A DNA stretch of 64,000 bases from Alsobacter soli. Its GTDB lineage: Bacteria > Pseudomonadota > Alphaproteobacteria > Rhizobiales > Beijerinckiaceae. The notes under the pieces were generated by a model. The model had not been told where the DNA came from and searched no databases. It saw only the letters and a list, made by a program, of their open reading frames with translations. The position numbers and the translations under genes were made by a program. Shown here one piece after another: positions 1 to 64,000 of this stretch (positions are counted from its first letter, which is position 1; every line of letters begins with the position of its first letter). The stretch covers positions 62,001 to 126,000 of the forward strand of contig NZ_PVZS01000002.1 in NCBI RefSeq assembly GCF_003004785.1. Direction: 5' to 3'.

Positions 1-549
1 CGATTCGATGAACAGGATGTCCGCCCCGGCCTTGAGGAAGGCCTCGCCGCGGCGCAGAGCCTCGTCGAGGCCGTGAGCCGTGCGGGCGTCGGTGCGCGCG
101 ATGATCTTGAACGCCTTCGACGACCGCGCCGCGGCGGCGACCCGGATCTTGTGCGCGGCCTCGTCCAGGGGGATCACGCGCCGGCTCGGGGTGTGGCCGC
201 ACTTCTTCGGGAACTCCTGATCTTCGAGCTGGATGGCCTGAGCCCCCGCGGCCTCGTAGCCGCGAACCGTGTGGTCCACGTTCAGGAGCCCGCCATAGCC
301 CGTGTCGCCGTCCGCGATCAGCGGCGTCGCCACGCCCTCCGCGATCTGCCGGACCCGCCCGACCATGTCCGAGTAGGTGGCGAGCCCGGCGTCCGGGTAG
401 CCGAGATGGGAGGCGACCACGCCGAAACCGGTCATGTACAGGGCGTCGAAGCCGGCGCGGTCCGCGATCTTGGCCGAGACCATGTCGTAGACGCCGGGCG
501 CGACGATCAGGCCGGGCTGGGCCAGGCGTTCGGAAAGGCTGGCGGGCAT
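1..549 (-). CDS. Isocitrate lyase/PEP mutase family protein, C-terminus beyond window
   Basis: The frame is open from an ATG at 549 to the window edge, giving the first 183 residues. The TIM-barrel motifs of the isocitrate lyase/PEP mutase superfamily are visible: DGDTGYG at residues 80-86 (Mg and substrate binding), LEDQ at 108-111 and the signature KKCGH at 115-119, whose Cys is the catalytic base in lyases. Members cleave methylisocitrate or 2,3-dimethylmalate, or decarboxylate oxaloacetate; the sequence does not tell these apart. It is the last visible gene of the minus-strand operon, 65 nt after the binding-protein stop. Next to a citryl-CoA-lyase-like gene, oxaloacetate or a homologue is a reasonable substrate guess (inference). 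Confidence 0.85.
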   Translation of the reverse strand, partial: MPASLSERLAQPGLIVAPGVYDMVSAKIADRAGFDALYMTGFGVVASHLGYPDAGLATYSDMVGRVRQIAEGVATPLIADGDTGYGGLLNVDHTVRGYEAAGAQAIQLEDQEFPKKCGHTPSRRVIPLDEAAHKIRVAAAARSSKAFKIIARTDARTAHGLDEALRRGEAFLKAGADILFIES

Positions 550-614
550 GGGCTTCGATCCTCTGGAGGCGACTGGCGGACGGCGGCGGCGCCGCCGTCC
601 GGTGGCTCGGCGGC

Positions 615-1805
615 CTATTGGGCCGGATAGGTGATCTTGGCCGCGGCCTTCTCGGCCGGCCACACCACCTCCTGTCCGCCGTCCGGTTTGTACTGGACCG
701 CGATCATGCTCTTCTCGGTGATGAGCTGGTGCTTGCCGCCCATCTCCGAGGGCGTGTAGGCGACCTTGCCGTACGGCGTGTCGAAGGTCATGGATCCCAG
801 GTTCGCCAGGATCTTGGTGCGGTCCCAGGAGCCGGCGGCCTTGGCGGCGTCGGTCAGGGTCTGCATCGCGACGTAGCCCTGCACGGCGCTCGACACGACC
901 TCCGCGCCGCGCTTCGCCTCCGCCTTCTTGACCCACTCGGCCAGCCCCGGGGTCGTCTGCTTGGCCGACCAGAGGTCGATCACTACGACGTTGTCCCCGG
1001 CCGGCCCGAAGTCGGAGCGCTTCTCGCCCGCGCCCTGGGTGACCAGCAGCTTCGGCTTGATCCCGAGCTGGGCGGCCTGGCGGGCGACCTGGATGTTGTC
1101 GCCCGAATAGCCGATCACGAACAGCACGTCCGGGTTGAGGCCCTTGGCGCGGTTGAGGATGGGCGAGAAATCAGGCGTTCCGGCGCGGAACGGCTCCTTC
1201 ATGACCACGTCCAGACCGGCTTCCTTCGCGTACTGCTCTGTGAACTTCGCCCCGTCCGTTCCGTAGAGCTTGTCTTCGAAGGCGATGGCGAGCGTCTTCA
1301 CGCCGGGGATGCTCTTGAAGAAGTTCACCGCGGCCTTCTGGCGGTGATAGTCCCAGATGTAGACGTGGTAGTACCAGTCGTTCTTGCCGAAGGTCTCCTC
1401 CAGCCGCACGGACGAGGAGCCCGGGTGCACGAAAATCGGCTCGGAGCGCTGGAGGGCGCTCAACAGGGCGAAATCGGCGGTGCTGCCGAAGCCGCCGACC
1501 ACCGCGTCGACCTTGTCCTGAGCCGTCAGCTTGGCCGCCACGCCAGCCGACGTGTTGGGTTCCCCCTTGGTGTCCTCGACGATGAGCTCGATCTTGCGGC
1601 CGAACAGGCCGCCGGCCTCGTTCACCTCGTCTGCGGCGTACTGGATCCCCCAGAGGATCTGGTTGCCGCCGCCCGCGAGCGGCCCGGTGAGCGGCAGCGG
1701 AACCCCGATCTTGATGGGTTGTTGCTGCTGCGCGGCCGCAGGAGCCAGCGCGGCTCCGGCGACGACGGCGGCGGTGGCCAACAGGCGGCCGAGCTTTGCG
1801 AACAT
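615..1805 (-). CDS. Liv-type ABC transporter substrate-binding protein
   Basis: A 396-residue periplasmic binding protein of the branched-chain amino-acid/amide type (Peripla_BP_6). Residues 1-25 are a classic Sec signal peptide (Arg at position 7, a hydrophobic core, cleavage after APAAA before the QQQQ run). The mature part begins PIKIGVPLPLTGPLAGGGNQ, the usual first strand and ligand loop. It follows livF by 70 nt and precedes the lyase-family gene, so it belongs to the same operon. This family binds many ligands besides Leu/Ile/Val, including aromatic acids and short carboxylates. The operon's ligase and lyase genes point to a carboxylate here (inference). Confidence 0.93.
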   Translation of the reverse strand: MFAKLGRLLATAAVVAGAALAPAAAQQQQPIKIGVPLPLTGPLAGGGNQILWGIQYAADEVNEAGGLFGRKIELIVEDTKGEPNTSAGVAAKLTAQDKVDAVVGGFGSTADFALLSALQRSEPIFVHPGSSSVRLEETFGKNDWYYHVYIWDYHRQKAAVNFFKSIPGVKTLAIAFEDKLYGTDGAKFTEQYAKEAGLDVVMKEPFRAGTPDFSPILNRAKGLNPDVLFVIGYSGDNIQVARQAAQLGIKPKLLVTQGAGEKRSDFGPAGDNVVVIDLWSAKQTTPGLAEWVKKAEAKRGAEVVSSAVQGYVAMQTLTDAAKAAGSWDRTKILANLGSMTFDTPYGKVAYTPSEMGGKHQLITEKSMIAVQYKPDGGQEVVWPAEKAAAKITYPAQ

Positions 1806-1875
1806 GGTCTTCCTCCCTCCCCACGGGTCCGTCTTCGCGGCGGACCTCTGCGCATTCCGGTGCGGCTTCGCCGCC

Positions 1876-2598
1876 TCACAGTCCCAGATAGGCGACCCTC
1901 AGCTTCTCGTTGCTTCGCACCTGCTCGACCGTGCCCGCCAGGGCCGGGCGGCCCTCGTCCAAGACGAGGCAGTGGTCGGCGACGCTCACCGCCGCCGCGA
2001 AGTTCTGCTCGGCCATCACGATGGCGCAGCCGCTTGTCGTTTTGATGCGCCCAAGAGCCTCGAACAACTCCTCGACCAGCTTCGGGGCGAGCCCGGCGGT
2101 AGGCTCGTCCAGGATCAGGACCTTCGGCTGGATCATGAGCGCCCGGGCGATCGCCAGCATCTGGCGCTGGCCGCCGCTCATGGATCCGGCCAACTGGTCC
2201 AGGCGCTGGCGCAGGATGGGGAAGAGGTCGAAGGCGCGATCGAAGAGCCGCCTCCGGGAGGCCGCGTCGGCGTGGCGGTGGGTGGCCTCGAACGCGCCGC
2301 GCAGGTTCTCGTGCACGGTGGCGGTTCCAAAGCAGCGCGCCCCATCCGGCACAAAGGCGATCCCGGCATGGGCCAGACGCCAGCCTGGGGTCCCGGACAG
2401 GTCCGCGCCGTCGAGCCGCAGCGCGCGCCGGCCGACGTCCACGTCGCCGACCAGCGCCTTCAGGGCCGTGGTCTTGCCAGCCCCGTTGGGCCCGAGGAGC
2501 ACGAGCATCTCTCCGCCGGACACCTGGATCGCGAGCTGGGGTATGACGACGAGCTCGCCGTAACCCGCCCGCTCCAGGCTGGCCTCGAACCTGTTCAC
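1876..2598 (-). CDS. livF: Branched-chain-type ABC transporter ATPase LivF
   Basis: A 240-residue ABC ATPase. Walker A GPNGAGKT is at residues 36-43, the signature reads MSGGQRQMLAIARAL, and Walker B is VLILDEPTAGL. The GTG at 2598 is chosen because it overlaps the livG stop as GTGA, matching the overlap style of the rest of this operon; a longer frame upstream runs inside livG and is rejected. It pairs with LivG to power uptake through LivH and LivM at the inner membrane. Confidence 0.92.
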   Translation of the reverse strand: MNRFEASLERAGYGELVVIPQLAIQVSGGEMLVLLGPNGAGKTTALKALVGDVDVGRRALRLDGADLSGTPGWRLAHAGIAFVPDGARCFGTATVHENLRGAFEATHRHADAASRRRLFDRAFDLFPILRQRLDQLAGSMSGGQRQMLAIARALMIQPKVLILDEPTAGLAPKLVEELFEALGRIKTTSGCAIVMAEQNFAAAVSVADHCLVLDEGRPALAGTVEQVRSNEKLRVAYLGL

Positions 2599-3323
2599 AG
2601 CGTGAACCCCTTCCCGAGATAGGCCTCGCGCACGCTGGCCATTGTGAGAACCTGGGGCGGGGGGCCTTCGGCCAGGAGCCTGCCCTGGTTCAGCACGATC
2701 GCATGGCTGCACAGCCGGGCGATGATCCTCATGACGTGCTCGATCACCACCACGGTGACGCCGCTGGCGTGGATGTCCCGGACGAGCCCGATCACCTGGT
2801 CCGTATCTTCAAGGCTGAGACCAGCCATGGACTCGTCCAGGAGGAGGACCCTGGGACGGCAGGCCAGGGCGCGGGCGATCTCCAGGCGGCGCAGGTCGGA
2901 GACCGACAGGCGCCCGCACCGGGTGGTGACCTCCGGCCGCAGCCCGCAGTAGCGCGCGAGATCGGCGGCGCTGCGGGCGCCCCCGGGCAGGGGGCGGTCG
3001 GAGCGGGCGTAGAGCAGCGGCACCGAGATCACCTCATCGATGGTGAGCTCCTTGGGCACGCGCGGCACCTGATACGTCCGGGCGAGACCCTTGTGGACGA
3101 TCCGGTCGGGCCGGAGCCCGGTCACAGCATCCGTGTCCAGCAGCACCTGGCCGCCACGCGGCGGAATCTGGCCTGAGACCATGTTGACGAAGGTGCTCTT
3201 GCCCGAGCCGTTCGGCCCGATCAGCGCCGTGACGGCGTTCGCGGGAATGTCCAGGGTGAGGTCGTCGATGGCGCGCAGGCCGCCGAATGCGACGGTGCAG
3301 CCTCGGACGCGCACGCCGGTCAT
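2595..3323 (-). CDS. livG: Branched-chain-type ABC transporter ATPase LivG, divergent signature
   Basis: A 242-residue ABC ATPase with intact Walker A GPNGSGKS at residues 36-43. The usual LivG signature (LSYGQ or LSGGQ) is replaced by LSVSDLRRLEIARAL, and the segment after Walker B reads LLLDESMAGL rather than DEPTAGL, so Pro is Ser. The catalytic Glu of Walker B is kept. The start ATG overlaps the livM stop (ATGA) and the stop overlaps livF. Because the partner ATPase is canonical, the pair could hydrolyse ATP asymmetrically (inference). Confidence 0.92.
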   Translation of the reverse strand: MTGVRVRGCTVAFGGLRAIDDLTLDIPANAVTALIGPNGSGKSTFVNMVSGQIPPRGGQVLLDTDAVTGLRPDRIVHKGLARTYQVPRVPKELTIDEVISVPLLYARSDRPLPGGARSAADLARYCGLRPEVTTRCGRLSVSDLRRLEIARALACRPRVLLLDESMAGLSLEDTDQVIGLVRDIHASGVTVVVIEHVMRIIARLCSHAIVLNQGRLLAEGPPPQVLTMASVREAYLGKGFTL

Positions 3324-4285
3324 GACGCCAGCCTCGCCTTGATGCGGGTGCCTTCGCCCGGCGGCCTAAACCGGCGCAGGACAACACGGCCGAGGCCCGC
3401 CAGACCCTCCGGCAACCCGACGATGAACAGGATGATCACGGCCCCGTAGACCACCTGGTATCCGACGCCGCCCACCGCCTGGCGCGCGAGCTCCTCCAGC
3501 AGGCGAAGCACGACCGCGCCGACAATGGGACCGAGCGTGGTGTCCATGCCGCCCAGGACCGTGACTGCAAGCGGGAGAACGTTCCAATTCGTCGTGAAAA
3601 CGTCGTCCGGGATGACGTAGCCGTAGAGCCCGCAGTAGCAGGAGCCCGCCAGGCCGGCGACCATGCCGGACACGGCGAAGGCCAGGATCTTGAGGCGGGT
3701 CACCGGGACGCCGGAGGCGGCCGCGAGCTCGGGGTTGTTGCGGATCATGAAGAACGCAGGCCGGAAGCGCCGGCCCAGGAAGACGTCGCTGACGCCGGCG
3801 GCCACCACAAGGCAGCCGGTGACGAACAGAAGCTGGAGGGGAGGGGACCCTCCGGCGATCACCGGCGGCATGATCCCGGTCGACCCGCCGGTGAGGCCCG
3901 GGGTGACCAGGATGAGCACCTGGATGGAGAGGCTGAACGACAGGGTCGCGATCGTGAAATAGAGCCGGCGCAGGCGCAGCGTGACGGCCCCCAGCAGGAC
4001 CGCCACCAGGCCGCACAGCAGGATGCCCGCGGCCCATCCTAGGACGGGGCCGAGAACCGGCGTCAGCAGCGCCGACCCGTAGCCCCCGATTCCGAAGAAG
4101 GCGGCGTGGCCGAGGGAGACCTGGCCGGTGCGGGACAGGATGTCCCACGCGAGCGCCAGGATGGCCGAGATGAGCGTTCCGATCGCCACCTGGATCAGGA
4201 AGGGCTGGTCGGTCGCGACCAGGAGCATCGACGGGGCCGCGATCGCGGCGTAGAGGCCCAGGCGGGTGAGCAGCGAGCGATTCAT
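3320..4285 (-). CDS. livM: Branched-chain-type ABC transporter permease LivM
   Basis: A 321-residue polytopic inner-membrane permease of the LivM/BPD_transp_2 family, with roughly eight to ten hydrophobic segments and the family motif in SLGHAAFFGIGGYGSALL near residue 60. The ATG at 4285 overlaps the livH stop (ATGA), and the TGA at 3320-3322 overlaps the livG ATG. Translational coupling down the whole transporter is therefore visible in the DNA. It forms the translocation channel with LivH. Confidence 0.93.
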   Translation of the reverse strand: MNRSLLTRLGLYAAIAAPSMLLVATDQPFLIQVAIGTLISAILALAWDILSRTGQVSLGHAAFFGIGGYGSALLTPVLGPVLGWAAGILLCGLVAVLLGAVTLRLRRLYFTIATLSFSLSIQVLILVTPGLTGGSTGIMPPVIAGGSPPLQLLFVTGCLVVAAGVSDVFLGRRFRPAFFMIRNNPELAAASGVPVTRLKILAFAVSGMVAGLAGSCYCGLYGYVIPDDVFTTNWNVLPLAVTVLGGMDTTLGPIVGAVVLRLLEELARQAVGGVGYQVVYGAVIILFIVGLPEGLAGLGRVVLRRFRPPGEGTRIKARLAS

Positions 4286-5160
4286 GGATGCGCCTGCTTG
4301 CCGAAAAGGCCGCTGGGACGAACCACCAGCACGAGCAGCAGGATGACGAAGGCGATGCCGAATCCCCAGCTGCCGCCCTGCGGCACGAAGGTGCTGGTCA
4401 GTCCCTCGGTCAAGGCCAGGATGGCGCTGCCAATCAGGGCGCCGGGAATGTTTCCGAGACCTCCGAGCGCGATGATGGCGAAGGCGCGGATGACGAGGTC
4501 GACGCCGATCGTGGGCTGGACGTAAAGCACCAGCGCGACCAGTCCGCCCGAAACGCCCGCGGCGGCGCCTCCGATGACGAAGGACAGCTCGAAGACGCGG
4601 TCGACGTTGATGCCGGCGTGCGCTGCAAGGGTGGGGTCGTCGCTCGCAAAGCGCATCTGCGTTCCGTAGCGCGTGTAATTGCGGATCGCATACATCGCCA
4701 CGAACAGGATGAGCCCGACGAGCGCGACGGCGATGTTGTTGCCCGGGACGGTCACGCCGCCGAGGTTGAGGGTCGGCAACAGGGGCGGCGCCTGCATGAC
4801 GCGCGGGTCGGGCGACCACGCGATGATCGCGAGGTTCAGGATGAGGATGGAGAGGCCAAGCGTCGCCAGGAGCTGGTTGTGTTCGTCCTGCTTGAGGACC
4901 CTCGCGAGAAACCCGCGATATACGGCCGCGGAGAGGATCGCGAGCGCGACGCCGGACGCCGCCATGCCGAACCAGGGCGACAGGCCGAAGCGCGTGTAGA
5001 GCCAGTACGTCAGAAACGCGCCGAGCATGACGAACTCGCCATGGGCGAAGTTGATGATGCGCGTGACGCCGACGGTCAACGTCAGGCCCGCGGCCACCGC
5101 TGCGTAGAGGGCCGCCATCGAGAGCGCGAGCAGAACTGCCTGGATGACGGCCGTGGTCAT
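4282..5160 (-). CDS. livH: Branched-chain-type ABC transporter permease LivH
   Basis: A 292-residue inner-membrane permease of the LivH family: a hydrophobic N-terminus followed by GVTRIINFAHGEFVMLGAFL, the conserved NFAHG motif of this family. About eight membrane segments can be counted. It starts 30 nt after the ligase stop and overlaps livM by 4 nt. It partners with LivM. Confidence 0.93.
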   Translation of the reverse strand: MTTAVIQAVLLALSMAALYAAVAAGLTLTVGVTRIINFAHGEFVMLGAFLTYWLYTRFGLSPWFGMAASGVALAILSAAVYRGFLARVLKQDEHNQLLATLGLSILILNLAIIAWSPDPRVMQAPPLLPTLNLGGVTVPGNNIAVALVGLILFVAMYAIRNYTRYGTQMRFASDDPTLAAHAGINVDRVFELSFVIGGAAAGVSGGLVALVLYVQPTIGVDLVIRAFAIIALGGLGNIPGALIGSAILALTEGLTSTFVPQGGSWGFGIAFVILLLVLVVRPSGLFGKQAHP

Positions 5161-5190
5161 GACGCGGCGCCCCGCGATGATTCCATTCGG

Positions 5191-6525
5191 TCAGTCATCG
5201 ACCCGCTCCTCGGCGGCCTCGGAGAAGTCGAGGAGCCTCGACTTGTACTCGCTTCGGGGCAGCGAGCCGACGGGGGTCAGCGTCACCCGCGTGGTCACCA
5301 CAAGGGTGGCGCGGATGTCGTGTTCGATGCGTTCGCTCAGCGCGTCCGAGGCCTCCTCGCCTTCACGCAGTTCCACCAGCACCTTGAGCGGCGGTGCCTG
5401 CTTCACGCCCTTGGCTGCGGGGCGGACCGAGATCACGCCGGTGACCGCGGGGGCGTAGCGGTTGACCACTTCGCGGATGGCGGAGGGGAACACGTTCACG
5501 CCGCGCACGATCAGCATGTCGTCGGTGCGGCCGATGCAGCGCACGCGTGGCGAGGTGCGCCCGCATGCGCACGGGCCGGTGTGGACGACGACGTGGTCGC
5601 GGCTGCGGAACCGCAGTTGCGGCGCTCCGCGGTGCTTCAGGTGCGTGTAGACGAGTTCCCCGCGAGCCCCATCCTCGATGGGCACGGACTTCCCGGTTTC
5701 CGGCTCGATCAGTTCGAAGTGGACGAAGCCGCGCCCGGAGAAGTGCATCCCGTGCTGCTCCTCGCACTCGCCCCAGAGCGAAACCGAGATGTCGCCGATG
5801 CCCATGGCTTCCGTGACCTTGGCGCCCCATGCCGCCTCCAGCTTGGCCCGCATGGCCGGCTCGCCGCCACCGGGTTCTCCGGCCACCATGATGCGCTCGA
5901 TGCTGCCGCCCGGCAGGTCCAGCCCCCGCTCCGCGCCGATCTCGGCCAGGTGCAGCGCGTAGGAAGGGGTGCAGGCCAGGACCTGTGGTTTCAGCAGCTT
6001 CACCGCCGCGAGCAGGCGCTCGGTGTTGCCCGTGCCGACCGGGATGTGGCAGAGCCCGAGCCGCGGGAACGCGTCGAGCGCCGCGCCCGCAACGAAGGGC
6101 CCCGCGTTGTAGGTGGAGATGATCCGCTGGCCGCGAGAGAGGCCGGAAGCGCCGTAGCTGCGCGCGGAGGTTCGCACCCAGTTGTCCAGGTCGCCGGCCG
6201 TGAGCGGGATGTAGCTGGGGATCCCGGTCGTGCCGCTCGTGGAGAAGATGCGGACGATCTCCTCCATGGGAGCGGCCAGGTGAGTTCCGATCGGGTCGGC
6301 CTCGGAGCGGCTGGCCCGCAGCTCGTCCTTCTCCGTCAGCGGCAGGTCGGCGATGTCGTCGAGCCCGCCCACGGATTCAGGCGTGCGGAACCCGGAGCCG
6401 TTGAGTTTGTCCGTGAAGAAGCGGGACCGCTCGAAAAGATAGCGCACCTGCTCGCGGTACAGGGCGTCGTCCTGGGCTTTCTGCTCCGCCCAGGGCAGGG
6501 TCTCGATCGCGGGTTCCTGCAACAT
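5191..6525 (-). CDS. AMP-forming acyl-CoA ligase, phenylacetate-CoA ligase (PaaK) family
   Basis: A 444-residue adenylate-forming ligase. The ATP-binding loop STSGTTGIPSYIPLT, the A5-like region TEAMGIGDIS and the C-terminal RTDDMLIVRGVNVFPSAI hinge are PaaK-family landmarks; CACG before the hinge is a metal-binding element seen in this family. Such enzymes convert a carboxylic acid, CoA and ATP to acyl-CoA, AMP and PPi in the cytoplasm. The ATG at 6525 starts 11 nt after the stop of the citryl-CoA-lyase-like gene. The substrate is unknown; PaaK relatives favour aryl acids, but the neighbours suggest a tricarboxylate-like acid (inference). Confidence 0.88.
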   Translation of the reverse strand: MLQEPAIETLPWAEQKAQDDALYREQVRYLFERSRFFTDKLNGSGFRTPESVGGLDDIADLPLTEKDELRASRSEADPIGTHLAAPMEEIVRIFSTSGTTGIPSYIPLTAGDLDNWVRTSARSYGASGLSRGQRIISTYNAGPFVAGAALDAFPRLGLCHIPVGTGNTERLLAAVKLLKPQVLACTPSYALHLAEIGAERGLDLPGGSIERIMVAGEPGGGEPAMRAKLEAAWGAKVTEAMGIGDISVSLWGECEEQHGMHFSGRGFVHFELIEPETGKSVPIEDGARGELVYTHLKHRGAPQLRFRSRDHVVVHTGPCACGRTSPRVRCIGRTDDMLIVRGVNVFPSAIREVVNRYAPAVTGVISVRPAAKGVKQAPPLKVLVELREGEEASDALSERIEHDIRATLVVTTRVTLTPVGSLPRSEYKSRLLDFSEAAEERVDD

Positions 6526-6535
6526 GGGCGCGTCC

Positions 6536-7318
6536 TCAGTTCGTCGGGTCGTACGCGACGGCTTCTTCGGCATGGTGAGCCAGGAGGAAGCCGATGGGGC
6601 GGCGCTGCTCCTCGGCCAGGTGGCCGAGCAGGCCCGCCGTTCGCGCCAGAATCGGAATGGCCTTGGTCATCGTCGCCGGGAAGCCCAGATCCATGAGAAC
6701 AGCTGCGATCGGCCCGGAGACGTTGAGGGGCATGGGCTTGCCCCAGACCTGGGCCACAGCGCCGCGGAACGCCTTCAGGAGCTCCACGTAGCGGCCGGAG
6801 ACTCCGCGCTCGTCGGCCAGGGCGAGGATCCGTTCGGTCCGCGGGTCCACAGGATGGTGGATCGGGTGACCGAAGCCGGGGACCTTGCCCCTGCGGCTCC
6901 GGATCTCGGTTGCGATCTGCAGGGTCGCTTCGGCCGGGCTCGCGCCGCCGTCAACCCTGGCGGCGGCGTCCGACAGAATTTGCGCGCACAGCTCTGAGCT
7001 GCCCAGGACGACGGTGCCGCAACCCAGGATGCCGGCCGCGACCGCGCTTTGCAGGCTGTCGGGCGCCGCCGCGAGCGTCATACGGGCCGCCTGCGCGGTC
7101 GGGGTGAGCCCGTGCTCCGCGATGGAGATGAGCAGCAGGTCCAGGAAGAAGCGCTGCTGCTCGGACGGCCTCTCGCCTGTCACCAGGAAATAGAAGAACT
7201 CGGTGAACCCGAAGCGCCCCATGAGATCCCCGGCGAGATCGAGCCCCCGGATCTCGATCCGATCCGGCGTGGATGTGCACATCCCGCTCACCGCGGGCGC
7301 CGATTTGCCGATCAACAT
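6536..7318 (-). CDS. Citryl-CoA lyase-like protein, citrate synthase superfamily
   Basis: A 260-residue protein covering the short citrate-synthase fold. The block PGFGHPIHHPVDPR (around residues 150-163) matches the second catalytic-His region of citrate synthase and citryl-CoA lyase. At the position usually occupied by an HGG-type motif it reads VVLGSSELC, and the catalytic-Asp region reads GFPATMTKAI with no Asp. It probably belongs to a divergent subfamily whose chemistry is not assured. First gene of the operon; an AGGAG lies about 7 nt before its ATG. Citryl-CoA lyase would release acetyl-CoA and oxaloacetate. Confidence 0.75.
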   Translation of the reverse strand: MLIGKSAPAVSGMCTSTPDRIEIRGLDLAGDLMGRFGFTEFFYFLVTGERPSEQQRFFLDLLLISIAEHGLTPTAQAARMTLAAAPDSLQSAVAAGILGCGTVVLGSSELCAQILSDAAARVDGGASPAEATLQIATEIRSRRGKVPGFGHPIHHPVDPRTERILALADERGVSGRYVELLKAFRGAVAQVWGKPMPLNVSGPIAAVLMDLGFPATMTKAIPILARTAGLLGHLAEEQRRPIGFLLAHHAEEAVAYDPTN

Positions 7319-7422
7319 GAGCGCTCCTGTCCGCCCGGGTCATGCATCGAGCCGCCTCGAAGCGGCGCGGAGCGCATGCCGGCCTTTCCTCCCGCTGCAG
7401 CGCAGCGTTTTGTTTCCGATTT

Positions 7423-7433
7423 TTGTATGACAA
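7423..7433. promoter_or_regulatory. GntR/FCD-type operator, TTGTATGACAA
   Basis: TTGT-ATG-ACAA is a perfect inverted repeat fitting the TNGTNNNACNA consensus of FadR/FCD-type GntR regulators. It lies in the 168-bp gap between the lyase-like gene (minus) and the GntR gene (plus), in a local AT-rich patch. It is the probable autoregulatory and operon-control site. A nearly identical core occurs at 52378-52386. Confidence 0.6.
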
Positions 7434-7486
7434 TATTGCCGGGCGATCCGTTGTCAACGGGCTGTCCACCTGATACCGAGCCAGCC

Positions 7487-8194
7487 ATGGTCGGGACCGC
7501 AAACAGCAGGCCTTGCTCTGAAGGCGTGGACGAAGGTCGTCATCGGGGCGGCACGGTCGACTACGTGCTCGATCACCTGCGCGCCGGGGTGATGCAGGGA
7601 CGCTACGCGCCCGGCCAGCGCCTCATCGAAGCCGATCTCACGCGCGACCTGCGCGTCAGCCGCGGCCCGCTTCGCGAGGCCTTGCGACGTCTCTCAGCCG
7701 AAGGCCTGGTCGAGATGGTTCCCAACCGGGGAGCGCTCGTCCGGCGCCTGACTCTGCGCGAGATGAGGGAGCTCTTCCAGATCCGCGTGGGGTTAGAAGC
7801 GCTGGCGGCGCAACTCGCCGCCCAAGCGGTCGGCGAGGCCGAGGTGAGGGAGCGGTTCGAGCGCGAGATCGGTCCGATCTGGGACCAGACGCCTAGGCTC
7901 GCCGGTCCGGATTACATCAACGAGAACCATCGCTTCCACGACGCCATCACCCAGGCCAGCGGCAACGAGCAGCTGATGAAGCTGACGCGCCAGCTTCGGC
8001 TTCCGGCTTTGATGTATCAGATCGTCGGCACGCTGAAGCCCGAGAATATCGCAGCCTCGGTCGCCGAGCATCGTCTGATCGCTCGCGCGATCCTCGACGG
8101 CGACGGCCAACGCGCGCAAGAACTGGTCCGGTCTCATCTCAGCCGGGCGCTGGACGTGGCTGAAGCCACGCCAAACCAGTGGTTCTCGGCCTAG
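7487..8194 (+). CDS. GntR family transcriptional regulator, FCD type
   Basis: A 235-residue regulator. The N-terminal winged helix carries LTRDLRVSRGPLREALRRLSAEGLVEMVPNRGA in pieces typical of GntR proteins (recognition helix VSRGPLREALRRL), followed by an FCD ligand domain with the metal-site pattern NENHRFHDAI and a later SVAEHRLI. It is divergent from the eight-gene operon at 1-7318 and probably represses it, responding to a carboxylate or CoA ester (inference from family). The ATG at 7487 is chosen over upstream starts because those would run through the operator; the Shine-Dalgarno sequence is weak, so the start is tentative. Confidence 0.88.
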   Translation: MVGTANSRPCSEGVDEGRHRGGTVDYVLDHLRAGVMQGRYAPGQRLIEADLTRDLRVSRGPLREALRRLSAEGLVEMVPNRGALVRRLTLREMRELFQIRVGLEALAAQLAAQAVGEAEVRERFEREIGPIWDQTPRLAGPDYINENHRFHDAITQASGNEQLMKLTRQLRLPALMYQIVGTLKPENIAASVAEHRLIARAILDGDGQRAQELVRSHLSRALDVAEATPNQWFSA

Positions 8195-8326
8195 GGCCGC
8201 TAGTGCGGAGCCGTTGAACCCAAGGGCGGTGCCGACGGCGGGCGATGGGGCTCTCTGTCGCCATCGACATGACGAGCGACCAACGCCCTCTAACCAGCTT
8301 GTTTCCTGCTGCCGCGATGGCGCACG

Positions 8327-9250
8327 TCAACGGCTGGCCGCGCGCTCCGCTTCGGTCCAGCGTGGGGCGCCTTCGCCGTCCCACAGCCAGTAGAACCACG
8401 GCTTCGGCGCGTTCACCGCGAGGACCCGGTGCTCGCCGGTGCGGGAGACCGCGTGCAGCGTGATCCGGTCCACCAGGCCGCCTTTCAGTCTCGCAAGGTC
8501 CCGGACGACCTCGTCCAGGGCCTCGCGGATGGTCATGCCCATCTTCATGTAAAGCACGGCGGAGCGGGCCGCGGAGGTGCGGATGGCCATCTCGCCCGCG
8601 CCGGTGCAGGCGGCCGCGCCGTATGCGGAGTCGGCGTACATCCCGGCCCCGATGACGGGGCTGTCCCCAAGCCGTCCCGGGTACTTGAAGGCCCAACCGG
8701 CCGTGGAGACGCCGCCGGCGATCGAGCCGCGCCCGTCGAGCGCCAGGAACACGGTGGTTCCCATCGGCTTCTCCGGATCGATCGCCGCGCGGCAGTGTTC
8801 GGCCAGGGCGATGCCCGGGAAGGCGTCTTGCTCCTCTGGCGACAACTCCCGCGAGAACCAGGCCTTCCACGGATCCATGGTGTCGGGGAGCAGGTTGTCG
8901 TCCTGCTCCGCCCCGATCTCGGCGGCGAAGCGCGCCGCCCCTTCGCCCACCAGCATCTCGTGGGGAAGCCGCTCGAGGACGGCCCGGGCGACGCTGATGG
9001 GATGGGCGAATCCCTTGAGGGCCCCCACGGAGCCGGTGCGCAAGGTGTCCCCGTCCATGATCGCGGCGTCGAGCTCGATTTCGCCGATCAGGTTCGGCCA
9101 TCCGCCCTTGCCGACGGTGCGCACGCCGGGGTCGCTCTCGACCCCGCGCACGCCCGCCTCGACGGCGTCCAGCGCCGAGGTCCCGCGGGCGAGCAGCTGC
9201 GCCGTGATGGGTGCGCCCTTTGTGCCTTCGTTGTTGGTGACCAGGATCAT
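8327..9250 (-). CDS. N-terminal nucleophile hydrolase, glycosylasparaginase/isoaspartyl peptidase family
   Basis: A 307-residue Ntn-hydrolase that autocleaves before its catalytic Thr in the family. The cleavage region is MGTTVFLALD, placing the probable nucleophile at Thr165; it is followed by the conserved GGVSTAGWAFKYPGRLGDSP and GAGMYAD blocks. Upstream, GGWPNLIGEIELDAAIMDG is typical of the alpha subunit. It hydrolyses asparaginyl or isoaspartyl amide bonds (family knowledge). No signal peptide is visible, so it is cytoplasmic. It is divergent from the GntR gene at 9320 and probably controlled by it. Confidence 0.88.
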   Translation of the reverse strand: MILVTNNEGTKGAPITAQLLARGTSALDAVEAGVRGVESDPGVRTVGKGGWPNLIGEIELDAAIMDGDTLRTGSVGALKGFAHPISVARAVLERLPHEMLVGEGAARFAAEIGAEQDDNLLPDTMDPWKAWFSRELSPEEQDAFPGIALAEHCRAAIDPEKPMGTTVFLALDGRGSIAGGVSTAGWAFKYPGRLGDSPVIGAGMYADSAYGAAACTGAGEMAIRTSAARSAVLYMKMGMTIREALDEVVRDLARLKGGLVDRITLHAVSRTGEHRVLAVNAPKPWFYWLWDGEGAPRWTEAERAASR

Positions 9251-9283
9251 CGACGCCCCTTCCGCATTGGACGTCGATCGTAT

Positions 9284-9295
9284 ATTGGATCCAAT
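9284..9295. promoter_or_regulatory. Palindromic operator candidate, ATTGGATCCAAT
   Basis: A perfect 12-bp palindrome sits midway in the 69-bp gap between the Ntn-hydrolase gene (minus) and the GntR gene (plus). GntR/FCD regulators often bind such TTGGATCCAA-type sites. Position and symmetry suggest control of both directions; binding is inferred. Confidence 0.5.
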
Positions 9296-9319
9296 CGGGA
9301 ACGCAAATCGGGGGGCCTC

Positions 9320-10018
9320 ATGGCCTTTTCGAAGCTGGAGCGGAGTACGGCGGCCGCGCAGGTCCTGGAGGCGCTGCGCGAACAAATCCTGTCGGGCGAC
9401 ATCCCGGGAGGGGAGCAGCTGCGCCAGGAGAGAATCGCCGAGGAGCTCGGGGTCAGCCGCGTCCCGGTGCGCGAGGCTCTGAACCAGCTTGAGGCCGAGG
9501 GCCTGGTCCGGATCGTGTCCCACAAGGGCGCGGTCGTCACCCGCCTGTCGCTCGACGAGCTGCGCGAGGCTTACGAAATTCGCGCCCAGCTGGAGGCCTG
9601 GCTGCTGCGGCTCTCGATTCCGAACCTCGCTGCGGACGATTTCCTCCGCGCCGAGGCGATCCTGGCCGAGCTCGACGCCGCCGCGCCAGAGCAGTGGTCG
9701 GACCTGAACTGGGCCTTCCACGTCGCGCTTTACCGCCCGGCGGCCCGGCCGCAGGCGGTCTCCATCGCGCGCAAGATGTACCTCAACGCCTATCGGCATC
9801 TGCCCGTGCCGGCCCGGGTCATGGGCCACCGGGATCGCATGCAGCGGGAGCACCGGTCGCTTTTGAGGCTCTGCCGGGAGCGCGACGTCGAGGGCGCGTG
9901 CCGCGCCCTCGACGCCCACATCGCCGACGCGGCCGCGGGACTGATCGCCGTGCTTTCGAGCGGGCCGGCGGCCGAGGCCGCCGTCAAGACACGCAAAAAG
10001 AAGGGGAGGAGCGAATGA
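9320..10018 (+). CDS. GntR family transcriptional regulator, FCD type
   Basis: A 232-residue GntR protein. The winged-helix region contains RIAEELGVSRVPVREALNQL (recognition helix) and the wing VSHKGAVV. The C-terminal FCD domain is shorter and less regular but retains EHRSLLRLCRERD. A Lys/Arg-rich tail (TRKKKGRSE) ends the protein. The stop overlaps the start of the next gene (ATGA), so the regulator and a binding protein are translationally coupled, which is unusual. Likely targets are the divergent hydrolase gene and its own operon. Confidence 0.88.
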   Translation: MAFSKLERSTAAAQVLEALREQILSGDIPGGEQLRQERIAEELGVSRVPVREALNQLEAEGLVRIVSHKGAVVTRLSLDELREAYEIRAQLEAWLLRLSIPNLAADDFLRAEAILAELDAAAPEQWSDLNWAFHVALYRPAARPQAVSIARKMYLNAYRHLPVPARVMGHRDRMQREHRSLLRLCRERDVEGACRALDAHIADAAAGLIAVLSSGPAAEAAVKTRKKKGRSE

Positions 10019-11034
10019 AGAGGCTCATGGGCGCGGCGCTGGCCGCATGGTGCCTGATCGGGGCGGTGGCGCAGGCTGAAGCCCAGACCACGCTGGAGAA
10101 GGTGAAGGCCCGCGGCGAGCTGGCATGCGGGACCAGCCAGGGCGTCCCCGGCTTCTCCCTCCCGGACGCGACCGGCAAATGGAAAGGCTTCGACACGGAT
10201 TTCTGCCGCGCCCTGTCGGCGGCGATTTTCAACGACCCGGACAAGGTCCGTTACGTCTCCCTGTCCAGCAAGGACCGCCTGATCGCGCTCCAGAGCGGCG
10301 AGGTGGACGTGCTGCCGCGCACCACCACCTGGACCCTGGCGCGGGACTCGGGGCAGGGTGTCATCTTCGCCGCCGTGAACTACTACGACGGCCAGGGTTT
10401 CCTCGTGCGCAAGTCGACCAAGGTAGGCAGCGTCAAGGAGCTGGACGGCGCCTCGGTCTGCGTCGCCCAGGGGACGACCAACGAGCTCAACCTGGGCGAC
10501 TACGCGCGCACCAACAACCTGCACTTCAAGCCGGTCACCTTCCAGGCGATCGACGACGTGACCCAGGCTTATGAGACCGGGCGATGCGACGCGCTCTCCA
10601 CGGACATGTCTCAGCTCGCCGCCCTGCGGCTCAAGATGGCGCAGCCCGGCGACCACGTCATCCTGCCCGAGGCGATCTCCAAGGAGCCGCTCGGGCCCTG
10701 GGTGCGCAAGGGCGACGAGACCTGGCTGACCCTCGTGCGGTGGACCTTGTTCGCCTGGCTCGACGCGGAAGAGCTTGGGGTCACCCAGGCCAACCTCGAT
10801 GCCATGCTGAGGTCCGAAAACCCCGAGATCCGTCGCCTGCTCGGGGCTGAGGGCAACCTGGGCGAGACGATTGGGCTCAGCAAGGACTGGGTGGCGCGCA
10901 TCGTCCGACATGTCGGCAACTACGGCGAGTCCTTCGACCGCAACCTCGGGGCGGGGAGTCCCGTCGGGCTGCCCCGCAGTCTGAACCGCCTCTGGAGCCA
11001 GGGCGGCATTCAATACGCCCCCTCGATCCGCTGA
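10015..11034 (+). CDS. AapJ/BztA-like amino-acid ABC transporter substrate-binding protein
   Basis: A 339-residue periplasmic protein with a signal peptide ending near AVAQAEAQ and the start TTLEKVKARGELACGTSQG typical of AapJ/BztA general L-amino-acid binding proteins. The family blocks RTTTWTLARD and VTQAYETGRCDALSTDMSQL are present. The ATG overlaps the upstream regulator's stop. No AapQ/M/P genes follow, so it is an orphan in this window; it may use a transporter elsewhere, or the permeases at 14663-16004 (speculative). Confidence 0.9.
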   Translation: MKRLMGAALAAWCLIGAVAQAEAQTTLEKVKARGELACGTSQGVPGFSLPDATGKWKGFDTDFCRALSAAIFNDPDKVRYVSLSSKDRLIALQSGEVDVLPRTTTWTLARDSGQGVIFAAVNYYDGQGFLVRKSTKVGSVKELDGASVCVAQGTTNELNLGDYARTNNLHFKPVTFQAIDDVTQAYETGRCDALSTDMSQLAALRLKMAQPGDHVILPEAISKEPLGPWVRKGDETWLTLVRWTLFAWLDAEELGVTQANLDAMLRSENPEIRRLLGAEGNLGETIGLSKDWVARIVRHVGNYGESFDRNLGAGSPVGLPRSLNRLWSQGGIQYAPSIR

Positions 11035-11315
11035 AGACCGGAATGCAGCGGCGAAGGCGCCGGGGACGGTTGTTTCCGTCTTGGGCGGCCGGGATGCTTT
11101 GGTGCTGCCCATCTGCGCGACGCCGCTTGGGCGGCCCCAACCGCGAACGGGTGGCTGAGGCTGGGTCAGACTCGCCAGCGGGATCCCGATCGGCGTTGCC
11201 GAAGGCGCCAATCTGTCTATGGGCGCGCGCACAAATCGTTGTGACCAGCCTTGGATGGTGAGAAGCCAGGGTGAGCAGATTCACTCGGAAATTCCAGTGG
11301 ACGGGGAGCGGGCAT
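11035..11315. other. Intergenic gap without recognised gene
   Basis: The 281 bp between the AapJ-like gene and the OmpA-type pseudogene contain no frame with a convincing start and no clear hairpin or operator. The last part (about 11290-11315) should hold the promoter or ribosome site of the pseudogene. Confidence 0.4.
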
Positions 11316-12186
11316 ATGAGACGCCATGTCGTGGCAGCGATTTTGACCATCAGCTTGAGCTCGCCCGTATTGGCCGACTGGAAAGACCCGAATGTCGAGG
11401 GCGCCAAGGAGCATCCGATCGTCAGGTTCTACCCGGATGCGCGGGTGGACGAATACGATCAGAAGGCGTTCGACAGCGAAAGGGGAGGGGGACGAGCAGG
11501 AGGCCACGACCGAGGACGTCGAGGGGCGCATCACGAAATTCACATACGAGCACAAGCCGGGCACGTCCGCCCTCGAGATCTTGCGCCAATACGAGAACGC
11601 GCTGGCCAAAGTCGGCTTCCTCAAGCTTGTCAGCGGGCGCCGTGCCAAGCTTCCGACGCATGCGCTGATCAACGGCGACACCTTCGGAGCCTTCCGGCTC
11701 GACCGGTACGGCAAGCCTGCCGTCTACGTCAACGTCGGCGCATCAGATCAGGGGTCGTGGGTGGAGTCCCACGTGGTGATCGCCGAGCCCGGAGTGATGG
11801 AGCAGAAGCTCAACGCCGACGCGGACAGCTTTTTCGACCAGCTGGGGTCAAGCGGCCGGGTCGTCGTCTACGGGATCAATTTCGATACGGCCAGGGCGGG
11901 CATCCGGGCCGACTCCGAATCTGTTCTCGCGGAGATCGAGCGCCTGCTCAAAACCCATGAAGACTTGAAGCTGCGGGTCGAGGGACACACCGACAACATC
12001 GGTCAGCCTGCCGCCAACCAGAAGTTGTCCCAGCTGCGGGCCGCCGCGGTGGTCAGCTGGTTGATGAAACACGGCATCAAACAGGGGCGCCTCACGGCGG
12101 TCGGCCTAGGCGACAAGGCGCCGCTCGCGGACAATCAGACCTAGGAGGGCCGGGCGAAGAACCGGCGCGTCGAGCTCGTCAAGTGA
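11316..12186 (+). pseudogene. OmpA-family outer-membrane protein, frameshifted and with an internal stop
   Basis: Reading from the ATG at 11316 gives a signal peptide (RRHVVAAILTISLSSPVLA) and DWKDPNVEGAKEHPIVRFYP, then breaks near 11480 in a purine run (GAAAGGGGAGGGGG). The protein continues one base later in frame as GDEQEATTEDVEGRITKFTY and on through an OmpA domain (INFDTARAGI, VEGHTDNIG, LSQLRAAAVVSWL). A TAG at 12142-12144 then interrupts it, although the same frame goes on with EGRAKNRRVELVK, the normal OmpA peptidoglycan-binding end, to a TGA at 12186. Two independent lesions argue for real decay rather than one sequencing error. Confidence 0.85.
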
Positions 12187-12340
12187 AGCCGCGTCGAGCG
12201 CGGCGGCTCAGGCGCATAAGCGGCGCAGCGAAGCGGCGGCGGCCTCGGCAGAGCAGCCCATCACGGGCCAGTGGTCACCGCCAGCTCAGGTGCGATCCTC
12301 GACGACGTCCAGCCGGGGGCTGGGGCGCGGGAGTGCGCGC

Positions 12341-13681
12341 TCATAAGGCGGAGCTCTTCGCCAGGCTCGTCCCGTTGCCGAAACGCCCGTAGCGGAATGC
12401 GGCCGCGTCCAGGCGCGGCCTCCGGCCAGCGGCGAGGTCGGCCACCACTTTGGCTATGCCCGGGGCTATGCCGAAGCCGTGTCCACTCATGCCTGTGGCG
12501 AGGATCAGGCCGGGCAGGGGGGCGTGATCGATCACCGGCAGGGCATCGGGCAGCACGTCGATCATGCCAGCCCAGGTTGCGGTGATTTCCGGCACGCCGA
12601 TCGCCGGGAAGGCGGCGGCGAAGTGGTTTTGCAGGCGCGCGATCTCGGGCCCATTCGGGCGCGGGTTCAGGATGCGGCACCGTTCGAACGGGCTTTCGTC
12701 CGTCGTGTTCCAGCGCCGCGGCGTGCTCCAGGCGTCCGGGTAGCCCCTGGGCGCGGCAGGATGAAAGCGCGTGCTCGACAGGTCGGCGCGGATCTGCGGC
12801 AGGAACGCGCGCAGGTTGCGGAAGGCGTCCGGGCCTATGTAGAATTCATGGAAGGACCACGGGGTGAGAAGATAGCTGCCGTCGGCGCGGCGTCGGAAAG
12901 CGAAACGGTCGTCACACGCGGCGCCCTGGAAAAATGCGGGCAGCCGGGCGGTGGCCGACACGCTGGAGAGAACGGAAAGCTGGGGCAGGGCGACGCCGAC
13001 CGAGCGCAGGAACAGCGCCGACCACGCGCCTCCGGCGAGAATGGCTTGTGTGCAGCGCACCGTCCCGGCTTCGGTGACGATGGCCGAGAGACGGCCGGAG
13101 GAGGTCTCGAGCCCGCGCACGGCGCAGCCCTCGCGAATGACAACGCCTGCCTCCGCCGCCGCGCGGGCGAGAACAGGCACCGTGACAAAGGGCTCCGCCA
13201 TGGCGTCAGACGGCGTGTGCAGGGCTCCGGTCCACCCGGCGGCGTTTGGCAGCATCGCCTCAGTCTCGCGGCGCGACAACAGGCGGCTGTCGACGCCATA
13301 GGGGCGGGCGAGGTCGAGCCAGCGGGCGAAGGCGTCCATGCGCGTTTCGGTGCGGGCGAAATAGGTGATTCCCCGCTGGCGGAAGCCGATGGCGTCGCGC
13401 AGAGCTCTCGGCAGGTCGGCCCATAGGCGGATCGCCTCCATCATGACCGGCAGCTCCGCAACGTCGCGCCCCTGCTGGCGGATCCACCCCCAGTTCCGGC
13501 TCGACTGCTCGCCTGCGAGACGCCCCTTTTCGCACAGCAGAACGCGCTTGCCCTCGGACGCGACCGACCAGGCCGCCATCAGGCCGATGATGCCGCCGCC
13601 GATGACCGCGACGTCGACCGCCTCCGGCAGCGGGCCGGTAAAGGCGGGAGGCGTTGCAAGCGTTACGGGGAAGCCTGTCAT
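12341..13681 (-). CDS. FAD-dependent oxidoreductase, DAO family (D-amino-acid dehydrogenase-like)
   Basis: A 446-residue flavoprotein with the Rossmann dinucleotide motif VDVAVIGGGIIGLMAAW (GGGIIG at about 28-33), the second strand VLLCEKG, a GGAWS block near the middle and the C-terminal FAD motif ATGMSGHGFGIAPGIAK. The DAO family oxidises D-amino acids, sarcosine or similar secondary amines. It is the last gene of the amino-acid transporter operon, although a strong hairpin and a 216-nt gap separate it from the ATPase, so it may be expressed at a lower level. ATG 13681 was chosen as the start; upstream in-frame codons look non-coding. Confidence 0.85.
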   Translation of the reverse strand: MTGFPVTLATPPAFTGPLPEAVDVAVIGGGIIGLMAAWSVASEGKRVLLCEKGRLAGEQSSRNWGWIRQQGRDVAELPVMMEAIRLWADLPRALRDAIGFRQRGITYFARTETRMDAFARWLDLARPYGVDSRLLSRRETEAMLPNAAGWTGALHTPSDAMAEPFVTVPVLARAAAEAGVVIREGCAVRGLETSSGRLSAIVTEAGTVRCTQAILAGGAWSALFLRSVGVALPQLSVLSSVSATARLPAFFQGAACDDRFAFRRRADGSYLLTPWSFHEFYIGPDAFRNLRAFLPQIRADLSSTRFHPAAPRGYPDAWSTPRRWNTTDESPFERCRILNPRPNGPEIARLQNHFAAAFPAIGVPEITATWAGMIDVLPDALPVIDHAPLPGLILATGMSGHGFGIAPGIAKVVADLAAGRRPRLDAAAFRYGRFGNGTSLAKSSAL

Positions 13682-13871
13682 CTCAGGACCGTGCGGAAGC
13701 TGCGGGGCGGGATAGGAGACATTGGACCTGCTGCCGACCAATTGGGGCGCGATGGCGGGAGGCGGGACGTTCGGACCGAAATCGTGACCGGGCGACCGAG
13801 CGCCAGGGAGCCGTGGCCGAGCGGACATGGCGGCGGCCGGATCGCCGAACGCGCCGTGGCCGATTCCGCAA

Positions 13872-13899
13872 GACCGGTTCGGCGCGCGCCGAGCCGGTC
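13872..13899 (-). terminator. GC-rich stem-loop overlapping the ATPase stop codon
   Basis: GACCGGTTCGGC pairs with GCCGAGCCGGTC, giving about twelve pairs with one G-T and a four-base GCGC loop, directly at the end of the ABC ATPase gene. No T-run follows on the minus strand, so it may be an attenuating or mRNA-stabilising hairpin rather than a full terminator. It separates transporter genes from the oxidoreductase gene. Confidence 0.5.
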
Positions 13900-14626
13900 A
13901 GTGGTGCAGCACCTTGCTCAGGAAGTCGCGCGTGCGTTCGCTTTTCGCGGCGGTGAAGAAGGTCTCGGGATCAGCCGTCTCGACGATGGCGCCCCGATCC
14001 ATGAAGATCACCCGGTCGGCCACCTTGCGGGCGAACCCCATCTCGTGGGTGACCACCATCATCGTCATCCCCTCGCGGGCGAGGCTGACCATGACCTCGA
14101 GCACCTCGTTGATCATCTCGGGGTCGAGAGCGGAGGTCGGCTCGTCGAAAAGCATGATTTTCGGCTGCATGCACAGGGAGCGGGCGATGGCCACCCGCTG
14201 CTGCTGGCCGCCGGAGAGCTGGTGAGGGTAGTTCTGCATCCGGTCGCCCAAGCCGACCTTTTCGAGCAGGGCGCGGCCACGGACCTCGGCCTCGGCTTTA
14301 GACAACCCGCGCACATGGATGGGCGCGATCGTCACGTTCTCGAGGGCCGTCTTGTGCGGGTACAAGTTGAAGCTCTGGAAGACGAAGCCCACCTCCATCC
14401 GCAACTCGCGCAAGCGCACGGAGGAGCTGCCGAGATCGAAGCCGTCGACCACCAGCCTTCCCTTCTGGAAGGGCTCCAGCCCGTTGATGCAGCGAATCAA
14501 CGTGCTCTTGCCCGAACCGGATCGCCCGCAGACCACGACGACCTCGCCTTTCGTCACCGTGAGGCTGATGTCATTCAGCACGTGCAGCGAGCCGAACCAT
14601 TTGTGGACATCGGTGAATTCGATCAT
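13898..14626 (-). CDS. Polar amino-acid ABC transporter ATPase (GlnQ/HisP type)
   Basis: A 242-residue ABC ATPase. Walker A GRSGSGKS at residues 34-41, signature [17 protein letters not shown], Walker [15 protein letters not shown] and the switch [19 protein letters not shown] are all canonical for the polar amino-acid uptake (PAAT) family. It powers the two permeases encoded just upstream. The gap to the upstream permease is 36 nt. Confidence 0.94.
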
Positions 14627-14662
14627 GGGTGTTCCTTGGCCGGCGGCGATGCGGCTGCCCGG

Positions 14663-15325
14663 TTACAGGACTGGCGCCTGGCCGCGCCGCTCCATGCGGC
14701 GCGACAGCCAGATCAACGGATAGCAGATGACGAAGTAGCCGAGTCCGACGATGCCGAAGACCAGCAGGCCGTTCGGAACGTTCTGCACGATCATCCAGCC
14801 CGAGCGCGTGAGGTCGAGGAGCCCGATTGCGGAGACGACGGAGCTGTCCTTGATCAGGAGCACGAACTGTCCCACCAGCGAAGGCGTCACCACCCGCACA
14901 GCCTGCGGCAGTACGATCAGCCTCATCTGTTGCGCGCGTGTAAAGCCCGATGCAGCGGCGGCCTCCTTCTGGCCCGCGGGAACTGACTGAATGCCTGCGG
15001 CGACGATCTCACCGATGAAGCAGCCCGCGACATTCGACAGGGCGACGACCCCGGCTGTGAAGGCGGACAGCTCGATGCCGACCTGCGGCAAGATGAAGAA
15101 CACGATGAACACTTGCAGAAGGAAAGGCGTGCCACGGAAGAAGTCGACGTAAAGTCCGACCGCACGGGACAGCGTCCTGTTCGGCCCGGCGCGCAGGATG
15201 CCAAGGGCGAAGCCGATGACGGACCCGATCAGCAGCGCGAGCACCGAGAGGGCCACCGTCATGCCGAGGCCTTTCAGCAGCACGGGCCAGTAGCCGACGA
15301 CACGATTGAGCTGCAGCCAGAACAT
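14663..15325 (-). CDS. Polar amino-acid ABC transporter permease
   Basis: A 220-residue HisM/GlnP-type permease with about five membrane segments and the EAA-loop region VPAGQKEAAAASGFTRAQQM, where the permease contacts the ATPase. The motif DFFRGTPFLLQ is typical of the family. It lies 10 nt after the partner permease. It forms a heterodimeric channel with the protein encoded at 15336-16004. Confidence 0.93.
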   Translation of the reverse strand: MFWLQLNRVVGYWPVLLKGLGMTVALSVLALLIGSVIGFALGILRAGPNRTLSRAVGLYVDFFRGTPFLLQVFIVFFILPQVGIELSAFTAGVVALSNVAGCFIGEIVAAGIQSVPAGQKEAAAASGFTRAQQMRLIVLPQAVRVVTPSLVGQFVLLIKDSSVVSAIGLLDLTRSGWMIVQNVPNGLLVFGIVGLGYFVICYPLIWLSRRMERRGQAPVL

Positions 15326-15335
15326 TCACGAGCCC

Positions 15336-16004
15336 TCAGGCCGGGCCCGGCAGGCGGTTCTGGTGCGACCAGGCGCCAGCCACAAGCTTGAGCAGGTAGT
15401 AGAGCAGCAGATAGGCCAGGGCGGTGGCGACGAGCCCCTCGACCGGCATGAAGCGGTCGATGGCGATCATCTGGCCGGCCCGCGTCAGCTCCACCACCGA
15501 GATCAGCGACAGGAGGGAGCTGTCCTTGACCAGCACGATGGCTTGGCCGATCAGCGGCGAAATTGTCGGGCGCAGCGCCTGGGGCAGGATGATCAGCCGC
15601 ATCCGCTGCAGATAGGTCATGCCAGAACTGATTGCCGCCTCAACCTGGCCTCTGGAGATCGCCAGGATTCCCGACCGGATGATTTCGGCCACGTACGCGC
15701 CCGAGTTCAGCGACAGGGCGACGACGCCGATCAGCGCCTCCGGGAGCACGACGCCCAGGCGGGGCAGGCCGAAGTAAAGGAAGTAGAGTTGCGCAAGCAG
15801 CGGCGTCGCGCGGATCGCGTCCACATAAGCGGTAGCGCTCAGCCGCAGCCACCGCAAAGGCTGGATGCTCAATGCGCACGCGACGATCCCCAGCGCCAGC
15901 GCGCCTGCGAACCCCGCAGCCGACAACATCAGCGTGGACAAGAAGCCCTGCCAGATCGCGGGCAGGTATTCCAGCATCACGCGCGTGTTCAAGGACCCTA
16001 GCAT
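15336..16004 (-). CDS. Polar amino-acid ABC transporter permease
   Basis: A 222-residue inner-membrane permease of the PAAT family. DAIRATPLLAQLYFLYFGLP and the EAA-like loop ISRGQVEAAISSGMTYLQRM are diagnostic. ATG 16004 gives the usual short N-terminus; upstream in-frame sequence belongs to the 67-nt gap after the binding-protein gene. Its cognate binding protein is the one interrupted by the IS element, so this transporter is probably impaired unless another binding protein substitutes. Confidence 0.93.
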   Translation of the reverse strand: MLGSLNTRVMLEYLPAIWQGFLSTLMLSAAGFAGALALGIVACALSIQPLRWLRLSATAYVDAIRATPLLAQLYFLYFGLPRLGVVLPEALIGVVALSLNSGAYVAEIIRSGILAISRGQVEAAISSGMTYLQRMRLIILPQALRPTISPLIGQAIVLVKDSSLLSLISVVELTRAGQMIAIDRFMPVEGLVATALAYLLLYYLLKLVAGAWSHQNRLPGPA

Positions 16005-16839
16005 CGTGCTCCGCGTCAATGGGGGGTGTAGGCGAGGGCTCCGCGGGACTGACCCGCGGAGCCCAGACAGCTCAGTGATCGGCCTTCCACTTTCCTGAGT
16101 TGACCCAGTAGTCGAGGTTAGCCTGCAGGCTGCCATCCAGGGTGGTGGTGTCGATGAACAGGTTGGCCCAGGTGAGCAGGTCTAGCGAATCGTAGCGCAC
16201 CGCGTAGGCCAGCGGCTCTTTGGAAAGTAGTTCCGGGAAAATGGTGATCGTGCCCGGATCGTAAGCGGTGGCCTGTGCCTTGACGGCCGAGTTGTCATTC
16301 AGCCCACAGTCGACCTGGCCGTTCGCCACGGCGTCCAGCAGCAGCGTGCCCCCGCCCTTGAAGGACTTCAACTTGCCCTGCGGAAAAACAGACGGTGCGA
16401 GCTTTTCACCGGATGAGCCCAGCAGGACGGCGATGGTGGCGCCGGGCTTCTTGCAGTCTTCAAGCGATTTGATCGGGCCTCCACTCTTCGCGAAGGCGAC
16501 CGCGCCCACATACATGAACGGCTTGGTGAAGGCGACCTTGGTCGCTCGCGCCAGCGTCGGGGTCATGTCGGCGGCCAGGATGTCGGCCTTTCCCGACATC
16601 AGGGCCGGAAGCAAGCCATCCCAGTCGAAGTCGAGATACACGACCTTGACGCCGATCTTGTCGGCCATCAGCTTCGCGAGCTCGACGGCGGAGCCCGTGC
16701 GGTTGCCGTTCTTGTCCATGAACGAGAACGGAGGGCCCTGGGTCTGCACGGCCACGCGAAGTTCGCCGCGCTTGAGGATCTCGTCCAGCGTTCCCGCTTG
16801 AACCTTCGCCGAGCTTGCGGCCTGCCCGAAGAGGGCTAG

Positions 16840-16857
16840 CAGGCTGTTGAAGAAGTC
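16840..16857 (+). repeat. Left terminal inverted repeat of the IS element
   Basis: CAGGCTGTTGAAGAAGTC, preceded by the target duplication CTAG at 16836-16839. Differs from the right repeat at three of eighteen positions. The split gene's codons resume directly outside it. Confidence 0.9.
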
Positions 16858-16914
16858 GCTCGCGAGCGGGTCCGAGACGTGATTCATTCAGGCTGGATCG
16901 GCCTGGAGGGTGAT

Positions 16915-18012
16915 TTGCGGGGTTCGGACGAGAGAACGGGCGCGCTGTTCAGCTATGTGGATCTGGAGGCGCGGGTCCGGAAGGACCATCCGCTGCGGTC
17001 GATCCGGGTGGTGGTCAACGAGGCGCTCGCGGCCATGGAGGCCGATTTCGCGGCGCTCTACTCCCGCACGGGACGGCCCTCGATCCCGCCCGAGAAGCTG
17101 CTGCGGGCCATGCTGCTGCAGGCGTTCTATTCGATCCGCTCCGAGCGGCAGCTCATGGAGCGGCTGGAGTTCGATCTGCTGTTTCGCTGGTTCGTCGGGC
17201 TCGGGATCGACGATCCGGCCTGGGATCATTCGACCTTCTCGAAGAACCGGGACCGGTTGCTGGAGGGCGCTGTCGCGGGTCGGCTCCTGAACGCCATTCT
17301 GGCTCAGCCCCGGGTGAAGCGGCTCTTGTCCACCGAACACTTCAGCGTCGACGGGACGCTGGTTCAGGCCTGGGCCTCGATGAAGAGCTTCAAGCCGGTC
17401 GACCGGCCAAAGGATCAAGACCCGCCTGCGGGCGGGCGCAACGCGGATGCCAACTTCCGGGGCGAGACGCGCTCCAACGCCACGCACGCCAGCACCACCG
17501 ACCCGGACGCGAAGTTGTATCGCAAGGGGCCGGGCATGGAGGCCCGGCTCTGCTTCCTCTGCCACGCGCTGATGGAGAACCGCTCTGGCCTGCTCGTGAA
17601 CGCCTGCCTGACGCAGGCCAGCGGCCATGCCGAGCGCCTGGCCGCGCTGGCCATGATCGAAGCTCGCGCTGACCGTCCCGTCGCGGTGACGCTCGCCGCC
17701 GACAAGGGCTACGACACCGCCGACTTCGTGAACGAGCTGCGCAGCATGAACGTGCGGCCCCACGTCGCCCAGAACACGACGCGTCGCTTCGGGCGCTCGG
17801 CCATCGACGGGCGAACGACGCGCCATCTCGGCTATGCGGCGAGCCAGCGCGCGCGCAAGCGCATCGAGGAGGCCTTCGGCTGGATGAAGACGGTCGCGGG
17901 GCTGCGCCGGCCGATGCTGCGTGGCCTCGATCGGGTCGGGTGGGCCTTCACCTTTGCGGCCGCGGCCTACAACCTGGTCTGCCTGCCGCGCCTCCTGGCG
18001 GAACCCGGCTGA
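16915..18012 (+). CDS. IS5-family DDE transposase
   Basis: A 365-residue transposase. It begins RGSDERTGALFSYVDLEARV after the start codon and has an N-terminal DUF772-like region (IPPEKLLRAMLLQAFYSIRS). The DDE catalytic residues are the Asp in HFSVDGTLVQAW (about 146), the Asp in ADKGYDT (about 263) and a Glu in RKRIEEAFGW (about 318). The TTG at 16915 is chosen as start because GGAGGG lies four bases upstream; a GTG at 16879 is an alternative. The length is complete and no frameshift is seen, so it looks active. Its stop overlaps the ATG of the passenger gene (TGATG). Confidence 0.93.
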   Translation: MRGSDERTGALFSYVDLEARVRKDHPLRSIRVVVNEALAAMEADFAALYSRTGRPSIPPEKLLRAMLLQAFYSIRSERQLMERLEFDLLFRWFVGLGIDDPAWDHSTFSKNRDRLLEGAVAGRLLNAILAQPRVKRLLSTEHFSVDGTLVQAWASMKSFKPVDRPKDQDPPAGGRNADANFRGETRSNATHASTTDPDAKLYRKGPGMEARLCFLCHALMENRSGLLVNACLTQASGHAERLAALAMIEARADRPVAVTLAADKGYDTADFVNELRSMNVRPHVAQNTTRRFGRSAIDGRTTRHLGYAASQRARKRIEEAFGWMKTVAGLRRPMLRGLDRVGWAFTFAAAAYNLVCLPRLLAEPG

Positions 18013-18069
18013 TGGCGAAAGCCCCCGCCTTCGCCAAGGGCCTTCGCCGGCCGCTGGCGCATCGTCGAG

Positions 18070-18357
18070 ATGGATGTCTGGGACAATGACGTTCTCGACC
18101 TCGCCGAAGAGGCCCATCTCACCTTCCAGGGTGCATCAGACGGGGAGATCGCCTTCGTCGCCGTCAAGGGCTTCCTCGATGTCCGCTACGGCTCACGGGA
18201 CGGCGCTGCCTGCGCCGAGTTCTCCTGGCAAGGCGAAGATGATGGCGACGACGTCTGCGGTCGCGGCTGGGTCAGGCTCGGAACCGCCGGTCGCCTCGTC
18301 GGCCATGTCTTCATCCACCAGGCCGACGACTCGGGCTTCGTCTGCGAACGGGATTGA
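18070..18357 (+). CDS. Small acidic passenger protein inside the IS, N-terminus frameshifted
   Basis: From the ATG at 18070 a 95-residue acidic protein can be read (DNDVLDLAEEAHLTFQGA, KGFLDVRYGSRDG, FSWQGEDDGDD, GRLVGHVFIHQADDSGF). In the same frame just upstream, GRWRIVE is readable, and one base out of frame AFAKGLR leads back to an ATG at 18012 that overlaps the transposase stop. The natural start is therefore probably 18012, with an extra C near 18048-18050 breaking the frame. The stop codon touches the right inverted repeat. The fold and function are unknown to me. Transcription is coupled to the transposase. Confidence 0.7.
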   Translation: MDVWDNDVLDLAEEAHLTFQGASDGEIAFVAVKGFLDVRYGSRDGAACAEFSWQGEDDGDDVCGRGWVRLGTAGRLVGHVFIHQADDSGFVCERD

Positions 18358-18373
18358 GTTCTTCAACGCCCTG
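18356..18373 (-). repeat. Right terminal inverted repeat of the IS element
   Basis: On the plus strand GAGTTCTTCAACGCCCTG, followed by the target duplication CTAG at 18374-18377. Its first two bases are inside the passenger gene's stop codon, so coding sequence reaches the very end of the element. Confidence 0.9.
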
Positions 18374-18409
18374 CTAGGGCCGCTGTCACGATGAAGGCGC
18401 TGATCTTGC

Positions 18410-19003
18410 TCATCTCTTCGCTCCCTTGATGGTGTCGGCCGACCGACTCCCGCCGGCCGGTTTCCGCTGTGACCGACTCTCACTCGACCCGGAAGCGGTC
18501 TGGGCCCCGCCAGCATCCTCGTCCCAGACACCCTTCGGCAGACTGACCCACTTGTTGTGAGATTTCATCACCACGAAGGTTTCGCTTCCCTGGATCACCC
18601 CGGGTTCGGCAAGCCCCGGCAGCAGCGTGCTGGTGACACGGTAGAGGTCTTGCATGTCACCTTCGAACAGCACCTCGGCGATGAGGTCGTACCGGCCCGT
18701 CACGATGCTGACCGATGTGACAAAGGGCAGCTCGGCCATGCGTTGAGCGACCTCATCGAGACGGCCGTGACCATTGGCATGGATGCCGATGATCGCGGCG
18801 ATCAGCTCCGGGCGTTCTGCCACGTTGAGAACCCCGACGATCTTGAGCAAATTGGCTTCAACGAGGGTTTTCAAGCGGGAACGGACAGTTGGCGGGCTCA
18901 GACCCAGGCGAGCGGCCAGATCGCTCACGCCTTCCCGTCCCTCGCGAGACAGCAGCTTGGCGAGGCGTCGATCCGCGCGGTCCCATTTTTCTCGCATCAA
19001 CAA
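18410..19003 (-). CDS. Lrp/AsnC family transcriptional regulator
   Basis: A 197-residue regulator. The N-terminal helix-turn-helix reads VSDLAARLGLSPPTVRSRLKTL (residues about 26-47), followed by an Asnc_trans_reg domain with the RAM-type core FVTSVSIVTGRYDLIAEV. A basic, low-complexity tail of about 40 residues (SSESRSQRKPAGGSRS) extends beyond the usual 150-160 residues. Its TGA overlapped the original ATG of the amino-acid binding-protein gene before IS insertion, so it was the first gene of that operon. It is divergent from the racemase-like gene. Lrp-type regulators respond to amino acids, consistent with the transporter. Confidence 0.9.
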   Translation of the reverse strand: MLMREKWDRADRRLAKLLSREGREGVSDLAARLGLSPPTVRSRLKTLVEANLLKIVGVLNVAERPELIAAIIGIHANGHGRLDEVAQRMAELPFVTSVSIVTGRYDLIAEVLFEGDMQDLYRVTSTLLPGLAEPGVIQGSETFVVMKSHNKWVSLPKGVWDEDAGGAQTASGSSESRSQRKPAGGSRSADTIKGAKR

Positions 19004-19134
19004 AACTCCCGAAAGATTTTTATCGATCTGCTAAATTCCACTGTCAATATTCTGGCCCTTGAAAAAGAGTGACCTGTTATGCGCGAGCCCATGGGCCTTG
19101 CCGCCGGAGTGAGAGATCGTCAGGAGGATCGGGC
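19004..19134. promoter_or_regulatory. AT-rich divergent promoter region between lrp-type and racemase-like genes
   Basis: The 131 bp between the divergent genes include the AT-rich stretch at about 19010-19070 (GAAAGATTTTTATCGATCTG and beyond), unusual in this GC-rich DNA and typical of Lrp binding and bending sites. GGAGGAT lies just before the ATG at 19135. No exact operator can be defined by eye. Confidence 0.45.
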
Positions 19135-19857
19135 ATGCATATCGGGCTGATCGGCGGCATCGGGGTCGCCGCAACCGTGGTCTACTATCAACGTCTCGTG
19201 GCGCGCGCATCGGAGCGGGGTGCGGCCAGGCTCGACCTGACCTTCGCGCACGGCGACATCCAGGAGCTGATCGGCAACAATCTGGCGGATCGTCGGGAGG
19301 AGCAGGCGCTCGCCTTCCTTCCCCTCGCCCGAAGGCTGAAGGACGCAGGCTGCTCCTGTTTCGCGCTCACGTCTCTCGGCGCGCACTTCTGCGCGGCGGA
19401 ACTCGCAAGGATCGCACCCCTGCCGATGGTTTCGGGCGTGGCTCCGCTGGACAGCTATTTCGCGAGCCGCGGGGTGCGGAAGGTTGGGCTTCTGGGCACG
19501 CGCGTGGTGATGCGGACCCGGCTATACGGGCAGCTCGCACGGACTGAGGCGCTGGCGCTGGACGAGGAAATCGAGTTTCTCGGCCAGATGTACCAGGAGG
19601 TGGCGGTGGCCGGCGTCTGCTCGGCCGAGCAGCGCGCCGCCTTCATCGACGCAGGCAGGCGCATGATGGCGCGAGGCGCCGAGGCGATCGTGCTGGCGGG
19701 CACAGACCTCAACCTCGCCTTCGACGGGCAGGATCCGGGCTATCCGGTCATCGACGCCCTGGACGTGCATGTCGGGCTTCTGGCCGATCTCGCCGCGGAT
19801 CGGATCTCGATCGAGGCTGCGACGGGCAAGGCAGACGACCTTTCGCCAGGAGCATAA
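19135..19857 (+). CDS. Aspartate/glutamate racemase superfamily protein lacking both catalytic cysteines
   Basis: A 240-residue protein with the superfamily start HIGLIGGIGVAATVVYY and the blocks FAHGDIQELIGNN, GVRKVGLLGTRVVM and DPGYPVIDALDVHVG. The first catalytic motif of racemases (C-T/N-T near the middle) reads ALTSLGAH (Thr79, Ser80), and the second (G-C-T-E) reads LAGTDLNL (Gly189, Thr190, Asp191). The two-cysteine racemase mechanism is therefore not available as written. It is divergent from the amino-acid operon. It could be a non-racemase lyase or isomerase, or use another base. Start at 19135 is supported by AGGAGG. Confidence 0.82.
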   Translation: MHIGLIGGIGVAATVVYYQRLVARASERGAARLDLTFAHGDIQELIGNNLADRREEQALAFLPLARRLKDAGCSCFALTSLGAHFCAAELARIAPLPMVSGVAPLDSYFASRGVRKVGLLGTRVVMRTRLYGQLARTEALALDEEIEFLGQMYQEVAVAGVCSAEQRAAFIDAGRRMMARGAEAIVLAGTDLNLAFDGQDPGYPVIDALDVHVGLLADLAADRISIEAATGKADDLSPGA

Positions 19858-19927
19858 CGCTGCTCGACCGACGAAGGTCGCGGGGCTTGCGGACGCGACA
19901 CGGGATGGCCTCGGACGTGCGATTCCG

Positions 19928-20707
19928 TCACGAGGACGCGCCGCGGGACAGCACCCCGCGGGACAGGAAGATGTCGGTGATCTCGTCGGAGATGCCGATG
20001 AATTCCGGACGCTTTCGCCCGTCCAGCCCGCGCGGCCGCGGCATCTCGATGGGAATGATGCGCTCGATCCGGCCCGGACGCGGGCTCATCACCACGACGC
20101 GGTCCGACAGCAGGACCGCCTCGTCGATGGAGTGGGTGATGAACAGCACGGTCTTGCGCGTCGCCATCCACAACGCCTCGAGATCAAGCCGCATCTGTTC
20201 GCGCGTGAGGGCGTCGAGTGCGCCGAACGGCTCGTCCATGATGAGCATGACGGGATCGTGGATCAGCGAGCGCGCGATGGCGCAGCGTTGGCGCATGCCC
20301 CCTGAGAGCTCGTAGGGATAGCGGTTCGCGAACTCGGACAGCCCGACGCGGCCGAGCAGCTCGTCCGCGCGGCCGACATAGTCCGACTTGCGCAGGCCGC
20401 GCATCTCCACTTGGAACAGAAGGTTGTCGCGCACGCTGCGCCAGTCCAGCAGCACCGGGGCCTGAAAAACGATGCCGATCTCGCCGCTGGGACGGGTCAC
20501 GGGCTCTCCGTTGACGAGAATCTCGCCCGAACTGGCCGGAAGCAGGCCGGTCAGCAGGCGCAACAAGGTCGACTTGCCGCAGCCGGACGGGCCAACGATG
20601 GAGACGAACTCGCCGTCCGCGATGTCTAGGTCCACCCTGTCCAAGGCGTGCGTGATCATGCCGCCGCGGCGGTAGGTCTTGCCGACGTTGCGCAGGCTGA
20701 TGGGCAT
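19928..20707 (-). CDS. Nitrate/taurine-type ABC transporter ATPase (SsuB/TauB family)
   Basis: A 259-residue ABC ATPase. Walker A GPSGCGKST is at about residues 39-47, the signature YELSGGMRQRCAIARSL and Walker B VMLIMDEPFGALDALTREQM are those of the SsuB/TauB/NrtD group. The ATG at 20707 overlaps the stop of the IclR gene (TGATG), so regulator and ATPase form one transcript. The permease and binding protein are encoded divergently at 21618 and 22438. Confidence 0.93.
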   Translation of the reverse strand: MPISLRNVGKTYRRGGMITHALDRVDLDIADGEFVSIVGPSGCGKSTLLRLLTGLLPASSGEILVNGEPVTRPSGEIGIVFQAPVLLDWRSVRDNLLFQVEMRGLRKSDYVGRADELLGRVGLSEFANRYPYELSGGMRQRCAIARSLIHDPVMLIMDEPFGALDALTREQMRLDLEALWMATRKTVLFITHSIDEAVLLSDRVVVMSPRPGRIERIIPIEMPRPRGLDGRKRPEFIGISDEITDIFLSRGVLSRGASS

Positions 20708-21501
20708 CAGGCGGTTCTCCGGGAAACGGGGGCCGGCATCGGCCAGCGGTCGGCGATCTCCGCGGCGGCCTCGCAGACCCGTCGTGCGAGGTTTTCGTGG
20801 AGTGAGGGTGGGATGCGCTGCACGGGGCCGGCGACGCTGACCGCGCCGATCGTGACCCCGCCGCCTGGAGCGATCGGCGCGGCGATGGCGACGATGCCGG
20901 GCTCGGCCTCCTCCAGCGCGATCGCCCACCCGCGATCTCGCGTCAGACGCAGAGCGGCGAGGAGCCCTTCCACGTCCCGCATGGCGTTGGGGCCCGTCGC
21001 GCCGGTGTCGCCCAGCCCTTCCTCCAGCAGAATCGCGATGGCTTCGTGCTCGGGGAGAGTGGACAGCCAGGCCTTGCCGTTGGCCGTCGCATGCAAGGGG
21101 ATGCGACCCGTCATGGACGGGGCGTACATCAGGCCGGGCGGCGCGCCCTGGGCGGATCCCAGCCAGGCCAGCCGCCTGTCCTGGACGCAGGAGAGGCGCA
21201 CCAGTTCGCCCGTCTCGCGCGCCAGCGCGTCGAGGATCGGCTGGCAGATGTCCTCCACCCGCGCCTCCGACAGCATGCGTTTCCCCATGAGGGCGAAGCG
21301 AAGCGTCAAACGGTACCGCTGCGTGGCGGGGTCCTGTTCGGCCCACCCCTTCTCGACGAGCTGCGCCAAGAGCCGGTGCACGCCGCTCTTTGGCAGCCCG
21401 AGTTGGATCGCCAGATCCGACACTCCCGCCGGGGCGGCGGCGCGCGACATCGCCTCGATCAGGTCGAGGGCGCTGTGCAGCTGGGACTTCACGACGCGCA
21501 T
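20707..21501 (-). CDS. IclR family transcriptional regulator
   Basis: A 264-residue regulator with an N-terminal winged helix (GVSDLAIQLGLPKSGVHRLLAQL) and a C-terminal IclR effector domain (GRIPLHATANGKAWLSTLPEHE, SVAGPVQRI). The ATG at 21501 gives the usual length; a TTG at 21537 is a longer alternative but would overlap the operator. It is divergent from the permease gene and co-transcribed with the ATPase, so it probably controls the whole importer locus in response to the imported compound. Confidence 0.9.
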   Translation of the reverse strand: MRVVKSQLHSALDLIEAMSRAAAPAGVSDLAIQLGLPKSGVHRLLAQLVEKGWAEQDPATQRYRLTLRFALMGKRMLSEARVEDICQPILDALARETGELVRLSCVQDRRLAWLGSAQGAPPGLMYAPSMTGRIPLHATANGKAWLSTLPEHEAIAILLEEGLGDTGATGPNAMRDVEGLLAALRLTRDRGWAIALEEAEPGIVAIAAPIAPGGGVTIGAVSVAGPVQRIPPSLHENLARRVCEAAAEIADRWPMPAPVSRRTA

Positions 21502-21514
21502 GTTGCCGAACACC

Positions 21515-21535
21515 GTTCTTTGTGGAACGATGTTC
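21515..21535. promoter_or_regulatory. IclR operator candidate with GTTC/GAAC inverted repeats
   Basis: GTTCTTTGTGGAACGATGTTC contains two overlapping inverted pairs (GTTC-N6-GAAC and GAAC-N3-GTTC) in the divergent region just before the IclR start and about 80 bp before the permease ATG. Location and symmetry suit an autoregulatory IclR site. Binding is inferred. Confidence 0.45.
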
Positions 21536-21617
21536 AATGTAGAAAGATGAGCGCGGCGCCGTCAACGCGCGCAGCGCTTGAAAAGCGCCGCTGGTCGGCG
21601 ACGGGGAGGTTCCTGGG

Positions 21618-22415
21618 ATGAGCGCCGTTCGCAGGCTCGTGCACGACCACTGGAAGGTCGTGGCGACTTTCGCGGCCATCTTCGTCGTGTGGGAGGCCGC
21701 TGTTCTGCTGTTGGGTGTGAAGCCCTACATCCTCCCCAAGCCCACGACGGTTCTGGCGCAGATGTCGACGCGCATGCCGACCATCGTGGATGGGGCGCTC
21801 GCCACCCTGCAGCCGATGCTGGCCGGCTACGTGCTGGCGGTGGCCGTCGGCGTGCTCCTGGCCCTGCTGGTGGCGTTCTGGCAGGGCTTTCGCGACACGC
21901 TCTACCCGGTCATCGTATTCCTGCAGATCGTGCCCAAGATCGCCGTCGCGCCGCTGTTCCTGATCTGGTTCGGCTATGGGCTTTTGCCGAAGGTGCTGCT
22001 GGTCTTCCTGCTCTCCTTCTTTCCGATCGTGGTCAGCGCCGTCACCGCCTTCCGCTCGGTCGACCCGGACATCCTCGACCTGGCCCGCGCCACTGGCGCG
22101 GGGCCAGGGCGCATCTTCTGGAAGGTGCAGTTGCCGCACGCTCTGCCCACCCTGTTCACCGGCTTCAAGGTGGCTGCGGCGCTCTCGGCGACGGGCGCGC
22201 TGGTGGCGGAGTTCGTCGCATCCGACCGGGGACTCGGCTACCTGCTGGTCGGCTATTCCAACAACATGGACACCCCCATGGCGTTCGCCACCATCCTGGT
22301 CGTGAGCCTCATGGGCCTGGCGCTTTACGGGGCGGTGGAAGCGATCGAGCGCGTCGCCATTCCATGGCACGTGTCCCGCCGCAGCGCTGAACCGGAGCTG
22401 TCCGGCAATCCTTGA
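21618..22415 (+). CDS. Nitrate/taurine-type ABC transporter permease (SsuC/TauC family)
   Basis: A 265-residue inner-membrane permease with about six membrane segments. The family motif region VAPLFLIWFGYGLLPKVLLV and the EAA loop DILDLARATGAGPGRIFWKV are clear. GGGGAGG precedes the ATG by 8 nt. It starts a four-gene plus-strand run (permease, binding protein, ferredoxin-fold protein, SDR) and needs the ATPase from the opposite strand. Confidence 0.93.
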   Translation: MSAVRRLVHDHWKVVATFAAIFVVWEAAVLLLGVKPYILPKPTTVLAQMSTRMPTIVDGALATLQPMLAGYVLAVAVGVLLALLVAFWQGFRDTLYPVIVFLQIVPKIAVAPLFLIWFGYGLLPKVLLVFLLSFFPIVVSAVTAFRSVDPDILDLARATGAGPGRIFWKVQLPHALPTLFTGFKVAAALSATGALVAEFVASDRGLGYLLVGYSNNMDTPMAFATILVVSLMGLALYGAVEAIERVAIPWHVSRRSAEPELSGNP

Positions 22416-22437
22416 ACAACATCCTCGGGAGGGTCCA

Positions 22438-23415
22438 ATGAGACGTATTTCGCTGGGCGTGGTCGCCGCCATGCTCCTCGCAGCGGCGCCGGCGGCGGCC
22501 GCTGACAAGGTCACCTTCCGCCTCAATTGGATCGCCTACGGGTTCCACACGCCGTTCTATCTTGGCCTCGAGCGTGGCTACTACAAGGACGAGGGCATCG
22601 ACCTCACCATCGGCGAAGGCCAGGGTTCCGTGCGCGCCGTCCAGACGGTCGGGGCCAAGGGGGACACGTTCGGGCTGGCCGACGGCGGTTCGGTGGTCGC
22701 GGGCGTCAGCAAGGGCGCCCCGGTGCGGGCCGTCATGGCGATCACGAGCTCGTCACCCTACGCCTTGTCGGCTCGCGCCGACGCCGGCGTGAGGACCCTG
22801 AAGGACATCGAGGGCAAGACGGTCGCGAGCGCGCCGGGCGAGGCGGGGCTTCAGCTCCTGCCGGCGCTGTTCGCCCGCAACGGCGTTGACGCCTCGAAGG
22901 TGAAGATTCTGCGCGTCGAGGGCGCGGGCAAGATGGTGGCCGTGGCCGAGAAGAAGGCCGAGGCCCTGATGGCCGGGCTCGACAACCAGTCGATCACGCT
23001 GCCGCGCCAGGGCGTTCCGCTGGTCGACTTCGGCTATGCGGCCAACGGCGTCAACACCATGGGACTGACCATCATCGCCAACGAGGACACCATCAAGTCG
23101 AACCCGGACCTGGTGCGCCGCTTCGTCAAGGCCACCGCGCGCAGCTTCGAGGCGGCCCTGAAGGAGCCCGAGGCGTCCGTCAAGGCGGGGCAGAAGGTCA
23201 AGCCCGACATGGAGGCCGACCTCGCCATGGCGCAACTCAAGGCCGGCGTCGCCCTGATGAACTCGGAAGCCTCCAAGTCGCTGCCGTTGGGGCAATTCGC
23301 GCTCAAGGACTGGCAGGACACCATCGACCTCATGAAGCAGTACCAGGACCTGCAGACCGACAAACCGGCCGATGCGTTCTTCACGAACGCCTTCGCGGGC
23401 AAGGGCGGGTCCTGA
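22438..23415 (+). CDS. NMT1/SsuA-like ABC transporter substrate-binding protein
   Basis: A 325-residue periplasmic protein. The signal peptide ends near AAPAAAA; the mature start KVTFRLNWIAYGFHTPFYLG and ERGYYKDEGIDLTIGEGQGS is the NMT1/THI5-like pattern used for sulfonates, nitrate, pyrimidine precursors and aromatic acids. GGGAGGG precedes the ATG. The ligand is unknown. The two following genes (a Dabb-like protein and an SDR) suggest that the compound is oxidised or reduced after uptake (inference). Confidence 0.92.
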   Translation: MRRISLGVVAAMLLAAAPAAAADKVTFRLNWIAYGFHTPFYLGLERGYYKDEGIDLTIGEGQGSVRAVQTVGAKGDTFGLADGGSVVAGVSKGAPVRAVMAITSSSPYALSARADAGVRTLKDIEGKTVASAPGEAGLQLLPALFARNGVDASKVKILRVEGAGKMVAVAEKKAEALMAGLDNQSITLPRQGVPLVDFGYAANGVNTMGLTIIANEDTIKSNPDLVRRFVKATARSFEAALKEPEASVKAGQKVKPDMEADLAMAQLKAGVALMNSEASKSLPLGQFALKDWQDTIDLMKQYQDLQTDKPADAFFTNAFAGKGGS

Positions 23416-23445
23416 GGCGCCAGGCCGAACGAGGAGGAGGAGCGC

Positions 23446-24135
23446 ATGTTGGCTGGCGAAGGCGCAGTCCTGATCTGGAACGACATCACGCCCGAGGGAC
23501 GGGACGCGTTCTACGCGTGGCATATCGTCGAGCACATGCCCGAGCGCGTCGGCATCCCGGGCTTCCGGCGCGGTCGGCGCTACATCCGGGAGGACGAGGC
23601 GACGTCGCCCGAGTTCTTCACGCTCTATGAGACGGACACGCCCCAAGTGCTCGTCGGCCAGGACTATGCGTCCCGCCTCAACGCGCCGACCCCGTGGACG
23701 CGCTCCGCCACGCAGGCGTTCCGCAATACGTCCCGGGCCCTCACGCGCGTCCGGGCGAGCGTCGGCCCGGGCGCGGGTGGCATGCTGGCCACCATTCGTT
23801 TTGACGTGGCGCCGGAACGGCGAGCCGAGGTCGAGCGGATCCTGGCCGAGGAGGCCGTCCCCCGGGTGGCCGCGTCTCCCCGGCTGACTGGCGTACACCT
23901 GTGCGTCACGGATGCGGCCGCGAGCGGCGAGCGCACGGCCGAGAGCCGGGGCCGCGCGGATATCCTCGCTGCGCCGGAACACGTGCTCCTGGTGGAAGGC
24001 TGCGGCGCCCGCGAGGTGCGGCAGGCGGCCGAGGCGCTGCTCCGCTTCCCGGGCGTCGCCCTGGACGGCGAGGCGGTCGTCGGCGTGTATCGCCTCGAAT
24101 ATGCGCGGCTGAAAACTCCCTGGGCGGCCGGGTGA
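23446..24135 (+). CDS. Dimeric alpha-beta barrel (ferredoxin-fold) protein of unknown function
   Basis: A 229-residue cytoplasmic protein with no signal or membrane segment. Two similar halves can be seen, each starting with a strand followed by an acidic helix: VLIWNDITPEGRDAFYAWHI at residues 8-27 and MLATIRFDVAPERRAEVERI at about 107-126. HIVEHMPERVGIPGFRRGRRY resembles EthD/Dabb-type proteins, which often assist enzymes acting on small aromatic or cyclic compounds. A strong GAGGAGGAGG lies before the ATG. It probably works with the SDR 5 nt downstream. I do not recognise a named family. Confidence 0.8.
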   Translation: MLAGEGAVLIWNDITPEGRDAFYAWHIVEHMPERVGIPGFRRGRRYIREDEATSPEFFTLYETDTPQVLVGQDYASRLNAPTPWTRSATQAFRNTSRALTRVRASVGPGAGGMLATIRFDVAPERRAEVERILAEEAVPRVAASPRLTGVHLCVTDAAASGERTAESRGRADILAAPEHVLLVEGCGAREVRQAAEALLRFPGVALDGEAVVGVYRLEYARLKTPWAAG

Positions 24136-24139
24136 GGCG

Positions 24140-24898
24140 ATGAATGCCTATGATCTTGGGGGCAAGCGCGCCATCGTGACCGGCGGCGCCGGCGGGTTCG
24201 GCATCGGGATCGCGCAGGCCTTGCTCGCCGGGGGCGCGACGGTCGAACTCTGGGACGTGAACGGGGACGGTCTGCAAGCGGCCCGCGCCGCCTTCGCCGG
24301 GGCGCGCGTCGCGGCCCGCGTGGTCGACATCACGCGGGAGCAGGAGGTTGAGGAAGCCGTCGCCGCTTTCGCGACGGGCGGGCGCATCGACATTCTGGTC
24401 AACAATGCGGGGGTCCTGGGAGAGGTGAGGCCGGTTTGGGAAACCTCCCCGGCCGATTTCCGACGCGTGCTCGAAGTCAACCTGGTGGGGGCCTACCTCA
24501 TGGCCCGGGCGGTCACGCCGCGCATGCGCGGCCAGGACGCCGCTCCCCTCCGGGGCCATATCGTCAACATGTCCTCGATCCAGGGCAAGGAGGGCATGCC
24601 GATGGCCGGCGCCTACGCCGCCTCCAAGGCGGCCCTGATCGCCTTGACCAAGACGCTGGCCAAGGAGACCGCCCGGGACGGCGTCGTGGTCACGGCGGTC
24701 ACGCCGGCCGCGGCGGAAACCGCCATGGCGAAGCTGCTCACGCCCGAGCGGCGGGCGGAGATCGAGGGCCGGATCCCTGCCGGGCGCTTCGTGGCTGTGG
24801 ACGAGGTGGCGCGTCTGGTCGCCTGGCTTTGCACGGACGACTGCTCGTTCTCGACCGGCGGCGTGTTCGACATCTCGGGCGGCCGCGCGTCATACTGA
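24140..24898 (+). CDS. SDR family oxidoreductase
   Basis: A 252-residue classical short-chain dehydrogenase: cofactor motif VTGGAGGFGIG (about residues 14-24), NNAGV at about 88, the Ser of the active site in IVNMSSIQGKEG and the catalytic Tyr-Lys pair in GAYAASKAALIA. Asp in the VELWDVNG strand suggests NAD(H) preference. It ends the plus-strand run with the importer genes and probably acts on the imported compound or its product. Confidence 0.92.
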   Translation: MNAYDLGGKRAIVTGGAGGFGIGIAQALLAGGATVELWDVNGDGLQAARAAFAGARVAARVVDITREQEVEEAVAAFATGGRIDILVNNAGVLGEVRPVWETSPADFRRVLEVNLVGAYLMARAVTPRMRGQDAAPLRGHIVNMSSIQGKEGMPMAGAYAASKAALIALTKTLAKETARDGVVVTAVTPAAAETAMAKLLTPERRAEIEGRIPAGRFVAVDEVARLVAWLCTDDCSFSTGGVFDISGGRASY

Positions 24899-25214
24899 GT
24901 TGCCGCCGCCCAGCGCGGGTATCCCAACTTCCAGATCCACCCTGGTTGCGGCTTCAGTGGGGCGCATCTGGAGCGCGGCTGCGGGTGTGCCGGAAGCCCT
25001 GACGAGCCCGGTCATTCAGAATGGTCCCGGCGCCCTTAGCGAGGTGCGGAGGACCGGAGGCGCTTGCCCTCCCCCGAGCCAGCGACCTTAAGAGAGCGGA
25101 GCCACAGGCCCATGGACAGCCAGGACGGAGAACGGGGACAAGGAAACGCCAGTTAACAGATTGCGCCTGGAGAGCGCGATCCCCGCCCGGACCGCCTGAG
25201 ACTCCCACCGGGAC
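24899..25214. other. Intergenic region between convergent genes, nothing recognised
   Basis: The 316 bp between the SDR gene (plus) and the peptidase gene (minus) contain several GC-rich inverted stretches but no hairpin with a T-run and no convincing small gene. Confidence 0.4.
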
Positions 25215-26822
25215 TTAGCAGGGCTGCAGCATACGTCTCGCGATGCTGTCGACCATCCGCGGGAGGACCTCAAAGCCGTAGCTGACGTGCATCCGTTCCA
25301 GCGGGGTGTGGTAGTCGCGACCCCATGGTCCGGCGTTGACGATCGGCAACCCCGCTATGCATCCGCGGTCCGCCAAGCCGAGAAGGGGCCAGGCCGGCGT
25401 GTTGGCGCCGATCAGCGCAAGCGAGGATTCGTCAGCCTCGCCGAGGAAGCTCATGTCGGAGATGCCGGCGAACACGTCCGTGCAGCGGACGGTCGGGCCG
25501 GCCGCCTCCCGGGCCGCGCGCTCGCAGCAGGCCGCGAGGCGCTGAGCGTCCTGCCGTTGTGACAAGCGGGTCGGGAGGTAGGGCACGGATCCAAACCCGG
25601 TCACGACAGCAGGGCCGGACAGGCCGCTCGCTCGCCACGCCCGCTCGGTCAGGAGCCGACATCGTTCAGGCAGAGGGGCATTGAGGCTTGCTGCCTCCGC
25701 CAAGGCGGCCTCCAAGTCTCCCGGCGACGCGCTGCGCGCCTTCGCGGCCACTTGCTCGAACCGCAGCACCGGGACTTCCGCGACAGCATCCGGGCCCGCC
25801 CCCGAGGCGCCAACGGCGCGGCGCCTCAACTGCTCCAGGACTCCGGCCAGGGCTTCGCGACACAGGGCGTCGAACCGGTCGAGGATCTCGGCCGGGGTGC
25901 GGCTGACGAAGAGCACGTTGAAGGTGGCGAAGGCTGCCCCCGGCGTCGTCACGTCGTAGCCGACCTTGTCGTCACGAATGCCGAGCAGGCTCGGCGGCGT
26001 GGCGCGCGACCAGCCGGGATCGGCGAGTTCCGGCGCCCACTCCACGCGCTGGGCGACGGCGCCGGCGAGAACCGCGGCGTTGAGGCCGGCGAGAGGGAAT
26101 CCGGCATGGGTCGCCCGCCCCGCCACGAAGGCGGTCAGCAACAGCTTCCCGACCGTGCCCAGCGCGATCGCCCGCCCATCCGAGCCGTCGCCGTCATCCG
26201 CGATCGCGTCCAGATTCACCGCCGCCACTAGGTCGAGGCCGTGTTCCGACGCGAAGCTGGGCAGCTTCTGCGCAGCAGCCCGCGCGCCCGCCGAATTGGC
26301 CTCCTCGTCCGGAACCGCCAGAAACAGGATGTTTCCCTCACCCGGGGACGCGGCGAAGCCCTCAGCCACCGCCAGGCCGGCGGCAAGCCCTGCTTTCATG
26401 TCGAGGAGCCCGCGCGCGGGCAGGAATGCGCCCGAACCGAGGTCGTATCGCGCGCGCCGCTCGGCGGCCGAGGAGGCGGTTTGAAGCTTCTCCTGAAGAC
26501 GGCCGGTCAAAGCGTCCGGCTCGGTCGCGAACGGCTCAAGCTCTCCATAGTCCGAGACCGACACCGTGTCATAGTGACCGGTCAGGACCGTCGTCCTCCT
26601 GCCCTTGCCCCGGATCAGCATCGCCACCACGTGCCGGCCGTCCCCGGCAGCCACGGGGAAGCTCCAGACCTCGGCTCTCCCGAATGCTGGCTCGCGGCGC
26701 AGCCGCTCCGCGAGCCACGGCCCGAAGCTCGCCTCGTCTGCCGTGCCTGTGACGCTCCGGCGGCGCGTGAGTTCGAGGGCCCAGCGACGAGCGGATGCTG
26801 CGAGGGTGTGTTCGGACGACAT
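25215..26822 (-). CDS. M20 family peptidase, RocB-like
   Basis: A 535-residue zinc-dependent hydrolase of the M20 clan. Metal-site motifs: GHYDTVSVSD (about residues 82-91), RGLLDMKAGLAAG (about 137-149) and AVPDEEANSAG (about 169-179, with the catalytic base Glu pair). The length and the C-terminal HTPLERMHVSYGFEVLP resemble RocB, an arginine-utilisation protein of uncertain activity, rather than the shorter ArgE or DapE. There is no signal peptide. It is monocistronic with its own upstream AT-rich patch. The substrate is not evident. Confidence 0.88.
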   Translation of the reverse strand: MSSEHTLAASARRWALELTRRRSVTGTADEASFGPWLAERLRREPAFGRAEVWSFPVAAGDGRHVVAMLIRGKGRRTTVLTGHYDTVSVSDYGELEPFATEPDALTGRLQEKLQTASSAAERRARYDLGSGAFLPARGLLDMKAGLAAGLAVAEGFAASPGEGNILFLAVPDEEANSAGARAAAQKLPSFASEHGLDLVAAVNLDAIADDGDGSDGRAIALGTVGKLLLTAFVAGRATHAGFPLAGLNAAVLAGAVAQRVEWAPELADPGWSRATPPSLLGIRDDKVGYDVTTPGAAFATFNVLFVSRTPAEILDRFDALCREALAGVLEQLRRRAVGASGAGPDAVAEVPVLRFEQVAAKARSASPGDLEAALAEAASLNAPLPERCRLLTERAWRASGLSGPAVVTGFGSVPYLPTRLSQRQDAQRLAACCERAAREAAGPTVRCTDVFAGISDMSFLGEADESSLALIGANTPAWPLLGLADRGCIAGLPIVNAGPWGRDYHTPLERMHVSYGFEVLPRMVDSIARRMLQPC

Positions 26823-27174
26823 GGAGCTGTAACCACGGGTGTGCTAGGGGCCACGGCATCTTAACCGAACCAGGATGCGAGTCGCACGAACCCCGACCTC
26901 ATCCCGGTTCGTTTCCGCCTTCCGCGCCCGCGTGCGCCGCCTAGGGGCGCATCCCCGAATAGCCACACCCGCGCGATCGTGATGGTGCTCGCAAGCCCCG
27001 GTCCGTCTTCGGCGATAACCGCGCCGGGCCATGCCGCCTGCCGGCCCGGGAATTTGCGAGTCTCAGAACATTTGATTTTTTGCAGAACATGAGAGAAAAT
27101 GTTTCATTCAATGACCCGTCGTGTTACGTTTGTTATTCAGGTTGGTCGCGACTCTTAAGCTTTGAGGATCTGCC
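26823..27174. other. Intergenic region with AT-rich promoter-like stretch
   Basis: The 352 bp separate the peptidase gene (minus) from a small unknown gene (plus). The left half is GC-rich without features. The right part (27060-27135) is strikingly AT-rich, with AGAACAT repeated at about 27065 and 27083 and ATGTTTC at about 27100, forming a loose inverted pair. It probably holds the promoter of the small gene and perhaps a regulator site. Confidence 0.4.
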
Positions 27175-27378
27175 GTGTCATGCCCCGCCAGTGAACTCGA
27201 AACTGCTGTTGCGATTGGCCTTGGCCCTGCCGAGTTGCTGGAGATCATATGTCAGCATCTCGCGCGCTTTGGTTCGCCCGTGGACAAGACCCGATGGTCT
27301 CAGCTTGGCCTGCGGGAGCGACGGGAGAGAGTGCAGAGGGCCTTGGATGCGCTCGCGTCCAGAAGGGCGAGCCACTAG
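27175..27378 (+). CDS. Small protein of unknown function, 67 residues
   Basis: A GTG-started frame with GAGGAT six bases upstream, beginning SCPASELETAVAIGLGPAEL and ending RVQRALDALASRRASH. It is predicted mainly helical and soluble. It follows an AT-rich promoter-like region and lies convergent to phhA. No family is recognised. Reality rests on the ribosome-binding site and position only. Confidence 0.4.
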   Translation: MSCPASELETAVAIGLGPAELLEIICQHLARFGSPVDKTRWSQLGLRERRERVQRALDALASRRASH

Positions 27379-27478
27379 GCAAGCTAACGCCGCATCGGAG
27401 CCGACGCGCCTTCCCAGGCACTGGCTGCCATCCGGGGAGAGACGGCTCAACCGCCTCCTGAGGTGCAGTGCGCGGGCC

Positions 27479-28351
27479 TCACTTCAAGGCCTTGGTCGCC
27501 GGGAAGCCGGCACAGTAAGCTCCGCTGCCGCGCCTCAGAACGTCGTCGGACGCTACGATGTCGAACGGCGTGAGCGCCGGCCGCGCCCGCCACGCCTCGA
27601 ACAGGTCGGCGAAATCCCGCGCCTCCAGGATCTCGAACAGCTGCCGGAAATCGTCGATGACGAAGTACGTCGCCTGGAAATCGTCGATGTAGTAGCCGGT
27701 GCGGGCCACCCGATCGAGATCGAAGGCGACATGGTGGGCCGAGGGGTCACCCACCAAATAATTGGCCTCGCCGAAGGAAGAGACGATGCCGGCGCCGTAG
27801 ATGCGCACGCCCTCAGGCCTGCGCAGGAGCCCGAACTCGATGGTGTACCAGTTCAGGCGAGCCAGGAACTTCACGCCCTTGCGCGCGATCGCCTCCAGGC
27901 CCAGCCGGCCGTAGGCGGCCATGTAGTTGGCGTAGTCCGGATGCGAGAGGAGCGGCACATGCCCGAAGACGTCGTGGAAGATGTCCGGCTCCTCGAGATA
28001 GTCCAGTTGCTCGCGTGTCCGGATGAAGGTCCCGGCCGGGAACTGCCGGTTGGCGAGCATCTCGAAAAACGGCCGCGAGGGGATGAGGCCGGGCACGGCC
28101 ACAACCTCCCATCCTGTGCGTTCTCGCAGACTGCGGTTCACGACCTGGAAGTCTGGAATGCCCCCATCGTCGATTCCGAGCGCCTCCAGGCCGTCGAGAT
28201 ATTCCCGGCAGACGTGGCCGGCCAGGGCGCGCTGCTGCCGGGTGTAGAGGATCTTCCAGATGGCGTGGTCGTCGACTGTATAGCGGGACCAACCCTGGTC
28301 GATGATGCAGTCCTCTTTGCGTTGAGCGTTCAAGACGGCGTGTGTCGACAT
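27479..28351 (-). CDS. phhA: Phenylalanine 4-monooxygenase
   Basis: A 290-residue pterin-dependent aromatic amino-acid hydroxylase converting Phe to Tyr in the cytoplasm. The iron-binding motif FHDVFGHVPLL supplies His126 and His131, and the third ligand is Glu172 in LNWYTIEFGL. Arg and pterin-site blocks (IPDFQVVNRSL, GLIPSRPFFEMLANRQFP) are present. The length matches bacterial monomeric enzymes. ATG 28351 was chosen; an upstream extension is not family-like. There is no phhB or Lrp-type neighbour beside it. It is divergent from a small gene at 28598. Confidence 0.95.
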   Translation of the reverse strand: MSTHAVLNAQRKEDCIIDQGWSRYTVDDHAIWKILYTRQQRALAGHVCREYLDGLEALGIDDGGIPDFQVVNRSLRERTGWEVVAVPGLIPSRPFFEMLANRQFPAGTFIRTREQLDYLEEPDIFHDVFGHVPLLSHPDYANYMAAYGRLGLEAIARKGVKFLARLNWYTIEFGLLRRPEGVRIYGAGIVSSFGEANYLVGDPSAHHVAFDLDRVARTGYYIDDFQATYFVIDDFRQLFEILEARDFADLFEAWRARPALTPFDIVASDDVLRRGSGAYCAGFPATKALK

Positions 28352-28545
28352 CGTCCGCTCCTCGGCCCGCGACAGCTCGGCTGAACGAGCTCGCAAACCT
28401 CAGAATGTCTAAAAGGCCGTTCCGGATCCATTTTGCGACAGAGTTCGGGCACGCCCGTAATCAGGAGCGGCGCCGCTCGGAGCGGCGCTGGAGACACAAG
28501 CTTCGAAAAGATGCTCGAAATGCTCGGTTGAAGTTGGACCTCCCG

Positions 28546-28574
28546 TTGACGGCGGACATTTAACGAAATTAAAT
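28546..28574 (+). promoter_or_regulatory. Sigma-70-like promoter candidate, TTGACG-N17-TTAAAT
   Basis: TTGACG at 28546-28551 and TTAAAT at 28569-28574 are separated by exactly 17 bp in an AT-rich patch, 24 bp before the ATG at 28598. This is the clearest housekeeping-type promoter in the window and faces the small gene divergent from phhA. Confidence 0.5.
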
Positions 28575-28597
28575 TTTAAGAAGCCGGCCGTCGCCCA

Positions 28598-28846
28598 ATG
28601 ACGGCTAGCATTCTATCACTCGGGGGCGTGCGGATGTTGGCTGCGAACGAGAACGTGCTTCAGCACGCGGGGGAAACCATTTTTTTTGAGCAGCTTCGCG
28701 CCGTGCTTGAAGAGCACGACCAGGCGCAAATCGACGACCTCTCCTGGGCCGCCATGGACGTGATCCAGAAGGGGGCTTGGCTCACCGCCACCCTGGGCCG
28801 CCTTGAGGCGGAACAGCGCGCGGCGGCCATGCGGGTCGCGGGCTGA
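28598..28846 (+). CDS. Small protein of unknown function, 82 residues
   Basis: An acidic, mostly helical 82-residue protein (FFEQLRAVLEEHDQAQIDDL, GAWLTATLGRLEAEQRAAAM). It has a good upstream promoter candidate but a weak ribosome site at 28598; the ATG at 28634, after GGGGGCG, would give 70 residues. It is divergent from phhA. No domain is recognised. Confidence 0.55.
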   Translation: MTASILSLGGVRMLAANENVLQHAGETIFFEQLRAVLEEHDQAQIDDLSWAAMDVIQKGAWLTATLGRLEAEQRAAAMRVAG

Positions 28847-28909
28847 CGGGCTCGTCCCCGGCGCTCATGGCGCCTCTGGTGAGAGCGGCCCCGCAGGGCC
28901 AGCCGCGTC

Positions 28910-29692
28910 TCAGCCGTTGCGCCCTTGTCCCCGCAGCGTCGGCAGCCCAATCCCCGCCGCGTCGAAGCCCCCATCCACGGCAAGCGTCTGGCCGGTCACG
29001 TAGCTGGCCCGATCGCTGCACAGGAAAAACACGGCCTCGGCGATTTCCTCCTCCAGGCCGTAGCGGTTGAGCGGAATGGCGTCGTGGTAGTCGGCGCGGA
29101 TGGCGGGGCTGTGCACCTCCTTGGCCATCGCCGTATCCACGGGTCCCGGCGCAACGGCGTTGACCCGGATTCCAAGCCCCGCGAGTTCTGCGGCCTGCTG
29201 CTTCGTCAGGTGCGCCAGGGCCGCCTTGCTGGTGCCGTAGGCGACGCGCAGCGTTGAGGCGCGCAGGCCCGAGATGGACGTGATGTTGACGATCGCGCCG
29301 CCCGTCTCCGCCATGATGGGCGCAGCCGCCTGCGTGAGCAGGAAGGGACCGGTCAGGTTCACTGCGAGCACCCGCGACCACTCCTCATGGGTGGTGTCGA
29401 GCAGCGGCTTGAACACGGCGACGCCGGCGTTGTTGACCAGCGCGTCTATCCGTCCGAACCGCGCATTCAGGCTCGCGACCGCCTCGGCCACCTGGTCCGG
29501 GTCGGCCACGTCGCAGCGCAACTCAAGCGCCCGGTCCGGGGCTTCCAGCTGCCCCATGCTGCGGGCCAGGGTTTCGGCGTCGATGTCGAGCAGCCCGACG
29601 TTCCACCCCGCGCCGAGGAAGCGCCTGGCCGTCGCCAGTCCGATGCCGCGCGCCGCGCCCGTCACCAGCGCCGTCTTGGTCGCACCGGCCAT
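28910..29692 (-). CDS. SDR family oxidoreductase
   Basis: A 260-residue classical short-chain dehydrogenase. Cofactor motif VTGAARGIGLA at about residues 10-20, the Asp of LLDIDAE favouring NAD(H), NNAGVAVF near 88, active-site Ser in NITSISGLR, Tyr and Lys in RVAYGTSKAAL, and the C-terminal QTLAVDGGF. GGGAGGG precedes the ATG. No operon partner is visible; it stands alone between small genes. The substrate is unknown. Confidence 0.92.
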   Translation of the reverse strand: MAGATKTALVTGAARGIGLATARRFLGAGWNVGLLDIDAETLARSMGQLEAPDRALELRCDVADPDQVAEAVASLNARFGRIDALVNNAGVAVFKPLLDTTHEEWSRVLAVNLTGPFLLTQAAAPIMAETGGAIVNITSISGLRASTLRVAYGTSKAALAHLTKQQAAELAGLGIRVNAVAPGPVDTAMAKEVHSPAIRADYHDAIPLNRYGLEEEIAEAVFFLCSDRASYVTGQTLAVDGGFDAAGIGLPTLRGQGRNG

Positions 29693-30026
29693 CCTGATCC
29701 CTCCCTCGCGGGCCTTGGCTCTGGCCCCGTCGGACCTGGATACACGGGCGCCTGCGACGAGGCGAGCCTGTTTCGGAAAGGCTGTCCCGTTTTCCGGGAA
29801 TGGCCCGGCCTAAGGCGTCCGGACTAATGCCACAGGCGACGCCGCTGCCGGCCGGGAAGGGTGTAGCATGTTCTCGTCTGCCCGCCGGGACGCCCGCACG
29901 AGCCATGGGCTTGGCCTTCAGCGCAGCCCTTCGCACAGCGATCGGACACGCGGCGACAGCCAGGATCGGGGCAGGCCAGAGCCAGTGGCTCAGGAGGTCG
30001 GAGATGGGTCCATCACCCCAAGCGGA

Positions 30027-30107
30027 GGACACGCCACCCGACTAGACGTGGCCCGACGACGGGCCTCCATGCGCCCCCGTTGCGCGCACGGGGGCGTTTT
30101 CGTGTCC
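30027..30107 (+). ncRNA. Candidate structured leader or small RNA upstream of the GYD-domain gene
   Basis: GGACACG (30027-30033) can pair with CGTGTCC (30101-30107), enclosing the hairpin GGCCCG-ACGA-CGGGCC (30049-30064) and the terminator stem at 30072-30096. The result would be a closed multi-branch structure 29 nt before the GYD start codon. No known riboswitch class is recognised. GC-rich DNA forms such pairings by chance, so confidence is modest. Confidence 0.35.
30071..30100 (+). terminator. Rho-independent terminator
   Basis: CGCCCCCGT and ACGGGGGCG form a perfect nine-pair stem with a seven-base loop, followed by TTTT. It points rightward, yet no plus-strand gene ends upstream within 1.2 kb, so it ends either a small RNA or an attenuated leader of the GYD gene. 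Confidence 0.75.
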
Positions 30108-30135
30108 ACAGGCCGCAAGCGAAGGGGAGGGATCG

Positions 30136-30423
30136 ATGAAATACATCAGCCTGATCACCTGGACCGATCAGGGCATTCAGGCCGCGAAGGATTCCCCCAA
30201 GCGGCTCGATCAGGCCCGGGAGATGGGGCAAGGCTTCGGAGTGAAGATCGAAGAAGCCTTCATGACCATGGGCGACGTCGACATGGTGTGCATCGTCGAC
30301 GCGCCTGACGACGAGTCCTATGCGCGGTTTGGCCTGCGGCTCTGCCAGAACGGCGCAGTGCGGACCCGAACCCTGAAGGCCTTCAGCGAGGACGAATACC
30401 GCCGCATCATGAACGGCCTTTGA
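30136..30423 (+). CDS. GYD domain-containing protein
   Basis: A 95-residue ferredoxin-fold protein of the GYD family. It starts KYISLITWTDQGIQAAKDSP and has the family strand GVKIEEAFMTMGDVDMVCIV (about 36-55), where GYD proteins carry G-x-Y/D-D. The function is unknown for the family; small ligand binding or oligomeric regulation is assumed. AGGGGAGGG precedes the ATG. The gene sits behind a terminator hairpin that may regulate it. Confidence 0.85.
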   Translation: MKYISLITWTDQGIQAAKDSPKRLDQAREMGQGFGVKIEEAFMTMGDVDMVCIVDAPDDESYARFGLRLCQNGAVRTRTLKAFSEDEYRRIMNGL

Positions 30424-30498
30424 GCGAGGCCCGCGCCGGATTGCTCCCCCGCGGCGCGCCTGCTCGGCCACAGGTCCAGCCTGGATCGCGCGCTGCCA

Positions 30499-33400
30499 TC
30501 AGAACGAGGCCGCCCAGCCCTCGGGAGCCGCCACACGGACCACGCTGCGACCCGCTCCCTGCCGGAGAACCTGCACCTGCACCGGAATGCGGTCCTTCAT
30601 GGTTTCCACATGGCTGATCACCCCCACGGTTCGGCCCTGGCTCTGCAAAGCCTCGAGCGCGTCGATGGCGACATCGAGGCTGTCCGCGTCGAGCGACCCG
30701 AAGCCTTCGTCGATGAACAGCGTGTCTGCGAAGGTCTGCCGTCCGCCCAGTCCCGAAAGCGCCAAAGCCAGGGCGAGAGAGACCAGGAAGCGCTCGCCGC
30801 CTGACAGGCTGCGGGTGGATCGGCGCTCGTCGCCCATGTCCCGGTCGATCACATGCAGTCCGAGGTCCTGGCCGGGGGACCGCGCCAGCCGGTACCGGGG
30901 CTTCAGGTCAGCGAGCCGCCGGTTGGCGAGTTCAACTAGGAGGTCGAGCGTCACGCTCTGCGCGAACCGCGCGAAGCGGGCGCCGTCCCGCGAGCCGATC
31001 GCGGCGCTCACGGCTTTCCAGACCCCGGCCCGGGCCTGGGCCGCTTCGAGTTCGGCGGCCAGGCCGGCGAGGCGGGCCCGTTGCTCGTCGTCCTGTCGCA
31101 GCTCGCTTTCAAGGGCGCCGATGCGGCCCTGGCGTAGGCGTTGCTGCGCGCTCAGCGCCGCGCGCTCCTCCTCGAGCTGCTCGGCCGAGGTTTCAGGGGG
31201 ACCGGCGGCGAGGGCGGCCGCGAGGTCGCTCCTGCGCTGGGCGACGGCGGACCGCGCTCCTGTCACCGCGTCGTCAAGCGACCGCAGCCGGTCGCGCAAA
31301 TCCGCCACGGCTTCGGCGGGGGTGGCCAGCAAGGCTGCGGCTTCCGCGTGGGCGAGGCCCATGCCGGCGAGCGCCTGGGCGGCGGCGTTCCCCGCCGCCT
31401 CGCGGTCCTCCGCCGCCCGCGTGTGGGCGGCCTCCGCGAGGCTCGACGCCTCGCGGGCGGCCGCGAGCGCGGCTTGGGCTTCGGCCGCGTCGCGCGTGGC
31501 GCGTTCACGCCAATGCGCCGCGGCGTTGCGCGCCGCTGCCGCCCTGCCGCGGTGGACCTCGGTGGCCTCGCCGCCCAGCAGGGCGGCGCGGGCCCTGCGC
31601 TTCTCCGATAGCTGGGCGCCGCGGACGCCCTGCTCGCGAATGGCCTCGTCGAGGCGTCCGGCCGCCGCTTCCGCCGCATGCTGCGCCTCGACGAGGCGCG
31701 TCTCGGCCTCGCGCAGGGCCTCGTCCGCTTGCGCCAGGGCGGCATGCGCCGCTCGCCAGGCCTGCGCCTGCCCTCGCAGGCGCTGAAGGGCGCCCGGAGC
31801 GTCGCGCTCCAGGTCCGCGCCCGTGACGCCCGCCGGCGCGAGCCACGGCGCCAGCTCCCGGTCTGCGGAGGCGAGCCTCTCCAGGGTGGTCGCCAAGGCC
31901 TGCTCCGACAGGCGCAGAGCCGTTTGGGCTTCCGAGCGCACCTGCTCGGCCTCGGCGCGAGCCTGCACCCCGTTTTCGAGGGCGCGCGCCTGCGCCTCCC
32001 GGCTTTCCGCCAGCCGCGCGATGTCGGCCCGCAGCCGCCTCGCCTGCGTCAGCGCATCGTCGCAGGCCGCCCGCTGGGCTGCGGCCGCCCCGGCCGGCCC
32101 CTCCGTAAACGCCTCGGGCAAGTCGGGCAGGGGCGCCAGGAAGCCGAGCGCCGTCCAGAGCCCCTGGGCCTCCTTCAGAGCCCCTGAGAAGCGTCCCGAG
32201 GCCTCCTCGGCCTGGCGTGCGGCCCGCCCGGCGGCCCCGCGCCCTTCTTCGATCCGCGAGTTGGCCGCAGCCTTCCGGCCGCTCGCGGCCAGCAACTCCG
32301 TCTCAGCCGCGACCCGGACGGCCCGGGCCTCTTCGACGCCGGCGCGCAGATCCGCCGCTAGGGCCGCCAGGGCCGCGTTGGCGTGAGCGGGATGCTCGGT
32401 CGACCCGCACACCGGACAGGCCTCCCCGGGCGCGAGTCGCGCGCGCAGGCGCGCGGCCTCGGACGACGCCGCGTCCTCCGCGCGCGCGAGCGGCGCCTCG
32501 AGCGCGTCGATGCGCGCTTGGGCGGTCGCGCGCCGGGCCTGCGCGGCGCCCTCGGCCGCGGCCGCCTCCGCCAGCTCGGCTTCCGCCGCCGCGGCTTGGC
32601 GCGTCGCCTCAAGGGCGGCCGCCGCCGCGCGCCCGTGCTCCGCCGCCGCCCGGCCCGCCTCCCGCAATTGCTCGAGCAGGGCGCCGAGGCCGTCCCTGCG
32701 CCTGGCCACGCCCTCCTCGTCGATGGCGGCGAGCGCCGCGCTGCGCTCGGCCAGTTGCGCCTCCACCGCCTGCCTGGCCGCCGCCGCCGCCGCGTGCCGC
32801 TCGGCCAGCGCAGCCAGGCTCGCCTCCTGCCGCGAGATCTCCGCCCGGGCGGCCTCGGCGGCGGCCCGGTGGGCCTCGCGCGCCTGGGCGAACTCACGCC
32901 GCTTCAGGACCTTGGCGTCCACCTCGTCCCAGCGTTCCGCCAAGGCGCGCAGGGGCGCGAGGCGCGACGCCTCCGCCTCCGCCAGTCCAGCCGCGGCGCG
33001 GCCCGCGGCGGCCGTGCTCTCCCTGCGCGCGAGCGCCGCCGCAGCCTCGTCGGACCGAGCCGTCGCCTCTGATCGCGCCTGCTCGGCCCGCGCGAGTTCC
33101 TGCTCCGCCCAGGCCGACTCCGCGTCGAGGCCAGCCGCGCGGTCCCACTCGGGCGTGAACGCCACGATCGTCGCCTCGGCGAGATCCAGCTTCTGTCGCG
33201 CGTCCTGCGCGTCTGCTGCGGCCGCGCAAGCCTTGGCTTCAACCTCGGCCAGCACGCCCCGCGCGGCCTCCACCCGTGGGCCCGCCTCCGCGAGGGCGCG
33301 CTCCGTCTCAGCGAGCCTGCCCAGGGGCTCTCGCAGGGGCTGGGCGGCCTCGATCGCGGCCAGGAGGCGCCGGTCCTCGGCCGCGCCCTCAGCCGCGCGC

Positions 33401-34257
33401 TCGGCTTCGGCCAGGGCCGCCTCCGCCGCTATGGCGGCGGAGCGTGACGCCGCTATGGCGCCATGGCGCTGCAGCATGGCCTCGACCGCGCGCCGGCGCT
33501 CCTCCTGTGCGGCGTCTTCGGCCTGAAGCGCGAGGCGCTCATGGGCGCGCGCCTCGCGATCCTCGTCGCTCAACGCCCGGTGCTCCGCCCGGCGCGCTTC
33601 CAGCGCCGAAACGGCGGCCTCTGCGCCTGCGCAGCGGTCATAGGCGCGGCGCGAGATCTCCCGGTAGATGGCCGTGCCGGTGATCTTCTCCAGCAGTTCG
33701 GCCCGGGCGCTGGCGTCGGCGCGCAGGAGCGCGTCGAACTCGCCCTGCGCGAGCAGCACCGTCCGGCGGAACTCGTCATAGGTGAGGCCGGTGGTGCGCT
33801 CCACCGCGGCCCGTACGCCGGTCAGCGAGGCCTCGATCACGGCGCCGTCCTCGACGCGCTTCAGGCTCCGCGCGACGTTCTGGAGAGCCCCATCGGCCTT
33901 GTTCCGCGCCCGCCTCGCCGTCCAGGACGCCCGGTAGGCGACGCCGTCCGCGCCCACATAGTCCACCTCGGCCGAGCCCTCGGCCGCTCCGCGGCGCAGG
34001 CAGGAGCGCGGGTCGGTGGCCTGGATCTCCGCGCCGGCGTCCGGGACGGTCTCGCGCGAGCCGTCCCCGGCGCTCAGCCGCGGGCAGGCCCCGTAGAGCG
34101 CGAGGCAGAGCGCGTCCAGGATGGTGGATTTGCCCGCCCCGGTCTCGCCCGTGATGGCGAAGAGCCCGGCCGAGCGCAGCGGCTCCGAGTCCAGGTTGAC
34201 CTCGAAGCTCTCGGCGAGGCTCGCCAGGTTGCGGCCGCGGATGGCGAGGATGCGCAT
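30499..34257 (-). CDS. sbcC: Exonuclease SbcCD subunit C (SMC-like ATPase)
   Basis: A 1,252-residue SMC-like ATPase. Walker A GETGAGKS at residues 37-44, a long Ala/Arg/Glu-rich coiled coil on both sides of a zinc hook CPVCGSTEHPAHA (near 612), then the C-terminal signature RSLSGGERFLVSLALALALS and Walker B FIDEGFGSLD. With SbcD it forms the Mre11/Rad50-type nuclease that cuts hairpins and blocked DNA ends. The ATG follows the sbcD stop by 2 nt. The coiled coil accounts for its length above the E. coli protein (inference). Confidence 0.95.
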   Translation of the reverse strand: MRILAIRGRNLASLAESFEVNLDSEPLRSAGLFAITGETGAGKSTILDALCLALYGACPRLSAGDGSRETVPDAGAEIQATDPRSCLRRGAAEGSAEVDYVGADGVAYRASWTARRARNKADGALQNVARSLKRVEDGAVIEASLTGVRAAVERTTGLTYDEFRRTVLLAQGEFDALLRADASARAELLEKITGTAIYREISRRAYDRCAGAEAAVSALEARRAEHRALSDEDREARAHERLALQAEDAAQEERRRAVEAMLQRHGAIAASRSAAIAAEAALAEAERAAEGAAEDRRLLAAIEAAQPLREPLGRLAETERALAEAGPRVEAARGVLAEVEAKACAAAADAQDARQKLDLAEATIVAFTPEWDRAAGLDAESAWAEQELARAEQARSEATARSDEAAAALARRESTAAAGRAAAGLAEAEASRLAPLRALAERWDEVDAKVLKRREFAQAREAHRAAAEAARAEISRQEASLAALAERHAAAAAARQAVEAQLAERSAALAAIDEEGVARRRDGLGALLEQLREAGRAAAEHGRAAAAALEATRQAAAAEAELAEAAAAEGAAQARRATAQARIDALEAPLARAEDAASSEAARLRARLAPGEACPVCGSTEHPAHANAALAALAADLRAGVEEARAVRVAAETELLAASGRKAAANSRIEEGRGAAGRAARQAEEASGRFSGALKEAQGLWTALGFLAPLPDLPEAFTEGPAGAAAAQRAACDDALTQARRLRADIARLAESREAQARALENGVQARAEAEQVRSEAQTALRLSEQALATTLERLASADRELAPWLAPAGVTGADLERDAPGALQRLRGQAQAWRAAHAALAQADEALREAETRLVEAQHAAEAAAGRLDEAIREQGVRGAQLSEKRRARAALLGGEATEVHRGRAAAARNAAAHWRERATRDAAEAQAALAAAREASSLAEAAHTRAAEDREAAGNAAAQALAGMGLAHAEAAALLATPAEAVADLRDRLRSLDDAVTGARSAVAQRRSDLAAALAAGPPETSAEQLEEERAALSAQQRLRQGRIGALESELRQDDEQRARLAGLAAELEAAQARAGVWKAVSAAIGSRDGARFARFAQSVTLDLLVELANRRLADLKPRYRLARSPGQDLGLHVIDRDMGDERRSTRSLSGGERFLVSLALALALSGLGGRQTFADTLFIDEGFGSLDADSLDVAIDALEALQSQGRTVGVISHVETMKDRIPVQVQVLRQGAGRSVVRVAAPEGWAASF

Positions 34258-34259
34258 GG

Positions 34260-35486
34260 TCAGTCACCCAGCCGGATTTCGTCGAATGCCGCCCGGTGCT
34301 CCGGGCCGGGCGGCGCCCCGTGCGCGGCTTCGAACGCGCGATCGAACAGGTCCCCGGGGTCGCAATCCGCCAGGCTGACGGGGGCAGGCGGCGCCTCCTC
34401 GGCTGCCGTCCGCGCGGGCCAGTCGATCTTGACCCCCGCGCAGCGGAGCGGGAGCGTCTCCAGCGCGCGCTCGACCTCGCCCGCCAGGCCGGCCGCCGGC
34501 CCGTCCGGCCGCACCACAACATGGGCGAAAGGCTGGCCCTCGCGGGGGCAGGCCGGATCCAGGCCGAGCGCCGCCACCGCGCCGGGCAACTCGGCCGCGG
34601 TGAGCGAGCCCCGCTGCGGCAACCGCAGGCATGGCACGGGGCGAGCCACGCGGATGTGCTCGCAGTGCGCGCCGTCCGGACGCAACTCGACCAGGCTCAC
34701 GCCGTGGTCGTAGGGCAGCTCCGTGGCGGACAGGGGGAAGGGCGACCCCGAATAGCGCACCGTCTCGCGCCCGACGTGTTGGGGGCGGTGCAGGTGGCCG
34801 AGCGCCACATAGGCGACGTCGTCAGGGAAGATGTCCGGCGGCGCCGCATGCTCCCCGCCGACGAGGATCCGGCGCTCGGCCCCGTCGGATTCGAGGCCTC
34901 CCGCGCAATGCAGGTGCCCGGTTGCGACCAGCGGGGCGCCCCCGATCCGCTTGCGCGCGGCTTCGACAGCCTCCGCGTAGAGCCGGCGTGTGGCGCGGAC
35001 CACGGGCGACCCGGGCTCCTCGTCCGCCTGGCCCAGCCCGGGCAGGTCTGCGGCGCGCAGATACGGAATGGCCAGCACATGGGCGCGGACCTCGCCATCC
35101 CGGTCCCGCAGCGGCACGAGATGCCTGTCGAGGTCGATGGCGCCATCGCGCCGGTGCATGACCCCGACCACGCGAACCCCGATGCCTTCAAGCAAGGCGG
35201 ACGGCGCTTCGAGGCGGCCCGCCGGGTCGTGGTTGCCGGCCACCATGATGGTGGTTAGCCGGGGCCGGCGCTGATGCAGGCCGACCAGCGCCTCGTACAG
35301 CATGCGCGTGGCCTCGGCCGAGGGATTGACCCCGTCGAAGACGTCGCCTGCCACGACCAGGGCGTCGGCTCCGTGCGCGTCCACAAGCTCCGGCAACCGG
35401 GCCAGGAAGGCGCCGTGCTCGGCCTCGCGGGTCCAGCCGTTCAGGGTCTGGCCGATGTGCCAGTCCGCCGTGTGAAGGATCCGCAT
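34260..35486 (-). CDS. sbcD: Exonuclease SbcCD subunit D (Mre11-like nuclease)
   Basis: A 408-residue metallophosphoesterase. Motif I HTADWHIGQTLNGW (metal ligands Asp8 and His10), motif II VVAGDVFDGVNPS, motif III MVAGNHDPAGR, then GHLHCAG and YVALGHLHRPQ supply the two-metal nuclease site. The C-terminus contacts SbcC. It is directly upstream of sbcC in the usual order. Confidence 0.95.
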   Translation of the reverse strand: MRILHTADWHIGQTLNGWTREAEHGAFLARLPELVDAHGADALVVAGDVFDGVNPSAEATRMLYEALVGLHQRRPRLTTIMVAGNHDPAGRLEAPSALLEGIGVRVVGVMHRRDGAIDLDRHLVPLRDRDGEVRAHVLAIPYLRAADLPGLGQADEEPGSPVVRATRRLYAEAVEAARKRIGGAPLVATGHLHCAGGLESDGAERRILVGGEHAAPPDIFPDDVAYVALGHLHRPQHVGRETVRYSGSPFPLSATELPYDHGVSLVELRPDGAHCEHIRVARPVPCLRLPQRGSLTAAELPGAVAALGLDPACPREGQPFAHVVVRPDGPAAGLAGEVERALETLPLRCAGVKIDWPARTAAEEAPPAPVSLADCDPGDLFDRAFEAAHGAPPGPEHRAAFDEIRLGD

Positions 35487-35638
35487 GGCTTCGTCGCCCC
35501 CGCCGCTTCCCGCGCTGGCTGCGCGGAAACCGTCTGTGTAGCTGATTCCCGGGTCGACGATGGCGTCGGCCGACTGGAACGGCGGCTCCTGTCGGCGCGT
35601 TCTCCGACGTCCCGCAACCTCGTCGATCGGAGGCTCCC

Positions 35639-35917
35639 ATGCCGCTCACCGGTAAGTTCGACTTCGAGGTCACGATGACCGGCAAGATGATCCTGATCGT
35701 CGAGGAGGAAGTGCCCCGCCGTTTGAGCCGCGACAAGAACGCCGTGAAACTCCGCTGGCGTCGCGCCAAGCCCATGGACCTGGCGACTCCGCCCATGCGC
35801 GCCCTGGCCGACCTGCGGTACCATGCCGGCGGTGGCCGTCGCCTGCTGCCCCCGCCGCAACCGGCCGTGATCGACTTTCCGCGCGTGGACCAAGGCGCCA
35901 GCATCGACCGGTCCTGA
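35639..35917 (+). CDS. Small basic protein of unknown function, 92 residues
   Basis: ATG at 35639 with GGAGG seven bases upstream. It begins PLTGKFDFEVTMTGKMILIV, two probable beta strands, followed by a basic stretch (RRLSRDKNAVKLRWRRAKPM) and a Pro-rich tail. It is flanked by sbcD (divergent) and a GntR gene (convergent). No family is recognised; a beta-sheet nucleic-acid or ligand binder is possible but speculative. Confidence 0.55.
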   Translation: MPLTGKFDFEVTMTGKMILIVEEEVPRRLSRDKNAVKLRWRRAKPMDLATPPMRALADLRYHAGGGRRLLPPPQPAVIDFPRVDQGASIDRS

Positions 35918-35932
35918 TCCGGGCGCCTTCGT

Positions 35933-36610
35933 TCAGCCGAACGCGGCTGCGATCACCGGCCGCTTGCCGAGCACGTGTCTGCGCATGAGCTCGCCAAGTT
36001 CCTTGCTGGCGCCGGCTTTCAGAAGGCGCAGCATGTCCTCGTGCTCCCGAACGGCCTTCAGCCACTGTTCGGGCGTCTTGTGCGCCGTGTAGCGGGCCCG
36101 CTGCACGCGGCCGGAGAGATTCGCGTAAACCTGTGCCAGCGTCGGGCTGCGCGCCGCCGCCATGATGGCGTCGTGGATCTGGCGGTTCAGGACGAAATAG
36201 GCCCGCTCGTCCTCCCGCTTCCAGGCCTCCACCATGGCGTCGTGGTCCCGCGCGATGGCGGCGATCTCGTCCGGCGTGATCCGGGCGGCTGCAAGCTCCC
36301 CGGCGCGCCGCTCCAGGATCGAGATCACGTCCAGCACGTCGTCGAGCTCGGTCTCGGAAATGCTCGCCACTCGCGCCCCGCGATTGGGCAGCAGCTCCAG
36401 GAGCCCTTCCGTCGCCAGGATCTTGATCGCCTCGCGCAGGGGCGTCCGCGAGATGCCGAACCGGGCGCAGAGATCCGCCTCGTTGATGCGGGCGCGCGGC
36501 TCCAGTTCCCCGTCCTGGATCAGGGTCCGGAGCCGGCCTGCGACCTCGTCGTGAAGGTAGCGCCGCGTGATGCCCGCAGGCTCGGCGCGAAGGCTGGCGG
36601 GCGCGGTCAT
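35933..36610 (-). CDS. GntR family transcriptional regulator, FCD type
   Basis: A 225-residue GntR protein. DNA-binding block INEADLCARFGISRTPLREAIKIL, wing LLELLPNRGARV and an FCD domain with FVLNRQIHDAIM and VREHEDML metal-site patterns. ATG 36610 overlaps the stop of the FAD/Fe-S dehydrogenase (ATGA), so it is the second gene of that operon. It probably senses a 2-hydroxyacid or related carboxylate, as relatives LldR and GlcC do (family inference), and may control the divergent aminotransferase and TRAP genes. Confidence 0.9.
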   Translation of the reverse strand: MTAPASLRAEPAGITRRYLHDEVAGRLRTLIQDGELEPRARINEADLCARFGISRTPLREAIKILATEGLLELLPNRGARVASISETELDDVLDVISILERRAGELAAARITPDEIAAIARDHDAMVEAWKREDERAYFVLNRQIHDAIMAAARSPTLAQVYANLSGRVQRARYTAHKTPEQWLKAVREHEDMLRLLKAGASKELGELMRRHVLGKRPVIAAAFG

Positions 36611-39540
36611 GCAGGCTCCTCCATCGGCTCCAGGGCCTCGTCCAGCACCCGGAGCACGTGAACGGCCTCCCGCCGCGCGCCGTCGCCGATCTGGTGCCTG
36701 CAACTCACGCCGTCGGCAACCACCAGCGCGCCCGGGGACGCATTTCGCACGGCGGGGAGCAGGGAGAGCTCGCCCATGGCGAAGGACACGTCCGCGGTCT
36801 CCCGCGCATACCCGAAGGCGCCGGCCATGCCGCAGCAGCTGGAGTCCACCACGGACACGGCGAGGCCGGGGACGGACCGAAGCACGGTTTCGACCGCGCC
36901 CATAGCTCCGAAGGCCTTCTCATGGCAATGACCATGAAGGAGAGCCTGGCGTCCGCCCTGGTCACGCAGGGGCAGGCTCACCCAGCCCTGCGCCAGGTCG
37001 GCCGCCAGCGTCTCGACGGCGAGCGCGCTGGCCGAGGCGAGCGCCGACGTGTCGGACCCGGGAACGAGCGCCTCGTATTCGTCCCTGAACGTCATCAGGC
37101 ACGACGGCTCGAGCCCGACCACCCGGGCTCCCGCCGCCACATAGGGCGCCAGCGCGGCCACGGTGCGGCGGGCCTCCTCACGCGCCTGCTCCAGGAAGCC
37201 ACCGGACAGGAAGGTGCGGCCGCAGCACAGCGGCCGTCGGCCGGGCGTCTCGGGCGCGTGCAGCCGGTAGCCGGCCGCCGCAAGCACGCGCTGCGCCGCC
37301 GCCAGGTTCCCGGGCTCGAAGTAGCGGTTGAAGGTGTCGGCGAAGAGCACGAGGTCCCGGCCATCGCCCACCACGGCCGCCGGCGCGCTCGGCGCGGCGT
37401 CGCGCCAGGGCTTGCGCCAGACCGGGAGCGAGCGCCGCGCGCTGAAGCCGAGCATCTTCTCTGACAGGAGGGCGAGCCCGGGGACGACGTCCCGAAGGTT
37501 GGCGAAGAAACGCAGCCGGGACAGGGCAGGGGCATAGCGCGGCAGGAACGCGATCAGCCTGTCGCGCAGGCTTGACCCGTGGCGCGCGCGCCAATGGTGG
37601 AGGAACTCCACCTTCATGCGCGCCATGTCCACGCCGGTCGGGCATTCGCGGCGGCAGCCCTTGCAGGAGACGCAGAGATCCAGCGTGTCCTTCATCTCGG
37701 GCGACGTGAACGCGTCTGGCCCGAGCTGGCCGCTGATGGCGAGGCGCAGCGAATTGGCGCGGCCGCGGGTGACGTGCTGCTCGTCGCGTGTGGCGCGCCA
37801 GGACGGGCACATCACGCCCGAAGCGTGCGAGCGGCAGGCGCCGTTGTTGTTGCACATCTCGACCGCGCCCGCGAAGCCGCCCCAGGCGCTCCAATCCAGC
37901 GCCGTGCGGGCCGGCTCCGCCGCGGTGTAGCCCGGCCCGAAGCGCATCAGTTCGCGGTCGTCCATGCGGTAGGGCCGGACGATCTTGCCCGGATTGAGCT
38001 GGTTCTCAGGGTCGAAGCCGTCCTTGACCTGTTCGAAGGCGGAAACGAGCCGGGTCCCGAACATGCGGCCGTGGAACTCGGAGCGCGAGATGCCGTCCCC
38101 GTGCTCGCCCGAGTGCGACCCCTTGAACCGTTTGACCAGCTCGCAGGCCGCCTCCGCGATGGCGCGCATGCGCCTGGCGCCGTCCTCCGTCTTCATGTCG
38201 AGGATGGGACGGACGTGGAGGCAGCCCACGGAGGCGTGCGCGTACCAGGTGCCGCGCGTTCCGTGCTGGGCGAAGAGCGCCGTCACCGCGTCGGTGTAGT
38301 CGGCGAGGTGCTCCAGAGGCACGGCGCAGTCTTCGATGAAGGACACCGGCTTCCCGTCCCCGCGCATGGACATCATGATGTTGAGGCAGGCCTCGCGCAC
38401 GCCCCACACCTGCGCCTGCCGGGCGCGCTCCACCACCTCCACCACGGCGTCCGGGAAGCCGAGGTCGGCCATGCAGGCGTCAAGCCGCCGCAGGTCGGCG
38501 CGCAGCGCCGTGAGGTCGTCCCCGGCGAACTCCACGATCAGCAGGCAATCGGGCTGGCCGCGGGTGATGTCGGACAGCGTGCGCCGGAACAGCGGGATGT
38601 CGGCGCCCAGCACGAGGACGTTGTTGTCCACCAGTTCGACCGCGACGGGTTCGAGCTCGACCAGATGGCGGGTCGTCTCCATGGCCGAGCGGAAGCTGGG
38701 GAAATGACAGACGCCCATTACCCGATGCCGCGGCAGGCGCGACAGCTGCAGGGTGACGCTGGTCGACAGGGCCAGCGTGCCCTCCGACCCGACCAGAAGG
38801 TGGGCGAGGTTGGGGGCAGGGGAGAGCAGGGCGTCGAGGTTGTAGCCGCCGACCCGGCGCTGGACCTTGGGGAAGACGCGCTCGATCTCCTCCCGCTCGC
38901 GGTCCGCCAGCGACGTCATCGCCCTGGCGAGGGTCCCGGCCACGCTGGCGCCGCTCACGGCCCCGCCCGCGCCAAAGGCGAACGCCTGGCCGTCCGGCAG
39001 CAGCGCCTCGATGGCGGCCACGTTGTCCACCATCTTGCCGTAGCGCAGCGACCGCGCCCCGGACGAGTTGTTGGCCGTCATGCCTCCGATGGTGCACCGG
39101 GTGGCCGTCGAGGGCTCCACGGGGAAGAACAGCCCGTCGGCCTTGAGCCGGGCGTTGAGGCGCGCCAGCACATGTCCCGGCTGCACCGTGACGTGGCCGG
39201 AAGCGGGATCATAGAACTCCACCCGGTTCATGTGCCGGCTGAAATCGAGCACGAGGCCGGCCCCGAGCGGCTGGCCGTTCTGCGACGTCCCGGCGCCGCG
39301 GGCGATGACGGGCGTGCCGTTCTCGCGTGCGATGACGAGGGCGGCCTCGACGTCCGCGGCGCTCTTTGGGAACGTCACCCCGACCGGCATGATCTGGTAG
39401 ATGGAGGCGTCCGTGGCGTAGCGCCCGCGCGTGAACGCGTCGAAACGGACCTCCCCCTGCATGGCCTTGGACAGACGGCGCTCCAGCGCCATGTCGCGGC
39501 TCCCCGCTGCGGCCATGGCCTGCGCTGGCCGTTTCGTCAT
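36607..39540 (-). CDS. FAD/Fe-S D-2-hydroxyacid dehydrogenase, YdiJ-like
   Basis: A fused oxidoreductase of 977 residues from ATG 39540. The N-terminal half is a PCMH-type FAD domain (PVIARGAGTSQNGQPLGAG, ARSLRYGKMVDNV) followed by an FAD-oxidase C-terminal region (HSGEHGDGISRSEFHG). The second half has a 4Fe-4S site CVSCKGCRRECPTGVDMARM and two CCG-type domains (one with CCGRTFLSGG, one with SSCCGMAGAFGY). E. coli YdiJ has the same layout and oxidises D-2-hydroxyglutarate; lactate or glycolate are other options. It is the first gene of a two-gene operon with a GntR regulator and divergent from an aminotransferase. Confidence 0.9.
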   Translation of the reverse strand: MTKRPAQAMAAAGSRDMALERRLSKAMQGEVRFDAFTRGRYATDASIYQIMPVGVTFPKSAADVEAALVIARENGTPVIARGAGTSQNGQPLGAGLVLDFSRHMNRVEFYDPASGHVTVQPGHVLARLNARLKADGLFFPVEPSTATRCTIGGMTANNSSGARSLRYGKMVDNVAAIEALLPDGQAFAFGAGGAVSGASVAGTLARAMTSLADREREEIERVFPKVQRRVGGYNLDALLSPAPNLAHLLVGSEGTLALSTSVTLQLSRLPRHRVMGVCHFPSFRSAMETTRHLVELEPVAVELVDNNVLVLGADIPLFRRTLSDITRGQPDCLLIVEFAGDDLTALRADLRRLDACMADLGFPDAVVEVVERARQAQVWGVREACLNIMMSMRGDGKPVSFIEDCAVPLEHLADYTDAVTALFAQHGTRGTWYAHASVGCLHVRPILDMKTEDGARRMRAIAEAACELVKRFKGSHSGEHGDGISRSEFHGRMFGTRLVSAFEQVKDGFDPENQLNPGKIVRPYRMDDRELMRFGPGYTAAEPARTALDWSAWGGFAGAVEMCNNNGACRSHASGVMCPSWRATRDEQHVTRGRANSLRLAISGQLGPDAFTSPEMKDTLDLCVSCKGCRRECPTGVDMARMKVEFLHHWRARHGSSLRDRLIAFLPRYAPALSRLRFFANLRDVVPGLALLSEKMLGFSARRSLPVWRKPWRDAAPSAPAAVVGDGRDLVLFADTFNRYFEPGNLAAAQRVLAAAGYRLHAPETPGRRPLCCGRTFLSGGFLEQAREEARRTVAALAPYVAAGARVVGLEPSCLMTFRDEYEALVPGSDTSALASASALAVETLAADLAQGWVSLPLRDQGGRQALLHGHCHEKAFGAMGAVETVLRSVPGLAVSVVDSSCCGMAGAFGYARETADVSFAMGELSLLPAVRNASPGALVVADGVSCRHQIGDGARREAVHVLRVLDEALEPMEEPA

Positions 39541-39645
39541 TCCAAGCACCGATGGGCTCCCCGACGGCGCGGAAGTATTTGCGGTTGCGCCAGCCCAAAG
39601 ATAATACAAAATTCAAAACTCAGAACGCAAACGTCGCGGGACACC

Positions 39646-40836
39646 ATGGCGCATCAACCCGGCCGTCACTTCCTCCAGATTCCCGGCCCCACGAACACGC
39701 CTTTGCCCGTGCTGGCGGCGATCGCGAAGCCGACCATCGATCACCGCGGGCCGGAGTTTCAGGCGCTCGGCCGCGAGGTGCTGGCGGGGATCCGGACGAT
39801 CTTCCAGACCGAGGACCCGGTCATCATCTATCCGGCCTCGGGAACCGGGGCCTGGGAGGCCGCTCTCGTCAATACGCTCTCCCCGGGCGACCGCGTGCTC
39901 ATGGTCGAGACCGGCTGGTTCGCGACGCTCTGGAGCCGCATGGCGAAGCGCCTGGGGCTCGAGGTCGAGCTCCTGCCCGGCGACTGGCGCAGCGGCGTGA
40001 AGGCGGATGCGGTCGAGGCCCGGCTCGGCCAGGACCGCGGGGGGGCCGTCAAGGCCGTCGCGGTGGTCCACAACGAGACATCGACGGGCGTCACCTCCGA
40101 CATCGCCTCCGTGCGCCGCGCCCTCGACCGGGCCGGCCATCCGGCCCTTCTGATGGTGGACACCATTTCCTCGCTCGGCTCGATCGACTACCACCACGAG
40201 GAGTGGGGCGTGGACGTCACGGTCGGAGGCTCCCAGAAGGGCCTGATGCTGCCGCCGGGCCTGTCCTTCAACGCGATCTCGCAGAAGGCGCTGGCGGCGA
40301 GCCGCGACGCGGGTTTCCCCCGCTCCTTCTGGGCGTGGGACGAGATGCTGGCCGCCAACGCCAACGGATTCTTCCCCTATACGCCCGCGACCAACATGCT
40401 GCAGGGCCTCAAGGTCGCGATCGATATGCTCCACGACGAGGGCCTGGACAACGTCTTCGCCCGCCACGACCGGGCCGCCGAGGCGACGCGCCGGGCGGTG
40501 CGCCACTGGGGCTTCGAGATCCAGTGCGCCGACCCGCGCGAGTACTCGTCCGCCCTGACCGCGGTGCGTTTGCCCGAAGGCCATTCCGCGGACCGCCTGC
40601 GGGCCGAGATCCTGCGCCGCTCCAACCTGTCGCTCGGCAACGGGCTTGGGCCGCTGGCGGACCGCGTGTTCCGCATCGGCCACCTGGGCGACTTTCACGA
40701 CCTGATGGTCACCGGCACGCTCTCTGGCGTGGAGATGGGGCTGGCCGCCTGCGGCGTCCCGCACCGCCCGGGAGGCGTGGAGGCCGCGATGTCTTATCTG
40801 AACGGCAACCTCGCGACCGCCAGGGCGGCCGAGTAA
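39646..40836 (+). CDS. Class V aminotransferase, serine-glyoxylate/alanine-glyoxylate type
   Basis: A 396-residue PLP enzyme of fold type I. Start RHFLQIPGPTNTPLPVLAAI, the substrate region IYPASGTGAWEAAL (62-75), the cofactor Asp in LLMVDTISSLGSID, and the Schiff-base Lys198 in VGGSQKGLMLPPGL place it with serine-glyoxylate aminotransferases. The reaction is Ser (or Ala) plus glyoxylate to hydroxypyruvate plus Gly. It is divergent from a 2-hydroxyacid dehydrogenase and followed by a TRAP transporter, consistent with glyoxylate or hydroxy-acid metabolism (inference). Confidence 0.9.
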   Translation: MAHQPGRHFLQIPGPTNTPLPVLAAIAKPTIDHRGPEFQALGREVLAGIRTIFQTEDPVIIYPASGTGAWEAALVNTLSPGDRVLMVETGWFATLWSRMAKRLGLEVELLPGDWRSGVKADAVEARLGQDRGGAVKAVAVVHNETSTGVTSDIASVRRALDRAGHPALLMVDTISSLGSIDYHHEEWGVDVTVGGSQKGLMLPPGLSFNAISQKALAASRDAGFPRSFWAWDEMLAANANGFFPYTPATNMLQGLKVAIDMLHDEGLDNVFARHDRAAEATRRAVRHWGFEIQCADPREYSSALTAVRLPEGHSADRLRAEILRRSNLSLGNGLGPLADRVFRIGHLGDFHDLMVTGTLSGVEMGLAACGVPHRPGGVEAAMSYLNGNLATARAAE

Positions 40837-40941
40837 GGGACAGACGGGAGGCTCAAGGAAGCGCCAGGAATGCAGTAAGCGTCAGCAGGGATCGCCACAG
40901 CCGGCTCGCCAAGAAGCCGGCGTGACAAGGGAGAGAACGCC

Positions 40942-41925
40942 ATGGAGATGAATAGGCGGTCCGCCATGATGGTCATCGGCGCCGGCGTATTCGCCGCCGC
41001 CCCAGCCCGCGCGGAAACGGAGATCAAGCTTGGCCACGTCGGCGAGCCCGGGTCGCTGTTCGACCGATGCTCGCAGGAGTTCGCCAAGCGCGTGAACGCC
41101 AGGCTCGGCGGCAAGGCCAAGCTGGCCGTCTACGGGTCGAGCCAGCTCGGCAGCGACTCCGATCTCTTGAAGAAGCTGAAGCTCGGCACCGTGGACCTGG
41201 CGCTGCCGTCCACCGTGATGTCCTCCCTGGTCGCCCTCTTCGGCTTGTTCGAGATGCCCTACCTGGTCAAGGACCGCGAGCACATGGCCCGCATCCGCGA
41301 CCAGATCCTCTACCCCAGCATGGCCCCCGCCGCCGAGAAGGATGGCTTTCGCATTCTGGCGACCTGGGAAAACGGCGTCCGGCACATCACCAACAACAAG
41401 AAGCGCATCGTGAAGCCCGAGGACCTGCAGGGCATCAAGCTGCGCGTCCCCGCCGGTGAGTGGCGGGTGAAGATGTTCAAGGCCTATGGCGCCAACCCCA
41501 GCCCGCTGAGCTTCTCGGAGGTGTTCGTCGCCCTGCAGACGGGCGTGATGGACGGCCAGGAGAACCCCTTCGCCCAGATCTATCCGGCCCGCTTCTATGA
41601 GGTTCAGAAGTACCTGTCCCTCACCGGTCACGTCTACACGCCCGCCTACCTCACCGCCGGGCGTAGCTGGTCCCGGTTCGATCCGGAGGTCCAGAAGGCT
41701 GTCGCCGAAACGGCGCGCGAGATGGAGCCCGTCGTACTCAAGCTGGCGGCGGAGCTCGACGACGATTTCCTGAAGAAGCTCAAGGACGCCGGCATGCAGG
41801 TGAACGAGGTCGACAAGGCCGCCTTCCTGAAGGCCAGTCAGTCCGTCTTCGACGAGTTCAGCAAACAGGTGCCCGAGGGCAAGGACCTCATCGACAAGGC
41901 GCTCGCCCTCGGCAAGGCCGCCTGA
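40942..41925 (+). CDS. TRAP transporter substrate-binding protein, DctP family
   Basis: A 327-residue periplasmic protein. It has a short Sec/Tat-like signal (MNRRSAMMVIGAGVFAAAPA) and the DctP core: AFLPLG-type strand equivalents GTVDLALPSTVM, LQGIKLRVPAGE with the conserved Arg that binds the ligand carboxylate, and GVMDGQENPFAQIYPARFYE. GGGAGAG precedes the ATG. The ligand is a carboxylic acid; by context a 2-hydroxyacid is likely. It is the first gene of a PQM operon. Confidence 0.93.
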   Translation: MEMNRRSAMMVIGAGVFAAAPARAETEIKLGHVGEPGSLFDRCSQEFAKRVNARLGGKAKLAVYGSSQLGSDSDLLKKLKLGTVDLALPSTVMSSLVALFGLFEMPYLVKDREHMARIRDQILYPSMAPAAEKDGFRILATWENGVRHITNNKKRIVKPEDLQGIKLRVPAGEWRVKMFKAYGANPSPLSFSEVFVALQTGVMDGQENPFAQIYPARFYEVQKYLSLTGHVYTPAYLTAGRSWSRFDPEVQKAVAETAREMEPVVLKLAAELDDDFLKKLKDAGMQVNEVDKAAFLKASQSVFDEFSKQVPEGKDLIDKALALGKAA

Positions 41926-41939
41926 GCCCGAAAGCCCGG

Positions 41940-41958
41940 CCGGCCGCGCTGCGGCCGG
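41940..41958 (+). terminator. GC-rich stem-loop between DctP- and DctQ-type genes
   Basis: CCGGCCGC and GCGGCCGG form an eight-pair stem with a GCT loop, 15 nt after the binding-protein stop. There is no T-run. Such hairpins commonly stabilise the 5' segment or attenuate read-through, so that the binding protein outnumbers the membrane subunits. Confidence 0.45.
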
Positions 41959-41990
41959 TTCGCCCCGCGCCGCTGCGAAAGGCCTCCCCC

Positions 41991-42581
41991 TTGCAAAGCC
42001 TCGCTTCCATCCGCAACGCCTTCGAGCGCTTCCTCGAATGGATCGTGATCGCCCTTGTCGGCGCGCTCACGATCCTGATCGTCCTTGGGGCCGCCTGCCG
42101 CTATCTCGGCGCCTCCCTGGTCTGGTACGACGAGACCGCGTCCATCGGTCTGGTTTGGCTGACCTATTACGGCAGCGCGCTGGCAGCCCTGAAGGGCGCT
42201 CACATCGGATTCGCCGGCCTGGTGAATGCCTTTCCGCCCAGGCTGCGCGTGGCCGCCACGATCTTCTCGGAGGCCTGCGTGTTCCTGTTTTTCGGCCTCC
42301 TGGCCTGGACGGGGTTCGAGGTGCTGGACGTGCTGGCCGGCGACCACATGGTGAGCCTGCCGGAGGTGCCTCTGCGGCTGACGCAGTCGTCCATCCCCAT
42401 CGGAGCCGTTCTTTTCATGATCGCCGAGGCGCTGCGCCTGCCGGAACTGCTCAAGGCCGCAGCGGGCGAGGGCTTCGTGGACCACGAGATCGAGGAGGCC
42501 CTGAACGCGGCCGAAGCCGACCGGTCCCAGGCTTCCGGCGCCGCGCTCGGCCGCGCCGTCACCGGGAGCGCGGCGCCATGA
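41991..42581 (+). CDS. TRAP transporter small permease, DctQ family
   Basis: A 196-residue inner-membrane protein with four hydrophobic segments. The motif SLVWYDETASIGLVWLTYYG after the first helices is the conserved W-x-(D/E)-E region of DctQ. The start appears to be a TTG at 41991 since no ATG or GTG is suitably placed; its ribosome site is poor. It ends in an Ala-rich cytoplasmic tail that overlaps the DctM start by 4 nt (ATGA). Confidence 0.88.
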   Translation: MQSLASIRNAFERFLEWIVIALVGALTILIVLGAACRYLGASLVWYDETASIGLVWLTYYGSALAALKGAHIGFAGLVNAFPPRLRVAATIFSEACVFLFFGLLAWTGFEVLDVLAGDHMVSLPEVPLRLTQSSIPIGAVLFMIAEALRLPELLKAAAGEGFVDHEIEEALNAAEADRSQASGAALGRAVTGSAAP

Positions 42582-43867
42582 CCATCGGCCTGATGCTTGC
42601 AGGCATGCTGGGCCTTGCGGCCCTGAACGTGCCGATTGCGGTCGCCCTGGGGCTGGTCGCGGTGCTCGCCATCGTGCTCACGCAGGGCGCAGGCATGCTG
42701 CCCAACGTCGCACTCGTCATGCACGAGGGCGCCGGGTCCTTCCCGCTGCTCGCCATCCCGCTTTTCGTGCTTGCGGGCGGCGTCATGAACGCCTCGTCGA
42801 TCTCGCGGCGGCTCATCGCCTTTGCGTCGGCCCTCGTGGGTTTTGTCCGCGGCGGCCTGTCCATGGTGGCCATCGCCACTTCGCTTTTCTTCGCCGAGAT
42901 CTCCGGCTCGGCGGTGGCCGACGTGGCGGCCCTGGGCAGCATCCTGATCCCGGCCATGCGCAAGCGCGGCTACTCCCGGGAGTTCTCGGCCGCGGTGTGC
43001 TCTTCGGCGGCCTCGCTCGCCATCATCATCCCGCCCTCCATTCCGATGGTGCTCTATGCCGTCATGGCGAACACCTCGGTGGTGAAGCTCTTCGTGGCGG
43101 GCTTCCTGCCGGGCCTGCTCGGCGCGATCGGCCTGGCGGTCGCCGCCTACGTGCAGGCGGTGCGCTACAATTTTCCCGTGGAGGAGCGCTTCGCCCTCGC
43201 CAACGTCTGGAAGACCTTCAAGGAGGCGATCTGGGCCTTTGTCCTGCCCCTCGTGATTCTCGGCGGCATGTTCGGCGGCTTCGTCACCGCCACGGAGGGC
43301 GCGGGCCTTGCGGTCGCGGCGGCGCTGTTCGTCAGCACCGTCGTGTACCGCGAGCTCAGCGGGCGGGAGTTGCGAAAGGCGCTGCTCGACGCGGGGCTTC
43401 AGACGGCCGTCGTGATGCTGCTGGTCGCCTCCTCCGCCCTCATCAGCACCTTCCTGACCGAGGCCAAGCTGCCGCAGGCCCTGGCGCACGCCGTCAGCGG
43501 CGTCACGACGAACAAATACGCGGTGCTGCTACTGCTCAACATAGCCTTCCTGATCCTGGGCATGTTCCTCCACTCGGCCGCCGCCATCATTCTGGTCGTG
43601 CCGATCGTGATGCCCATGGTCACCGCCGTCGGGATCGACCCGATTCACTTCGGCATGGTGGTGACGCTGAACCTCGCCATCGGCCAGCAGACGCCGCCCG
43701 TTGCCAGCGTCCTCATCGCCGCGTGCTCGATCGCCAAGGCGGACATCTGGGAGACCACGAAGGTCAACCTGCCCTTCATCCTGGCCTTGGTGCTCGTGCT
43801 CCTGCTGTGCACCTATGTGCCGGCACTGTCGCTGCTGCTGGTGGACTATTTCTACGGCGGACGCTGA
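42578..43867 (+). CDS. TRAP transporter large permease, DctM family
   Basis: A 429-residue membrane protein with about twelve segments. DctM landmarks: AIPLFVLAGGVMNASSISRR, FAEISGSAVADVAALGSI, AAVCSSAASLAIIIPPSIPM and the second-half repeat with GQQTPPVASVLIAAC. It forms the sodium-driven carboxylate channel with the small permease. It is the last gene of the operon. Confidence 0.94.
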   Translation: MTIGLMLAGMLGLAALNVPIAVALGLVAVLAIVLTQGAGMLPNVALVMHEGAGSFPLLAIPLFVLAGGVMNASSISRRLIAFASALVGFVRGGLSMVAIATSLFFAEISGSAVADVAALGSILIPAMRKRGYSREFSAAVCSSAASLAIIIPPSIPMVLYAVMANTSVVKLFVAGFLPGLLGAIGLAVAAYVQAVRYNFPVEERFALANVWKTFKEAIWAFVLPLVILGGMFGGFVTATEGAGLAVAAALFVSTVVYRELSGRELRKALLDAGLQTAVVMLLVASSALISTFLTEAKLPQALAHAVSGVTTNKYAVLLLLNIAFLILGMFLHSAAAIILVVPIVMPMVTAVGIDPIHFGMVVTLNLAIGQQTPPVASVLIAACSIAKADIWETTKVNLPFILALVLVLLLCTYVPALSLLLVDYFYGGR

Positions 43868-44106
43868 GGGGGGCGGCCACCGGAACAAGCGGGGCTGGGC
43901 CCCGGCCGAGGACGACTGCGCCCCGCGCCTGAGGTTTCAGCCATCGTCAGCGCCCGGAGGGAAGGGGGCCAGCCGCCCGGGAATGCGAACAAAAGGACTC
44001 GTATTTTTTCCGATTAAAATCCCTTAACTTTAGCCCCGCTCGGAAACACCTTTTAGAAAGGTTTGCGGCAGGCTCTTAGCAACCGAGAGTTGCAGAGGGC
44101 CTCAAC
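43868..44106. other. Intergenic region with AT-rich promoter for the TadG-like gene
   Basis: The 239 bp are GC-rich up to 43985, then AT-rich at 44000-44035 (ATTTTTTCCGATTAAAATCC), a likely promoter. The small inverted pair CCTTT-TAG-AAAGG sits at 44049-44061. The ribosome site GAGGG lies at about 44095. Confidence 0.4.
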
Positions 44107-45312
44107 GTGCGTGCATTGCAAGCCTTTCGCCGGGATGTCGCCGGCTCCGCTGCGATCGTCTTCGCCGTCGCCAGCGTTCCCATGACCGCCGTGGTGGCGG
44201 GCGCAGTCGACTTCTCCAAGGCATACGCCGTGCAGATGAAGCTGCAGGCCGAGGCCGACGCCGCCGCGCTGCGCGTCTCCAGCATGGGCGCGCTGGCCAC
44301 GGGCGCCCAGCGGCTCAGCGCCGCCCAGGCCATGTTCACCGACGCGTCGGCCGGCGCCCCCGCCGTGAACGTCGCCTGGGATGGCCAGACCACGACCGTC
44401 ACGGCCAGCCTCGACGTCCGCACGTCGATGCTGGGCATCGCCGGCATCGCGACCATCCCGGCCCGCGTGAAATCCTCCGCCAAGCCGACCCGCAGCGGGC
44501 CCTCCTCCTGCGTCCTGGCCCTGAACCGCTCGGTCAGCGGCGCGATCACCATCTCGGGCTCGTCCACGCTGGCGGCCGACGGCTGCGCCCTCTACAGCAA
44601 TTCGGCGAGCCCCAGCGCCATCTCCATCCAGGGCGGCGCGGTCGTCAGCGCGGCCGGGTTCTGCGCGGTTGGAGGCGTCGCCGGAGGAACCGGGCTCACG
44701 CCCGCGCCGCTGACGGGGTGCTTCCCGGTCTCCGACCCCTTCGCCGCCCTGCCGGCCGCCTCCGGAAGCGGCTGCGCCTACAACAACATGCAGGTGCAGC
44801 CGAGCCAGACCAAGGCGCTCGGGCCGGGCGTCTATTGCGGCGGCCTGACCATCAAGGGGACGGTCACCCTCTCGCCGGGCGTCTACATCATCAAGGACGG
44901 CCCGCTCACCCTCAACAGCCAGGGCAGCGTCTCGGGCTCCGGCGTCACCTTCTACATGACGGGGAGCAACGCAGGCTTCACGCTCAACGCCGGGGGCACC
45001 ATCAATCTCTCAGCCCCGACGAGCGGCACCTATTCGGGCATGCTGCTCGTGCAGGACAAGGCGTCCAACGTGGGCGCCGGCAACACCCTGAACGGCGGCG
45101 CCAACATGACCCTCACGGGCGCCATCTATACGCCCACCCAGACGCTCACCCTCAACGGCGGCAGCAGCTTCGGCCAGTCGAGCGCGTTCATGCCGATCAT
45201 CGCCGACCAGATCAAGTTCGCCGGCTCCACGACGACCAGGGTGGACACGAGCAAGATGCAGCCTTCGCAGCCGCTGGCCACCCTCCAGAACGGCTCCAAG
45301 CTGGTGCAGTAG
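44107..45312 (+). CDS. TadE/TadG-like pilus-assembly protein with Gly/Ser-rich repeat domain
   Basis: A 401-residue protein. The N-terminus (FRRDVAGSAAIVFAVASVPM, then AVDFSKAYAVQMKLQAEADAAAL) is the transmembrane and Tad-like region of TadG proteins. Residues 140-400 are rich in Gly, Ser, Thr and Asn with repeated short strands (NGGANMTLTGAIYTPTQTL), resembling a beta-solenoid, with Cys at intervals. It probably faces the periplasm. GTG at 44107 follows a GAGGG. No other tad or flp gene is nearby, so it is a solitary member. Confidence 0.8.
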   Translation: MRALQAFRRDVAGSAAIVFAVASVPMTAVVAGAVDFSKAYAVQMKLQAEADAAALRVSSMGALATGAQRLSAAQAMFTDASAGAPAVNVAWDGQTTTVTASLDVRTSMLGIAGIATIPARVKSSAKPTRSGPSSCVLALNRSVSGAITISGSSTLAADGCALYSNSASPSAISIQGGAVVSAAGFCAVGGVAGGTGLTPAPLTGCFPVSDPFAALPAASGSGCAYNNMQVQPSQTKALGPGVYCGGLTIKGTVTLSPGVYIIKDGPLTLNSQGSVSGSGVTFYMTGSNAGFTLNAGGTINLSAPTSGTYSGMLLVQDKASNVGAGNTLNGGANMTLTGAIYTPTQTLTLNGGSSFGQSSAFMPIIADQIKFAGSTTTRVDTSKMQPSQPLATLQNGSKLVQ

Positions 45313-45317
45313 CAAGC

Positions 45318-45344
45318 GCAGCCTCCGCCCCGGGCGGGGGCTGC
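45318..45344 (+). terminator. GC-rich stem-loop after the TadG-like gene
   Basis: GCAGCCTCCGCC pairs with GGCGGGGGCTGC (twelve pairs, one G-T, three-base loop) six nt after the stop codon. No T-run follows. The position directly behind the stop supports a termination or 3'-end stabilising role. Confidence 0.55.
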
Positions 45345-45417
45345 GAAACGCGGTTCCGCTGGAACAGGCTCGGCCTTCGCCCGTTGCCATGCCTCCAAAC
45401 ACGAGAAGGAGGCGAAC

Positions 45418-45906
45418 ATGGCTGAGAACGAAGGCGCCGGCACGGGCGCGTTGGGCAATGTCACCGACATGGCGTCCAGGGCTGCCGATACGGCGCGCCA
45501 GAAGGTCAGCGACGCCACGGACGCGGTGCGCAACATGTCGACGGACGATGCGGCGCGCATGGCCCGCCAGGGCGGCGAATACGCCTATGACACGGTGACG
45601 TCGCATCCTTTCGCGACGGCCGCCATCGGGGCCCTCGTGGCCTATGCGCTGTTCCGGCCGAGCCGGTCGTCCGACTACGATTTCCGGCCGCAGTACCGCC
45701 AGGCGCGCGACATGGCCCGCGACATGGCGAGCGACTACGCCGATCAGGCCCGCAGCCGCTTTGGCGACTATGACTTCAGCGGCGCCTACGACATGGGGCG
45801 CGACTACGCCAACCGGCTGAGCAGCCAGGCTTCCAAGGAGCCGCTCGCCGCCGCGGTCGGCGTGGGTCTGGTCGCCTGCATGTTGATGTCGCTGATGCGC
45901 AAGTAG
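45418..45906 (+). CDS. Membrane-anchored helical protein, DUF883/ElaB-like
   Basis: A 162-residue protein. An amphipathic, Ala/Asp-rich N-terminus (VTDMASRAADTARQKVSDAT) is followed by a hydrophobic patch HPFATAAIGALVAYALF (about 62-78), a charged Asp/Arg/Tyr-rich middle (DYDFRPQYRQARDMARDM) and a second hydrophobic end AAAVGVGLVACMLMSLM. It resembles DUF883/YqjD-type stress proteins that anchor at the inner membrane, but has two hydrophobic segments. AAGGAGG precedes the ATG. Confidence 0.8.
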   Translation: MAENEGAGTGALGNVTDMASRAADTARQKVSDATDAVRNMSTDDAARMARQGGEYAYDTVTSHPFATAAIGALVAYALFRPSRSSDYDFRPQYRQARDMARDMASDYADQARSRFGDYDFSGAYDMGRDYANRLSSQASKEPLAAAVGVGLVACMLMSLMRK

Positions 45907-45912
45907 GGGCAA

Positions 45913-45937
45913 GCGCCCCCGGCGATCCCGGGGGCGC
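45913..45937. terminator. Strong hairpin between convergent genes
   Basis: GCGCCCCCGG pairs with CCGGGGGCGC around a five-base loop, between the stops of the DUF883-like gene (plus) and the transglycosylase gene (minus). It is a likely bidirectional terminator, although no clear T-run follows on either side. Confidence 0.6.
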
Positions 45938-45943
45938 GCCTCG

Positions 45944-46738
45944 TCAGTCGATCTGGCTGGCGATATGCGCGATGGCGCGCTGGTACACTGACGCCGCGTT
46001 CCAGGCCTGGATGGCGGCGAAGTTGGCTTCGCCCGGCTGGTAGCCCGCGCCGGCGCGCCAGCCGTGGGCCTTGAGGAAGTTCGCCGTGGAGGCCAGCGCG
46101 TTGGCGGTGACGTCCAGGTTTCCGCCCACGCCATAGTTGAGGATGTTCTTCGGCATGAACTGGGTCTGGCCGATCTCGCCGTGCATGGACCCGCGCGTGC
46201 TGGCCGTCAGGATGCCCCGGTCGACCAGGGTGAGCGCGGCGTAGAGCTGGTCGGTGAAGAAGGCGGACCGCCGGCAGTCATACGCCAGCGTGGCTACGGC
46301 CGAGAGCGTGTTCTGGTTGCCGCGCTGGGAGCCGAAGGCGGTCTCCATGCCCCAGATCGCGATCAGCGGGCCAGGCGGCACGCCGTAGCGCTGCTCGATG
46401 GATGCGAACATGGCCGAATGCGACTGCTTAAGGCTGCGTCCGCGCGACACGATCGCCGCGCCGCCGCGCTTCGCGAGGAACTGGTCCAGCGACAGGCGGA
46501 AGCTGTGTTGCCCGCGGTCCGCCGCGATGGTGGCCGTGGCGTAGTGCGTGCTCATCAGGGCGGAGATGGCCGTTGGCCCCACGCCCCGCGCCCGCGCCTC
46601 GCTGGCGAATTCCTGCTTCCAGGCCTCGAACCCCCCTGCGGAGTTGCCGCACTGGGCGGCCCCCGCGGCTGTCGCAGTCCCGACGAGCGAGACCAGGGCT
46701 GCGAAGGGGACCATGGTCCAACGGGCGTGGAGACGCAT
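45944..46738 (-). CDS. Lytic murein transglycosylase, MltB/SltB type
   Basis: A 264-residue secreted enzyme. The signal peptide is within residues 1-29 (FAALVSLVGTATAAGAA). The catalytic Glu is in LIAIWGMETAFGSQRGNQNT, and the family motifs LATLAYD-like VATLAYDCRR, GEIGQTQFMPKNILNYGVGG and NFLKAHGW follow. It cleaves peptidoglycan between MurNAc and GlcNAc with 1,6-anhydro formation. Compared with full MltB it lacks the C-terminal peptidoglycan-binding domain. AAAGGAG precedes ATG 46738. Confidence 0.92.
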   Translation of the reverse strand: MRLHARWTMVPFAALVSLVGTATAAGAAQCGNSAGGFEAWKQEFASEARARGVGPTAISALMSTHYATATIAADRGQHSFRLSLDQFLAKRGGAAIVSRGRSLKQSHSAMFASIEQRYGVPPGPLIAIWGMETAFGSQRGNQNTLSAVATLAYDCRRSAFFTDQLYAALTLVDRGILTASTRGSMHGEIGQTQFMPKNILNYGVGGNLDVTANALASTANFLKAHGWRAGAGYQPGEANFAAIQAWNAASVYQRAIAHIASQID

Positions 46739-46941
46739 GCAGAACTCCTTTGTGCCGTCCAACAAGGGCGAGGCGAACGCCTCGATGCCGCCAGGGGGCT
46801 GACGACGCTCAGGTATTCTCGAATCGGAGTGAGGCCCTGTCAAAGCGCAGCAGCCAGCCCAACACCGCATGGTTAGCGCGCCGAGGATCGTGTGCTCGGC
46901 CACTTCAGCGCGACAAGGCTGTGCCGCGACCGCTCTGGAAA

Positions 46942-47145
46942 TCAGCCGAGCACCACGACCAGGGTCGCGGTCCCATGCTCAGCGTCTCTGGCCAGGCGCC
47001 AACCGGCTCCTTGCCTCATGGCGAGATCCGTCCAGATGGCCAAGTCTTCAAAAACGTGGGCGACGCGCTCGATCGCAACTGGAGCGTCCCCGCCCACCTC
47101 GTCGCGAAGCTCCTCCAGCTCGGCGATCAGGTCGGAGATCGTCAT
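46942..47145 (-). CDS. Small protein of unknown function, 67 residues
   Basis: ATG 47145 with GAGGAGG seven bases upstream. The protein TISDLIAELEELRDEVGGDA followed by PVAIERVAHVFEDLAIW is acidic and has the look of a small ligand- or nucleic-acid-associated fold with beta strands at the end (GTATLVVVLG). It lies 37 nt downstream of the DUF3303-like gene and is probably co-transcribed with it. No named family is recognised. Confidence 0.65.
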   Translation of the reverse strand: MTISDLIAELEELRDEVGGDAPVAIERVAHVFEDLAIWTDLAMRQGAGWRLARDAEHGTATLVVVLG

Positions 47146-47182
47146 CGGGAAGCCTCCTCGCGCCTGCTTGAGGCGCTTTCGA

Positions 47183-47500
47183 TCAATGCCGCTGAAGCAA
47201 CTGCTCTCGCATATGCACGCCTTCAGCCCCCACCTTGGTGGCCGTGGTCACGTCGATCACAGGCTCGATCTCGACCTTGAATGTCGAGTAGATCGTGGAG
47301 ATCCTGTGCAAGTTGGCGAGATCGCTCGTCTCCACGACCATGTACCCGCTGAACGTGCCGACTCGAGTGAGGAACTGGTGAATCGTGACGTCTGGGCCGA
47401 CATCCCAGTGGCTGAACAAGGCCAGGATTCGCTTCTGTGCGTCATCATAAGCCGACGGGGACCCCTGAGGCTTCTCGCTCCACTTGAGCATGAAGAGCAT
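47183..47500 (-). CDS. DUF3303-like small protein
   Basis: A 105-residue ferredoxin-like protein. It starts LFMLKWSEKPQGSPSAYDDA and contains the strand and turn VGTFSGYMVVETSDLANLHR, with FKVEIEPVID near the end, consistent with DUF3303 proteins (dimeric alpha-beta barrel relatives). Function unknown. GGAGGAA precedes ATG 47500. It lies between xthA and a small gene on the same strand; possible cotranscription. Confidence 0.65.
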   Translation of the reverse strand: MLFMLKWSEKPQGSPSAYDDAQKRILALFSHWDVGPDVTIHQFLTRVGTFSGYMVVETSDLANLHRISTIYSTFKVEIEPVIDVTTATKVGAEGVHMREQLLQRH

Positions 47501-47622
47501 GGCTTCCTCCTGCTGGATGAATGCCGGCGGCAGTCTCACACGGTCCCATGTAGCTCGCCATTTTGCCAACAGAGGTAGTCGAGCCCGGGCTGGCTCCGCC
47601 CGGCGGTCAAACAGCTGCCGCG

Positions 47623-48414
47623 TCACTCAGGTCCGTCGCCCGGTTCGGCAAGCTGGATCCAGACCGGCGCATGATCGCTCGCCTTCTCCCAGCCGCGCAC
47701 GTGCCTGTCCACGTCGGCTGCGCGCACCTGGTCCTGGAGGGCGGGGCCGACCAGGAGGTGGTCGATGCGAAGCCCGGCGTCGCGTCCGAACGCGTTCCGG
47801 AAGTAGTCCCAGAACGTGTAGATGCGTTCATCCGGATGGAGCGCCCTCAGGCAATCTGTCCACCCCTGGGCGACAAGCTCGGCGTAGGCGTCCCGGACCT
47901 CGGGGCGGAACAGAGCGTCATCGCGCCAGCGCTCCGGCTTGTAGACGTCCAGGTCGGTCGGCATCACGTTGAAGTCGCCGGCCAGCACGACCGGGATGTC
48001 GTGCGCAAGCAGGTCAGCCGCGTAATTTTTCAGCCTGTCGAACCAGCGCAGCTTGTAGTCGAATTTCGGTCCGGGAGCCGGGTTGCCGTTGGGCAGGTAG
48101 AGGCAGCCGACGAGGACGCCGGCCACCACCCCTTCGATGTACCGGCTCTGTTCATCCTCCGGATCGCCCGGAAGGCCGCGACGTGTTTCCTGCGGGGCGA
48201 CGCCCCTGGCCAGCAATGCGACTCCGTTCCAGCTCTTCTGGCCCTGCCAGATCGCGCCATAGCCCGCCTTCTCCAGCGCGGCGGCCGGAAACTTCTCCTG
48301 CGGCGCCTTGAGCTCCTGCAGGCAGACCACCTCGGGCTTTGCTTCCTCAAGCCAGCGTAGAAGAACCGGCAGGCGCCCGTTGACGCCATTGACGTTGAAA
48401 GTGGCGAGCTTCAA
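47623..48414 (-). CDS. xthA: Exodeoxyribonuclease III
   Basis: A 263-residue exonuclease/AP-endonuclease of the EEP superfamily. KLATFNVNGVNGRL (Mg-binding Asn), VVCLQELKAP (metal Glu), VVLAGDFNVMPTDLDVY (catalytic Asp-Asn), RIDHLLVG and the final SDHAPVW are all present. It removes nucleotides 3' to 5' and incises abasic sites during base-excision repair. Confidence 0.95.
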   Translation of the reverse strand: MKLATFNVNGVNGRLPVLLRWLEEAKPEVVCLQELKAPQEKFPAAALEKAGYGAIWQGQKSWNGVALLARGVAPQETRRGLPGDPEDEQSRYIEGVVAGVLVGCLYLPNGNPAPGPKFDYKLRWFDRLKNYAADLLAHDIPVVLAGDFNVMPTDLDVYKPERWRDDALFRPEVRDAYAELVAQGWTDCLRALHPDERIYTFWDYFRNAFGRDAGLRIDHLLVGPALQDQVRAADVDRHVRGWEKASDHAPVWIQLAEPGDGPE

Positions 48415-48592
48415 GCCTGTCCAACTCCGAACGCCAGGGCGACCCTGGCCAGAAACCCTTTCTCAATCGCGCGCGCGACAGCATCGTTCCGGCCCTTGAG
48501 GCCTCGTGCGGGCGGCTCCCGCCCCGAAATCCGCCACCATGTCCCCCAATTCGTTAGGCGCTCCATCGGAGCGCGCCCCAAGGAGCCCTCGC

Positions 48593-49480
48593 GTGACCGA
48601 CCTGATGACTCGCCGCACCCTTGTCGTTCGGAGCGTGGCCGCGACGGCTGCCCTCGCTTTGCCTCCGGCCGCCATGGCCGAAACGGCCGATCCGCTGGTC
48701 GCCACGATCCGCGAGGTTGAAGCACGACTGGGCGCCCGGGTCGGCGCCAGCGTGTTTGAAGTCGGGTCAGGGCGTCGCTGGTCGCACAGGGCTGAAGAGC
48801 GCTTTCCGATCGCGAGCACCTTCAAGGCGTTCGCGTGCGCCGCGCTGCTCGCCCGCGTTGACGGCGGCCAAAAGCGGCTGGGCGATGAGGTTGCGATCAG
48901 AAGCAGCGACCTCGTCACGTATTCGCCCGTGGTCGAGAAGCATGTCGGCGGCGCCATGACGCTCGGCGACCTGTGCGCGGCCGCGACGGCTCTGAGCGAC
49001 AACGCGGCCGGCAACCTCATACTCGACAACATCGGCGGGCCCGCAGGGCTGACAGCCTTCATGCGCGGCATCGGCGACGAGGCGACCCGTCTGGACCGCC
49101 GCGAGACCGAGCTGAACGAAGCGGCGCCAGGCGATCCCCGCGACACCACGACCCCTGCCGCCGCCGCGGACAGCCTGCGCAAGCTCCTCCTGGGCGACGT
49201 GCTCTCCCCGAAATCCCGCAGGCAGCTCCAGGATTGGCTTGTGGCCAATCAGGTCGGTGGCCCGCTTCTGCGAGCGAGCCTGCCCCAGGGTTGGCGGATC
49301 GCCGATCGCACCGGGGCTGGAGGGCGCGGCACGCGAAACGTGCTCGCGGCGATCTGGCCCCCGGGACGGGAGCCTGTGTGCGCCGCGATCTACCTCACCG
49401 GGACAGAGGCCTCGATGGACGCGCGCAACGCCGCCATCGCCGAGATCGGCCGCACCCTCGTCGGAGTCCTGCGGGCCTGA
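48593..49480 (+). CDS. Class A beta-lactamase with RTG triad
   Basis: A 295-residue serine beta-lactamase from the GTG at 48593, supported by AAGGAG seven bases upstream; it starts VTDLMTRRTLVVRSVAATAA, a twin-arginine-like signal. The catalytic motifs are S75-T-F-K78, S135-D-N137, E171-x-x-L-N (the Ambler 166 Glu) and R239-T-G in place of the usual KTG. An Arg at that position occurs in carbenicillin-hydrolysing PSE/CARB enzymes (family knowledge). The substrate range cannot be predicted. No ampR-type regulator or mobile element is adjacent, so it looks chromosomal. Confidence 0.92.
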   Translation: MTDLMTRRTLVVRSVAATAALALPPAAMAETADPLVATIREVEARLGARVGASVFEVGSGRRWSHRAEERFPIASTFKAFACAALLARVDGGQKRLGDEVAIRSSDLVTYSPVVEKHVGGAMTLGDLCAAATALSDNAAGNLILDNIGGPAGLTAFMRGIGDEATRLDRRETELNEAAPGDPRDTTTPAAAADSLRKLLLGDVLSPKSRRQLQDWLVANQVGGPLLRASLPQGWRIADRTGAGGRGTRNVLAAIWPPGREPVCAAIYLTGTEASMDARNAAIAEIGRTLVGVLRA

Positions 49481-49559
49481 GCCAACCCGTGCGCCGGCGG
49501 GCCCACCTCGGTCCGCGCGGGCGGAACCCGGCTTCTCCGCTGGAAGCGAGCGCGCCAGC

Positions 49560-50843
49560 CTAGCCGAACACCAGCTTCGGCAACCACGTGGTGAACGGCG
49601 GCCACAGCGTGATCGCGGCGAGAACGAGCAGCAGCGGGACGAGCCAAGGCAGGATGGCGCGCGACATCGTCTCGAACGACACGTCGGCGATGCGCGTCAC
49701 CACGAATAGCACCACCCCGATCGGCGGGTGGATGGTGCCCAGGATGAGGTTGAGGATCACCATGACGCCGAACTGGGTCGGGTCGATGCCATAGCTCAGC
49801 GCCGCCGGAACCAGGATCGGGATCAGGATCAGCATCGCCGCCAGCGCCTCCATGAAGCAGCCGATGACGAGCAGCAGGAGGTTGCACAGCAGCAGGAACG
49901 CGACCGGGCTGTGGATGGTGTGGACGATCATCGGCGCCAGGGTCTGGGGCAGCCGGGAAATCGACATGCACCAGCCGAGCGCGCCGGCCGCCATCACCAG
50001 CACCGTCACCAGGCCGGTGGTCTCGACCGTGTCGACCAGGATCGGGCCGAGGTCCTTCACCTCGAGCGTGCGGTAGACGACGAAGCCGAGAAACAAGGCC
50101 CACAGGCAGGCGGCCGCGGCGGCCTCCGTTGGCGTGAACACGCCCGAGAACATCCCGCCGAGGATCAGGGCAGGCGTCATCAAGGCACCGGAGCCGCGCA
50201 GGAAGGTGCGCCAGATTTCGCCCCATCCGGCGAAAGGCTTGCGCGCCATGCCCTCGCGTCGCGCCACGATGCTGACCATGACCATGAGCGCCAGGCCCAT
50301 GAGCACCCCGGGAATCAGCCCGCCGATGAACAGCCGGCCGATCGAAGCGTCGGCCGAGACGCCGTAGATCACCATCGGCAGCGACGGCGGGATGATCGGC
50401 CCGATGGTCGCGGCCGCCGCTGTGATGGCGGCCGCCGTCTCGGGCTTGTAGCCGGCCTTGGTCATGGCGCGGATCTCGATCGCGCCCGAACCTGCTGCGT
50501 CGGCCACGGCGGAGCCCACCATGCCGGCGAAGATCATGCTGGTGAGAATGCTGGCGTGGGCGTAGCCGCCCCGGACCCATCCGATCACCGCGCTGGCGAA
50601 GGCGACGATGCGGTCCGTGATCTGCGCCCGCGCCAGGATGTTGCCCATCAGGATGAACAGCGGCGCCGCCACGATGGGAAAGGAATTCATGGCGCCGGCC
50701 ATCTTCTGCGGCAGCAGGGTGACCGGCACTCCTCCGAAGTAAAGGAACGCCAGCGCCGCGATGGTCATCGATGCGTAGAGCGGCATGCCGGCGACGATGG
50801 CGATGAGCCACGCGCCGGAGATCTTCAGCATCAGGGCGATCAT
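49560..50843 (-). CDS. TRAP transporter large permease, DctM family
   Basis: A 427-residue membrane protein with about twelve segments. SFPIVAAPLFILMGNILARA, SAVADAAGSGAIEIRAMTKAGY, AAAATIGPIIPPSLPMVIYG and the repeat LNLILGTIHPPIGVVLFVVT are DctM motifs. The start ATG overlaps the DctQ-type stop (ATGA). It is the last gene of the operon. Confidence 0.94.
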   Translation of the reverse strand: MIALMLKISGAWLIAIVAGMPLYASMTIAALAFLYFGGVPVTLLPQKMAGAMNSFPIVAAPLFILMGNILARAQITDRIVAFASAVIGWVRGGYAHASILTSMIFAGMVGSAVADAAGSGAIEIRAMTKAGYKPETAAAITAAAATIGPIIPPSLPMVIYGVSADASIGRLFIGGLIPGVLMGLALMVMVSIVARREGMARKPFAGWGEIWRTFLRGSGALMTPALILGGMFSGVFTPTEAAAAACLWALFLGFVVYRTLEVKDLGPILVDTVETTGLVTVLVMAAGALGWCMSISRLPQTLAPMIVHTIHSPVAFLLLCNLLLLVIGCFMEALAAMLILIPILVPAALSYGIDPTQFGVMVILNLILGTIHPPIGVVLFVVTRIADVSFETMSRAILPWLVPLLLVLAAITLWPPFTTWLPKLVFG

Positions 50844-51331
50844 GCCGACGGGTCCGGGGCGTGGGGGCCGCGCAGGGCGCGGGTCGCGAGGTCGCCGATC
50901 GCCTGGGCGGCGGTGACGAAGCCGGCCGGGACGAGCGGCGCATAGATCCACGCGGTGGAGACCGGGATGCTCACGGCCTCGATGTCGTAGTTCTTCTGGA
51001 CCAGCAGGACGCTTTCCCAGCCCACCACGAGCCCGGCCACGGCGAGCGCAGCCTGGATCGCCGTTTCGGTCCCGCGCCACGCCGCCTTCGGCAGCTTGTC
51101 TTGGAAGTAGCGGATCCGGATATGGGCGTTGTGGCGCGTCGCCAGGATCCAGCCCAGGCAGGACACCCAGACCATCAGGTAGCCGCTTATTTCGTCCGTC
51201 CAGCTGAAGGGACGTCCGATCGCGCGGGTGACGATGCCGAGCGTCACGACCCCGAGCAGGACCACGAGCAACAGCGCCGCGATTGCGGCGACCGCACGGT
51301 CGAAGCCCGCGCGCAGGTGGGACGTCGCCAT
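50840..51331 (-). CDS. TRAP transporter small permease, DctQ family
   Basis: A 163-residue protein with four membrane segments and the conserved RPFSWTDEISGYLMVWVSCLGW region. ATG 51331 is 7 nt after the binding-protein stop. It bridges the binding protein and the large permease in the inner membrane. Confidence 0.91.
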   Translation of the reverse strand: MATSHLRAGFDRAVAAIAALLLVVLLGVVTLGIVTRAIGRPFSWTDEISGYLMVWVSCLGWILATRHNAHIRIRYFQDKLPKAAWRGTETAIQAALAVAGLVVGWESVLLVQKNYDIEAVSIPVSTAWIYAPLVPAGFVTAAQAIGDLATRALRGPHAPDPSA

Positions 51332-51338
51332 GCCCGCC

Positions 51339-52325
51339 TCAGAGGTTGGCGAGGGCGTCGAAGGTTCCCTTGCCCCAGCGCTCCTCGAAGCGCTTCGGCA
51401 CAACGTCCAGGACCGGCTTGCGCCACAGCTCCACGTCGGGCTCGACCACTGACATGCCGGCCGTCTTGAGCTGGCCAACCAGCGCCGCCTCCTGGTTCAG
51501 CAGCTCCTGGTTCTGCCAAGCGACCGCGGCGTCCATGGCGGCCTTGATGAGGTCGCGGTCGGCGGCGGGCAGGCCCTTCCAGAACGCCTCGTTGACGATG
51601 GGCAGGCGCGGCGTGATGACGTGCTGGGTGAGGATGAGGTGCTTCTGCACCTCGTAGAACTTGCCGCTCTGAATGGTGGGCAGGGGGTTCTCCTGGCCGT
51701 CGACCGCACCTTGACTCAGGGCGAGGTAGAGTTCGGGGAATGCGATCGGCGTCGCCTGAGCGCCCCAGGCCTCCACCATGGCCCGGAACACGTCCACCGG
51801 CGGCACCCTCAGCTTGAGGCCGGCCACGTCGGCAGGCTTCTGCACGGGCTTCGAGCCGGTGGTGAGGTGGCGCTTGCCGTAATAGGTGACCGCCAGCAGC
51901 CTCATGCCGCGCTTGGCGGCCAGGTCCTCGTTCATCCTGGCGAACAGGGGCGAGCCCTGCGCCTTGGCCAGGTGCGCGGCGTCGCGCCAGAGGTAGGGGG
52001 CCTCGAACACCGAGAGCGGGGGCAGGAACACCGAGACGGCCCCTGCGCCCTCGGTGGTCATCTGCAGCACGCCGGCGGACACCGAGTCCATCATCTCCTT
52101 GCCGGTCCCCAGCTGGGCGTTGGGGAACACCTGGATCTCAAGCCGGCCGCCGCTCTTGTCCTTGACGTCCTTGGCGATGCGCTCGGCCATCAGCACCTGG
52201 GGATGGTTGGCGGCGAGGGACTCGCCCCAGCGGATCGTCGCCGACTGCGCGCGCGCCCCGACCGCCGGCATGAACACCCCCGCGGCGAGCCCCGCCACGA
52301 CCGTGCGTCTCGTGAATCCAGTCAT
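51339..52325 (-). CDS. TRAP transporter substrate-binding protein, DctP family
   Basis: A 328-residue periplasmic protein with a twin-arginine-like signal (TGFTRRTVVAGLAAGVFMPA). The core reads IRWGESLAANHPQVLMAERI, VAGLKLRVPPVDVFRAMVEA with the ligand-carboxylate Arg, and LSQGAVDGQENPLPTIQSGK. It is the first gene of the TRAP operon and divergent from a NanR-like regulator, so an acidic sugar or similar carboxylate is possible (inference). Confidence 0.93.
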   Translation of the reverse strand: MTGFTRRTVVAGLAAGVFMPAVGARAQSATIRWGESLAANHPQVLMAERIAKDVKDKSGGRLEIQVFPNAQLGTGKEMMDSVSAGVLQMTTEGAGAVSVFLPPLSVFEAPYLWRDAAHLAKAQGSPLFARMNEDLAAKRGMRLLAVTYYGKRHLTTGSKPVQKPADVAGLKLRVPPVDVFRAMVEAWGAQATPIAFPELYLALSQGAVDGQENPLPTIQSGKFYEVQKHLILTQHVITPRLPIVNEAFWKGLPAADRDLIKAAMDAAVAWQNQELLNQEAALVGQLKTAGMSVVEPDVELWRKPVLDVVPKRFEERWGKGTFDALANL

Positions 52326-52375
52326 GCCCGTTCCTCCCATGCGCGATCGGCGAGCCTCTGGCGGGCCGCACGTTC

Positions 52376-52394
52376 TGGTATGACAACTAGACCA
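52376..52394. promoter_or_regulatory. GntR/FCD operator candidate, TGGTATGACAACTAGACCA
   Basis: In the divergent gap between the TRAP operon and the NanR-like gene, TGGT and ACCA flank a 19-bp imperfect palindrome; its left half TGGTATGACAA fits TNGTNNNACNA. A further copy GTTATACC (inverted GGTATAAC) lies at 52423-52430, and TTGTCA at 52403-52408 mirrors TGACAA. GGTATA-type repeats are bound by E. coli NanR (established knowledge). Confidence 0.55.
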
Positions 52395-52493
52395 AAGCGT
52401 CCTTGTCAAGCAGAGCCAGAGAGTTATACCTTCCGGTAAGGCGAGGCAGTCCGCAGCGCCAACTTGATGAGCCGGAGCAGGGAGGAGCCAAGA

Positions 52494-53201
52494 ATGGCCG
52501 GTCAGGTGCTCGGTCCCGTCCGGAAGCGGAAGCTGTCGGACCAGATCGTCGAGCGCCTCGAGGCCGCGATCCGCAACGGGACCTACAAGGCAGGAGCCTC
52601 CCTCCCGCCCGAGCGGGAGCTGATGGCGCTGTTCGGCGTCGGCCGCTCCTCCGTCCGCGAGGCCCTGTTCGCCCTGCAGAAGATGGGGCTCGTCCAGCTC
52701 GGAGCCGGCGAGCGGCCCAAGGTGACGCGTCCGACCCCGCGCCATCTCCTCAACGAACTCGGCTCGTCCGCCCGCCGCCTCCTGGAGCAGCCCGCAGGGC
52801 TCGACCATTTCGAGCAGGCGCGCCTCGCGCTCGAGATCTTCCTCGTCACGCACGCCTGCAGTTACGCCACCGCGGAGGACATGGCCCGCCTCAAGGACGC
52901 GCTGGCCGCGAACGGGGCCGCCATCGGGGCCGGGCCGGATTTCGTGAGCACCGACGTGGCCTTTCACCGCGTCCTGGCCGAAATGCCCCGAAACCCGATC
53001 TTCGTCGCCATGCACGACGCCGTGGTGGAGTGGATCATCAACGAGCGGCCCATCCTGGCGAACACCGAGGCGAACAACCGCAAGAGCTTCGCCGAGCACG
53101 CCGCCATCGTGGACGCCATCGCAGGCAAGGACATGGTGGCCGCCGTGGCCGCCATCACCCGGCATCTCAACGACGCCCGGGCGCGCTACGCCGCCCGGTG
53201 A
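52494..53201 (+). CDS. GntR family regulator, NanR-like FCD type
   Basis: A 235-residue regulator. Winged helix LPPERELMALFGVGRSSVREALFALQKMGLV in consecutive parts, followed by an FCD domain with the metal-site patterns DVAFHRVLAE and FAEHAAIVDAI. Sequence around GERPKVTRPTPRHLL resembles NanR relatives. ATG 52494 is preferred because AGGAG sits nine bases before it. It is divergent from the TRAP operon and probably represses it in the absence of the transported acid. Confidence 0.88.
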   Translation: MAGQVLGPVRKRKLSDQIVERLEAAIRNGTYKAGASLPPERELMALFGVGRSSVREALFALQKMGLVQLGAGERPKVTRPTPRHLLNELGSSARRLLEQPAGLDHFEQARLALEIFLVTHACSYATAEDMARLKDALAANGAAIGAGPDFVSTDVAFHRVLAEMPRNPIFVAMHDAVVEWIINERPILANTEANNRKSFAEHAAIVDAIAGKDMVAAVAAITRHLNDARARYAAR

Positions 53202-53257
53202 TGTCCGCTTCTAGGATCCCGCCCAGCAGGCTTGGGCGCGCCGCATTCGGACCAGCC

Positions 53258-53902
53258 TCACGCCGCTTCTCTCAGGTTCATGTCCGCGGGGCCCTCGAGT
53301 CCGCGGCGCGGCTCGCGCCCGGGGGAGTCCGGCCGGTCCAGCTTTTCCGCGAGCCGCGGCCGGATGAACGCCAGCGCGGCTGCCCCGCCCCCGACGATGG
53401 CGCACGCATAGAGCGCAGCGAATCCGCCGAAGCCCATGACGGGTGCGATCGGTTTCGCGATGCCCAGAAACGCCGCGAACATCCAGGAGCTCAGGCTCAC
53501 CGCTCCCAGCAGGCACGGCAGGACGGCGGCCCGCCGCGGGTTCGCGTGGGCCCTGCCGAGCGCCGGGAAGCCGACCCGATGCAGCGCGACGCCATTGAGG
53601 GTCAACACGCTCGCCACCGAGAGCTTCGCCAGGAGCTTGCCCGATCCGGCGATCAGCGCCAGATCGGCGTGCGTGTCGATCAGGATCACCGAAAGGCCAG
53701 TCATCCATAGGACGACCAGCGCGATGGTGGTGCATCGTGCGGCATGACCCAGGAGCTTGAGGTCCAGGTGCGCATGACCAAGGATGGCCATGTCGCCAGC
53801 CGTAATGGCTCCGGCGGCGGCCAGAGCCGCCAGCAGATGGAAGTAGATCAATCCCATGCGCCCCAGCACGGCAAGATCAACGCTTTGGATTGCTGCAGCC
53901 AT
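53258..53902 (-). CDS. Multi-pass membrane protein of unknown function
   Basis: A 214-residue inner-membrane protein with about five hydrophobic segments: GLIYFHLLAALAAAGAITAG, CTTIALVVLWMTGLSVILID, LLAKLSVASVLTLNGVALH, LLGAVSLSSWMFAAFLGI and GFGGFAALYACAIVGGGAAA. Conserved-looking His residues (HLLAAL, HAHLDLKLLGHAA, NGVALHRVG) could bind metal or heme, but this is speculative. The C-terminus is charged and soluble. GGGAGGA precedes ATG 53902. A pair of palindromes lies 60-100 bp upstream. Confidence 0.78.
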   Translation of the reverse strand: MAAAIQSVDLAVLGRMGLIYFHLLAALAAAGAITAGDMAILGHAHLDLKLLGHAARCTTIALVVLWMTGLSVILIDTHADLALIAGSGKLLAKLSVASVLTLNGVALHRVGFPALGRAHANPRRAAVLPCLLGAVSLSSWMFAAFLGIAKPIAPVMGFGGFAALYACAIVGGGAAALAFIRPRLAEKLDRPDSPGREPRRGLEGPADMNLREAA

Positions 53903-54453
53903 CACAGGTCCTCCCTTGAGGCACACGCAGGCTATTGCGGGCGGAATCAGCATCGCTCGCTGTGACTTCCGGAAAGGTTAATGAGGAAGACTTCCGGAAG
54001 TTGAGAAGATAACCTGATCTCTTCTCGAAAGCCCGTAAAGTCGCTGTGGGGGTGATACGCCTGTTGAAGTAGGCACTCTGGCCTCGCGCCCGGGCCGGGC
54101 GGACCAAATCTTCACCTAAAGACTGAGGGGAGGGGGATCGGCGATATCCTCGCTGCTGGAAACCCAGGCGCAGGCCGCCGGCCAGCAAGCCGGGGGCGGG
54201 AAGCCGATGTCGCCCCGGCGGCCCACAGGTCACGCCGTGGGGGCGCTTTGGCGCCACGCGACTAAGCGTTTCGCGAATTGATCTCAGGGGTGGCGTCAGC
54301 CATGAGGCGCGGCGCCGTGAACTTGCGCGCCGGCGCACGCTCCATCAGAGGGCGTCCGCTCCCCGGTAGCGGGCGAACACCCGCGGGCTCCTGTCCCAGA
54401 GCAGGACCACTGTAAGCCGTCCCCGCAGGGGCCGCCCATCCGGGCGGCGCGCG
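53903..54453. other. Long intergenic region with operator-like palindromes
   Basis: The 551 bp lie between two minus-strand genes. The 53960-54060 part is AT-rich and holds two TTCCGGAA palindromes (annotated). The remainder is GC-rich with short inverted stretches and no convincing gene; weak frames at 54296-54562 have no ribosome site. Confidence 0.45.
53964..54001. promoter_or_regulatory. Paired TTCCGGAA palindromes upstream of the membrane-protein gene
   Basis: GACTTCCGGAA occurs twice, at 53964-53974 and 53989-53999, 25 bp apart. The second extends to the perfect 12-bp palindrome ACTTCCGGAAGT (53990-54001). Two equal sites about 2.4 helical turns apart, 62-100 bp before ATG 53902, suggest a dimeric repressor or activator site. 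Confidence 0.5.
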
Positions 54454-54576
54454 TCAGTCCTGCATCAGGTACTTCACAAGCGCAGCCGCCCCGAGCACGA
54501 GACAGAGGACGACCAAAAGCCAGATCAGGCCCATGCCCGTCATCCAACTTCCCATTGACCACCCGTTCATCATCAT
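54454..54576 (-). CDS. Forty-residue single-pass membrane peptide
   Basis: Begins MMMNGWSMGSWMTGMGLIWL and continues with a hydrophobic helix LVVLCLVLGAAALVKYLMQD, giving one transmembrane segment and a Met/Gly/Trp-rich N-terminus, perhaps metal-interacting. GAGGAGGG sits seven bases before the ATG. Similar short Met/Gly-rich peptides are common in proteobacteria, often near copper or redox genes (general knowledge). No such partner is adjacent here. Confidence 0.75.
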   Translation of the reverse strand: MMMNGWSMGSWMTGMGLIWLLVVLCLVLGAAALVKYLMQD

Positions 54577-54969
54577 GGTCGGGCCCTCCTCATCGATGCT
54601 CCGGCAGCCGGACGTATCCATCACGCCATCCGCCATCAGGTCGATCTGATCGAAGCGGAAGCTCGGCCAGCGGGATCCCAAGCCTCGGCCGCGAAGGCGC
54701 CCGAAGCCTTCGGGGCGCAAGGGGCCGGCGATCGGGCTACGGTGGTGGATGGTGTCGAACGTGTCTCCCTGGCGCATGCGGGCAGATTGCACCCGGACGC
54801 AGCCGCTCTCGTTGCGCCCGATCACACGCCTCGCGGTTGACTCACCCGCGGTCGCACGGGGCTGATCTTGGCGGCGTCGCCGATCACGCGCGCATGAGAG
54901 CGCCATCGCCCGGCGGCGTGGAGTGGGCGACACCGGCAGCCCGACGTGTCTGATGAGGAGGAGAAAGGT
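54577..54969. other. Intergenic region upstream of the small peptide gene
   Basis: The 393 bp between the membrane-peptide gene and tRNA-Gly contain no supported gene on either strand. Frames run through but lack ribosome sites. The tRNA's 3' trailer and the peptide's promoter should lie here. Confidence 0.4.
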
Positions 54970-55044
54970 TGGAGCGGGCGAAGGGAATCGAACCCTCGAC
55001 ATACAGCTTGGGAAGCTGTCGTTCTACCACTGAACTACGCCCGC
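54970..55044 (-). tRNA. tRNA-Gly (anticodon CCC)
   Basis: On the minus strand GCGGGCG and CGCCCGC form the acceptor stem. The D arm reads TAGTTCAGTGGTAGAACG, the anticodon stem-loop ACAGCTTCCCAAGCTGT carries CCC, and the T arm is GAGGGTTCGATTCCCTT. A discriminator T and an encoded CCA follow (54970-54973). It reads GGG codons, which are frequent in GC-rich genomes. Confidence 0.95.
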
Positions 55045-55123
55045 GCGCCCCGTCTTATAGGGCTGAATCGGAGCCGGCCGCAATGGGGGCCGACAGGGAA
55101 AACAGCAAAGGCGCAGCCTCCGC

Positions 55124-56263
55124 CTAGCCGCCCTTGAAGTGCTTGGAGAGCTTGAGCCCCTGGGCCTGGTAGTTGGAGCCCAGCCCCGCTCCGTAAAGCG
55201 CCGCCGGGCGCTCCGCCATCCGCTCGTACACGAGCCGGCCGACGATCTGCCCGTCCTCGAGAATGAACGGCACGTCGCGCGAGCGGACCTCCAGCACCGC
55301 GCGGCTGCCGGCGCCGCCTGCGCCTGCGTGCCCGAAGCCAGGATCGAAGAAGCCTGCGTAGTGAACGCGAAACTCGCCCACCAGCGGGTCGAAGGGCGTC
55401 ATCTCCGCCGCGAAGTCCGGCGGAACGTGCACGGCCTCCTTGGAGGCCAGGATGTAGAACTGCCCGGGATCCAGGATCAGCTCGCCCTCGTTCTTGAGAT
55501 AGAGCGGGTCCCAGTAGTCCTCCACGGCCCGCGCCCCCACGGCGTCCACGTCGACGAGGCCCGTATAGCGTTTCGCCCGGTAGCCGACGAGCCTGTCCGG
55601 CCCGAAGCCTTCCAGGTCCACGCTCACCGCGATGCCGCTCTGGATGGAGGGCTCGGCGGAGGTGACGAGCCGGTCGCGCGCATGCAGGGCGGCGAGCTCG
55701 GCGTCGTCCAGCCGCACCGCACCGGCGCGGAACCGCACCTGCGACAGGCGGGAGCCGGTGCGCGCCAGCACCGGGAAGGTGCGGGGCGAAATCTCCAGGA
55801 ACAGCGGGCCGGAATAGCCGGCCGCGATCTGGTCGAACTCGCGCGCGCCATTGGCGATGACGCGTGTGAACACGTCGAGGCGGCCGGTGGAGCTCTTCGG
55901 GTTGGCTCCCGCGGCGAGCTCCGGCGGCAGGTCGAGGCTCTCCAGCAGCTCGGCGATGTAGACCGCTCCCGTCTCCAGCACCGCGCCGCGGGTCAGGTCG
56001 ATCTCGTGGAAGGACAGCTGCGCGATCCGCTCCTCCACGCTGGCCTTGTGGCCCGGAAGAAAGCTGGCGCGCACGCGGAAGGCCCGGCGCCCAAGGCGCA
56101 GGTCGAGGCTCGCCGGTTGGATCTGGCCCTGCGCCAGCGGCTCCTCGGCGCGGATGCGCCCCGCCGCCACGAGGGCCTCGATCGACTGCGAGGGGAGGAT
56201 GCCCGGCTTGAAGGTCAAGGCTTGGTCCTGCTGTGCGCGGCTGGATGCCCCCCTGTATCGCAT
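55124..56263 (-). CDS. 2'-deoxycytidine 5'-triphosphate deaminase, long double-domain type
   Basis: A 379-residue member of the DCD/dUTPase fold in its long alphaproteobacterial form with two similar halves. Visible landmarks: IQPASLDLRLGRRAFRVRAS in the first half, ANPKSSTGRLDVFTRVI (phosphate-binding S-S-T-G-R) and, in the second, ELILDPGQFYILASKEAVHV and GGAGSRAVLEVRSRDVPFIL. It deaminates dCTP to dUTP, feeding thymidylate synthesis. The start is uncertain: ATG 56263 lacks a ribosome site and a TTG at 56218 after CAGGA is a good alternative. Confidence 0.88.
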   Translation of the reverse strand: MRYRGASSRAQQDQALTFKPGILPSQSIEALVAAGRIRAEEPLAQGQIQPASLDLRLGRRAFRVRASFLPGHKASVEERIAQLSFHEIDLTRGAVLETGAVYIAELLESLDLPPELAAGANPKSSTGRLDVFTRVIANGAREFDQIAAGYSGPLFLEISPRTFPVLARTGSRLSQVRFRAGAVRLDDAELAALHARDRLVTSAEPSIQSGIAVSVDLEGFGPDRLVGYRAKRYTGLVDVDAVGARAVEDYWDPLYLKNEGELILDPGQFYILASKEAVHVPPDFAAEMTPFDPLVGEFRVHYAGFFDPGFGHAGAGGAGSRAVLEVRSRDVPFILEDGQIVGRLVYERMAERPAALYGAGLGSNYQAQGLKLSKHFKGG

Positions 56264-56353
56264 CGAAGGGACGGCGCAAGCACGTAATCGGATTCGGCCC
56301 GCCAAACTGCCGGTTGACCAAGGCACGCTGCCGGGCGTAAGCACCTGTGGACG

Positions 56354-56405
56354 ATCGTGGTCTTTGTGCCGGCCGGCTTGCATCCACGTTAAACCTGCTA
56401 AAAGG
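56354..56405 (+). promoter_or_regulatory. SAM-II riboswitch
   Basis: CGTGG (56356-56360) pairs with CCACG (56384-56388) as P1. Between them are TCTTTGTGCC and GGCCGGCTTGCA, and after P1 comes TTAAAC and GCTAAAAGG, the pseudoknot and SAM-binding elements of the SAM-II (metA) motif. It lies 65 nt before metZ with GGAGG in between. SAM-II is typical of alphaproteobacterial metZ/metX/metA leaders and lowers translation when SAM is high. One deviation is visible: GGTCTTTG where the usual form is close to GGTGATTTG. Confidence 0.85.
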
Positions 56406-56469
56406 CCGGGACGGCGCATGTCCGGCTCGGTCTTTGATCTGGCCGGATTTTTTGTGTCCGGAGGCGCCC

Positions 56470-57669
56470 ATGCCCGCGCAAGACAGCCGCTTCGACCTGC
56501 AGAACCTCCACGCCGACACCCTGCTGGTCCATGGCGGGACGATGCGCTCGTCGTTTGGGGAGCTGTCGGAAGGACTCTTCCTCACCCAGGGGTTCGCCTA
56601 CGACACCATGGAGGCGGCCGAGGCCCGCTTCAACGGTGAGGACCCGGGCTTCATCTATTCGCGTTTCTCCAATCCCACCGTCTCCATGTTCGAGCGCCGC
56701 ATGGCGCTCCATGAAGGGGCCGAGGCGGCCCGCGCCACCGCGAGCGGAATGGCCGCCGTCACCGCGGCCCTGATGGGCCAGGTGAAGGCCGGCGACCACG
56801 TGGTGGCCGCCCGCGCGCTGTTCGGCTCCTGCCGCTACATTGTGGAGGACCTTCTGCCGCGCTTTGGCGTGGCTTCGACCCTGGTCGACGGCACGGACCT
56901 GGACCAGTGGCGTTCAGCCGTGCGGCCGAACACCAAGGTGTTCGTCCTGGAAAGCCCGACCAATCCGACCCTGGAGGTGATCGATATCGCCGCAGTGGCC
57001 GCCATCGCGCATGACGCCAAGGCGAAGCTCGTGGTGGATAACGTCCTCGCCACGCCCATGCACCAGAAGCCTCTGCGGCTCGGCGCCGACTGCGTGGTCT
57101 ACTCGGCCACCAAGCACATCGACGGCCAGGGCCGATGTCTCGGCGGTGTGATCCTCGGATCCGAGCAGTTCATCGCCGACCATGTCCACAACCTGCTGCG
57201 GCAAACCGGCCCGGCTATCTCGCCCTTCAACGCCTGGGTGCTGCTGAAGGGCCTGGAGACCCTGTCGCTGCGCGTCGAGCGCCAATCCCGCACGGCGGCG
57301 CGCGTCGCGGATACGCTGGCCGAACTGCCCGGGATCGGCCGGGTGATCTATCCCGGCCGCGCCGACCATCCCCAGCACGCGCTCGCCCAGCGCCAGATGG
57401 CGAGCGGCGGCACGATGGTGGCCTTCGAGGTGAAGGGCGGCAAGGCGGGCGCCTTCGCCTTCGGCAACCGGTTGAGGATCGTGAAGATCTCCAACAACCT
57501 GGGCGACGCCAAGAGCATCGTCACCCACCCGGCCACCACCACCCATCAGCGGCTCAGCCCCGCGGATCGCGCCCAACTCGGCATCACGGACGGGATGCTG
57601 CGCCTCTCCGTGGGCCTGGAGCACCCGGACGACCTGCTCGCCGACTTCGTCCAGGCCGGGCGGGGGTGA
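56470..57669 (+). CDS. metZ: O-succinylhomoserine sulfhydrylase
   Basis: A 399-residue PLP enzyme of the Cys/Met metabolism family that makes homocysteine directly from O-succinylhomoserine and sulfide. The active-site Lys is in DCVVYSATKHIDGQGRCLGG; cofactor-binding YSRFSNPTVSMFERR and the C-terminal LSVGLEHPDDLLADF are typical. The ATG at 56470 has GGAGG five bases upstream, within the expression platform of the SAM-II riboswitch. There are no other met genes around. Confidence 0.95.
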   Translation: MPAQDSRFDLQNLHADTLLVHGGTMRSSFGELSEGLFLTQGFAYDTMEAAEARFNGEDPGFIYSRFSNPTVSMFERRMALHEGAEAARATASGMAAVTAALMGQVKAGDHVVAARALFGSCRYIVEDLLPRFGVASTLVDGTDLDQWRSAVRPNTKVFVLESPTNPTLEVIDIAAVAAIAHDAKAKLVVDNVLATPMHQKPLRLGADCVVYSATKHIDGQGRCLGGVILGSEQFIADHVHNLLRQTGPAISPFNAWVLLKGLETLSLRVERQSRTAARVADTLAELPGIGRVIYPGRADHPQHALAQRQMASGGTMVAFEVKGGKAGAFAFGNRLRIVKISNNLGDAKSIVTHPATTTHQRLSPADRAQLGITDGMLRLSVGLEHPDDLLADFVQAGRG

Positions 57670-57698
57670 ACTGACCCTCCTGATGATTTCCCCGCTTT

Positions 57699-57758
57699 CT
57701 GGATTCCCTCCGTCATCCCCGGCCGGAGCGCCGCAGGCGCGGGGGGAAGGGGATCCAG
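57699..57758. repeat. Palindromic intergenic repeat
   Basis: CTGGATTCCCTCC at the left mirrors GGAAGGGGATCCAG at the right, enclosing GTCATCCCCGGCCGGAGC and GCCGCAGGCGCGGGG. This CTGGAT-to-ATCCAG bipartite design with a CCGTCATCCCCGGCC core is the form of dispersed intergenic palindromes in alphaproteobacteria. It lies between metZ and apaG and may act as an mRNA 3' hairpin. Confidence 0.6.
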
Positions 57759-57912
57759 GGCGGCGCGCGCCGGACTCACACCTTTTGCCGGATACCCTGG
57801 CGGGTGCTGCGCGCGGCCGGGAGCGATTCTGGCCATCGCCGCCGCATTCCCCTTTCGTCTGAAATGCATTACGAGGCGGGCTCTTCGCTCCCGCGCAGGA
57901 GATCGCGCTTCC

Positions 57913-58305
57913 ATGTACCGGGCCGTCACCCGCCATATCCAGGTCACCGTCTCCCCCGCCTACATGGAGGAGCAGTCGGCGCCCGAGAAGAACCAGTATT
58001 TCTGGTCCTACACGGTGGAGATCGAGAACCTCGGGGACGAGACCGTCACCCTGCGCACCCGCCACTGGCACATCCGGGACGCCAGCGGCGCCGTGAAGGA
58101 AGTGCGGGGCGAGGGCGTGATCGGCAAGCAACCGCGCCTGCGCCCCGGCGAGCGCTTCGAGTACACCAGCGGATGTCCGCTGGAGACGCCGGAAGGGATC
58201 ATGTCAGGGGCCTACGGCATGGAGACCGAGGAGGGCGAGACCTTCTCCGTCGAGATCCCGGCCTTCTCGCTGGATACGCCCAACCAGCGCCGGGTGATGC
58301 ACTGA
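57913..58305 (+). CDS. apaG: ApaG protein
   Basis: A 130-residue single-domain protein with a fibronectin-III-like beta sandwich. YRAVTRHIQVTVSPAYMEEQ, NQYFWSYTVEIENLGDETV, LRTRHWHIRDASG and the conserved GEGVIGKQPRLRPGERFEYT and MSGAYGME loops identify ApaG. It is linked to Co/Mg resistance and to dinucleoside polyphosphate metabolism in other bacteria (family knowledge). AGGAG precedes the ATG. It commonly sits beside metZ in Rhizobiales. Confidence 0.95.
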   Translation: MYRAVTRHIQVTVSPAYMEEQSAPEKNQYFWSYTVEIENLGDETVTLRTRHWHIRDASGAVKEVRGEGVIGKQPRLRPGERFEYTSGCPLETPEGIMSGAYGMETEEGETFSVEIPAFSLDTPNQRRVMH

Positions 58306-58408
58306 CGAGCCGTCGCGCCATGCATTTCGCGCGGAACAGCTCACGCCCTGCGCAGGACCGATTCTTGCCGGTGGAGTCGGCGCGCGAAGCGCCCTAGGTT
58401 TGGGCGCC

Positions 58409-59572
58409 ATGAACGAGAGTCCCATGACCCCCTTGCACCTTCTCGAGCGGCTTGTGTCGTTCAACACCGAGAGCCAGCGCTCGAACCTTCCCCTGATTGA
58501 ATTCGTCGAGCATTACCTCTCCGGCCTGGGGGTCGAGAGCGTGCGCGTGCCGAACCAGACCGGCGACAAGGCCGCTCTTTTCGCCACGATCGGCCCGACG
58601 GACCGGGGCGGCGTCGTGCTCTCCGGTCACACGGACGTGGTGCCCGTGGCGGGCCAGACCTGGACCAGCGATCCCTTCACGCTCCGGGTCGCCGACGGAC
58701 GCGCCTATGGCCGCGGCGCCGTGGATATGAAGGCCTTCGCGGCGATCGCGCTTTCACTCGTGCCCGAGATGCAGGCGTCCGCGCTGAAGACGCCCATCCA
58801 CATCATGCTGAGCTACGACGAGGAAACGACCTGCCTCGGCGTGGTGGACACGATCCGCCGCATGGGCGTGGATCTGCCCCGGCCCCAGGCCGTCATCGTC
58901 GGCGAGCCCACGGAGCTGCAGGTTGCGGATGCCCACAAGAGCGTCTTCACCTACTCCACGGCGGTGCATGGCCACGAGGCCCATTCGTCCAAGCCGGACC
59001 TGGGATCCAACGCCATCTTCGGCGCGGCGGCGCTCGTCCATGAGCTCGACCGCATCGCGGACGTGTTCCGGGAGCGGGGAGATCCCACCGGGCGCTTCGA
59101 TCCGCCTTTCACCACCGTGCATGTCGGCGTCATCCAGGGCGGCAGCGCCCGCAACATTCTGCCCAAGCTTTGCCGCTTCGAGTGGGAGGTCCGCGGCGTT
59201 CCGGGGACCGATGAGGCGGAGCCCGCCCGCATGCTGGAGGACTACGCCCGGCGCGTCGTGATCCCGCGCCTTACTCGCGCAGGCTGGCCGGGCTCCGTGG
59301 AGACCACGCTGGACGTCGACGTGCCGGGCCTGGCGCCTGACCCCGGTTCCGTGGCCGAAACCCTGGCGCTGCGGCTCGCCGGCCGCAACTCCACCATCAC
59401 GGTGCCCTACGCCACGGAAGGCGGGCGCTTCCAGAAGGGCGGGCTTCCGACCATCGTGTGCGGGCCCGGCTCCATCGACCAGGCGCACCAGCCGGACGAG
59501 TACATCACCCTCGACGAGATCGAGCGCGGCGTCGCCTTCATGCGCCGCCTCATCGCCGACTGCGCCGGGTGA
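58409..59572 (+). CDS. argE: Acetylornithine deacetylase
   Basis: A 387-residue M20 metallohydrolase making ornithine from N-acetylornithine. Metal motifs: VVLSGHTDVVPVAGQ (about 70-84), AYGRGAVDMKAFAAI (about 98-112) and MLSYDEETTCLGV with the catalytic Glu pair; GEPTELQVADAHKS and EGGRFQKGGLPTIVCGPGSI are ArgE-type. ATG 58409 is selected over an upstream TTG. No regulator is adjacent. Confidence 0.92.
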   Translation: MNESPMTPLHLLERLVSFNTESQRSNLPLIEFVEHYLSGLGVESVRVPNQTGDKAALFATIGPTDRGGVVLSGHTDVVPVAGQTWTSDPFTLRVADGRAYGRGAVDMKAFAAIALSLVPEMQASALKTPIHIMLSYDEETTCLGVVDTIRRMGVDLPRPQAVIVGEPTELQVADAHKSVFTYSTAVHGHEAHSSKPDLGSNAIFGAAALVHELDRIADVFRERGDPTGRFDPPFTTVHVGVIQGGSARNILPKLCRFEWEVRGVPGTDEAEPARMLEDYARRVVIPRLTRAGWPGSVETTLDVDVPGLAPDPGSVAETLALRLAGRNSTITVPYATEGGRFQKGGLPTIVCGPGSIDQAHQPDEYITLDEIERGVAFMRRLIADCAG

Positions 59573-59612
59573 TCGCGCGGGTTTAGGTCCAAAGCGGGCA
59601 GGCGCCCTCTCG

Positions 59613-59704
59613 CCCTCGTTGCGAGGAGCCCGAAGGGTGACGAAGCAATCCAGGACGTCGGGCGCCCGCCCCCTGGATCGCTTCGCCGCTTCGGTCTCGC
59701 GACG
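59613..59704. repeat. Palindromic intergenic repeat
   Basis: CGAAGCAATCCAGG (59641-59654) and CCTGGATCGCTTCG (59671-59684) are inverted copies with one mismatch. The outer arms (TCGTTGCGAGGAGC on the left, CTTCGGTCTCGCGACG on the right) also mirror loosely. It fills the gap between argE and the convergent TRAP permease gene and probably forms a bidirectional 3' hairpin. Confidence 0.6.
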
Positions 59705-59713
59705 GTTCGACCT

Positions 59714-61828
59714 CTAAGCCGCCGCCGTGCGCTCCACCCGGGCGGCGCGCACCATGTTGACCGCGATCACCGCGACGCCGAGCAGGAAGCCGCTCGTATC
59801 GCTGAACGGGAAGTCGCAGATCAGCAGCGCGGCCGAGACGCCGGCCAGCACGCGCTCCACGGGCGTGGTCCGCGTCTTCAGGAAGCCGATCGCCGCGACG
59901 CCCGACATGGCGATGGTCATGGCCGCCTTCACGAACACCACCGCCACCTCGACCCAGTAGCCGTAGGACGCCGCGATGGCGCCGCCGTTCTGCAGCATCA
60001 GCGTGGGCTCGTAGACCCCCATGAACGGGATCAGGAAGCCGGCCAGGGCGATGCGCGTCGCCTGCCAGCCGATCGCGTCCGGGGACGCCTTGGCGATCGG
60101 CGCCGCCGCCAGCGCGGCCAGGGCCACCGGCGGCGTCAGGTCGGCGATGATGCCGTAGTAGAAAACGAACATGTGGCTGACGATCAGCGGCACGCCGAGC
60201 TGCAGCAGCGCCGGGGCCGCCAGCGAAGCCGTGATGATGTAGGTCGGGATCGTCGGAAGGCCGGTGCCCAGCACGATCGAGGTCACCATCACCAGCACGA
60301 GCGACAGGAACAGCGACGTCTTGCCGAACGAGACGATGTAGTTGCCCAGGATGGTCGCCGAGCCCGTCAGCGTCAGCGTGCCGATCACCACGCCCACGAT
60401 GGCGCAGGCGAGGCCCACCGGAAGCGCCTGGCGCGCGCCGTCCGCCAGGGCGTCACGGCACATCACCAGGGTCTCGCGCCCACCCCGGCTGAACAGGTTG
60501 GCGACGATCAGCACGGCCACGAGGCCCACGATCACCGACACGCCGAATTCCAGGAAGGACGCGGTCAGCAGGCCGATCGCGATCCAGAACGCCATCCGGA
60601 AGGCCGGCGCGCCGAGCCCCAGCGCCACGGTGGCGCCCAGGATCATGATCACGGTGAGAGCCAGGCCCACGGAGCCCGCGAACAGCGGCGTGAAGCCATG
60701 CATGAGCATGTAGACCAGCAACGCCAGCGGCAGCACCAGGTGCCACTGGCGCTTCAGCGCCAGCAGCGGGCTCGGCAGTTCGGAGCGCGGCATGCCCCGC
60801 AGGTTCTCCTTGCCGGCCTCCAGGTGCACCATCCAGAACGCCGAGGCGAAGTACAGGATGGCCGGGATGATCGCCGCCTTGACGATCTCCGCGTAGGGCA
60901 CGCCGATGTTCTCGGCCATGATGAAGGCCACGGCGCCCATCACGGGCGGCATGATCTGCCCGCCCATGGAGGCGGTGGCCTCCACGCCGCCCGCGAAGGA
61001 TGGCTTGTAGCCGAAGCGCTTCATCAGCGGGATGGTGAACTGGCCCACCGTAACGACGTTGGCCACGCCCGAGCCCGAGATCGTGCCCATGAAGGCGGAG
61101 GACACCACCGCCACCTTGGCCGCGCCGCCGCGCGCCCAGCCCACCAGGCCGAGCGCCACGTCGTTGAACAGCCCGATCATCCCGGCCCGTTCCAGGAAGG
61201 CGCCGAACAGCACGAACAGGAAGATGTAGGTCGCCGACACGCCCGTCGGCGTGCCGTAGATGCCCTCCGTGCCGAACGACATCTGCTCGATGATCTGGTC
61301 GAAGCCATAGCCGCGGTGGTCGAGCGGCGCCGGCAGGTACTGTCCGAACATCCCGTAGGCGAGGAACGCCAGGCAGATCAGCGGCAGCGCCGCGCCCATG
61401 AGCACCCAGGACACGGCGAACAGGATCACCAGCGTCGCCACGCCCACGATCATGTCCGGCGTGGTGAGGTCGCCCGCGCGGTTCACCAGGTCGATGAAGA
61501 ACACCCAGTGGTACAGCCCGGCCGCGAAACCCGCGAGCGCCACGACCCAGCCGAGCGTTTTCAGCAGGCTGTTCGGCGCCTTGTGGTTGGCGATCAGCGC
61601 CCCGCCCACCAGCACCAGGAAGCCGACATGGACGGCGCGCAGCACCTGGGCCGGCAGGATGGCGTAGACGGCGGTCGCGATCTGGAACACCGAAAAGGCG
61701 AGGGCGATCCAGAACACCAGTCGGGCCGTCCAGCCCTCGCCCCAACCGGGAGGCAGCCCGTGCTCGATCTCCATCTCGGTCAAGCTGGTGCTCGCCCCGT
61801 GATGATGGGCGTCGGCGGCGGTGCTCAT
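59714..61828 (-). CDS. TAXI-type TRAP transporter fused permease (DctQ-DctM fusion)
   Basis: A 704-residue membrane protein, the 4TM/12TM fused TRAP permease. The N-terminal cytoplasmic stretch is His-rich (TAADAHHHGASTS), then the DctQ-like part (to about residue 190). The DctM part has FLFVLFGAFLERAGMIGLFN, AFMGTISGSGVANVVTVGQF, ASMGGQIMPPVMGAVAFIMA and VTSIVLGTGLPTIPTYIITA. ATG 61828 follows GGGAG. No TAXI binding protein is present on either side, so its partner must be encoded elsewhere. Confidence 0.93.
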   Translation of the reverse strand: MSTAADAHHHGASTSLTEMEIEHGLPPGWGEGWTARLVFWIALAFSVFQIATAVYAILPAQVLRAVHVGFLVLVGGALIANHKAPNSLLKTLGWVVALAGFAAGLYHWVFFIDLVNRAGDLTTPDMIVGVATLVILFAVSWVLMGAALPLICLAFLAYGMFGQYLPAPLDHRGYGFDQIIEQMSFGTEGIYGTPTGVSATYIFLFVLFGAFLERAGMIGLFNDVALGLVGWARGGAAKVAVVSSAFMGTISGSGVANVVTVGQFTIPLMKRFGYKPSFAGGVEATASMGGQIMPPVMGAVAFIMAENIGVPYAEIVKAAIIPAILYFASAFWMVHLEAGKENLRGMPRSELPSPLLALKRQWHLVLPLALLVYMLMHGFTPLFAGSVGLALTVIMILGATVALGLGAPAFRMAFWIAIGLLTASFLEFGVSVIVGLVAVLIVANLFSRGGRETLVMCRDALADGARQALPVGLACAIVGVVIGTLTLTGSATILGNYIVSFGKTSLFLSLVLVMVTSIVLGTGLPTIPTYIITASLAAPALLQLGVPLIVSHMFVFYYGIIADLTPPVALAALAAAPIAKASPDAIGWQATRIALAGFLIPFMGVYEPTLMLQNGGAIAASYGYWVEVAVVFVKAAMTIAMSGVAAIGFLKTRTTPVERVLAGVSAALLICDFPFSDTSGFLLGVAVIAVNMVRAARVERTAAA

Positions 61829-62436
61829 TGTCGCTCCCTGAACCTGCGTGGCCGCTGAATCGGCCTTGTATTCGCGCGCATAAAAGCATTCCGCGCTCCC
61901 CAAGGGAACGGCGGATCCGTAGAAGGCCCGATATCAAGGCCAGCGCTGCGGCGATTGCCCAGGGTAGGTGAAAGCCAGGCTTGAAAATCGAGTTCATGCA
62001 GGGAAGCGGCGGGGCGTCAAGGTTCGCCCCTTGATGCGCCGCTCGGGCCCACGGCGTCGCCTTTGTGGTTGGCCCCCCCAATCGGCCCGCTTATCTTGGC
62101 GGTGCGCGCCAATAAGTCTCGCCTGACCCGAAGCAGAACGCGACAGAGGCGCCGAGATCTTGTGAAGACGCATGGGTGATGAACAGTCTGAAAGTCAGAT
62201 TCTCAGCGTTGTTCTAAGTTTACGGAGCCGGACCAAACGTAAGCTTGGCGCAAAAATCGATCGATTGACCGCCCGTGCGCGGAACGAGACTGTGTCCGAA
62301 ATGTGGCGATCTTTTCATCTGTCACGATACACAATTCAAGGTTGCGGCTCGCATTGACGAATCTCTGATGCTCGCCCAGTCTCCACCCCATGCGGCGGAC
62401 CCATTTGGGCCTCCTGGGTTAAGGTTCAAGAAGGAC
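61829..62436. other. Intergenic region with AT-rich centre
   Basis: The 608 bp separate the TRAP permease (minus) from the CYTH-like gene (plus). The 62160-62350 stretch is AT-rich (for example AGTCAGATTCTCAGCGTTGT, AAAAATCGATCGATTGACC) and probably carries promoters. A 61-residue frame at 62172-62357 and an overlapping antisense frame lack ribosome sites and are not called. No terminator is evident. Confidence 0.4.
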
Positions 62437-63120
62437 ATGGCCATGAAATCGGCTCGGCGGTTCCTCGTCTCGCCGGCGCTCGCGCGGCTTGCGCGCAAGG
62501 AGCGCGGCATCTCTGACCGTTCGGTGATCGGCTACTTCCAGGGCCAGTCTGACCGGCAGCAGGCGGTGGAGATCGGGCAGCAGAGCAGCACGCTTGTCCT
62601 GATCACCAAGGATGGCGACGGGCCCGCCACGGAAGAACGCTTCGACGTGCCCCGGCGGCACGCGGAAGCGCTGCTCGAATCGTGCGCAGCCCGGATCGGG
62701 TTTGAGCGCACCCGCATGGACGCCGGCGGCCGCATGGTTCAGATCACCCGCCTGCTGACCTCCCAGCCCGTGGAGTTGATCGACGTCGAGTTCGCCGAGG
62801 GCGAGGACCCGAGCCGCTTCTGGCCGCCCGCCTGGTTCGGCCCGGAAGTTACGGACGACCAGACCTGGAGCGACCGCGCCCTGGCCATGGAGGGGCTGCC
62901 CAGCAAGGCCACGCCGCAGGCCAACGAGACGGCGCTCAGCGCCTTCCTGGACGACATCGAGGGCATCGGCGCCCTGCAGCGCTTCACCCAGCGCGAGCCG
63001 GCCGAGCGCAAGACGGTTCCGGCTTCGGAGCGCAAGGCTGCGGCTGCTGCGGCCGCCGGGCCGAACGCCAATGTCGTGGCCGCCCCGTTCACGCCACGGG
63101 CGGCCGGCGGCGAGGCGTAA
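62437..63120 (+). CDS. CYTH domain-like protein
   Basis: A 227-residue protein. Residues 3-130 have the CYTH/triphosphate-tunnel flavour: RRFLVSPALARLARKERGIS, RSVIGYFQGQSDRQQAVEIG, STLVLITKDGDGPATEERFD and VELIDVEFAEGED with alternating acidic and basic strands. The C-terminal 50 residues are Ala/Glu-rich and low complexity (TVPASERKAAAAAAAGPNAN). ATG 62437 follows AGAAGG; an ATG at 62443 is also possible. The assignment rests on strand pattern, so it stays tentative. It is convergent with the kinase gene. Confidence 0.6.
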   Translation: MAMKSARRFLVSPALARLARKERGISDRSVIGYFQGQSDRQQAVEIGQQSSTLVLITKDGDGPATEERFDVPRRHAEALLESCAARIGFERTRMDAGGRMVQITRLLTSQPVELIDVEFAEGEDPSRFWPPAWFGPEVTDDQTWSDRALAMEGLPSKATPQANETALSAFLDDIEGIGALQRFTQREPAERKTVPASERKAAAAAAAGPNANVVAAPFTPRAAGGEA

Positions 63121-63132
63121 GCCGTTCTCGGC

Positions 63133-64000
63133 CTACCGGGCCAGGATCTCCAGCGGAATGCTCGCGAGCAGCGTGAAGCCGCCCTCGTAGGTCGTTTCGA
63201 AACGGCCATTGAGCTCCTGCTCGATCGACAGGCGGATCAGCCTGCTGCCGAAGCCAGCCCGGCCGGCTTGCGGTTCCGCCTGGCCGGCGACCAGCTCCCG
63301 CCATTGCAGCTGGAGCGTTCGGTTGTCCTCCGTCACGCTCCAGCTGACGCGGAGCCTGCCCTGCGGCGTCGCAAGGCCTCCGTACTTGGTGGCGTTGGTG
63401 GCCAACTCGTGCGCCATCAGGGATAGCGACACCACGGCTCGGGGTCCCACGCGCACAGCCGGCCCCTCGATGGTGGCGCGTAGCCACTCCGGCCCGTCAT
63501 GCGCGTTCAGGGTCGTGCGCATCAGCGTGTCGAGGGTCGCGCCCTTCCATTCGGACTCGCTGAGCAGGTCATGCGAGCGAGCCAGGGCCATGATCCGGCC
63601 GGTGAGGGCGTCCCGGAACGCGGCCGGAGAACTCGTGGACTTCAACGTCTGCGCGACGAGCGACTGAACCACGGCCAGCGTGTTCTTGACCCGGTGGTTG
63701 AGCTCGGCGATCAGCAAAGCCTGGTGCTCCGAGGCCAGCCGCTCGTCCGTGACATCCAGCACGACGCGCACCGCATAGGAGAAGCCCTCCGGGCCCGAGA
63801 CCGCGGAGCTGAACAGCCGGACCCAGCGCACGGCGCCGTCCTTGCGGCGGAAGCGCTTCTCCACCACGTAGCTGGTCTGCTCCCCCTGGCGCTGGCGCTC
63901 GAAGAGGTCGACGTCGGTTGCGACCTCCTCCGCTGCGCTCAGCGTACTGAAGCGCAGCCCGAGCAGCTCGGCCCGGGGGTAGCCCGTGATGCTGCAAAGC
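63133..64000 (-). CDS. HWE-family PAS sensor histidine kinase, N-terminus beyond window
   Basis: 289 residues of an open frame entering at the window edge. LCSITGYPRAELLGLRF, then RFRRKDGAVRWVRLFSSAVS and GFSYAVRVVLDVTDERLA form a PAS/PAC sensor. The phosphoacceptor region is LIAELNHRVKNTLAVVQSLV and the ATPase part carries SLMAHELATNATKYGGLATP and LQWRELVAG, the W-R-E type motif of the HWE class, ending GFGSRLIRLSIEQELNGRFE. HWE kinases are abundant in alphaproteobacteria and often act in general stress or light responses. No response regulator gene is visible inside the window. Confidence 0.92.
   Translation of the reverse strand, partial: LCSITGYPRAELLGLRFSTLSAAEEVATDVDLFERQRQGEQTSYVVEKRFRRKDGAVRWVRLFSSAVSGPEGFSYAVRVVLDVTDERLASEHQALLIAELNHRVKNTLAVVQSLVAQTLKSTSSPAAFRDALTGRIMALARSHDLLSESEWKGATLDTLMRTTLNAHDGPEWLRATIEGPAVRVGPRAVVSLSLMAHELATNATKYGGLATPQGRLRVSWSVTEDNRTLQLQWRELVAGQAEPQAGRAGFGSRLIRLSIEQELNGRFETTYEGGFTLLASIPLEILAR

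Follow-up and report, generated by a model that had tools for sequence, protein, structure and literature searches.

The window analysed here is a stretch of 64,000 nucleotides from Alsobacter soli (contig NZ_PVZS01000002.1). Near its start, an open reading frame on the minus strand encodes a citryl-CoA-lyase-like protein, which shares its operon with genes for CoA ligation and LIV-type transport. The features of the locus, and the three diagnostic codons of the lyase-like gene, are as follows.

1..549, minus strand: isocitrate lyase/PEP mutase family gene, 5′ part, running off the window start
615..1805, minus strand: LivK-type periplasmic binding protein
1876..2598, minus strand: LivF-type ABC ATPase
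2595..3323, minus strand: LivG-type ABC ATPase
3320..4285, minus strand: LivM-type ABC permease (assigned by position and cluster only)
4282..5160, minus strand: LivH-type ABC permease
5191..6525, minus strand: PaaK-like AMP-forming CoA ligase, 444 residues, starting 10 nucleotides past the lyase-like stop codon
6536..7318, minus strand: citryl-CoA-lyase-like protein (NF004868), 260 residues, from the open reading frame and profile matches
6716-6718, minus strand: Ser201, at the Asp position, in LNVSGP (profile alignments)
6866-6868, minus strand: His151, the second His, kept in PGFGH (alignment)
7007-7009, minus strand: Val104, at the first-His position, immediately before LGSSEL (sequence and profile-profile alignment)
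7526..8194, plus strand: GntR/FCD regulator, divergent from the lyase-like gene

The isocitrate lyase/PEP mutase-family gene, truncated at the start of the window, is complete in the genome contig, where it encodes 285 residues with the motif KKCGH. The gene order of the window is shared by a Bosea plasmid and by three further loci (L003, L005 and L009); in L005, from Azospirillum, the closest relatives of the corresponding gene product are petal death protein, a carboxyvinyl-carboxyphosphonate phosphorylmutase entry and 2,3-dimethylmalate lyase. The closest solved relatives of the ligase in the PDB are phenylacetate-CoA ligases and 2-hydroxyisobutyryl-CoA synthetase. A coherent reading of the operon is that an imported organic acid is converted to its CoA thioester and that a malate- or oxaloacetate-like product is then handled: LIV-type uptake would be followed by CoA ligation and cleavage, after which the isocitrate lyase/PEP mutase-family enzyme would carry out another cleavage. 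Degradation of 2-hydroxyisobutyrate was also considered, given the resemblance of the ligase and a mutase cluster that adjoins the lyase-like gene in several loci among L011-L023; no mutase is called in the window operon.

The lyase-like open reading frame is real, and its product is a citrate-synthase-fold protein of the NCBIfam subfamily NF004868. Residues 9-257 match this 'citryl-CoA lyase' model with 319 bits (curated cut-off 193), and residues 40-238 match PF00285 (Citrate_synt) with 83.4 bits (Pfam gathering score 27). The latter match begins at position 151 of the 357 of the profile and corresponds to the C-terminal domain only. The sole other PF00285 match of the genome is full-length, lies on a different contig and scores 471 bits. 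Among sequences of solved structure, PDB entry 6hxp, a citryl-CoA lyase from Hydrogenobacter thermophilus, is the nearest (E 8e-29). An AlphaFold monomer model of the window protein, built from a 34-sequence alignment (pLDDT 82, pTM 0.77), also superposes best on 6hxp (Z 23.5, 3.1 Å over 242 residues, TM 0.74). The two proteins have in common the fold, the length, the stand-alone short form, the second His, the DPR motif and the position of Arg226.

The likeness to other members of the fold is more limited. With citrate synthase and 2-methylcitrate synthase the window protein shares homology of the C-terminal domain (structural Z of about 15-18 among the matches listed). Full-length citrate synthases have about 370 residues or more, whereas the window protein (260 residues) is devoid of the N-terminal part; it also lacks the first His, the Asp (or Glu), with Ser201 at the general-base position, and the C-terminal Arg of the RP motif. 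The citryl-CoA lyase (citrate-synthase-homology) module of ATP-citrate lyase has the same fold, keeps the second His and, like the window protein, has its first His replaced (by Phe in Chlorobium, in GPRFGG). However, it keeps the Asp (LNVDGT) and is attached to a CoA-ligase (ASH) module, while the window protein has no Asp and its AMP-forming ligase is encoded by a separate gene.

The first-pass annotation had proposed that two of the three catalytic positions of citrate synthase are missing, only the histidine of PGFGHPIHH being kept (the citrate-synthase histidines are named here after the accessible part of PMC4524684). His151 is indeed retained and both losses are real, but one of the altered sites had been misplaced. 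The first-His site, which reads HGG in citryl-CoA lyases, had been located at LGSSEL, correct to within one residue of the aligned position, Val104. The Asp site had been placed at PATMTK (residues 214-219), which begins 13 residues downstream of the residue aligned in the profile alignments and is ruled out; the aligned residue is Ser201, in a motif that reads LNVDGA in 6hxp, so that the conclusion of a missing Asp stands.

These replacements are common to a large group of proteins. Hits were reduced by dropping 15 redundant or partial sequences before the first alignment and two duplicates (L070 and L085). Among 70 aligned members, the first-His column contains Val (31), Ile (22), Phe (9) or Tyr (8), and the Asp column Ser (40), Thr (14), Gln (9), Asn (6) or Ala (1); neither His in the former nor Asp in the latter occurs in any of them. 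By contrast, the first His and the Asp are both present in all eight comparison rows, namely 6hxp, L142 and six uncharacterised citryl-CoA-lyase-like paralogues from other genomes. The second His (His151) is kept in 70/70 members, as are His69, Arg79, Asp158, Arg160, His233 and Glu236; Asn199 and Arg226 are each found in 69, the remaining row having an unknown residue. The Arg that precedes the C-terminal Tyr of citrate synthase (RPxxxY) is not conserved in the clade, since any Arg at positions 243-256 is found in only 17 of the 70. Three copies outside the 70 (L077, L079 and L084) likewise lack both residues; that of L084 (genome G297) has an in-frame TAA inside the match, possibly through decay or a sequencing error.

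We looked for residues that could take over the lost functions. A His or Asp elsewhere in the protein that would occupy the canonical places, which the first-pass annotation had named as the result that would overturn its reading, was not found by profile alignment and column conservation. Nor is there a clear substitute acid/base for the Asp among the polar residues shared by 90% or more of the 70 sequences: most of these occur in the same column of most citryl-CoA lyase or citrate synthase rows, the exceptions being Thr81 (Thr in one of the eight citryl-CoA lyase rows), Gln90 and Glu237. The only acid among the three, Glu237, is Glu in four of the eight citryl-CoA lyases and Gln in the rest and in all three citrate synthase rows. 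As the first His is also absent from ATP-citrate lyase, an active enzyme that keeps the Asp, it is the loss of the Asp that is distinctive; in the alignments with solved structures that we examined, it alone of the two losses is without precedent.

In a maximum-likelihood tree of 83 rows, built after masking the three diagnostic columns, the 70 sequences without His and Asp form one clade (support 100/99). The tree does not resolve the backbone between the lyase groups and has flagged long branches close to its root. Two changes of the His/Asp state are required over the whole tree, one of them on a two-row branch (L057 and L088). This separate citrate-synthase-like branch also lacks the first His and the Asp, and both of its rows have Tyr for His69 and Ser for Arg226. 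Between close pairs, dN/dS is 0.025-0.22 (13 of 14 pairs computable, one pair with a dS of zero being excluded and one pair with a dS above 2 being saturated). Such low values indicate a functional gene under purifying selection and rule out a pseudogene.

NF004868 matches over the cut-off are found in 17 of 398 genomes of Pseudomonadota (one even draw, own genome included), 16 of them Asp-less and one, L142, canonical. The L142 protein (L142:5653-6450; the same gene is present in L127) keeps His and Asp and scores 208 bits against the cut-off of 193; the NF004868 model thus mixes a canonical lyase with the Asp-less clade. Among plasmids, 131 records contain a relative with an E-value of 1e-15 or lower, and the names given to the listed copies, where there are any, are mostly citryl-CoA lyase. 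Residues were checked in 20 of these copies: 19 lack both the first His and the Asp, including those of a haloarchaeon and of two Rhodococcus. In the remaining copy, that of L164 (Azospirillum, 33% identity), both residues are present, and the protein is similar to the paralogue group. Sinorhizobium fredii NGR234 carries a relative at 60% identity. According to the part of PMC2864759 available to us, strain CH34 encodes no citryl-CoA synthetase/lyase route, a statement that the Asp-less protein on the CH34 megaplasmid does not contradict. By score, the window protein is a member of NF004868/PRK06224, but the name 'citryl-CoA lyase' is unsupported for the Asp-less clade. A literature search, with most subscription journals outside its coverage, showed no study of the Asp-less family or of its gene clusters among the matches listed.

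Genes were called on 71 loci and the window and then clustered, and the lyase-like gene was found in 70 of them. No lyase gene was called in L015 and L107, the former entering the alignment and tree through an earlier translation; the 70 loci of the neighbour counts include L142 and not L015, and the 70 alignment and tree rows the reverse. Three types of CoA-activating gene recur next to the lyase-like gene: PaaK-like ligases, other AMP-ligases, which belong to the same superfamily, and CaiB-type CoA-transferases, which are unrelated to them. Such a gene is adjacent in 54/70 loci (a PaaK-like ligase in 31) and within two genes in 58/70, counts that are not independent because many loci are close relatives. 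As a background, in the same loci, a CoA-activating gene lies within two places of only two of 64 genes situated at least six genes away; the models used for detection were derived from clusters of these same loci. The nearest type within three genes is PaaK-like in 34 loci, CaiB in 20 and AMP-ligase in six (L141, with two kinds at equal distance, was labelled AMP by alphabet). The ten loci with none include L142, where the canonical lyase adjoins two succinyl-CoA-synthetase-like genes that we read by eye as citryl-CoA synthetase. Of the clade's plasmid loci, the first 17 include three whose records are unannotated there; in the 14 annotated ones, the CoA-activating gene adjoins the lyase-like gene in six, lies within two genes in nine, is five genes off in two and is not listed in three (Agrobacterium, Rhodococcus DMU1 and Neorhizobium, whose gene tables are incomplete). 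A CoA-transferase gene also adjoins the plasmid paralogue L164, which has both His and Asp. The linkage is therefore a trait of the wider group and marks CoA-thioester metabolism rather than the missing Asp.

Beyond CoA activation, the neighbourhoods differ greatly, which makes one substrate common to all loci unlikely. Within eight genes, 14 of the 70 loci have a ring-cleavage gene: a LigB-type extradiol dioxygenase in seven, an intradiol dioxygenase in five and a VOC cluster, ring-cleaving in our reading, in three. Gallate-type cleavage is not claimed for the LigB genes, the one scored reaching 88 against a gallate dioxygenase cut-off of 412. Two clusters of Meth_synt_2 domain proteins are found in 12/70 and 6/70 loci over the same distance, and stand-alone Meth_synt_2/URO-D-type proteins were seen near the lyase-like gene in L097, L105, L110, L132 and others. 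The neighbours also include regulators of the IclR (19 loci) or GntR (15 loci) type and transport genes of the TRAP, LIV, TctC or TonB type. A luciferase-like monooxygenase occurs in 13 loci among L011-L027. To the left of the lyase-like gene in L011-L021, a divergent cluster comprises a luciferase-like monooxygenase, an IPNS-type oxygenase, an enoyl-CoA hydratase, a two-part methylmalonyl-CoA-type mutase, CaiB and MeaB; it is complete in only some of these loci. By eye, L093:7727-8896 and L140:4587-5648, near the lyase-like gene, are maleylacetate-reductase-type alcohol dehydrogenases, which may hint at a hydroxyquinol-type pathway.

Genes for ring-cleavage dioxygenases, for LeuCD or for beta-oxidation are a recurring feature of some loci. 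A Burkholderia glumae plasmid carries genes for an intradiol dioxygenase, the lyase-like protein, a flavin hydroxylase, CaiB, LeuC and LeuD. Cupriavidus necator N-1 has the lyase-like gene, an AMP-ligase and a dioxygenase and, after two regulators, CaiB, HMG-CoA lyase, LeuC and LeuD. In Aminobacter MSH1 and Martelella, the lyase-like gene is found with a CoA-transferase and an extradiol dioxygenase nearby, and in Sulfitobacter and Nitratireductor with an AMP-ligase, a biotin-dependent carboxylase, HMG-CoA lyase and an SDR on one side and an acyl-CoA dehydrogenase on the other. The Paraburkholderia locus has little besides CaiB and a transporter. Among the neighbourhoods examined, only that of L142, with both residues kept, resembles a citryl-CoA synthetase/lyase locus; in the others, CoA activation is accompanied by genes for transport, ring cleavage or beta-oxidation, or the context is not clear.

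With moderate confidence, we propose that the window protein is a functional stand-alone enzyme acting on a CoA thioester supplied by the neighbouring CoA ligase or CoA-transferase, most likely by C-C cleavage to an acyl-CoA and a keto acid or ketone in a late catabolic step. Our best reading of the clade is that it probably degrades something other than citrate, as an Asp-independent C-C lyase for CoA thioesters other than citryl-CoA; we infer C-C as the bond cleaved, the direction, the leaving group and the class of substrate. The roles of the residues are presumably those carried over from citrate synthase, for oxaloacetate binding and enolate formation among others. The half-site that is kept (His69, His151, Arg160, Arg226 and Asn199) would hold and deprotonate the hydroxyl/oxo-acid part of the substrate, with His151 removing the proton from the hydroxyl of the bound 2-hydroxy or 2-oxo acid. 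The lost first-His/Asp pair would be that which makes and quenches an acetyl-CoA-type enolate, the C-terminal Arg having been lost with it. As the kept residues fit a hydroxy or oxo acid and the lost pair handles the thioester enolate, an easier leaving group or protonation by solvent is favoured: the leaving carbanion of the substrate may need little help, for example in a retro-aldol reaction giving a ketone enolate, or water oriented by Ser, Thr, Asn or Gln at position 201 might protonate it. To our knowledge, biochemistry offers no earlier example of a C-C lyase with the citrate-synthase fold that works without the Asp. Moreover, human ATP-citrate lyase with its Asp replaced (D1026A) makes citryl-CoA and no acetyl-CoA, as described in the part of PMC10115795 available, and this counts against the Asp-free reading; the authors interpret D1026A there as an allosteric effect, against the model of the Asp as general base.

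We may ask whether the same pocket could serve other chemistry, such as decarboxylative condensation, cleavage of a beta-oxoacyl-CoA in place of a thiolase, or isomerisation. Decarboxylation yields an enolate without a general base, and an SDR gene adjoins the lyase-like gene in L153, L154, L155, L157 and L165, mostly amid beta-oxidation-type genes. On the other hand, thiolase genes are already present in some neighbourhoods (L157 and L152, and L108 by our own reading) and nothing indicates a specific substrate, so that we consider this explanation unlikely. A thioester hydrolase, retaining just the hydrolytic half of the citrate synthase reaction and freeing CoA from a hydroxyacyl-CoA, would form no enolate and would not miss the lost residues, and the GxGH motif is retained. 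Hydrolysis would nevertheless be futile after the ATP-driven ligase encoded next to the gene in the PaaK-like loci unless the acyl group were first altered, a step for which no enzyme is evident in the window operon; we regard this function as decidedly improbable.

That the protein is an ordinary citryl-CoA lyase as annotated, with Ser201 and a bound water replacing the Asp, would agree with a score far above the cut-off of a model of that name, with a true citryl-CoA lyase as the best structural match and with the retained His and Arg residues on the oxaloacetate side. We nevertheless find it very unlikely: no citryl-CoA synthetase lies beside the window gene, where a PaaK-like AMP-forming ligase is found instead; the sole locus with synthetase-like genes (by eye), L142, keeps His and Asp; the C-terminal Arg is not conserved; and the D1026A protein of human ATP-citrate lyase forms no acetyl-CoA. 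Finally, the protein might have no catalytic activity and serve the CoA-activating enzyme by binding CoA or by regulating it, much as an allosteric role has been proposed for the citrate-synthase-like module of ATP-citrate lyase. This would suit the loss of two catalytic residues, the close gene linkage and the argument, in the available part of PMC10115795, that the homologous ACLY module is not itself catalytic. It has little to recommend it, however, as His151, His69 and Arg160 (70/70) and Arg226 (69/70) are maintained and as the partners are of three different kinds, needing at least four changes on the tree, which suits a common metabolite, namely a CoA thioester, better than a fixed protein complex.

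More specifically, and only tentatively, the Asp-independent C-C lyase of our best reading may represent an enzyme activity new to the citrate-synthase fold, directed at the CoA thioesters of ring-fission or branched-acid catabolism and masked in databases by the name citryl-CoA lyase. Its citrate-like route could run from ring cleavage through LeuCD-type hydration and CoA activation, by a ligase or transferase, to an acyl-CoA and an oxo acid. The first-pass annotation had suggested either another mechanism or another thioester. Either would fit the clade-wide loss, the purifying selection, the missing substitute acid/base and the neighbourhoods.

The label of citryl-CoA lyase leaves these copies open to misreading as enzymes of citrate metabolism or of the reverse TCA cycle. 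If the clade cleaves C-C bonds, then the fold could do without the Asp that has been called essential in ATP-citrate lyase and whose role is disputed (PMC10115795, in the part available). Otherwise, the family would be a large set of CoA-linked non-lyases. Either outcome would correct the annotation and provide a natural test case for the dispute over the Asp of ATP-citrate lyase, and the gene neighbourhoods give a hint that ring-cleavage dioxygenases may feed CoA-dependent routes.
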